Part shown: piece after piece, positions 1-21,763 of the stretch | Position numbering within the stretch: position 1 is the stretch's first letter | Layout of the letters: every line of letters starts with the position of its first letter | Virus record (IMG/VR): IMGVR_UViG_3300030102_000736 | Location: 1,077-22,839 of that record | Length of the DNA stretch: 21,763 nucleotides | Origin: a virus | Strand: one strand, 5' to 3' | The notes under the pieces: model-generated | What the model saw: only the letters and a program-made list of their open reading frames with translations | Databases searched by the model: none | What the model was told of the DNA's origin: nothing | Position numbers and translations under genes: made by a program

Positions 1-88
1 AGGTATAGGGAACTTTATTTGCTTGTAATGTAGCTGCTATTGCAGCTTCAAACTTACTTCTAAAATTCGTCTGCTCCGACTGTTTCAA
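1..88 (-). CDS. Endonuclease I (T7 gp3-like), 5' part only
   Basis: This frame runs open to the left edge of the window and shows 29 codons. The pattern RSKFEAAIAATLQ followed by a K-V-P-Y stretch resembles the N-terminal part of T7-type endonuclease I, a Holliday-junction resolvase that cuts branched replication intermediates and host DNA. The position directly after the ssDNA-binding protein matches the T7 order 2.5 - 3. The best start is a TTG at 86-88, which lies inside the 3' end of the preceding gene and gives an overlap of 27 bases; no ATG is available. The family call rests on a short stretch plus gene order. The catalytic residues lie outside the window. Confidence 0.55.
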   Translation of the reverse strand, partial: MKQSEQTNFRSKFEAAIAATLQANKVPYT

Positions 89-686
89 ACCCTGCTTTCG
101 CTTTGGGCTTTTCTTCTTCGATGGTTGCTTCTTCTGTTTCAAAGCCATAGCCCTGTGCGGTTTTTGTATATTCGACATGGTTGTGGATGATGACAGCTTC
201 TGGTTGGATCTTTATACCAACACCAAAACTAGGATTTTCCCACCCACTGCAACGCATATTGACCTGACCAGTTGTACCAGGACCACACTTGTTTACCTTC
301 TCCTTCTGATCTTCTGACATAGGAGAACCATCAGCATTAAATAAAACAGGTGGTCTTTGTTTCCACTGTGTACCATCAGCCCTTACTCCTCCACCTTTCA
401 TCTTGGTTTTGATTCTAAAATATGGTTTGCCATCAATATCCTCATAACCAAAAGGTAATGGTGCAAGTTTGTATTTTTTGTTAGGATCAGCAGCTTTTAA
501 TTGAGTCTTCCATCTTTCAAGAAGTCCATCTAATTGATCACTTACATCTTGTGATTTTTCTGGATCTATAAGACATTCGACCTGCCAAATACCTGACTTA
601 TCAAACTTTGTGTCGGGTTCTACCAGCCATGCAAATTGAAATAGGCATACTGGTGTTGTGATGTTGATAATTTCTGATTTAATCAT
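60..686 (-). CDS. Single-stranded DNA-binding protein (T7 gp2.5-like)
   Basis: The product is about 208 residues from the ATG at 686. It has an OB-fold-like body and a strongly acidic C-terminal region ending in ADEF, the aromatic-capped acidic tail typical of gp2.5 proteins. That tail contacts the phage DNA polymerase and helicase and controls DNA binding. The body contains the segment PDTKFDKSGIWQVECLID and a conserved glycine-rich stretch before residue 150. A longer frame starts at a GTG (770), only eight bases after the RNA polymerase stop, but its extra 28 residues look unlike the family and would cover an inverted repeat, so I prefer 686. The gene lies directly downstream of the polymerase, as in T7, and is probably cotranscribed with it. 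Confidence 0.85.
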   Translation of the reverse strand: MIKSEIINITTPVCLFQFAWLVEPDTKFDKSGIWQVECLIDPEKSQDVSDQLDGLLERWKTQLKAADPNKKYKLAPLPFGYEDIDGKPYFRIKTKMKGGGVRADGTQWKQRPPVLFNADGSPMSEDQKEKVNKCGPGTTGQVNMRCSGWENPSFGVGIKIQPEAVIIHNHVEYTKTAQGYGFETEEATIEEEKPKAKAGFETVGADEF

Positions 687-719
687 TTGGAAATTTCGGT
701 TAGAGTTTTCTTTTATTTG

Positions 720-734
720 CATCCATATTGGATG
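720..734. other. Inverted repeat between the RNA polymerase and ssDNA-binding protein genes
   Basis: CATCCA and TGGATG flank a TAT centre. If the ssDNA-binding protein starts at 686, this lies in a 92-base leader and could be an operator or an RNA hairpin. If translation starts at 770, it is only part of the coding sequence. No function can be assigned. Confidence 0.3.
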
Positions 735-778
735 TATCACTGATGGTATCGCAGATAAATTACTTGTCACGCTTTTGT

Positions 779-3178
779 TTAACTAAACACATATGGTGCT
801 AATAAAACTTCACATACATCAAAATCCCCTATGTCTGGTGGTATGGGTAACTTGCTTGAATCTTCTAATTGTTTTACTGCTTGCTGATATAAATCATCTA
901 ATAAATTTTTGCTATACATATCAACAAAACTCTCTTTTACATAACTTATAAATTCTTCTATATGTGCAGCAGGTGAACCAAAACAATCGTGTATTGTACA
1001 GAATTGATTTAGACCACTAGCCTTACTTTTTGTTAATGCTAAATGTACATTAGCAGCATCTAAACTATGAACGAAGTTTGCAGCAAAACTCTGAGTAGAT
1101 TTTCTTTTATCAACTTCCTTTGTATCAGTAAGAAGTGACAACTTTACAGTACTGGTATGCAGTTTCGTGCGTATTCTTTTCATATTAAAGTTGTAATATT
1201 GCTGTTTAACATAAAAATTAGATGGTGTAATCCAAGATATATTTTTATCTTCTTGACCAAAACATCTTGCAACGTCTGTTAAATATTTCATTACTGTTAT
1301 ACATTTAGGGCTGATATTATTTACACTTTTCTCTATAATTTTTGCAAGATAATGATTATGTAAAAAGCAGTCTTTATCCCAAGACAACTCCTCATCACTG
1401 CTTACAAAGTAATCTTTAACAGCACTTGCAATACCAAAGGTCTTACCACTGTACGGTATCATCATCACAGGTTTTTTTATCATTTTTCTTGTAATTAATT
1501 TGTGATGTTTATACCAATCTTCAGCTAGGCATTGTTCATCACTCAGATCACGAAGCTCTTTTATTACCTGATCTTTAACGTCTTCATACAAGTCCTTCAC
1601 CTGATCATAGTTTTTAAGATTTACTTTTGCTGCAAGATTATCATCAAGAGACATGGCTGCAAAATGTTGAAAGCCATTATTTGTACCGTCAAGTAATACA
1701 GGATGCTTGCTTACATAGCCATACCCCTGTTCCAATAGCTCGTTAAAGTCCAGACACCAGGCAAGAAACTGCCAAGGTTCTTCTGCCTTACTCCATATAC
1801 TGATATAAGATTCTGGATTGCTTGCTATCTGTCTGGCTAAAGCTTCTCCTTCTGTCTTAGACCATTCAATACGTTCTTCATAACTGTATTTACTCATACC
1901 CCATGAGTTAGCACCTGCTATACCTAACCAATTCTTTGCTTTCTCATCTGTTATTGCTGCACCTTCGGCAAATCTATGTAAAGACCTTGCTAAATCATTA
2001 CCCTGTGGGTTGAAAATACCTGATACATAATAAATTCTGCCTGTAAAATCTGCCTGTGTAACGTGCCAAAAGGGTTCTTCTGCAAACTTGGTAGCAGTAT
2101 CAAGTAACATAATACATTGATACCTTTTCATACGATCATGTGCATTTTGATCATGTCGTAATACTTCTTCTCTTCTCCACCAAGATCTTGAGTCTTCATT
2201 AGTATCAATATCATATGGCTTTGGAGTTTGTGGCAGTGGTTCAGCATCTATCAGACAACCTACTTCTATACCTCTATCCCAACAGCTTTGAGCAATATCT
2301 AGAACAGTTGTATTTATCTCCCACTTTGTTTGTTGAAGACAATTCAGTGCTGTATAAAGTGCTGTTGGTTCTCTTTTTGTTACTTCTTCATGGTAAGTAA
2401 GGTCTTTTGATTTGATTGCCTTGATATGTCTTAGTCTTTTTGTATGAAAACCACCTTCAGTGGTGCTAGTCCAATCAATCGGCTGCTCTACGCATGGTTC
2501 ATACAATGGATAACAAGCTAATCTATTTTTGCGTTGTCGTTTAATCCAATCCATAGTGCCTTGCGTAAATTCAACATATGTTTTTGTTTGTTTACCTGAT
2601 CTGACAGTAGAAAGTTTAACCATCCCAACAGCACTAATCATTATATCTATAAGCTTTAAACCAACCTTAAGTTTGTCCTCCTTTGACCACGATTTAAAAA
2701 CAAAACCTCTGTTTCTCATGTGACCCATCATCATATTGCGTCTATATCTCTGATGATTGGTATCTGATATATGTTTCTTGACGTTTGTAAAATGTTTTTT
2801 ATCTTGCTGTTCAAATAAAGTAAACCTTTGCTCATCCTCCAGCATATGTCCTACCTGTAATGCTGTCTGTGTAGCTGTTTTGTTTTGAGAAGCACCGTCA
2901 ATAACACCTTTGAAAGTAATAAAAGCTATAACATCTACATCTTTAAATTCATGTAGTTTTATTGCTGCTGTAGCTTTTACCCCTGGTGTACCTCTCCAAG
3001 CCCTGTCAAGGAACTGTTGTATTGCTTCAACAAAAGGTAGAAGACCAGCTTTAATCATGCTCCTTGCATAATCTGTTTCTGATTCTCTACCCTTGGCTAA
3101 GTTGTTGTTAATGTTGCGTTGCCGTCTGTCAAAACCACGACTCCACATCCGATCTTCTAAATCAGTTTGCTTTGTCAT
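779..3178 (-). CDS. T7-type single-subunit DNA-dependent RNA polymerase
   Basis: This 799-residue protein is slightly shorter than T7 RNA polymerase (883) and carries all the core motifs. The region around residue 378 (DFTGRIYYVSG, then FNPQGND) matches the T7 segment that contains Arg425. Motif A is LLDGTNNGFQH, with metal-binding Asp497. Motif B has Arg564, Lys568 and Tyr576 with the same spacing as T7 Arg627/Lys631/Tyr639. Motif C is IHDCFG, with His730 and Asp731. The C-terminus ends in APYVFS, similar in position to the T7 FAFA foot. It would transcribe the phage middle and late genes in the host cytoplasm. Its start overlaps the zinc-ribbon gene by 17 bases and no Shine-Dalgarno site precedes it, so translation is probably coupled. 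Confidence 0.97.
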   Translation of the reverse strand: MTKQTDLEDRMWSRGFDRRQRNINNNLAKGRESETDYARSMIKAGLLPFVEAIQQFLDRAWRGTPGVKATAAIKLHEFKDVDVIAFITFKGVIDGASQNKTATQTALQVGHMLEDEQRFTLFEQQDKKHFTNVKKHISDTNHQRYRRNMMMGHMRNRGFVFKSWSKEDKLKVGLKLIDIMISAVGMVKLSTVRSGKQTKTYVEFTQGTMDWIKRQRKNRLACYPLYEPCVEQPIDWTSTTEGGFHTKRLRHIKAIKSKDLTYHEEVTKREPTALYTALNCLQQTKWEINTTVLDIAQSCWDRGIEVGCLIDAEPLPQTPKPYDIDTNEDSRSWWRREEVLRHDQNAHDRMKRYQCIMLLDTATKFAEEPFWHVTQADFTGRIYYVSGIFNPQGNDLARSLHRFAEGAAITDEKAKNWLGIAGANSWGMSKYSYEERIEWSKTEGEALARQIASNPESYISIWSKAEEPWQFLAWCLDFNELLEQGYGYVSKHPVLLDGTNNGFQHFAAMSLDDNLAAKVNLKNYDQVKDLYEDVKDQVIKELRDLSDEQCLAEDWYKHHKLITRKMIKKPVMMIPYSGKTFGIASAVKDYFVSSDEELSWDKDCFLHNHYLAKIIEKSVNNISPKCITVMKYLTDVARCFGQEDKNISWITPSNFYVKQQYYNFNMKRIRTKLHTSTVKLSLLTDTKEVDKRKSTQSFAANFVHSLDAANVHLALTKSKASGLNQFCTIHDCFGSPAAHIEEFISYVKESFVDMYSKNLLDDLYQQAVKQLEDSSKLPIPPDIGDFDVCEVLLAPYVFS

Positions 3179-3422
3179 TTGAGTATTGAGAGATAAGTCC
3201 TTTTAAATCATTCAGTAATTCATCGCAGTGACCACGCATAATATCAAGAGATTCCTTACCTTCATCAATCAGCTTGGCAAGTTCTTCCAAGCTGTACTCT
3301 CTTGTACTAAAGTTCTTACCACATTCCTTACAGGTTCTAGACCTCCAAAGATATGCAGCTTCCCTTTCTCTTGTATGTAAGACAATAGTATTGTCGCTGT
3401 TGCAGTTAGGACATTGAATCAT
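3162..3422 (-). CDS. Small zinc-ribbon protein (NrdR-like N-terminal finger)
   Basis: The product has 86 residues. Two CxxC pairs (Cys4/Cys7 and Cys31/Cys34) form a zinc ribbon. The second pair sits in RSRTCKECGKNFSTRE, which closely resembles the finger of the NrdR repressors. NrdR is about 150 residues and has an ATP-cone domain after the finger; that domain is absent and is replaced by a short, probably helical tail. A strong Shine-Dalgarno sequence (GGGAGG) precedes the ATG, one of the few in this window. The gene overlaps the small ORF before it by 17 bases and the RNA polymerase after it by 17 bases. It may bind DNA or RNA and affect early transcription, but the sequence does not show the target. 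Confidence 0.75.
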   Translation of the reverse strand: MIQCPNCNSDNTIVLHTREREAAYLWRSRTCKECGKNFSTREYSLEELAKLIDEGKESLDIMRGHCDELLNDLKGLISQYSNDKAN

Positions 3423-3582
3423 TATTATCCTCCCTTGTCATGTGTAGGTATTTAGATTCAAGTTTTTCAATACAAAGATCCCAGGCATCCTGTTCACTTA
3501 TGTCTAGCTTCTTAGCAATAGACTTTGCAAGCTCCCTTAAATGAGTAGCTATTGCTGTAAGGTTGTATGGATAATCACTCAT
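3406..3582 (-). CDS. Small early protein, 58 residues, unknown function
   Basis: The frame starts at the ATG at 3582, which shares one base with the TAA of the preceding gene. It ends inside the zinc-ribbon gene, overlapping it by 17 bases. The product begins MSDYPYNLTA and is charged and largely helical, with no membrane segment and no cysteine pairs. The tight packing with both neighbours on the same strand is the main reason to believe it is translated. I do not recognise the family. It belongs to the early operon that leads into the RNA polymerase. Confidence 0.65.
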   Translation of the reverse strand: MSDYPYNLTAIATHLRELAKSIAKKLDISEQDAWDLCIEKLESKYLHMTREDNNDSMS

Positions 3583-3911
3583 TATTTTTTCTCCAAACTA
3601 AAATTATCTAATAAAAATTTATAGTAATCTTTTTCAAGACTACCCCATTTAATTTTTTTCATTTCTGTTTGTTTTATGATTGAATCACCCATTAGACAAT
3701 CTTTTAATTCTGTTGTAGATGGAAACTTTAATGGACTTTTACCATTTGAAGTTAAGCACTGAAAAATTTTTTGTGGCCATGACTCCTCAAAAGATAAGGA
3801 TTCAATAGCATTGCAAAAAAGAGTAATAGTTTCACTATCTTTTTTATGTGGTTCTAACTTTTGTAGAACAAAATTCCATCTATCAATAGGCAAATCAAGT
3901 TTAAGTTTCAT
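3582..3911 (-). CDS. Early protein, 109 residues, unknown function
   Basis: The product begins MKLKLDLPIDRW. It is soluble and mixed-charge, with two cysteines that do not form a metal-site pattern. The ATG follows the preceding TAG with no gap, and a G-rich run (GGGGGG) lies about eight bases upstream and may serve as a ribosome-binding site. The stop shares one base with the next start. I recognise no domain. Its place in the early operon suggests a host-takeover or regulatory role, but that is inference from position only. Confidence 0.65.
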   Translation of the reverse strand: MKLKLDLPIDRWNFVLQKLEPHKKDSETITLFCNAIESLSFEESWPQKIFQCLTSNGKSPLKFPSTTELKDCLMGDSIIKQTEMKKIKWGSLEKDYYKFLLDNFSLEKK

Positions 3912-4130
3912 CTATCTACCCCCCTGGAATTGGATAGACCAATCTTTTAATGAATCCCAAGATAAACCATTGCCATCATCATCAACAATAATTATTTCGT
4001 GGTCTTCTATATCGACACATATATCTTTTATGTATCTCCCCTCTCCTGATACAGGCGAGGTTATTAAAGCTCCTTTTAAAATTGACAAAGGAAACTCTTG
4101 GTTTTTAATAAGTTCCATAATAAAAAACAT
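3912..4130 (-). CDS. Early protein, 72 residues, unknown function
   Basis: The predicted product is acidic, with a run of Asp, Glu and Ile residues in the middle (DICVDIEDHEIIIVDDDG), and is followed with no gap by the next gene. Two starts are possible: ATG 4130, or ATG 4118 four codons later. The motif AAACCCAGAT sits right at the 4130 start and also just before the start of the GP88-like gene, which favours 4130. No domain is recognised. It could be a small anti-host protein or DNA mimic because of its negative charge, but that is speculation. Confidence 0.55.
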   Translation of the reverse strand: MFFIMELIKNQEFPLSILKGALITSPVSGEGRYIKDICVDIEDHEIIIVDDDGNGLSWDSLKDWSIQFQGGR

Positions 4131-4194
4131 CTGGGTTTAAGGCTCGTAAAGAACCTGTTAAAAATTCAAATAAAAAAATTCTTAATAGGTCCAT
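4105..4194 (-). CDS. Possible 29-residue ORF
   Basis: This short frame from ATG 4194 begins MDLLRIFLFEF, a hydrophobic N-terminal half, and runs into the start of the next gene. It lies just downstream of the intrinsic terminator at 4231-4274. There is no clear ribosome-binding site and no homologue that I recognise. It may be a leader peptide or chance. Confidence 0.2.
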   Translation of the reverse strand: MDLLRIFLFEFLTGSLRALNPDVFYYGTY

Positions 4195-4230
4195 TAAAAG
4201 TTTTGCCAAGGATATTAGGCAACTAACATT

Positions 4231-4274
4231 TAAAAAAAAATAAAAAGAAATAAAAGCCTAGAGTTAACTAGGCT
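4231..4274 (-). terminator. Intrinsic terminator with a stop codon in its loop
   Basis: On the minus strand a 7-bp stem AGCCTAG/CTAGGCT (4268-4274 with 4255-4261) encloses a six-base loop and is followed by a long T-rich run with only a few A and C interruptions. The TAA of the 49-residue ORF lies in the loop region. This is the clearest terminator in the window and would separate the first early unit from the operon that leads to the RNA polymerase. Confidence 0.8.
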
Positions 4275-4413
4275 CTTTATTCTCCTTAATATCTAGAGCT
4301 TTATAAGCCTCTAATAATTCCTTATTAGTTGCTTCCTGGGCGAACCATATCCGCTCTATCTCCGCTCTTTTAGCAGCTTTTAATTGTGCTTCATGGTTAC
4401 TTTTGTTAGACAT
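4264..4413 (-). CDS. Small early protein, 49 residues, probably helical
   Basis: The product begins MSNKSNHEAQLKAAKRAEIE and is rich in Ala, Lys and Glu with a heptad-like pattern, consistent with one long helix or coiled coil. It starts five bases after the stop of the preceding 72-residue gene. Its stop codon lies inside the terminator hairpin, so it is the last gene of that transcript. No family is recognised. Context and good reading-frame packing support translation. Confidence 0.55.
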   Translation of the reverse strand: MSNKSNHEAQLKAAKRAEIERIWFAQEATNKELLEAYKALDIKENKEPS

Positions 4414-4418
4414 AATAA

Positions 4419-4637
4419 TTAAAGATCTCTAGCAATATTTATATAAGCTAAGTTCATTAATCTTTTATACCTAACTCTTACTTCTTTAATGTTTGAAGTT
4501 TTTATATCTTGTAAATTGATATAAGAACTAGTTGGCATAACTTGAAAGTCTTTATTAGCTTTTATATCGTTAATAATTGCTTTCTTAGTCGTATAGTCTC
4601 GACCATAAGCACCGACAAGAGTTAAAACAGTGTCCAT
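4419..4637 (-). CDS. Conserved-looking small early protein, 72 residues
   Basis: The product starts MDTVLTLVGAYGRDYTTKKA and is followed by a basic helical C-terminal half ending NIARDL. From memory, the opening pattern (a hydrophobic strand, then GAYGRDY and Lys residues) resembles a family of short phage proteins found near GP88-like genes; I cannot verify this. It has no membrane segment or cysteines. It lies between two terminators with the 49-residue ORF and probably forms a two-gene unit with it. Function unknown. Confidence 0.6.
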   Translation of the reverse strand: MDTVLTLVGAYGRDYTTKKAIINDIKANKDFQVMPTSSYINLQDIKTSNIKEVRVRYKRLMNLAYINIARDL

Positions 4638-4665
4638 AGATTTTAAAAAAAATAACTGGGATAAT

Positions 4666-4685
4666 AAGGTTTATTAAAAAACCTT
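4666..4685. repeat. AT-rich hairpin next to the GP88-gene terminator
   Basis: AAGGTTT (4666-4672) pairs with AAACCTT (4679-4685) across a six-base loop. It lies just downstream of the terminator hairpin on the minus strand and could act as a second, weaker stem, or as a plus-strand terminator because TT follows it there. The stem is AT-rich, so its strength is doubtful. Confidence 0.35.
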
Positions 4686-4710
4686 TTAAAACGTCCATAA
4701 CTGGACGCTT
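4686..4710 (-). terminator. Probable intrinsic terminator after the GP88-like gene
   Basis: On the minus strand CGTCC (4707-4703) and GGACG (4696-4692) form a stem with loop AGTTAT; outside it, AAA can pair with TTT beyond one mismatch. TTTT follows directly. It begins 12 bases after the stop of the GP88-like gene. The T-run is short, so termination may be partial. Confidence 0.55.
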
Positions 4711-4721
4711 TAAGAGATCGT

Positions 4722-5459
4722 TTAAGCTTTAACCTTAGTCTTTTTGATAGCTTGTAAAGCTTTACTTGCTTTACTTCCTTTTGGTTGCGTACCATGTAGC
4801 AATAAAGCGAATGGTTCATTTTTTAAGCATCTACTATCATCCTTATCTATCTCATAAGGTTTATTTCTATGCAATATGCCTAGTGTTTCAGCTTCAATAA
4901 CTGAATTAACTACAATTGCATATCTTTTAAAATATCCCTTATGTATTAGATAGTCATACTTACCGCCCATAGAAGCAGTTAAGTAAAAATTATCTGGTAT
5001 AGATACATTAGTTCCAAAAAGGTTAAGACTTTTTGAATAGCAATAAAACTGAATACTAGGGTTAAGTTTAGCTACTGCTAACCAGGCCCTAAGATATTCT
5101 CCTGAGAAAAAATCCCCTGAGTCATGTATCCTTACTTTTTTAATGCTTTTTGTAAGATACTTATTTAATGATTTATTAATTAAATCAACAGCATCAAAAT
5201 TATTTAAAGCATCAACTAAAAGATCTAAGTTATATTTACGCTTTTGATATAAAGCCGTATACATAACTTCTTGTGACGCGGCATAACATCTAAACTCAGT
5301 GTTATTACCATCCTGTATAACTCTTTTATTATCTTTATTAATAGAAACAAAAGAGTGACATAAGCTAGCACCTGGACAGGTTTTACCAGCTGGTAAAGAA
5401 AAAATTAAAGTATCCTTAGATAGCTTTTTATTTCCCTTACTGAATTTCAATAAGTTCAT
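4722..5459 (-). CDS. GP88-like cysteine protein
   Basis: This 245-residue protein resembles the phage 'gene product 88' family. It has an N-terminal cysteine cluster KTCPGASLCHSF (Cys28, Cys34) with a further Cys58 in FRCYAASQE. A conserved core follows, RIHDSGDFFSGEYLRAW at residues 110-126, and then FYCYSKSLNL with Cys140. The C-terminus is basic. The cysteines could hold a metal or an iron-sulphur cluster, and the HDSGDFFS motif looks like an active-site loop, but the biochemical role of the family is not known to me. It is the first gene after the late-early junction, has its own promoter-like sequences upstream and a terminator downstream, and is probably among the first genes expressed after entry. 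Confidence 0.65.
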   Translation of the reverse strand: MNLLKFSKGNKKLSKDTLIFSLPAGKTCPGASLCHSFVSINKDNKRVIQDGNNTEFRCYAASQEVMYTALYQKRKYNLDLLVDALNNFDAVDLINKSLNKYLTKSIKKVRIHDSGDFFSGEYLRAWLAVAKLNPSIQFYCYSKSLNLFGTNVSIPDNFYLTASMGGKYDYLIHKGYFKRYAIVVNSVIEAETLGILHRNKPYEIDKDDSRCLKNEPFALLLHGTQPKGSKASKALQAIKKTKVKA

Positions 5460-5471
5460 TATCTGGGTTTT

Positions 5472-5497
5472 GTACTAGGATTATAAAAGTCTAGTAC
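5472..5497 (-). promoter_or_regulatory. Inverted repeat enclosing a perfect TATAAT
   Basis: GTACTAG (5472-5478) and CTAGTAC (5491-5497) are perfect inverted repeats 12 bases apart. The minus strand between them contains TATAAT (5485-5480). The element ends 12 bases before the ATG of the GP88-like gene. It looks like a -10 box covered by an operator, or a hairpin in the leader RNA. No good -35 box lies at the right distance, so promoter activity would need an activator or the box is a coincidence. Confidence 0.4.
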
Positions 5498-5510
5498 TGA
5501 TTGCATTATT

Positions 5511-5538
5511 AATATAAGTTCGCTATCGATAAAATCAA
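5511..5538 (-). promoter_or_regulatory. Candidate sigma70-type early promoter
   Basis: On the minus strand TTGATT (5538-5533) and TATATT (5516-5511) are separated by 16 bases, matching the -35 consensus at four and the -10 consensus at five positions. It points into the GP88-like gene with a leader of about 45 bases. Early genes of T7-like phages are read by host RNA polymerase, so such a promoter is expected here. AT-rich sequence gives chance matches. Confidence 0.45.
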
Positions 5539-5569
5539 AACATAAATATCTTAACACTTTGTAACAATA

Positions 5570-5593
5570 GACCCTATATATCCCCTCCCCTGG
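5570..5593 (-). promoter_or_regulatory. G-tract/TATATAGGG element, candidate phage promoter
   Basis: On the minus strand this reads two GGGG runs, ATATATA and GGGTC. It shares the layout G-tract, TATA-like core, GGG and TC with the element at 5966-5990. T7 promoters also start transcription at GGG after CTATA. The element points toward the early genes. Confidence 0.4.
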
Positions 5594-5645
5594 TCCAATT
5601 ATTGGTCAAATAGAGTCCAAAACACTATAAAAACCCTGAGATCCC

Positions 5646-5712
5646 AGCTATAAGTTAACTTGCAGTGCTGTCTCTATGACAGTACTACATATAAAAAACT
5701 GTAGTTATAGCT
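5646..5712. other. Structured 67-nt element (nested stems)
   Basis: An inner hairpin pairs 5664-5672 with 5678-5686 over nine positions (one G-T pair, loop of five). An outer stem pairs AGCTATAA (5646-5653) with TTATAGCT (5705-5712). Together they form a nested structure in the leader region of the early transcripts. No T-run follows on either strand, so it is not a standard terminator; an RNA processing site, a stability element or a packaging signal are possible. Confidence 0.45.
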
Positions 5713-5744
5713 TAAATATCTGCAAAAAGTCTTATATATGGGGT

Positions 5745-5757
5745 AAATCTTAGATTT
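5745..5757. other. Palindrome AAATCT-T-AGATTT
   Basis: A perfect 6-bp inverted repeat around one central base in the late-early junction. It has the size of a small operator half-site pair. Function unknown. Confidence 0.3.
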
Positions 5758-5803
5758 GTATATATGCGTAAACCCTTCAAATTTTTGTGTCAAAAAACTT
5801 TTG

Positions 5804-5826
5804 TAAGACCCTATGTAGGACCACCC
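5804..5826 (-). promoter_or_regulatory. ATAGGGTC motif, weaker candidate phage promoter
   Basis: On the minus strand GGGTGG is followed by TCCTACATAGGGTCTTAC. The ATAGGGTCT core is identical to that in the element at 5570-5593, but the upstream G-tract is weaker. Confidence 0.35.
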
Positions 5827-5965
5827 AGAAGGAAACTACAAGGGTCTTTTATAGGAACTATTGGGGAGAGAACCTATGGTTAAATTATAAAGAAGATGCT
5901 GATGAAGGTCAAATCTATGGTCGATTTATAATATAGCTATGATAAGTCTATGGATGGAACTTAGC

Positions 5966-5990
5966 GACCCCCCCCTATAGTCCCCCCCCA
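5966..5990 (-). promoter_or_regulatory. G8-ACTATA-G8 element
   Basis: On the minus strand eight G, ACTATA, and eight G again follow each other, 22 bases downstream of the large terminase stop. The part ACTATAGGG is identical to the core of T7 promoters. The two G8 runs together could also fold into a G-quadruplex. Runs this long are exceptional in such an AT-rich genome and need a check for sequencing error. Confidence 0.5.
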
Positions 5991-6011
5991 TGATCTATCT
6001 ACAAGTGGGCT

Positions 6012-7733
6012 TTAATAAGAATTACTTATAAAGCCATCGGTATTATCATTAGAATTACTTATTTGAGAAGGAGTCATACCCATAGCTGTCTGAGTAATGG
6101 AATTATTCATAAGAGAACCCCAGTTATCGAGGTGAACTCTTAGTAATTCATCTTTACGGGATCTTATATTACGGTCTTCATCCTGATTCATGTACTCAGT
6201 CCAGTAGGCAACAGCACCTGATAGAGCATCAAGTATGTCATCGTGTACAAGAGAACCTCTATGTCTTGTTATACGAGACATCTGATAGAAAAGTTGAAGC
6301 TTTAATTTTCTTTCTGGTGCTTCGTTGGGGTTAGATCTATAGTCTTTTTCCACTACCTTACGGTCTATTATCAGTCTGTGAGAGTTCATTACAGGTTCCA
6401 GGGTATCTATTATGCGTAATTCTTTAGTTTTATTGTTTCTAACGTCTTTTACTTCGCAGGGATGGTACCGCATAAGGAAGGGTTTTAATAGTTCTGCGAA
6501 CATACCACCACCCATATTGGATTCTACGAGGATTGTATTTACTTTATTAGTCTTGGCTATCTTGGATAGTGTTGTTAAAACAGCGTCACTGTAACCACCG
6601 TTAAGACCCCCTGCATCAGGAACGTATAGGTTTCCATTAAGCATCTTCACAACAGCGTAACCAGTGGCATCACGACCCTTCCCAGAGGGGTCTACGAACA
6701 TAACAGAGCCTGTATATTCAATCCAATCACCAAATTGTTGGGCTGGCCTGTAGAAATGATCACCATTAAACCCTACACAGGGTAATTCTTTGATTACATA
6801 TTCTGGTGAAGAAGACCATATAACCTTTTCTGGTGCATGATCAGGATTAACACTGCTGATGATAAGGTCTGATAATTTTAGAGGGTATCTATCCTGGTCA
6901 GATAAGCTTGTATCAAGCATAAACTGTAAAGAGAACCCAGAACGACCATAAGAAGCCTCTCGTTCCATCAGATCTATTGAAGAAAACCTATCAGGGTCAA
7001 CAGGATCTTTAGGCTTTACAAGCTCTTCTGATAGCCTCTGAGCCAACTTAGGAGCTAATCTGTCTCCATAGTTATTTTTAAGGTCTGGATAACGTGCAGT
7101 CCATATACGGGTTGTATATCCACGTTCTTCCAGTGTCAGATATAAAGATTGTTCTGTCTGTGGTGTACCAAGAAAAGTAATCTTACCGTTTGGTTTGAGG
7201 ATTGCATCAAATTCTTTTACAGCTTCACTTAACTTGTCTCTCATCGGTTGAGTAAAGCTGTTATTTGGTACTTCTACGTCATCTGCTATAACCTCATCTG
7301 CTCTACTACCAGCCATCTGTCCCAGAACACCCTGAGACTTTACTGAAGGTGCGTGGTCAGCATGTGCAGGGCCAACATCAAAACTGATCTTACTGTTTCT
7401 TTGAGAGTCATCTGGTCGTAGTGGAGCAAGTACAGGCATCTCATTAATCAATCTCATAGTGAAAGTAGAGAAGTTATCTGCTCTATCCTTACTTGCAGAG
7501 ACAACAAGAAACTTTAATTGTGGATTCATCCGTAGTTTCCATACAACATAGGTAGATGTAATCCAACTCTTACCCACCCCTCTAAAGGCTTGTATGATTT
7601 TTCTACGGGGGCCATGTTGTAAATACTCAGCTATGTCTAATTGAACTGGTGTGGGGTCAGGTAGGTTAAGATGACGCCAGGTTATTATTAGAAAGTATCT
7701 AAAATCTTGTAATTTTTCTGGTAAAGGTTGCAA
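6012..7733 (-). CDS. terL: Terminase large subunit (T7 gp19-like)
   Basis: This 573-residue protein is the packaging motor and nuclease. The Walker A motif is FRGVGKSW (Lys55, Ser56). The Walker B region is EVIADDVEV (Asp151, Asp152). The coupling motif is FLGTPQTE (187-194). The C-terminal RNase H-like nuclease shows FVDPSGKGRDATG with Asp348, LVESN with Glu404, and VHDDILDAL with Asp498, Asp499 and Asp502. The length matches the family (T7 gp19, 586). The start is a TTG directly after the TAA of the small subunit, and both genes are in the same frame; the first internal ATG would delete Walker A. It would pump DNA from a concatemer into proheads and cut it at the genome ends. Confidence 0.96.
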   Translation of the reverse strand: MQPLPEKLQDFRYFLIITWRHLNLPDPTPVQLDIAEYLQHGPRRKIIQAFRGVGKSWITSTYVVWKLRMNPQLKFLVVSASKDRADNFSTFTMRLINEMPVLAPLRPDDSQRNSKISFDVGPAHADHAPSVKSQGVLGQMAGSRADEVIADDVEVPNNSFTQPMRDKLSEAVKEFDAILKPNGKITFLGTPQTEQSLYLTLEERGYTTRIWTARYPDLKNNYGDRLAPKLAQRLSEELVKPKDPVDPDRFSSIDLMEREASYGRSGFSLQFMLDTSLSDQDRYPLKLSDLIISSVNPDHAPEKVIWSSSPEYVIKELPCVGFNGDHFYRPAQQFGDWIEYTGSVMFVDPSGKGRDATGYAVVKMLNGNLYVPDAGGLNGGYSDAVLTTLSKIAKTNKVNTILVESNMGGGMFAELLKPFLMRYHPCEVKDVRNNKTKELRIIDTLEPVMNSHRLIIDRKVVEKDYRSNPNEAPERKLKLQLFYQMSRITRHRGSLVHDDILDALSGAVAYWTEYMNQDEDRNIRSRKDELLRVHLDNWGSLMNNSITQTAMGMTPSQISNSNDNTDGFISNSY

Positions 7734-7961
7734 TTATCTTTCAAGTGCAGGTATTACATCAAGGTCTGGTAGGTTTGACATAAGATCTTCCATAGGATTT
7801 TTCTCTGTTGGTATGCACTCTATGCCATTATCTTTTAATAATTGTCTAGCTACGTTAAGATCTCCTGGTTTTGCTTCACCACATTTTATCTTTCCTAATA
7901 GTTCTTGTATAAGAACAGTTTGAAGATTTTCTAATAATTCTAACTTTTTTTCTTTTCCCAT
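7734..7961 (-). CDS. terS: Terminase small subunit (T7 gp18-like)
   Basis: The product has 75 residues, close to the 89 of T7 gp18. A helical N-terminal half is followed by LNVARQLLKDNGIE, the signature of T7-type small terminase (DNA maturase A) proteins. It recognises concatemer DNA and regulates the large subunit. Its TAA abuts the TTG start of the large subunit in the same frame. Only 45 bases separate its ATG from the ATG of the divergent plus-strand gene at 8007. No Shine-Dalgarno site precedes it at normal spacing. Confidence 0.88.
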   Translation of the reverse strand: MGKEKKLELLENLQTVLIQELLGKIKCGEAKPGDLNVARQLLKDNGIECIPTEKNPMEDLMSNLPDLDVIPALER

Positions 7962-8006
7962 AATTAGAATTGGTTTTGAAACTAATATACCTTGTTTTAG
8001 AAAATT

Positions 8007-8228
8007 ATGCCTAATAAGCTAATCGGACAGAGATTTCAGATCAATGATCGTGTATCGAGAAAGAATTATTCTGCTATAGCTAATACATATAAAAAAAAGT
8101 ATGGAAATATTACTGAAATGATAGAAAGAAAAAATTCAGTAGGTACTAAAATGTATTACTACAAAGTGTTGTGGGAAGATAATAGATCATCTGAGCATGC
8201 CCAACATAGCCTTGATTCTGTCGAGTAA
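8007..8228 (+). CDS. Small basic beta-rich protein on the opposite strand, unknown function
   Basis: This 73-residue protein starts MPNKLIGQRFQINDRV and ends in KMYYYKVLWEDNRSSEHAQH. The pattern of a short basic strand, a GTKMYYYKVLW strand and a charged loop resembles SH3- or Tudor-like small domains, but I cannot assign a family. It is divergent from the small terminase gene with a 45-base shared upstream region, and its 3' end overlaps the minus-strand gene at 8187 by 42 bases, tail to tail. The coding signal of the opposite strand is weak over most of its length, which supports the plus strand. Confidence 0.6.
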   Translation: MPNKLIGQRFQINDRVSRKNYSAIANTYKKKYGNITEMIERKNSVGTKMYYYKVLWEDNRSSEHAQHSLDSVE

Positions 8229-8510
8229 ATTTGTTTTTTTCTTGTATTTCTTTTTTGGTTTTAAGTTATTTTTGTAATGATGAAGAGCCATTTCAGTTCT
8301 TAATAACTTAAGTTCTGTGTCAGTAATACGTTGCATGGCTGCCATAATAAGATAATCTTGCATTCGGTTTTCTTTTACCAAAGCAAATGAATATGCTTTC
8401 ATAATACTTTCTGGTAGTTGTTCCACTTCTCTACATTTCATTTCTATTTCCAATTCAACTTCAAGAGGTGGTTCACCAATAAGTATTTTAAAAAACTCTT
8501 GACTGTTCAT
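8187..8510 (-). CDS. Helical protein, 107 residues, unknown function
   Basis: The product starts MNSQEFFKILIGEPPLEVEL, continues with a long helical region (about residues 20-85) and ends in a strongly basic stretch (KPKKKYKKK). The basic tail could bind nucleic acid or a membrane surface. The ATG lies one base after the TGA of the preceding gene, so the two form an operon that is probably translated together. Its end overlaps the plus-strand gene at 8007-8228. It resembles in general character the small proteins found near the terminase genes of marine phages; no domain is recognised. Confidence 0.65.
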   Translation of the reverse strand: MNSQEFFKILIGEPPLEVELEIEMKCREVEQLPESIMKAYSFALVKENRMQDYLIMAAMQRITDTELKLLRTEMALHHYKNNLKPKKKYKKKTNLLDRIKAMLGMLR

Positions 8511-8511
8511 C

Positions 8512-8676
8512 TCAGTTCATCTTAGGGAACAACTGCTGCTCTAATATATCAACGGCTCTGTCATCAAGAGTGTTGGTAGTCTGTTTGCAGATTGCACGAA
8601 GCAAATCCACGATAAGTCGCTTTACAGCAGTTGTGGTAAAAAACTTTAGTAGTATTGGTTTTAAGAGTTTGAGCAT
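8512..8676 (-). CDS. Small helical protein, 54 residues, possibly membrane-associated
   Basis: From ATG 8676 the product reads MLKLLKPILLKFFTTTAVKR and continues with VDLLRAI, then an acidic C-terminal helix. The N-terminal part is amphipathic to hydrophobic with Lys residues at regular spacing, which suggests membrane-surface binding more than a full membrane span. A longer frame from a TTG (8709) is possible but unlikely. The next gene follows after one base. A role in lysis is possible from its position between fibre and terminase genes, but nothing shows it. Confidence 0.6.
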   Translation of the reverse strand: MLKLLKPILLKFFTTTAVKRLIVDLLRAICKQTTNTLDDRAVDILEQQLFPKMN

Positions 8677-8792
8677 AATTACTATTGTGTTACTTTCCAA
8701 ACATACCAATATTTGCTAAATTTGCCATATAGCTGCCTGACAAAGCAATGGTCATCTGCTTTCTTCTCATATACTAAGGCAGTTTTTTTAAT

Positions 8793-9065
8793 ATGGAAGA
8801 ACAAGAAGAAAAAGAAGGTAACAGTCTGATTGCCAACGTGGTTCAGATGATTATACTTTTTTGGAGTTTGGGTGTAATTTCTTGGTCGTATTTTAATCCA
8901 AACCCTACAAGGCAAATTGATACTACCTTTGCGGCTGGATTATTGTCGGCTGTAACAGCCCAGTACGGTTTAAATATCAAAAAAAGCGGCAACGGTGACA
9001 ATAAGAAGTCAAAAGGTAAAGTTAATATAGTTGACAACAAAGACACTAACGTAGGAATCAAATGA
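8793..9065 (+). CDS. Small membrane protein, possibly holin-like
   Basis: The 90-residue product has a charged N-terminus (MEEQEEKEGN), a clear membrane segment at about residues 12-35 (ending ISWSYF), a second weaker one at about 45-63 (FAAGLLSAVTAQYG), and a very basic tail after it. Two membrane segments with a basic C-terminus and a small size fit a holin, the pore that times lysis, but also other small membrane proteins. It is the first gene of a plus-strand operon: its TGA overlaps the next ATG (ATGA). No endolysin is next to it, so the holin call is inference from size, topology and position. Confidence 0.6.
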   Translation: MEEQEEKEGNSLIANVVQMIILFWSLGVISWSYFNPNPTRQIDTTFAAGLLSAVTAQYGLNIKKSGNGDNKKSKGKVNIVDNKDTNVGIK

Positions 9066-9580
9066 AAAAACTAATTCCATTATTACTTTTTGCTTTTAGT
9101 TCTGCTTCTTACGCAGACATAACTCAAAAGTTCACAACCTCTGCACAGATTACTGTAGATATGCCATATAGCGTCACAAATAAGCTTGGAACGACTTATT
9201 CATTATCAGGTAATAACATAACTCCATCTGTAACTAGCGGAGGCTCTACAACCTCTGGAGCTATTGGTGGCTTGAATGTTGGATCGTTGACCGATTCAGT
9301 TCCAGCTTTAATACAGACTGATAAGGCTATAACAAGTGCTGGTTCTGCTTTTTCTTTAACGGAATCACTAACAGTAGGTGATGCCACACCATCTGCTATA
9401 ACACCATCATCAGGTATCTCTGCTTTACCTCATCTTGGAGGACAGACAACAGTGGGATCAGGTGGTACAGCAGGCAGTTTAGGTATGACCAGCTTATCCA
9501 GTGGAGTTCATACTTGTACAGCAGGTGGTAGTGGTACTAGCTGTATTGGACAAACAACTGTTACTATTACCATTGACTAA
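9062..9580 (+). CDS. Sec-exported protein of unknown function (first of a related pair)
   Basis: The 172-residue product starts with a textbook signal peptide, MKKLIPLLLFAFSSASYA, cleaved before DITQKF. The mature part is Ser/Thr/Gly-rich and looks beta-structured, with YSLSGNNI, GSAFSLTESL and a C-terminal TTVTITID. Two cysteines near the end (HTCTAGGSGTSC) could form a disulphide in the periplasm. Similar patterns in the next gene (YSASGNNI, GSPFSLQETI) show that the two are distant paralogues. The start overlaps the membrane-protein stop by four bases. The protein would be periplasmic, outer-membrane-bound or secreted. I do not recognise it. Confidence 0.75.
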   Translation: MKKLIPLLLFAFSSASYADITQKFTTSAQITVDMPYSVTNKLGTTYSLSGNNITPSVTSGGSTTSGAIGGLNVGSLTDSVPALIQTDKAITSAGSAFSLTESLTVGDATPSAITPSSGISALPHLGGQTTVGSGGTAGSLGMTSLSSGVHTCTAGGSGTSCIGQTTVTITID

Positions 9581-10010
9581 ATGGTTTTTGCTAATAATAA
9601 TATTAATACCTGCAAGAACTCTTGCAAATCCTGTTGTGCCTACCTTTCGTACAGGTAGTCAAACTACTAATTCTACATCCCAGAGTATTATTAATGAAAC
9701 AATTTCAAGCTATCAGTATCGAACTGGATATACATATTCTGCCAGTGGCAATAATATAAAAAGTAATGATGCAAATGGTTATATCAATCCAACACCATCA
9801 CAAGACGCTACTCAAACCATCAATAACGTCAATTTTTCATTTACTAGCCCTACATTGGAGACTGTTCCTAGATGGCAGATAGTAACAGAAGGTTCTCCAT
9901 TTTCTCTACAGGAAACAATCATAGCTCCAGGACTCGATACAATCACCAATATAAGCAGAACAATAAATACAACTACAACCGTAACTGTAGAAAGTACCTT
10001 TGGGCAGTAG
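9573..10010 (+). CDS. Sec-exported protein of unknown function (second of the pair)
   Basis: The TTG at 9573 gives MTKWFLLIIILIPARTLA followed by NPVVPTF, a complete signal peptide with a proper cleavage site; the longer frame from 9501 would put a random-looking stretch in front of it, so I choose 9573. This start overlaps the previous stop by eight bases. The mature part of about 128 residues is rich in Thr, Ser and Asn and beta-like, and repeats the YSxSGNNI and GSxFSLxE patterns of the protein before it. No cysteine pair is present. Function unknown; export to the periplasm or beyond is the solid part of the call. Confidence 0.7.
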   Translation: MTKWFLLIIILIPARTLANPVVPTFRTGSQTTNSTSQSIINETISSYQYRTGYTYSASGNNIKSNDANGYINPTPSQDATQTINNVNFSFTSPTLETVPRWQIVTEGSPFSLQETIIAPGLDTITNISRTINTTTTVTVESTFGQ

Positions 10011-10588
10011 CTCTAATGCTTTGTCCTTCAAAGGTTTTAGCTAATACAACCGTAGCAAGTCCATCTAGTAATGCACAAGGAACTGTTAATAACAATGCCA
10101 CCATGATTGCACCACAATCAACACCACAGTTCCGTATGTCACAAGGTATTGTTTGTAGTTCTCCTAGCCTTACTATTACCCCATATGTAACTGATGCGTG
10201 GAGTTTTAATAGACCTATTGAAACAATGACGAGACAAAATATATATGACGAAGATACAGGTGCTATTAAGTATGTACAGGAAACACCTAGATTTGAGAAG
10301 GATAACTATAACTTAAATTATGGAATCTCTGCACAGATCAGTATTCCATTAGGTAAAGCACCTGATTTATGTCTAAGAGCTACAGAAGTAAATATTAAAA
10401 ATCAGGAATTGCTATACCAGAAACAGGCATTGGAAATCGCACTCTTTAGACTTCGAGTATGTGGGGAGCAAGCGAAACTGGGTGTTACCTTTACTGGAAA
10501 ATATGCAGAGATCTGTGAAGGTATAAAGGTTACAGTTCCACCAAATCAAGTTATTCCTCACTCTCATTCTTTGACTTCCGAGAAGTAA
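9872..10588 (+). CDS. Exported protein of unknown function; start uncertain
   Basis: The mature part is clear: after KYLWAVALMLCPSKVLA comes NTTVASPSS and then a domain of about 170 residues with Cys pairs, SAQISIPLGKAPDLCLRA, and a helical stretch with RLRVCGEQ. The hydrophobic core of the signal lies mostly upstream of the nearest ATG (10016). The only earlier in-frame ATG is 9872, which gives an unusual 43-residue Asn/Tyr/Arg-rich leader that overlaps the preceding gene by 139 bases. Either the long leader is real or a non-standard start is used close to the signal. The 3' end overlaps the minus-strand gene at 10551 by 38 bases. The protein is the last of the plus-strand operon. I do not recognise its family. 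Confidence 0.65.
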   Translation: MADSNRRFSIFSTGNNHSSRTRYNHQYKQNNKYNYNRNCRKYLWAVALMLCPSKVLANTTVASPSSNAQGTVNNNATMIAPQSTPQFRMSQGIVCSSPSLTITPYVTDAWSFNRPIETMTRQNIYDEDTGAIKYVQETPRFEKDNYNLNYGISAQISIPLGKAPDLCLRATEVNIKNQELLYQKQALEIALFRLRVCGEQAKLGVTFTGKYAEICEGIKVTVPPNQVIPHSHSLTSEK

Positions 10589-11186
10589 GTTTCTTAATTA
10601 GATTTTTAACAATAGGTTTTACAAGGTTGAGAATAATAGGTGTAGTCGCAGCCACACTAGCAATAACAGCAGTAGAGACAATAGTGCTAGGTGTAGGTAT
10701 GTATTGGTCGATAAACGGAACGTCTTCATAAATTGTGATGCACTCTATCCCATCATCACCTCTTTTATACTCTTTCACACGTTCTGTTCGCAATTCTGAT
10801 GTAAACTCTCCTACCCTTCTATCATTTTTACCAGGACAATCAGGAATGACAGGTTCTTCTTTTTTATCTTTTGGTATTTCTGCTTTGGGTGGTTTCCCTT
10901 CTGGTAATTTATCAGGTTCTTTCTCTACAGGTGCAGCTTGTTCTGTAATTATTAATTGATCTGGTTGAAAATTTATTGGTATGAATGACGGATAAGGACA
11001 GTTACTTGTTACTCCATTGGGGTCATCTATTATAAGGTTTCTATTACCTGTATTTCTAGTGTCTCGGTGATAATATGTACAGCCTACAGTTTCTACATTA
11101 AGAACATCAAAGGAAGGTAAGACTACTGGTGGAATATAGACATCAGGTATTACTATTTCTGGAATACCTATTTCTTGTATCTCCAC
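10551..11186 (-). CDS. Proline-rich protein with C-terminal membrane anchor
   Basis: The 211-residue product opens with a repetitive Ile/Pro/Val stretch (GIPEIVIPDVYIPPVVLPSF). A cysteine-containing region follows (residues 36-65), then a charged proline/lysine linker (about 85-118), a small domain, a hydrophobic segment at about 168-190 (TAVIASVAATTPIILNLV) and a very basic tail. This suggests a long domain anchored by one C-terminal membrane span with the basic tail in the cytoplasm. It starts at a GTG directly after the stop of the small membrane protein before it, so the two are probably translated together. Function unknown; a membrane-bridging role such as a spanin is possible, but no lipobox or coiled coil supports it. 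Confidence 0.65.
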   Translation of the reverse strand: MEIQEIGIPEIVIPDVYIPPVVLPSFDVLNVETVGCTYYHRDTRNTGNRNLIIDDPNGVTSNCPYPSFIPINFQPDQLIITEQAAPVEKEPDKLPEGKPPKAEIPKDKKEEPVIPDCPGKNDRRVGEFTSELRTERVKEYKRGDDGIECITIYEDVPFIDQYIPTPSTIVSTAVIASVAATTPIILNLVKPIVKNLIKKLTSRKSKNESEE

Positions 11187-11399
11187 TTATAAAGGTAGTG
11201 ATTTACCTGTTACTTTAGGAAGTTTTTTTTGTATTTGGCCTGGTAATATTTTTTGCACCTCTTGCATAACTTCGTTCATAACTTTTGTTTTAAACTGTGG
11301 CGAAGAAAAGTATCTGTATGCAAAGTAACCACCTCCAGCCATTGACCCAGAGAGCAAAAGCGACAATAATGAGGCTACTTGGCAGATACGATTAAACAT
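11187..11399 (-). CDS. Small anchored protein, 70 residues
   Basis: The product starts MFNRICQVASLLSLLLSGSM and has one hydrophobic segment (about residues 7-30) followed by a charged helical domain with several Lys/Gln residues. It is a signal-anchor or a cleavable signal with an exported 45-residue domain. Its ATG shares the palindrome CATG with the start of a plus-strand ORF at 11398. The next gene follows without a gap. The pair 11187-11399 and 10551-11186 has the size and order of two-component spanins, but the evidence is only topological. Confidence 0.6.
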   Translation of the reverse strand: MFNRICQVASLLSLLLSGSMAGGGYFAYRYFSSPQFKTKVMNEVMQEVQKILPGQIQKKLPKVTGKSLPL

Positions 11400-11529
11400 G
11401 ATTAGATACGCTGTAATTAAAGCACTAGCATTTTCAAGTGTGCTTGTATTACTGCTTATTGTAGCCCTATCCCCTCTCTACGTCACTATGGGGATAATGA
11501 CAAGACAAATGCAAGAAAAGGTTAATTAA
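11398..11529 (+). CDS. Possible 43-residue membrane protein between two minus-strand genes
   Basis: This frame starts at the ATG of a CATG palindrome shared with the minus-strand gene ending at 11399, and stops at a TAA inside TTAATTAA shared with the stop of the minus-strand gene at 11526. The product begins MIRYAVIKALAFSSVLVLLL, has one clear membrane span (about residues 8-30) and a short polar tail (TRQMQEKVN). It fills a 126-base stretch that contains no minus-strand gene. No ribosome-binding site is seen. The membrane span and exact fit argue for it; the small size argues caution. Confidence 0.4.
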   Translation: MIRYAVIKALAFSSVLVLLLIVALSPLYVTMGIMTRQMQEKVN

Positions 11530-11705
11530 TCAGCAGCTTCGGGTGTGTTTCCCTCTGCTACCCATTCAAGGTATTCTTGGTAGTCGGTGTTAGCTTCGTC
11601 AAATGGAATGGTTGTAGTAAAAGGTGGATTCTCGCATTTAACAGCAAAAACTTCACCATCTATATCTTTTACAAGTTTGTAAATTGGGTTTGTTGGATAT
11701 GCCAT
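11526..11705 (-). CDS. Small acidic protein at the end of the fibre cassette
   Basis: The product has 59 residues, starting MAYPTNPIYKLVKDIDGE and ending NTPEAAD. It is soluble and acidic, with one cysteine. The ATG lies three bases after the stop of the large distal fibre gene, so it is cotranscribed with the fibres. Proteins of this size after fibre genes can be assembly factors or decoration proteins, but I recognise no family. The predicted stop overlaps the plus-strand 43-residue ORF. Confidence 0.65.
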   Translation of the reverse strand: MAYPTNPIYKLVKDIDGEVFAVKCENPPFTTTIPFDEANTDYQEYLEWVAEGNTPEAAD

Positions 11706-11708
11706 AAT

Positions 11709-12881
11709 TTAAAGCTCCGCTTTAGCTGCCACAAAAGCAGCAGCATTGTTAGTTCTTGACCACGCACCAACATATGCAGTGCCATTAAGATTACCACTTA
11801 AGTATAAACTTATTGCCTCAGGGCTTGCATTATTATAAGCAAGCGTATCACAAGTGTCTGTAGTATTATTATAAACTTGCCAATAGTCAGTACCATTTAC
11901 AACATCAAGGCTTGGAATTGTTCTCATTTTATTTTTTAAAGTTAAAACTCCATAAAAACCACCAGTACCCCACATAGAACCAGATACTAAAGGAGCACGA
12001 GCACCAGATGTTCCATCTGAACCTTTAGCAATGACTTGGTAATAGCGATAACACCTCATAAGTTCATCACTAAATGACCTATGCTCAAAATCTGTTGCCA
12101 CGCTGCCTACTTCTAACTGAACTCCTGTAATATCAAAAGTTGAAGCTCCAGCAGTTAACCAAGTGCTTGCCATATCTGGCATAAAATTAGTATTATCACT
12201 TGCAGCCCAAGCATCTAAAGTCTTATTATTTGTGTAATTAGTTCCATAAAAAGGAACAAGAACAAGATGTAAACCTGGCTCATTATTATTGTCAAAATCT
12301 AAATTAGAATTGCCTGGAATTGTTTTCGTAATCTTTGTCCAAGCATTATTACCTGATGCAGTAAAACTAAAAGTATAGCGTTGTGCTGTACCATCATAAC
12401 TAGTTAAATAACCATAAAAAGTCTGATTAGTGCTTGCTCGAAACCAAAAACTAACTGTAATATTACTAGATGATGATTTAAAATTCCACCCACTATTGGC
12501 TATATTTTGTGCTTCCATTCTTTGTTGAAATTCAATGTAAGCATTAGTGTTTGTTGTACCTGCTCCAGATAATGCAGTTCTCGCAAAATTTTGAAATCCA
12601 TTCTGATATGGTTCGTCACTTGATGATGTAGCCTGTTGAGATTGAGTAACAGTTACTCCTGCACTTGAATATTGAATTGTCCATCTATCAAGAGTTGCAT
12701 AACCAGAAGTTGTAGATGACGTACCACGTTGAGCCACTTGCATAGCTCCGTTAATTATTAAATTACGATTACTTAGGTTATTAGTAATATTGGCAGTACA
12801 CGTTCCATCTGTATTGTTGACAGTAATCGCAGCATTACTAGCTCCTACTCCTTTTATCGAATTTACCTTGATCTCTGACAT
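11709..12881 (-). CDS. Large distal tail-fibre or adhesin protein
   Basis: The 390-residue product starts MSEIKVNSIKGVGASNAAIT, then has a short trimeric-looking region and NRNLIINGAMQVAQRGTS, a motif frequent in phage tail-fibre and receptor-binding proteins. A carbohydrate-binding-like beta-sandwich follows (about residues 60-270), rich in Trp, Tyr and Phe, and a C-terminal region without a recognised domain. It lies two bases after the second chaperone-like gene and completes the adhesion cassette. Its likely role is recognition of a surface glycan of the host. The domain call is by composition and motif, not by search. Confidence 0.75.
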   Translation of the reverse strand: MSEIKVNSIKGVGASNAAITVNNTDGTCTANITNNLSNRNLIINGAMQVAQRGTSSTTSGYATLDRWTIQYSSAGVTVTQSQQATSSSDEPYQNGFQNFARTALSGAGTTNTNAYIEFQQRMEAQNIANSGWNFKSSSSNITVSFWFRASTNQTFYGYLTSYDGTAQRYTFSFTASGNNAWTKITKTIPGNSNLDFDNNNEPGLHLVLVPFYGTNYTNNKTLDAWAASDNTNFMPDMASTWLTAGASTFDITGVQLEVGSVATDFEHRSFSDELMRCYRYYQVIAKGSDGTSGARAPLVSGSMWGTGGFYGVLTLKNKMRTIPSLDVVNGTDYWQVYNNTTDTCDTLAYNNASPEAISLYLSGNLNGTAYVGAWSRTNNAAAFVAAKAEL

Positions 12882-12883
12882 GA

Positions 12884-13252
12884 TTAACTAGGTTCTGTAG
12901 GAAAAGTAACAGATGTCATATCTAAATTACCATCTGAATCAAGTTTAGGCGATGCACTAGCTGGTAAATCTCTGAGTGCTTGTCTATAAGTTTTCCAATC
13001 TGCATCATTTGATAAAGTCAAATCTCTTGATTGTGTCCAATCACAAGCAGATATTCTTCTATTTCTTTCTCTTCTAAGTAATCTCATTGGTTCTGCATTA
13101 GTCAACCTTGTAATTTCTGCATTTACTTCGGATTCAGTAGGTTTTGTTTGACTTTCATCTTTCCACTCAAGTCCAGAGTATTCCATTCCTCTTAAAACCC
13201 AACTTGCATTTGGTTTTAAAGACTTGATGGCATCAGTTATTTCTATAATCAT
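12884..13252 (-). CDS. Tail-fibre assembly chaperone-like protein, copy 2
   Basis: The 122-residue product is closely related to the protein at 13893-14252: both share SLKPN, YSGLEW, AEPMRLLR.ERN, ACDW, WKTYRQ.LRDLPA and VTFPTEPS. The segment RLLRRERNRRISACDWTQ followed by YRQALRDLP is the signature of the phage tail assembly chaperone family (Phage_tail_APC type). Such proteins fold or attach the adhesin encoded next to them. The start overlaps the stop of the preceding fibre gene by four bases (ATGA). It is part of the second fibre-chaperone module. Confidence 0.75.
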   Translation of the reverse strand: MIIEITDAIKSLKPNASWVLRGMEYSGLEWKDESQTKPTESEVNAEITRLTNAEPMRLLRRERNRRISACDWTQSRDLTLSNDADWKTYRQALRDLPASASPKLDSDGNLDMTSVTFPTEPS

Positions 13253-13890
13253 GCACCTATCTCCACAAGAATTATTGTTGAAAATTTAGCACCATTATTT
13301 ATTCTTAAATCATCATTACCACCAGTATTTTCAACTCTGCCTTGCACTTTATAAGTTATTGTAGTTCCAGCAGCTATAGAGCTTAAACCTGAATCGTGGA
13401 AGTTGAGAGGATATTGACCATATATTCTGTTATGAGCCGAACTATCTCCATCATATTGACCTACGTTTTTATCGCTAGTGCTTTCCATAAAAGCAGAGTC
13501 AGAACCGCTTATAGTTCTAACTAATCTAATTCTAGCACCAGAAAAATGACTATCTCTAGCAGTATCATAGGCCATACTTCCTAGCACTAATATTGTTGAG
13601 TTGGCAGCACTTGTTGTAATTGAATCAGTTACACCTGTATCTGTAAAAGAGTTTGAAGTAATAGTTGTTGCACTTGAAGTTAAAGCATTTACGACTTGAA
13701 GAACTTTACCTCCCCCTGCTGCTGCAAATGATAATGTTCCTGAACCATTTGTTTTTAAAAAGGTATCAGCACTCCCATCTTCTACAGGTAGTTGTAATTC
13801 AACAGCAGCGTTACTTGTAGTCGTTGAGGGTGCTTTTAGGCTTACTGATCCACCACCTGATGCTGCGTTTAATTTAATCTTTGCTGTCAT
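13249..13890 (-). CDS. Tail-fibre-like protein, module 2
   Basis: The 213-residue product starts MTAKIKLNAASGGGSVSLKA, with a glycine-rich collagen-like turn region, and then a beta-rich globular part that contains LQVVN, SFTDTGVTDSI, TITYKVQGR and a C-terminal IILVEIGA. The layout is the same as in the protein at 14252-14803 (LQVVQ, SYVDTGLTATI, TTYKIQT, MILIEVGA), which shows that both derive from one ancestor. It starts two bases after the first chaperone gene. The role is probably host-surface binding at the tip of a fibre. Confidence 0.75.
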   Translation of the reverse strand: MTAKIKLNAASGGGSVSLKAPSTTTSNAAVELQLPVEDGSADTFLKTNGSGTLSFAAAGGGKVLQVVNALTSSATTITSNSFTDTGVTDSITTSAANSTILVLGSMAYDTARDSHFSGARIRLVRTISGSDSAFMESTSDKNVGQYDGDSSAHNRIYGQYPLNFHDSGLSSIAAGTTITYKVQGRVENTGGNDDLRINNGAKFSTIILVEIGA

Positions 13891-13892
13891 TG

Positions 13893-14252
13893 TTAACTAG
13901 GTTCGGTAGGAAAGGTAACAGAACTCATATCCAAATTACCATTTGCGTCTAACTTTGGCGATGCAGTTGCAGGCAAATCACGCAAACTTTGACGATATGT
14001 TTTCCATGCTGTTGATAAAGTCAAATCAGAACTTGCTCGCCAATCGCAAGCTGTTAATCTACTATTTCTTTCTACTCTTAAAAGCCTCATAGGTTCTGCA
14101 TCTGTAAGTCTTTTCAACTCTGCATCTATTTCAGATTCAGTTGGAGGTGTATCACTTTCAAGCCATTCCAAACCAGAATAGTCTGTACCCCTCCAAACGT
14201 ATTGCTTGTTAGGTTTTAAACTTTTTAAAGCATAATATTTGTCGTAAATCAT
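13893..14252 (-). CDS. Tail-fibre assembly chaperone-like protein, copy 1
   Basis: The 119-residue product carries the chaperone signature RLLRVERNSRLTACDWRA and YRQSLRDLPATASPKL and ends in FPTEPS like the second copy. The two are roughly 60-65 percent identical by eye, and their DNA is also similar at the 3' ends, so the duplication is not ancient or has been kept by selection. It starts on the last base of the preceding fibre stop (TAATG). It presumably assists the fibre protein encoded just before it. Confidence 0.75.
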   Translation of the reverse strand: MIYDKYYALKSLKPNKQYVWRGTDYSGLEWLESDTPPTESEIDAELKRLTDAEPMRLLRVERNSRLTACDWRASSDLTLSTAWKTYRQSLRDLPATASPKLDANGNLDMSSVTFPTEPS

Positions 14253-14803
14253 TATGCACCAACCTCTATTAATATCATTTCTGCTGTCTGACTATTACTG
14301 CATATATTAAGACCTGAGTTTATATCATTTTCTTTTGTTTGAATCTTATATGTAGTTGAAGATGTTGTATTAGGACTATCTAAAAAAGAAAAACTATGAG
14401 GTCGGGCAAATACTGTATAATTAACATTAGCGACATTAATAGCTTGATAATATTGCAGCGCACTTCCAGCCTTAATTTCTGTACTACCTCTAACTATATT
14501 AAAACCCCAGCCATAAACATTGTAAGGTGAAGCAAACATACTTGTATTTACTGGAATCCAACCAACAATTAAAACTTTACTTGAAGTTGCGGCTGGTGTA
14601 ATTGTTGCAGTTAAACCAGTATCTACATAACTTGTACTATTAAAATTTGTTTGTGTTGAAAATGAATTTTGAACAACTTGCAATGCTTTACCACCAACAC
14701 CAGTTGCTAGATCATCAGCAGTAATAGAACCATTTACAATATTTGCTGAATTTATCTGCAATCCAGTTATGGTATCGTTTGAGCCGTCAAGAACTAAAGC
14801 CAT
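14252..14803 (-). CDS. Tail-fibre-like protein, module 1
   Basis: The 183-residue product starts MALVLDGSNDTITGLQINSA, has a short beta-helical connector (NIVNGSITADDLATG), then a globular domain with LQVVQ, SYVDTGLTATI, ATSSKVLIVGW, FLDSPNTTSSTTYKIQT and MILIEVGA. This is the common architecture of small receptor-binding proteins attached to T7-type fibres of marine phages. The start shares one base with the stop of the T7-type fibre gene and the stop shares one base with the chaperone gene start. Confidence 0.75.
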   Translation of the reverse strand: MALVLDGSNDTITGLQINSANIVNGSITADDLATGVGGKALQVVQNSFSTQTNFNSTSYVDTGLTATITPAATSSKVLIVGWIPVNTSMFASPYNVYGWGFNIVRGSTEIKAGSALQYYQAINVANVNYTVFARPHSFSFLDSPNTTSSTTYKIQTKENDINSGLNICSNSQTAEMILIEVGA

Positions 14804-16530
14804 TATGGAATCGTTACAACTGAAGGACTATTTATTGTTAGTGTAGCACCAGACGCAATAGTTAATGGCCCTGCAACTAAAGCGTTATGATTTGATGAAA
14901 TTGTGTAACTTGTATTCATTTCATTTTCAGATTCAAAGAAAATTTGCTCACCGCCTCCACCAGTTCCACCACCGATACCAGTAAGGTTAGATCCATCTAT
15001 TGCAGGTAATGTACCAGTTATGTTTGCAGCAGGGATATTAGTTAAATTAGCTGCACTTATCGCAGGTAAAGTACCTGTAATATTAGCAGCAGGTATTGCT
15101 GTTAAGTTAGCTGCTGAAGCTGCTGGTAACGTAGCAGGGAATCTAGCATCTGGTACAGTTCCAGAAGTTAAATTAGATGCACTTAAAGCTGTTAAATCTA
15201 TTGCAGACCAGGATGTATTTCCGTTTGCATCAGTAGTTAAGAACTGACCATTCTGTATATTTTGAGGAAATGTAAAAGTATAACTTGCACTAGCACTATG
15301 AGGAGGTGATTTAAGTTTTATACCATGACTATTTTGTGAACAGTTAAGTTGTAATGTTCCATCAGCACTACTACCATCACCTTTGATCTCAACAACACCA
15401 GTGCCGTTTGGATTTAATTTTATATTGCCATTAGTTGTGCTTGTATTAATCTCATTTGCTTGAACATCTAAGTTACCACCTAATTGTGGGGTAGTATCTT
15501 CTACCACGTTACCGATAGCACCACCACCGCCACCACCTGCATTAGCAGCCCATTTAATACCTGTAGCTTCTGAACTGTCAGCAGTTAATATATATCCATT
15601 CTGTCCAACAGGAAGGGCTGTAGGATCACCAGAACCATCACCTACAAGTATTTCACCTTTAGTATCAAGATCGCTGTTCATAACAGCACCAGCAGCATCT
15701 ACATTAGTGGCATCTGTTACATCAGCATTTGCTTCTATTGCATTTAATTTACTATGATCTGCATCTGTAAATACGTTACTGTCAGAAGCCGATTCGACTA
15801 ATGCTCTTATCTCACTAGCAGTTTGATCTGTTGTAGCACCTGCTTCGATAGCGTTCAGTTTGCTGTGGTCTGCATCAGTAAATACATTAGAATCCGAAGC
15901 TGACTCTACAAGCGTTCTTATCTCAGCAGCAGTTTGGTCAGCAGTTGCACTTGCTTCAATTCCATTCAGTTTACTATGATCAGCATCAGTGAATACGTTG
16001 CTATCACTAGCACTTTCAACAAGTGTTCTTATTTCTGCTGCGGTCTGATCTGCTGTAGCAGCAGTTTCTATACCATTAAGCTTTGTATGATCTGCGTCAG
16101 TAAAAACATTGCTATCTGTTGCACTCTCTACTAATGTTCTGATCTCTGCTGCTGTCTGATCTGCTGTAGCTCCTTCTTCAATGCCACCTAACTTATCTGT
16201 AATCTCTTGTTGAGCAAATAAGACTTGATCTGCGTTGGTATCTAAATCTGTTTCTGTTAAAACACTACCGTCTTGAAAATCTACCTTCTTTGCACTTATA
16301 TCTGTATCTCTTTGAAACTTAATAGCAACACCATTACCAGGTTCATTACCACTGGTAAAGGTAATCTGGGTTGCACTGGTAAATGTGTAGTGAGTTGTTA
16401 TGGTTTTTAGTACACCACCTACAGTTACATCTACTTCTGCTTCTGAAAGATAGGAAAAAGAAATACTAAACGGACCAGCAGTGCCATTGCCTGTGTGGTT
16501 TGTAAAAGATGCTGCGGTGTTAGTTGCCAT
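14803..16530 (-). CDS. Tail fibre with T7 gp17-type N-terminal domain
   Basis: The 575-residue product attaches the fibres to the tail. Residues 1 to about 115 form the T7 tail-fibre N-terminal domain (SFTNHTGNGTAGPFSISFSY at 8-27, TETDLDTNADQVLFAQQE at 92-109). Four 37-residue tandem repeats follow (117-264), each with the pattern ADQTAAEIRTLVES and NVFTDADHSKLN. A connector and a glycine-rich stretch then lead to a beta region and a run of 20-residue NLT.IPAANITGTLPAI repeats near residues 465-520. The end is a short beta segment ending VVTIP. T7 gp17 has 553 residues. The receptor-binding tips are probably supplied by the next genes. Confidence 0.9.
   Translation of the reverse strand: MATNTAASFTNHTGNGTAGPFSISFSYLSEAEVDVTVGGVLKTITTHYTFTSATQITFTSGNEPGNGVAIKFQRDTDISAKKVDFQDGSVLTETDLDTNADQVLFAQQEITDKLGGIEEGATADQTAAEIRTLVESATDSNVFTDADHTKLNGIETAATADQTAAEIRTLVESASDSNVFTDADHSKLNGIEASATADQTAAEIRTLVESASDSNVFTDADHSKLNAIEAGATTDQTASEIRALVESASDSNVFTDADHSKLNAIEANADVTDATNVDAAGAVMNSDLDTKGEILVGDGSGDPTALPVGQNGYILTADSSEATGIKWAANAGGGGGGAIGNVVEDTTPQLGGNLDVQANEINTSTTNGNIKLNPNGTGVVEIKGDGSSADGTLQLNCSQNSHGIKLKSPPHSASASYTFTFPQNIQNGQFLTTDANGNTSWSAIDLTALSASNLTSGTVPDARFPATLPAASAANLTAIPAANITGTLPAISAANLTNIPAANITGTLPAIDGSNLTGIGGGTGGGGEQIFFESENEMNTSYTISSNHNALVAGPLTIASGATLTINSPSVVTIP
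14974..15132 (-). repeat. 60-base repeats coding for the distal fibre shaft
   Basis: Units of 60 bases (15001-15060, 15061-15120 and flanking partial units) code for the 20-residue pattern NLT.IPAANITGTLPAI. Such a pattern fits a trimeric beta-helical fibre shaft. Confidence 0.7.
15739..16182 (-). repeat. Four 111-base tandem repeats in the tail fibre gene
   Basis: Four in-frame copies code for 37 residues each (residues 117-153, 154-190, 191-227, 228-264) and are highly similar in protein, less so in DNA because synonymous positions differ. The third-position divergence suggests old repeats under selection, with copy number able to change by recombination. Confidence 0.85.
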
Positions 16531-16532
16531 GA

Positions 16533-19500
16533 TTAATTAAGTTGGTTAAACCCCTCAAGGATGTCATTGTTAGCTTCTTGCCTTATGGCAGATTGCAACT
16601 GTTTATATTCTAATTCACGTTCTGGATTTTTACTTAACCAAACTTTTTTACCAGCCTTTTTGTATTTATTTACAATATCTCTTAATATATCTTCGGCTAA
16701 ATCTCTATTAGCTTCCTGTGCTTTAACTTCTATATCCATATTATTCTGTTCTATTAATTCACCTCTTACACTTTTCATTAATGCTTGAAAATCTTTTTGT
16801 TGAATCCTGTTATGCAAAGCTCTTACCATAGTTATACCATTAATTTTTACAAAAGCAGTTTCTTCAATTAAATCAAGATGTTCGTCATAAGTTAGTTCTA
16901 TCCCACTTCCTATAGCTTGACCACTAGGAAGTCTTCCAATATTTAATTCATCTGATGGTTGTGTAATTCTTGCACCAATATCATCAAGAGTTGTTAGAAC
17001 ATTGTTGTTGATGCTATCTGTTTCTTTTATAGGATTAAGAATATTCATAGTATCAGGACCAAAACCAACAGGATATTCAATAACAGAACCAGTTATAAAG
17101 TTTCTCATTGGTCTTAGACCACCAGTATAACCAGGTATTGTTGCAGCCAATTCATTGTGAAATTTTCTAAGTACTACAAATCCATCATCACCTGCTCTTA
17201 CTTTTTTATCTAGGATTCTTCGATCACCTGGTAATAGACCATATGAAGTTGTAAGACCACTTCTTTTTACTGATCTTCCAAAGGAACTGAAAGGGTTAAT
17301 AGTTGCTGCTGCTCTTCTGGCAAGCCAACTTTCTAATTTATAAGGCTTACCTAATAAATCAGCTAATTCAGTAATACCTTGTAGATAAGTTTTGTTTGTA
17401 ATATTACGACCTAATGCAACAGAAGCAGCAACACCAAAATCATCACGATCCTGTTTGCTAAGACTACCTGTAATAGCTGCTGCATCGGCAGCCATCATAA
17501 GAAAAGAAGACCAAGGATCTAATCTTTTAAAACTTACATATTTATATCTAGGCTTTCCATCTTTACCCATGCGTACATTACCATTCTCATCTCTTAAAAG
17601 AAATCTAAAACTGTAAGGTTGCCAACCTGTAGCTCGTTTCTGATTAAGCATATTGAAGTCAGAAGGACCACCACCTGTTATTGCTAACTCAGACATAGGA
17701 TCATTAATTGAATAGGCTGTAAGACCTGCAATAGCCCAAATAGAACCACCAAGTATCATTTCACCTTTTGCTTTTGCTACTACAGATGGATCAGTGCTTT
17801 TTAACGCTTGTCTGTATTCCTGTAACAACATATTTACACCAGGAGTTCTTCTTACCTGTGTTTTAAATATATTTATTGGTGTTCTTACAAATGGAAAAAC
17901 TATTCGACCTGCTGGATGTCTTGCCACTCCTTGTATTGCACCACCTAAACTACCTTCTGGTAAATCAGCAGTAAATGTAGTCTCAGCAGCATATTGCTGT
18001 GCTTTTTCGTATAGATCTAAAACAGACTTATCTTTAACATTTGCCATGCTGTTTTTATTAACAATTTCAATAGTGCCATCAAACTGTCTTTGTATATGAT
18101 CTTGTAAATCAGCACCTTGCAAACCTTTTCTCATACCATCTTCCCAAGCACTAGCTTTTACATAAGCTCTAAAGTTTACTTGTTTAAAAAATTCATCTTC
18201 TGCAAGTAAAAAACGACTAGGTAAACGAATAATTGTACCAAAAGTATTAACTATATTTGCTAAATTTCCATCACCTTCCATTCTTACTTGAAAGCGATCA
18301 GCATCTTGAATCATCGCACCAGGGTTAACAATATTATCTTCAATCTGAAAAGATAGTTTTGCACCTTTTAAAGAATCAGTAATAGATGACATTAGATAAT
18401 AAAGTTCCTTACCACCTCTGATAGCACCTGTCATATCACCTTGAGCAAAAGAACCAAGTGTTTGTTCTAACGGTCTAGCTAAAGTATTTAAACCAGTAGA
18501 AAGAATGTTGACAGCGTGTGTTTCTGGTCCTGATAATATTGAGTTTATAAATATTTCGTTTTGAACTTTTAGTCCTCTCATTAGTTTGCTTTCATTAGCC
18601 ATCTTCTGCAAGGCTTGAGGATTACCTTGTGCAGCTTGTAGTTTTTTTGTAATTATTCTTAGTTTTTTCCAAGATGCCTTATCACCTTTTTCAGCAGCAT
18701 CTAATATTTCTTGCATTGAAAATTCAGCTAATGGATCTGTAGGTTCTTTAACTGTTCCTCTAATATCAGTAGCTTGATCTATTGCTTTTTCAGTTGGTGT
18801 TCGACCTGTTAGATCTTCTACAGAAGCAGCAACTTTGCCTACTCCACCACCTGCTCTGTTTGCAGCTAATGTCTGTGCAGGTACTGTTTTGAGTGGTTTG
18901 TTAAGAGTAATAAGACCATCTAGTACTTTTGCTTCTCTAATAAATTGTTTTTTTAATTCTTCAGAAAATCCACTTTTGTTACCTGTGGCTAAAGTTTCAT
19001 CAATAGTTTTTGCTAATGAAGCTAGGTTGATAGCATTTTTATTCATCAACTGATTCATTGCAATTAATGTTGCAGGTAAGTCTTCTTCTCCCCCTCTGCC
19101 ATATCTAGCGTTAAATAATCTTGCAGATTCAATAACTTCTGCTGGTAATAGATCGTTTGCATTTTTGACCATATCAGCAAAAGTTCTTTTGTAAGGCCAA
19201 GCATTATTAGCGTCTAATTTTTTTAATTCATCTGCTCTTTTTAAAATAAGTTCTTGCACATCAGGATCTCCACCGCCTGTAAATTTAGGATTAAATGTAG
19301 TTTGTACTTTTGGATCTGCTAAAGCGTCAAGATCTACTTTATTAATATCTAAGGAATTAGCTGGATCAAAATATATTCTTACTTGATGTAGTCTTTTACC
19401 TTTACCTGCTTTCTTTCCTCCTTGATGTGTTAAACCACCAAAACCTTCTCTTTGTAATTCTTCAGTAAAAGAAGAAAATAAGTCTGCTGTAGTATTAGCA

Positions 19501-20795
19501 CTAAGATCATTAGCATTAGAAATTAATTTTATTTCATCATAAATTTGAGCGATACTAGCATTTGAACCAACATTATCTAAAGCTCTATCAATAATATCAA
19601 CTTCGTCATAAGCATCAACATCAAAAATGTTACGGAGTTGATCTATTCTTTCTGGTGTCGCAGGTGCGTCTAAATCAAAAAACTTTACAGGTTGTTTTTC
19701 AGTGACTTTATAAACAATACCAGTAGGTTTTTTACCTTTTACTCTGTTTTTCTTTTGGTATTTAGCAGCAGTTACTAAATCTTCTGTTACATAAAAACCA
19801 TCTCCATATAAATTTTCTACAGCTTTACCAAATTCACCACCTTCCACAAGGTTTATTTCACTAGCAGCACCATGATAAAACTCGTTTTGTCCTCTTGTAT
19901 CAGGTAAATCAAACTTTACTGGTGTTGTATTTTTAGGTGTTACCTTAGTAGGTTGTTTATCAATACTAAGATCAATTATTTCATCACCAAGATTATCAAC
20001 AACATTATCTGTCATTAATATTTCATCTCTTCTTGATAATCTGTTAATGACTCTTTCATATAACTCAGGTGTTTTTTTGATTGCTTTTAGACCAAGACCT
20101 AAAGCAGTAAGAGCTTCACCTGCTAATAATCCACCTGTTGCCTGTCTGAAACGTGCTTCAGCTACACCTATTTCTTCTGGTGTTTTTGCTTTTAAAAGAT
20201 CACTTATTGGAGTTGCAAGTCTTGGGTGCTTGTCAATCATATTGAACAAGTTTTCTTCATAAGGATCTTGAACAACAGCATCAGTAATAAAACCTGCAAC
20301 AGCATTTCTAGTCCAAGCATTACCCATTCCTACAAGTTTTGTACCTTTTAAGGTTTTACTAAGAACACCAGCAGGTAGTAAAAACTGTGTTATAGCCTGT
20401 GGTACTGTATAAGCCCAATCTTCTTTATCGCCTTTCACCTCAAGACCTAATGCCTGTAGATCTATCAGTTCATTATTATCGTATGGATTGCCAACAGTGA
20501 AATCATAAATATCATCTACAAATTCAACAGTTTCATTAACAGCTTTTAATGGGCCAGTTAAAGTACCCCTAATAACTTTGGAAGTAGTAGTTTTTTTTAA
20601 TTTTTCATCTATTTTTTTTCTTTTTGCTATACCTTTATCTCGTATTTCTTGTCTGTTTTGTTTAATTTCTTCTAAAGACCTTTTATCACCTAGAAATGTA
20701 TTATCAAAAAAATCTACAGTTCTAGCTTGTGTATCTTGTATGGTTTGATCAAGATTTTGTAAAAGATTTTTTTTATTTGAAGGTGTTTCAGTCAT
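16533..20795 (-). CDS. Large internal virion protein (gp16 position) with an ADP-ribosyltransferase-like domain
   Basis: The 1420-residue protein lies just before the tail fibre gene, as T7 gp16 (1318) does. Gp16 proteins are ejected with the DNA and help it cross the envelope. Residues 1-300 are helical, with hydrophobic patches around 133-240. Residues about 303-485 look like an ADP-ribosyltransferase fold: EFYHGAAS (Tyr307, His308, Gly309), YGDGFYVTEDLVTAAKYQ (Gly331 to Gln347), GIVYKVTEKQPVKFFDLD, and GFGGLTHQGG with LHQVRIYFDP at the end (Gln471). The remaining 900 residues are mostly helical with a hydrophobic segment near 1010-1030. T7 gp16 has its transglycosylase at the N-terminus; none is visible here. 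The start lies two bases after the stop of the lysozyme-like protein. Confidence 0.85.
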   Translation of the reverse strand: MTETPSNKKNLLQNLDQTIQDTQARTVDFFDNTFLGDKRSLEEIKQNRQEIRDKGIAKRKKIDEKLKKTTTSKVIRGTLTGPLKAVNETVEFVDDIYDFTVGNPYDNNELIDLQALGLEVKGDKEDWAYTVPQAITQFLLPAGVLSKTLKGTKLVGMGNAWTRNAVAGFITDAVVQDPYEENLFNMIDKHPRLATPISDLLKAKTPEEIGVAEARFRQATGGLLAGEALTALGLGLKAIKKTPELYERVINRLSRRDEILMTDNVVDNLGDEIIDLSIDKQPTKVTPKNTTPVKFDLPDTRGQNEFYHGAASEINLVEGGEFGKAVENLYGDGFYVTEDLVTAAKYQKKNRVKGKKPTGIVYKVTEKQPVKFFDLDAPATPERIDQLRNIFDVDAYDEVDIIDRALDNVGSNASIAQIYDEIKLISNANDLSANTTADLFSSFTEELQREGFGGLTHQGGKKAGKGKRLHQVRIYFDPANSLDINKVDLDALADPKVQTTFNPKFTGGGDPDVQELILKRADELKKLDANNAWPYKRTFADMVKNANDLLPAEVIESARLFNARYGRGGEEDLPATLIAMNQLMNKNAINLASLAKTIDETLATGNKSGFSEELKKQFIREAKVLDGLITLNKPLKTVPAQTLAANRAGGGVGKVAASVEDLTGRTPTEKAIDQATDIRGTVKEPTDPLAEFSMQEILDAAEKGDKASWKKLRIITKKLQAAQGNPQALQKMANESKLMRGLKVQNEIFINSILSGPETHAVNILSTGLNTLARPLEQTLGSFAQGDMTGAIRGGKELYYLMSSITDSLKGAKLSFQIEDNIVNPGAMIQDADRFQVRMEGDGNLANIVNTFGTIIRLPSRFLLAEDEFFKQVNFRAYVKASAWEDGMRKGLQGADLQDHIQRQFDGTIEIVNKNSMANVKDKSVLDLYEKAQQYAAETTFTADLPEGSLGGAIQGVARHPAGRIVFPFVRTPINIFKTQVRRTPGVNMLLQEYRQALKSTDPSVVAKAKGEMILGGSIWAIAGLTAYSINDPMSELAITGGGPSDFNMLNQKRATGWQPYSFRFLLRDENGNVRMGKDGKPRYKYVSFKRLDPWSSFLMMAADAAAITGSLSKQDRDDFGVAASVALGRNITNKTYLQGITELADLLGKPYKLESWLARRAAATINPFSSFGRSVKRSGLTTSYGLLPGDRRILDKKVRAGDDGFVVLRKFHNELAATIPGYTGGLRPMRNFITGSVIEYPVGFGPDTMNILNPIKETDSINNNVLTTLDDIGARITQPSDELNIGRLPSGQAIGSGIELTYDEHLDLIEETAFVKINGITMVRALHNRIQQKDFQALMKSVRGELIEQNNMDIEVKAQEANRDLAEDILRDIVNKYKKAGKKVWLSKNPERELEYKQLQSAIRQEANNDILEGFNQLN

Positions 20796-20797
20796 TG

Positions 20798-21763
20798 TTA
20801 TTTAGAATTTTGTTTAAACTTTCCTTGTTCTGATAAAAAGTCAAGGGCATTTTTGTAATGAGAACCTCCTTGATTTAATTCTGGTAATGCACTTTCAACT
20901 GATGTTCCAAAAGAATCTTTTCTTTTCAAGCCATCACTCTGAAGAGTAGAGACATTACCTGTCAATATAGCTGCATATATCTCTTTTACACCATGTCCTT
21001 TTTTAACTCCTCTGTCTTTTAAATATCTAACAACTGGTCCTTTCATCTGTTCTTCAAAGGTCATATCATCTTTATATCCATACTGTTTACGTTCTGGAAT
21101 ACCAAATTGAATTAATCCTTTGTAGTTGCCACCTTCTCCACCTGTTATCTGATGATCAAAAGTACCCATTGTTTCTTGTGATATTACAGATGCAAGATCT
21201 TCTGGTTTAACTCCTAACTCTTTTGCTGCTTCAACAATAGCCTGTTGTTTACTGCTTGAGGTAATGGTAGGTGTTGTTGTTTCAATAGTCGTATCAGTAG
21301 AAATATTATCTTTGAGTATCAATTTATCACCAGGTCTTATTAAATTCGGATTCTTTATGTTGTTAAGTTTTATAAGATCAGCAACTGTAATTCCATTTTC
21401 TGTTGCTATAGATGTTAATGAATCACCTCTTTTTACTTCAATAATACTATTATCTTCTTCAGCATCTAATGCTTTTTCTCTTTCTATATCTTCTTTAGTA
21501 GATTCTGTAAAAAATCCAGCTTCCAAATCACTATTAGCATCACCTTCTATATCGCTTAAATCATTTTCTCTTTCTTTTTCTTTATCATCGTCTTTACCTG
21601 ATTCAATAGTTACACCTGTTAATTTTCTTGCTTGTTCAATATATTTACTCTTAACTTCTTCTATCTTGTTAATAATATCTAAAGTTGTTGCATTACGACC
21701 TTCTTCACTTAGACGATATTGATAAAGTTCTAATTTTGCTTTGTTATAGAAATCGGTAACTTT
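20798..21763 (-). CDS. Virion-associated LysM and lysozyme-like protein, 5' end outside the window
   Basis: The frame is open to the right edge, so the 321 visible residues are the C-terminal part of a longer protein, probably in the T7 gp15 position. The first 100 visible residues are charged and helical. A LysM domain follows (about 108-151: VKRGDSLTSIATENGITVAD to IRPGDKLIL), which binds peptidoglycan. A lysozyme or transglycosylase-like domain comes next, with VISQETMGTF (Glu197 as candidate catalytic acid), YKGLIQFGIPER and a conserved Tyr-Gly. An apparent start at 21526 would be a TTG in the middle of the open frame and is not the real start. The protein probably opens the cell wall locally when DNA enters. 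No signal peptide is seen in the visible part. Confidence 0.85.
   Translation of the reverse strand, partial: KVTDFYNKAKLELYQYRLSEEGRNATTLDIINKIEEVKSKYIEQARKLTGVTIESGKDDDKEKERENDLSDIEGDANSDLEAGFFTESTKEDIEREKALDAEEDNSIIEVKRGDSLTSIATENGITVADLIKLNNIKNPNLIRPGDKLILKDNISTDTTIETTTPTITSSSKQQAIVEAAKELGVKPEDLASVISQETMGTFDHQITGGEGGNYKGLIQFGIPERKQYGYKDDMTFEEQMKGPVVRYLKDRGVKKGHGVKEIYAAILTGNVSTLQSDGLKRKDSFGTSVESALPELNQGGSHYKNALDFLSEQGKFKQNSK

Follow-up and report, generated by a model that had tools for sequence, protein, structure and literature searches.

A cassette of six genes located between the tail-fibre genes and the terminase of a T7-like Prochlorococcus phage encodes proteins that all bear membrane or export features. 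We put at about one in two the probability that cyanophages use it as a lysis (envelope-breaching) module specific to them, in place of holin, endolysin, and spanin. In short-tailed phages it occupies the site where relatives have cell-bursting genes, and no phage record examined has both the cassette and an endolysin of the types tested, which makes the cassette a good, though unproven, candidate for a new host-opening route. A 2018 survey of spanins classes many Prochlorococcus and Synechococcus phages, cassette carriers among them, as lacking spanins and raises the question of a further route through the outer membrane (PMC6139136).

The six genes and their products

The window, i.e., the whole stretch of 21,763 nucleotides that was analyzed, covers a 22.8-kb viral contig almost completely. 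Read along the minus strand, it carries tail and fibre genes (including a tail-fibre gene at 11709-12881), the small terminase subunit (7734-7961; phrog_891, E = 3e-11), the T7-like large terminase subunit (6012-7733; phrog_38), and a single-subunit phage RNA polymerase (779-3178), an order from which we conclude that the DNA is T7-like and that the genome end falls within the window. The nearest large terminase is that of P-SCSP2, a podovirus that infects Prochlorococcus MED4 and belongs to the MPP-C clade (described in PMC9860041), and the terminase side of the window is also nearest to this phage (74.7% over three pieces).

In the cassette, the plus-strand genes F1, F2, F3, and F4 converge on the minus-strand genes F5 and F6, and the 3' ends of the F4 and F5 reading frames share 38 bases, an overlap of a kind common in relatives. 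Each gene matched a PHROG family with an E value from 1e-9 to 1e-58, which indicates that the six are real genes. The same order and orientation were seen in 52 IMG/VR-type loci, and most of the other loci showed cut versions of it. These results confirmed the preliminary description of a plus-strand operon for a membrane protein and three exported proteins that faces a minus-strand pair of membrane proteins. Its estimate of at least five products bound for the membranes or periplasm was also borne out, since membrane or export features were present in six of six. By contrast, the right end of the interval that it had drawn was not upheld; a 43-amino-acid open reading frame there (11398-11529, plus strand) found no support, its best family match having an E value of 0.05. 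On the other side, a 54-amino-acid amphipathic protein (phrog_2738; 8512-8676, minus strand) adjoins the cassette and is probably separate from it, as it also occurs in cassette-free phages (Syn5 gp48). Scans of the locus for promoters and terminators returned no more candidates than shuffled sequence.

F1 (8793-9065, plus strand) is a 90-amino-acid membrane protein that matched PF20048 (DUF6450; E = 8.8e-9) together with phrog_21865, phrog_721, and phrog_2714. Of its two hydrophobic segments, one is clear and the other weaker; a charged C-terminal tail follows. One segment was found at a hydropathy of 1.6; at 1.3, 38 of 72 homologues showed two. T4-GC218 and P-SSP7 gp43 (annotated with two transmembrane regions) are homologous to F1. 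The predicted topology thus appears holin-like (small, with one to three transmembrane helices and a charged tail), but F1 matched no holin family, only DUF6450 and PHROGs without assigned function. F2 (9062-9580, plus strand) is an exported, beta-rich protein of 172 amino acids that belongs to the same family as T4-GC237 (phrog_564, E = 2.5e-35).

F3 (9573-10010, plus strand; TTG start) is an exported protein of 145 amino acids (PF19847 [DUF6322], E = 2e-22; phrog_650) whose homologues include T4-GC236 and P-SSP7 gp44; its C-terminal F-x-Q is conserved. No paper naming DUF6450 or DUF6322 was found in a literature search, nor did published transcriptome text report on individual genes of the cluster. 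F4 (9872-10588, plus strand) is an exported protein with a conserved Cys (phrog_848, E = 2e-58; also phrog_1755) and is homologous to T4-GC235 and P-SSP7 gp45. Its ATG lies deep within F3, so that the two genes overlap by 139 bases, and this nested start is conserved: the distance from the F4 start to the F3 stop is 138 bases in phages of the window type, roughly 165 bases in the cyanomyovirus loci, and 55 bases in those of MPP-C phages. A start codon of any kind near the F3 stop was present in just 42 of 228 loci. The additional N-terminus of F4 is basic and is followed by a stretch resembling a signal peptide. A programmed F3-F4 frameshift was also considered; no slippery site was seen by eye, and the nested ATG is preferred.

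On the minus strand, F5 (10551-11186) is a proline-rich protein of 211 amino acids (phrog_570, E = 5e-33; homologue, T4-GC234) with four conserved Cys, a C-terminal membrane segment, and a basic tail; exactly four Cys were counted in 69 of 79 homologues. F6 (11187-11399) is a 70-amino-acid protein with an N-terminal membrane anchor (phrog_568, E = 1.3e-9; T4-GC414). It had no Pfam match, to a plasmid-stability or antitoxin domain or to any other; "plasmid stability" is an annotation only. None of the six proteins matched a holin, endolysin, or spanin family in PHROG and Pfam, nor was a peptidoglycan hydrolase domain present, in agreement with the earlier remark that no lysis protein was recognizable.

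The structure prediction proposed in the preliminary description was performed for F3 and F4, and it revealed long strands without a firm match to any solved structure. In the AlphaFold2 model of F3 (pLDDT 75), two strands of 24-25 residues accompany a small sheet; in that of F4 (pLDDT 60), strands precede a helix of 39 residues. Profile searches with F3 and F4 against the PDB found nothing, and Foldseek with VIA-align gave no PDB match at E < 0.001 and Z scores of at most 4.5. Heading the F3 list were long-stranded pore stems (lysenin, CDTb, and aerolysin) and the phi29 knob, which we take only as a sign that the model contains long strands. In a viral structure library, the matches at E < 0.005 were confined to cyanophage or unnamed proteins.

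Relatives in cyanophages and cyanobacteria

The gene set itself was already known, and the set in the window is not orphan DNA, as judged from homology. In 2010, Sullivan et al. (PMC3037559) described a five-gene "plasmid stability" cluster in cyanomyoviruses (T4-GC218, 219, 234, 235, and 237) without a function, proposing nothing beyond mobility; the claim of a new system was therefore too strong. The P-SSM4 proteins labelled T4-GC218, 237, 236, 235, 234, and 414 matched the same PHROGs as F1 to F6, and the families of the P-SSM4 and S-SM1 cluster proteins are identical to those of the window.

The homology search for conserved co-occurrence that had been suggested recovered the set in cyanomyoviruses, siphoviruses, and MPP-C podoviruses, and in compact form in P-SSP7 and S-RIP2-like phages. 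The tblastn searches recovered F4 from 381 to 453 phage records and F2 from 392; almost all of these were cyanophages, and the carriers span three tail types (podo-, sipho-, and myoviruses). Among 252 loci scored with profiles, four layouts dominated. T7-terminase podoviruses and the Prochlorococcus siphoviruses MED4-117 and P-HS2 have the layout of the window, F1 to F4 on the plus strand facing F5 and F6. In MPP-C phages, F1, F3, and F4 face a phrog_9426 protein. In P-SSP7 and S-RIP2-like phages, phrog_9426, F1, F3, and F4 share a single strand and precede the small terminase, so the two-strand arrangement stressed in the preliminary description is incidental. In cyanomyoviruses, F2, F3, and F4 face F5, F7, F6, and F1 between hsp20 and regA; here the set lies among replication genes and not late genes, an observation against lysis. 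The phrog_9426 proteins share with F5 a proline-rich front and a C-terminal membrane segment, and F5 matched phrog_9426 weakly (E = 0.019); they were therefore treated as filling the role of F5. On this basis, the compact core comprises F1, F3, F4, and an F5-type protein, with F2, F6, and F7 as additions. The cassette is kept in the smallest cyanopodovirus genomes. In trees of F3 and F4, the window groups with siphoviruses rather than with the MPP-C podoviruses, whose terminase it shares, suggesting that the module has probably been exchanged at a fixed site, although the rooting and support of the trees were not examined closely. The cyanomyovirus S-PM2 is without the cluster (PMC3037559).

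In cyanobacteria, phrog_848 was matched in 11 of 400 genomes of a family that includes SAG G001, some of them via phage contigs. Within one genus, three of 42 genomes have chromosomal copies of F2-F3-F4 in shared surroundings, and in two of these a convergent phrog_9426-like gene lies at the contig edge. The G+C content of one such stretch is 53% compared with 67% nearby, as expected of acquired DNA. The three chromosomal copies speak against lysis and temper that reading, but they also fit a captured phage cassette.

Endolysin genes at the cassette site

The P60 endolysin gp37 and the S-CBP1 lysozyme are encoded between the tail fibre and the small terminase, i.e., at the cassette site. Adjoining these endolysins are small proteins (P60 gp38 and S-CBP1_0041) that have a single helix and a coiled-coil-like tail, and Syn5 gp47 and S-B28 gp06 look like proteins of the same kind; the endolysin of S-B28 sits elsewhere. 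Direct protein queries were used because the PF00182 profile misses even the P60 lysozyme. In 12 complete records, the F4 profile was present in P-SSP7, P-SCSP2, KBS-P-1A, S28-C3, MED4-117, P-HS2, P-SSM4, and S-SM1, and absent from P60, S-CBP1, S-B28, and Syn5. In the same records, relatives of the P60-type endolysin were found in P60 and S-B28 only, and the S-CBP1-type lysozyme in S-CBP1 only. Amidase_2 was found in none of the 12, and the one match to Phage_lysozyme was a 925-amino-acid open reading frame of S-SM1, a baseplate hub judging by its size. Eight records therefore had the cassette only, three an endolysin only, one (Syn5) neither, and none both, an exclusion that covers the endolysin types tested and would miss endolysins of other types. 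The Fisher p value was 0.018 for the 12 records and 0.14 for the eight podoviruses alone, values that serve as a guide only because the records are few and related.

Further searches gave a similar picture. The endolysin carriers S-CBP3, S-CBP4, S-CBP2, S-CBP42, DSL-LC07, S-SRP01, WH11-B, and 7B11-B were not among the F4 matches listed, and none of the 18 podoviruses with F4 at an identity of at least 57% was among the endolysin matches listed. No peptidoglycan hydrolase appeared among the best 25 of 40 Pfam families for the P-SCSP2 proteome or in a Pfam scan of the unannotated proteins of P-SSP7 and the window. In S-N03, a cyanomyovirus with an endolysin, an F1 homologue was detected (E = 1.9e-13) with no F2 to F7 in the two regions scanned; F1 beside an endolysin without F2 to F7 is as expected of a holin-like part.

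Possible functions and comparison with known systems

The preliminary description had proposed lysis, envelope remodelling, or superinfection exclusion at the place of the T7 lysis genes. The endolysin cassettes at the same site and the mutual exclusion favor a lysis system, and the other two proposals retain a smaller share of the probability. Gene content, conservation, export and membrane signals, position, and endolysin exclusion in the tested records carry the argument for lysis, and from them we infer a mechanism. F1, with its holin-like topology, would act in the inner membrane, where F5 (and F6 and F7 where present) would also reside and reach across the periplasm. F3 and F2, with long beta strands, and F4, with strands and a long helix, would go to the outer membrane and either link to F5 or form pores. 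Acting together late in infection, the proteins would open a breach in the envelope or bridge it. The wider proposal, that lysis proceeds with no recognizable endolysin or spanin in all three tail types through a module exchanged as a unit and replacing holin, endolysin, and spanin at the same site, is put forward tentatively, at clearly lower confidence. Also on the side against lysis, no member matches a lysis family, the folds match nothing firmly, Syn5 has neither cassette nor endolysin, and S-PM2 has no cluster.

The main rival, which we consider rather unlikely, is surface remodelling or superinfection exclusion, in which the exported proteins would coat or alter the outer membrane of the infected cell, while F1, F5, and F6 would stop entry at the inner membrane and so exclude rival phages. 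Such a function would suit a group of exported and membrane proteins that show no enzyme motif and occur in cyanophages of three tail types; the inverted operon of MPP-C and window-type phages permits its own timing, the cyanomyovirus set lies among replication genes, and chromosomal copies could protect a host. However, this explanation does not account for the replacement of endolysin cassettes and the exclusion at one site, or for how cassette phages lyse.

An outer-membrane channel with a proline-rich inner-membrane partner, altering nutrient or solute uptake during infection, appears improbable. The S-SM1 cassette lies near pstS and phoA, and the chromosomal homologues of F2 and F4 weakly matched Pfam Phage_OMP (E = 0.0019) and OEP (E = 0.0032; 17.7 bits against a cut-off of 22), respectively, which points weakly to the outer membrane. 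However, both matches fall below the curated cut-offs, a PDB search with the A3 profile brought up no convincing chain of this kind, and P-SCSP2, in which no phosphate genes are annotated, carries the cassette. For OEP, KBS-P-1A F4 gave an E value of 0.09 and none of 87 F4 members matched; a TolC-like reading of F4 is suggestive only, and fold searches with the low-confidence F4 model produced no match. Virion-associated proteins acting at entry are more improbable still: the cassette adjoins tail-fibre genes in podo- and siphoviruses, but signal peptides would send F2 to F4 out of the cytoplasm, where virions assemble, and the myovirus set is among replication genes. Least credible is the mobile or plasmid-stability cassette proposed for cyanomyoviruses (PMC3037559, PMC9602691), for although modules do move (F3 and F4 of the window group with siphoviruses and its terminase is MPP-C-like), the cassette has no recombinase, F6 is a membrane-anchored peptide without any such Pfam domain, and mobility leaves six envelope-directed products unexplained. 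The cassette also calls into question the "plasmid stability" annotation, from which later ideas of pseudolysogeny were developed (PMC9602691). As the cassette trades places with endolysin genes, the lysis reading is directly testable in genetically tractable T7-like cyanophages.

T7 carries the lysis genes 17.5 (holin) and 18.5/18.7 (spanins). The cassette resembles these genes and the endolysin cassettes of P60 and S-CBP1 in genome position and in its small membrane proteins; it differs in having no endolysin and no sequence relation to them, and in encoding exported beta proteins instead. In F5, as in phage spanins, whether two-component or unimolecular, a membrane anchor is combined with a proline-rich stretch that might span the periplasm; unlike spanins, F2 to F5 showed no lipoprotein signal (no lipobox, judged by eye). 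In the spanin survey, P-HM1, P-HM2, P-SSM2, P-SSM4, and S-SM1 are among the cyanophages recorded without a spanin, and a fragile host outer membrane is suggested as a possibility (PMC6139136); P60 and Syn5 are in this list too, so it does not by itself distinguish cassette carriers. The genes of P-SSP7 (gp42-gp45) and S-RIP2/KBS-P-1A likewise encode F5-type, F1, F3, and F4 proteins between the tail fibre and the small terminase, whereas theirs are on one strand, with a shorter F4, no F2 or F6, and an F5-type protein without the Cys domain of the window F5. T4-GC219 (F7) of the cyanomyovirus cluster had no match in the window or in the MED4-117, P-HS2, and P-SCSP2 loci. The window contains homologues of T4-GC218, 234, 235, 236, 237, and 414, adjacent to one another and in a convergent cluster, and a convergent two-strand order is shared in most cases. 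In the window, however, F1 heads the plus-strand operon, whereas in cyanomyoviruses it ends the minus-strand one, and the carrier is a T7-like phage with the cassette at the place of the lysis genes.

F4 start and the annotation of F6

The genes for the exported proteins F3 and F4 overlap by 139 bases (window positions 9872-10010), with the F4 start lying within F3 in a different frame. This start site was conserved inside each phage group, and its nested position results in a long basic segment ahead of the F4 signal peptide. The "plasmid stability protein" of many cyanophage annotations (for example, L006 8260-8475) is a membrane-anchored 70-aa peptide, as is F6 (11187-11399), which bears the same label. 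No plasmid-stability domain was found in F6 with Pfam; published hypotheses have been based on this label.

Cassette relatives on cyanobacterial chromosomes

Chromosomal copies of F2-F3-F4 were detected within a low-GC stretch in one cyanobacterial genus (L278 4311-6830, L279 150-2837, and L280 302-2064), and a phrog_9426-like (F5-type) gene faced them in two genomes. These copies may represent a captured phage cassette or else its source. Other cyanobacterial genomes contain distant relatives of F4 (L282 3940-6640 and L283 5220-6392), which lie amid several exported proteins of no known kind; no phage genes were recognized next to these relatives.

Small proteins beside the cassette and at the lysis site

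The 54-aa phrog_2738 protein (8512-8676, minus strand) adjoins the cassette and is possibly a small partner in lysis or packaging. It also occurs in Syn5 and S-N03, where none of F2-F6 was found nearby, and its tail resembles that of S-CBP1_0039 by eye. To its left, a 107-aa minus-strand protein (8187-8510) matched no known family; a similar-looking protein occupies the equivalent place in L254 (6269-6565).

In cyanopodoviruses lacking the cassette, the lysis site encodes small proteins that combine a membrane helix at the N-terminus with a coiled-coil-like tail (L291 6393-6653, L292 7075-7308, L293 6062-6325, and L294 3184-3429), which are likely holins or spanin-type proteins so far unannotated.

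What the first reader, a model, noticed from the sequence alone, without database searches (positions are those of the whole stretch)
16533..20795. ADP-ribosyltransferase-like domain inside a virion protein expected to be ejected into the host
Residues about 303-485 of the gp16-position protein show the pattern of an ADP-ribosyltransferase: YHG, then GxGFYVT with a downstream A..Y, then a conserved core strand and a QVxxxFDP end. T4 injects the transferase Alt with its DNA to modify host RNA polymerase; I know of no well-described equivalent in T7-like phages. The domain would act within minutes of infection, before any phage gene is expressed. The pattern is seen; the activity and the ejection are inferred.
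Basis: partly seen in the sequence, partly recalled or inferred. Interest (0 to 1): 0.8.

Follow-up and report, generated by a model that had tools for sequence, protein, structure and literature searches.

The report
Swappable transferase-like domain in phage protein
A marine T7-like virus of bacteria carries, inside a protein it probably injects into its host, a domain predicted to fold like enzymes that modify proteins with ADP-ribose, and related viruses gain, lose and trade this domain as a unit.

Summary
The gene is on the minus strand (1420 aa). Residues 300-489 are predicted to fold as an ADP-ribosyltransferase (ART); the best solved match is a domain of the cyanophage A4 pre-ejectosome (Z 13.9), then diphtheria toxin, Arr, RES toxins and PARPs (Z up to 7.5). 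Y307, H308 and Y335 are invariant in 51 of 51 distinct sequences that cover them. The third catalytic residue is not glutamate (Q471 is K in 3 of 49; V472 is invariant), so activity is unproven.

The stronger result is evolutionary: the domain is a cassette. Phages 98-99% identical in the C-terminal backbone lack residues 276-495 (11 with, 35 without among 46 close relatives). The same cassette, 95-98% identical and sharing silent sites, sits in proteins whose backbones are only 19-36% identical. The backbone tree needs at least 15 gains or losses.

Virion-delivered "polyvalent" ARTs are already described, and cultivated cyanophages P60 and S-CBP42 hold a different ART-like domain in the homologous protein. 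So: a new variant of a known kind, best read as an exchangeable injected effector. Ejection, activity and target are inferred.

The parts
16533..20795 (-). 1420-aa internal virion (ejection) protein, gp16 position, that carries the domain
   Evidence: ORF; PHROG 6651 E 2.7e-42 at residues 694-1172; tblastn matches in 53 phage records, the features under the 40 listed mostly named internal virion protein or hypothetical
19311..19970 (-). Cassette, residues 276-495: replaced by about 13-25 unrelated residues in near-identical phages
   Evidence: coordinates
19329..19898 (-). ART-like domain, residues 300-489
   Evidence: AF2 model pLDDT 81.7, pTM 0.81; fold matches; DUF3990 E 7.4e-5, below cut-off
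19869..19877 (-). YHG, residues 307-309 (strand 1; putative NAD-contacting His308)
   Evidence: invariant in 51 of 51 distinct sequences that cover it
19785..19805 (-). GDGFYVT, residues 331-337 (strand 2; putative nicotinamide-stacking Tyr335)
   Evidence: G331, G333, Y335 invariant in 51 of 51
19362..19394 (-). RLHQVRIYFDP, residues 468-478 (strand 5; third active-site position, no Glu)
   Evidence: R468, H470, V472 invariant in 49 of 49; Q471 in 46 of 49, K in 3
17280..18716 (-). Conserved backbone, residues 694-1172, match to PHROG 6651 internal virion protein
   Evidence: backbone profile also finds P60 gp34, E 1.4e-37 in a 3-protein search
20798..21763 (-). Upstream gene (gp15 position), cut by the window edge: LysM plus peptidoglycan-hydrolase-like C-terminal part; context
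   Evidence: LysM E 5.1e-15; PHROGs endolysin/transglycosylase matches
14803..16530 (-). Downstream T7-type tail fibre; context that fixes the gp16 position
   Evidence: Phage_T7_tail E 2.9e-19

Best explanation
The window protein is the large ejection (internal virion) protein of a marine T7-like phage. Its residues 300-489 are an ART-fold effector domain carried as a removable cassette in the N-terminal third of the protein. Most likely mechanism: the protein is built into the capsid core, leaves with the DNA at infection, and the domain uses host NAD+ to mono-ADP-ribosylate a host molecule early in infection, as T4 Alt does by a different active site. The cassette is gained, lost and exchanged between distant phages, which points to a host- or defence-specific role rather than a structural one. 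Shown here: the predicted fold, the invariant His/Tyr, the missing Glu, the presence/absence pattern and the exchange. Inferred: packaging, ejection, NAD+ use, transferase activity, target.
For: AF2 model pLDDT 81.7, pTM 0.81. Foldseek: the cyanophage A4 pre-ejectosome is the one PDB match with E under 0.001 (1.8e-5), followed by RES toxins (from 2.8e-3), diphtheria toxin (0.12) and PARP1 (0.71). VIA-align: 9k3a_B Z 13.9, rmsd 3.4 A, 168 aligned; diphtheria toxin Z 7.5 (rmsd 3.6 A, 127 aligned); Arr Z 7.5 (rmsd 3.7 A, 97 aligned); nearly all of the 50 listed rows are ART-superfamily proteins by title or by family as I recall it. Of 23 BFVD matches with E up to 0.001, 6 are named ART-PolyVal(-like) or PolyVal ADP-ribosyltransferase, the rest bear other names or none. 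Y307/H308/Y335 invariant in 51 of 51. One relative, L103, carries this domain in a 3028-residue open frame with a true ART-PolyVal (E 4.9e-16) and LPD22. Cassette: L006-L010 match at 96-99% over residues 496-1420 without it; 11 with and 35 without among 46 close relatives that show the site. Exchange: L082/L083 are 98% identical in the domain against 25% (N) and 27-33% (C) outside it, with fourfold-site identity 62/70 in the domain of L082 against 52/109 in its C-terminal backbone. The tree needs 15 changes of the ART label over 87 rows, at least 13 forced by starred branches; shuffled mean 28.8.
Against: No catalytic Glu: Q471 is K in 3 of 49, and V472 stands at the Glu position of H-Y-E relatives, so it could be an inactive or binding-only domain. 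Both Pfam ART matches of the window domain are below the curated cut-off. No sequence match to a solved ART. The profile match to five other phage ARTs covers only 43 columns (hhalign E 1.1e-4, probability 57). Apart from A4, the listed Z-scores are 5.5-7.5, a range that the tool warns may mean only a common arrangement. The backbone model is poor (pLDDT 65.5) and gave no clear match to a solved ejection protein. No convincing match to the domain in 50,697 phage records, so nothing is known of virion content or ejection.
Confidence: 0.62

Rival explanations
1. Degenerate or non-catalytic ART fold: the domain kept the NAD-pocket His/Tyr but lost the third catalytic residue, and serves as a binding module (for NAD+, ADP-ribose or a nucleic acid end) or as an in-capsid packing domain.
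For: No Glu in strand 5; K at 471 in 3 of 49. Extra invariant residues H457, R468, H470 (49 of 49) could be a binding surface.
Against: Y307/H308/G333/Y335 are invariant across homologues down to about 41% identity to the window domain, which a dead enzyme need not keep. PARPs of the H-Y-I and H-Y-Y type are listed as mono-transferases (PMC7955679 passage). A domain missing from phages 98-99% identical in the C-terminal backbone is not needed for packing.
Confidence: 0.25
2. Counter-defence ART: the injected domain modifies a host defence protein (or the phage's own incoming DNA ends) rather than RNA polymerase, and the patchwork distribution follows the defence systems of different host strains.
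For: Presence/absence among near-identical phages and repeated exchange. The same site in other phages carries a different ART (L048, ART-PolyVal E 0.001, below cut-off) or an HExxH metallopeptidase-like insert (L054, motif only), i.e. it looks like an effector slot. An anti-CRISPR protein (6kyf) is among the fold matches, Z 6.5, rmsd 3.6 A, 123 aligned; that it is AcrIF11, an ART, is recalled.
Against: No direct evidence for any target; the pattern fits any host-specific target equally well.
Confidence: 0.35
3. Alt-like takeover of host transcription: the domain modifies host RNA polymerase early, before the phage's own T7-type RNA polymerase (window 779-3178) is made.
For: T4 Alt precedent and the parallel proposed for polyvalent ARTs fused to N4-like RNA polymerase (PMC5512222).
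Against: Alt has an R-S-E active site, this domain H-Y. Near-identical phages do without it, so early transcription does not need it.
Confidence: 0.15
4. Assembly artefact: the cassette is a chimeric join in a metagenome contig, not a real gene structure.
For: The window comes from a virus record of IMG/VR type, and the homologues with this domain are IMG/VR contigs.
Against: The same in-frame architecture recurs in 11 of 46 close relatives, whose contig names come from 11 different IMG data sets, and the junction residues recur. The domain diverges within the family from 98% to about 41% identity to the window's.
Confidence: 0.03

Closest known systems
Internal virion protein of cyanophages P60 (gp34) and S-CBP42 (S-CBP42_0011)
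   Same: Homologous backbone (profile E 1.4e-37 for P60 in a 3-protein search; S-CBP42 tblastn E 9e-25), same place before the tail fibre, and an ART-like domain N-terminal to the backbone.
   Different: Their ART-like domain is another family: P60 reads YHAT, GSGVY, ETFLFDP (H-Y-E); S-CBP42's is 73% identical to it (its residues not inspected). Only a weak match to this family's profile, i-Evalue 0.0012 in a 3-protein search, and Pfam finds no family in P60 gp34 at E up to 0.1; it was found through the ART of L048 (tblastn E 1e-5 over 55 residues).
Cyanophage A4 (Anabaena phage A-4L) pre-ejectosome protein, PDB 9k3a chain B, taken to be A4L_27
   Same: Best structural match of the domain (Z 13.9, 168 residues). 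By its PDB title and the title of its paper it is part of a pre-ejectosome in the capsid. The stretch reads YHGT...GSGTYFS at the matching residue numbers.
   Different: The ART lies near the C-terminus (about 1420-1603 of 1717). The backbone shows only a weak blastp stretch (81 residues, E 0.008) and no profile match. Strand 5 reads DTTLVINPD. The A4 paper was not readable here. Pfam finds no family in A4L_27 at E up to 0.1.
ART-PolyVal domains of polyvalent proteins (Iyer et al. 2017, PMC5512222)
   Same: ART of the H-Y kind in a large virion-associated protein predicted to be injected. Co-occurs with this domain in L103.
   Different: That family is described as H-Y-D; here Q/K471 and V472, and the Pfam score is below cut-off.
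T4 Alt
   Same: Proposed mode of action: a virion-packaged ART that modifies host proteins early (described in PMC5512222).
   Different: R-S-E active site, separate head protein of a myovirus; no sequence link found here.
Pfam DUF3990 (ART clan)
   Same: Best Pfam match, 15 of 15 homologues.
   Different: Only residues 306-368 of the window protein match, below the gathering score; described as of unknown function.

Membership tests
ADP-ribosyltransferase superfamily (fold) | Split beta-sheet ART fold | tested here: met
   AF2 pLDDT 81.7, pTM 0.81; 9k3a_B Z 13.9 rmsd 3.4 A 168 aligned, 1dtp Z 7.5 rmsd 3.6 A 127 aligned; Foldseek E 1.8e-5 for 9k3a_B. Predicted, not solved.
ADP-ribosyltransferase superfamily (H-Y group) | His in strand 1 and Tyr in strand 2, invariant | tested here: met
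   H308 and Y335 in 51 of 51 distinct sequences that cover them; 1 of 52 is gapped there
H-Y-E ARTs (PARP / diphtheria type) | Catalytic Glu in strand 5 | tested here: not met
   Positions 471/472 are Q or K / V in 49 of 49; E in the P60, L048 and L103 ARTs at the aligned place
Polyvalent-protein ART clade (Tox-ART-HYD2) | Asp in strand 5 (as described in PMC5512222) | tested here: not met
   Q/K471 and V472; description read
Pfam ART-PolyVal PF18760 | Score at or above the gathering cut-off (31.2 bits) | tested here: not met
   13.9 bits, E 0.097 for the window domain; 13 of 15 homologues match at E up to 1, best 2.5e-4
Pfam DUF3990 PF13151 | Score at or above the gathering cut-off (32.2 bits) | tested here: not met
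   22.9 bits, E 7.4e-5 for the window domain
Alt/VIP2 ARTs (T4 Alt) | R-S-E active site | tested here: not met
   YHG and GxGFY instead; definition
T7-like gp16-position ejection protein | Gene order and homology to internal virion protein D | tested here: met
T7-like gp16-position ejection protein | Present in the virion and ejected into the cell | not testable with these tools
   needs virion proteomics and infection assays
Polyvalent proteins | Several effector domains in one virion-associated polypeptide | tested here: inconclusive
   One effector domain found in the window protein; relatives have ART-PolyVal + LPD22 + this domain (L103) or an added segment (L047)
ADP-ribosyltransferase (activity) | NAD+-dependent ADP-ribosyl transfer | not testable with these tools
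   biochemical assay required

The most novel reading that the evidence does not exclude
A family of injected ARTs with a non-canonical active site (His-Tyr plus an invariant HxGG...AG..KR.H[QK]V.IY stretch in place of the catalytic Glu/Asp) is traded as a warhead cassette through one dedicated slot in marine phage ejection proteins. Other phages fill the same slot with a different ART or a metallopeptidase-like domain, so the ejection protein works as a general, swappable delivery platform for anti-host enzymes.
Probability: 0.35. Interest if true: 0.78.

Novelty: new variant of a known kind. Interest (0 to 1): 0.57.

Why it matters
If true, T7-like phages of the open ocean deliver enzymes as well as DNA, and change them quickly by exchanging one cassette. 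Natural near-isogenic pairs (ejection proteins 98-99% identical outside the cassette, with and without it) and cultivable relatives with a homologous protein and another ART-like domain (P60, S-CBP42) make the question 'what does an injected ART buy a small lytic phage?' directly testable. The missing glutamate also makes the family a test of how far the ART active site can vary and still work.

Tried and rejected
Sequence search of the domain against solved structures: nothing relevant (single sequence; profile). The weak SseL hits there and in NCBIfam cover the middle part of the domain at E 0.026-0.98 and are read as chance.

Domain in bacterial or archaeal genomes (single sequence, close relatives only): 50 stretches matched a pattern, 0 encode a relative. 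In plasmids: no match. In isolated phages: 20 records at E up to 10, best 0.02, in a mycobacteriophage gene labelled metalloprotease, read as chance.

Pfam on the isolated phages' proteins P60 gp34, PfWMP3_26 and A4L_27: 0 families each at E up to 0.1, so their ART-like domains rest on motif, tblastn to L048's ART (P60), Foldseek (PfWMP3_26) or the solved structure (A4).

Backbone structure (residues 506-1420): model of low confidence. The searches gave mostly helical matches with Z up to 5.7 and no Foldseek E under 0.1; DEV gp72 ejection protein appears at Z 5.1, rmsd 6.0 A, 103 aligned, too weak to use. Profile search of the backbone against solved sequences: nothing (best E 0.16).

Relative of the alternative ART of L048: only its own contig was found.

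The register of the third catalytic residue could not be settled: the fold tools return ranges, not residue pairs. Counting gaplessly back from the range ends puts V472 on PARP's Glu and Q471 on diphtheria toxin's Glu (Glu numbers recalled), so the structural matches do not decide; the sequence alignment of strand 5 favours V472. In A4 and PfWMP3 an Asp stands where Q471 would align and a Thr where V472 would.

'Everything outside the domain is merely fast-evolving' was rejected because silent sites in the domain are also shared.

Cassette GC (0.320) does not stand out from the gene (0.337; sliding range 0.309-0.373), so composition gives no hint of a foreign source.

Papers: Hou et al. 2025 on cyanopodophage A4 is not held; I know it only from the PDB title and a reference list. 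Of PMC5512222 I saw passages and one section; of PMC9503650, PMC7955679, PMC9038755 and PMC12810830 passages only. Searches listed no paper whose title or abstract start is on an ART in a T7-like ejection protein; the lists of 45 (15 of 76) and 47 (10 of 35) were capped, and most listed papers were not opened. The unread A4 paper may discuss its domain.


Full report
WHAT IS THERE. The reported coordinates hold one long gene, on the minus strand, of 1420 aa. It matches PHROG 6651 'internal virion protein' over residues 694-1172 (E 2.7e-42), is followed by a T7-type tail fibre and preceded by a gene with LysM and peptidoglycan-hydrolase-like parts. Its C-terminal part matches 53 phage records by tblastn, most of them Pelagibacter, Roseobacter and cyanobacterial phages; the features under the 40 listed matches are mostly called internal virion protein (D) or hypothetical. 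In HTVC011P, Syn5, HTVC200P and ProddE the homologous gene lies directly before a tail fibre; in CRP-114 the next gene is called collagen-like protein, in SS120-1 hypothetical. The window is part of a 22839-base virus record; it also has a T7-type RNA polymerase and terminase.

IS THE DOMAIN AN ART? The motif pattern is above chance (3 of 20000 shuffles, chosen after the fact). The domain matches DUF3990, a member of Pfam's ART clan (passage of PMC7955679), at E 7.4e-5; of 15 homologues 15 match DUF3990 (best 1.8e-6) and 13 match ART-PolyVal (best 2.5e-4), but the window domain is under both curated cut-offs. AlphaFold2 on an alignment of 40 sequences gives pLDDT 81.7 and pTM 0.81. Against solved structures the best match is chain B of the cyanophage A4 pre-ejectosome (Foldseek E 1.8e-5, the only one under 0.001; VIA-align Z 13.9, rmsd 3.4 A, 168 aligned, chain residues 1420-1603), then diphtheria toxin and Arr (Z 7.5 each), RES toxins, cholix, KptA/Tpt1 and PARPs. 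By title, or by family as I recall it, nearly all of the 50 listed rows are ART-superfamily proteins; their Z of 5.5-7.5 alone would be weak by the tool's own warning. Against predicted viral structures 23 matches have E at or below 0.001, of which 6 are named ART-PolyVal(-like) or PolyVal ADP-ribosyltransferase. The A4 stretch itself reads YHGT...GSGTYFS. Profile comparison with five other phage ARTs is weaker: 43 columns, E 1.1e-4, probability 57.

THE ACTIVE SITE. Over 52 distinct domain sequences, Y307, H308, G309, G331, G333 and Y335 are invariant in the 51 that cover them. H457, R468, H470, V472, I474 and Y475 are invariant in the 49 that cover them. Q471 is Q in 46 and K in 3 (L018, L114, L045). 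So the His/Tyr pair is kept and the usual strand-5 Glu is absent. In three other phage ARTs (P60 gp34, L048, L103) a Glu stands five residues before the D/N of the F(D/N)-like turn, where this family has V472; A4 and PfWMP3 have Thr there, after an Asp. PARPs with I, L or Y in this place exist, and the H-Y-I and H-Y-Y ones I saw are listed as mono-transferases (PMC7955679 passage). So mono-transfer is possible and a dead domain is not excluded.

THE CASSETTE. A search with six patterns, all outside the domain, found 285 relatives, of which the best 80 were kept as 79 distinct loci. Of these, 46 show the site and have a C-terminal backbone at least 75% identical to the window's; 11 have the domain and 35 lack it (loci cut off before the site were not counted). 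L006-L010, 98-99% identical to the window in the C-terminal backbone, have about 13-25 other residues in place of residues 276-495. Conversely, in L082, L083, L086, L088, L089, L091 and L094 the domain is 92-98% identical to the window's while the N-terminal backbone is 25-36%, residues 506-720 are 19-27% and residues 721-1380 are 31-33% identical. At the DNA level the match of L082, L083, L086-L091, L094 and L095 to the window gene stops at or near the domain's edges. Silent sites tell that this is not only purifying selection: fourfold sites agree in 62 of 70 codons in the domain of L082 but in 52 of 109 in its backbone. L056 is a chimera: N part 81%, domain 98%, C part 28-39%. On a tree of the C-terminal backbone (87 rows: 39 with the domain, 46 without, 2 with another insert) the ART label needs 15 changes, at least 13 forced by well supported branches; random labels need 28.8 on average, so it is clustered but very mobile (a quick tree with some long branches that meet, and some rows may be mislabelled where a contig ends near the site). 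L083 and L086, with distant backbones, keep the same gene order, with an endolysin-like gene before and a tail fibre after.

OTHER FILLINGS OF THE SLOT. At the same place L054 has about 340 residues with an HExxH motif followed by a DEFFAE stretch (31 of 20000 shuffles give an HExxH), metallopeptidase-like by motif only: Pfam and NCBIfam found nothing. L048 has a different ART (ART-PolyVal E 0.001, below the cut-off). L047/L118 add a segment of about 170 residues behind the ART. L004, L005, L012, L015, L017 and L018 have about 92 residues inserted within the domain. L103 carries this domain in a 3028-residue open frame together with ART-PolyVal (E 4.9e-16) and LPD22; L109, L113 and L117 carry it in open frames of 2063-2457 residues.

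HOW IT MOST LIKELY WORKS. Inference from the above: the ejection protein is packaged, leaves with the DNA, and its ART-like cassette modifies a host target with ADP-ribose early in infection. Because the phage's nearest relatives do without it, the target is more likely a strain-specific obstacle (defence, or a host factor whose modification helps only in some hosts) than a universal step such as early transcription. Shown: fold prediction, residue pattern, distribution, exchange. Not shown: packaging, ejection, NAD+ use, transfer, target.

RELATION TO KNOWN SYSTEMS. Polyvalent proteins with ARTs, predicted to be packaged and injected, were described by Iyer et al. 2017 (PMC5512222; passages, section 'ARTs' read), with H-Y-D as the described active site and the N4-like-RNAP protein of Roseovarius Plymouth podovirus 1 as prototype. 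A 2022 survey reports 18% of podoviruses coding for components of the NAD+-ADPr network (PMC9503650, passages). New here, as far as my searches show: an ART-like family without strand-5 Glu/Asp in the T7-like gp16-position protein, and its behaviour as a cassette traded between distant backbones. Isolated relatives P60 and S-CBP42 carry a different ART-like domain (H-Y-E in P60) in the homologous protein, unrecognised by Pfam in P60, which makes the question testable in culture. Searches (some lists capped, most papers not opened) showed no title on this; the A4 structure paper could not be read.

VERDICT.

Noticed in passing
window 8793-10588, + strand: Four consecutive, partly overlapping ORFs on the opposite strand to their neighbours match PHROGs of unknown function (21865, 564, 650, 848); the second starts like a secreted protein (MKKLIPLLLFAFSSASYA). 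ORFs 9501-10010 and 9872-10588 as listed overlap by over 100 bases.
   Followed up: partly
window 12884-13252 and 13893-14252, - strand: Two similar tail-fibre-assembly-like genes (both phrog_4912), each beside its own small gene, suggest a duplicated fibre/chaperone module.
   Followed up: partly
window 14803-16530, - strand: T7-type tail fibre with several near-identical repeats of about 37 residues (DQTAAEIRTLVESASDSNVFTDADHSKLNGIE and linker).
   Followed up: no
window 4722-5459, - strand: Gene matching Pfam GP88 'Gene product 88' (E 1.5e-42), with no function given.
   Followed up: no
L054, about 2856-3909: The ART slot is filled by an HExxH metallopeptidase-like insert in a phage otherwise close to L053/L055, which have an empty slot.
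   Followed up: partly
L048 5900-8700: A different ART (FHGT, GEGFYIT, EIVLF) in the same slot; the gene is broken between frames on this contig.
   Followed up: partly
L004, L005, L012, L015, L017, L018: inside the ART domain, near the residue equivalent to 357: About 92 extra, mutually similar residues inserted between the helix after the second strand and the third strand of the ART domain.
   Followed up: no
L047 7471-7974: A segment of about 170 residues behind the ART with no convincing Pfam match (E 0.0075 at best), possibly a further effector module.
   Followed up: partly
L103 606-9689: Polyvalent protein (3028-residue open frame) with LPD22, ART-PolyVal and this ART family, and a strong match to phrog_9880 of unknown function.
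   Followed up: partly
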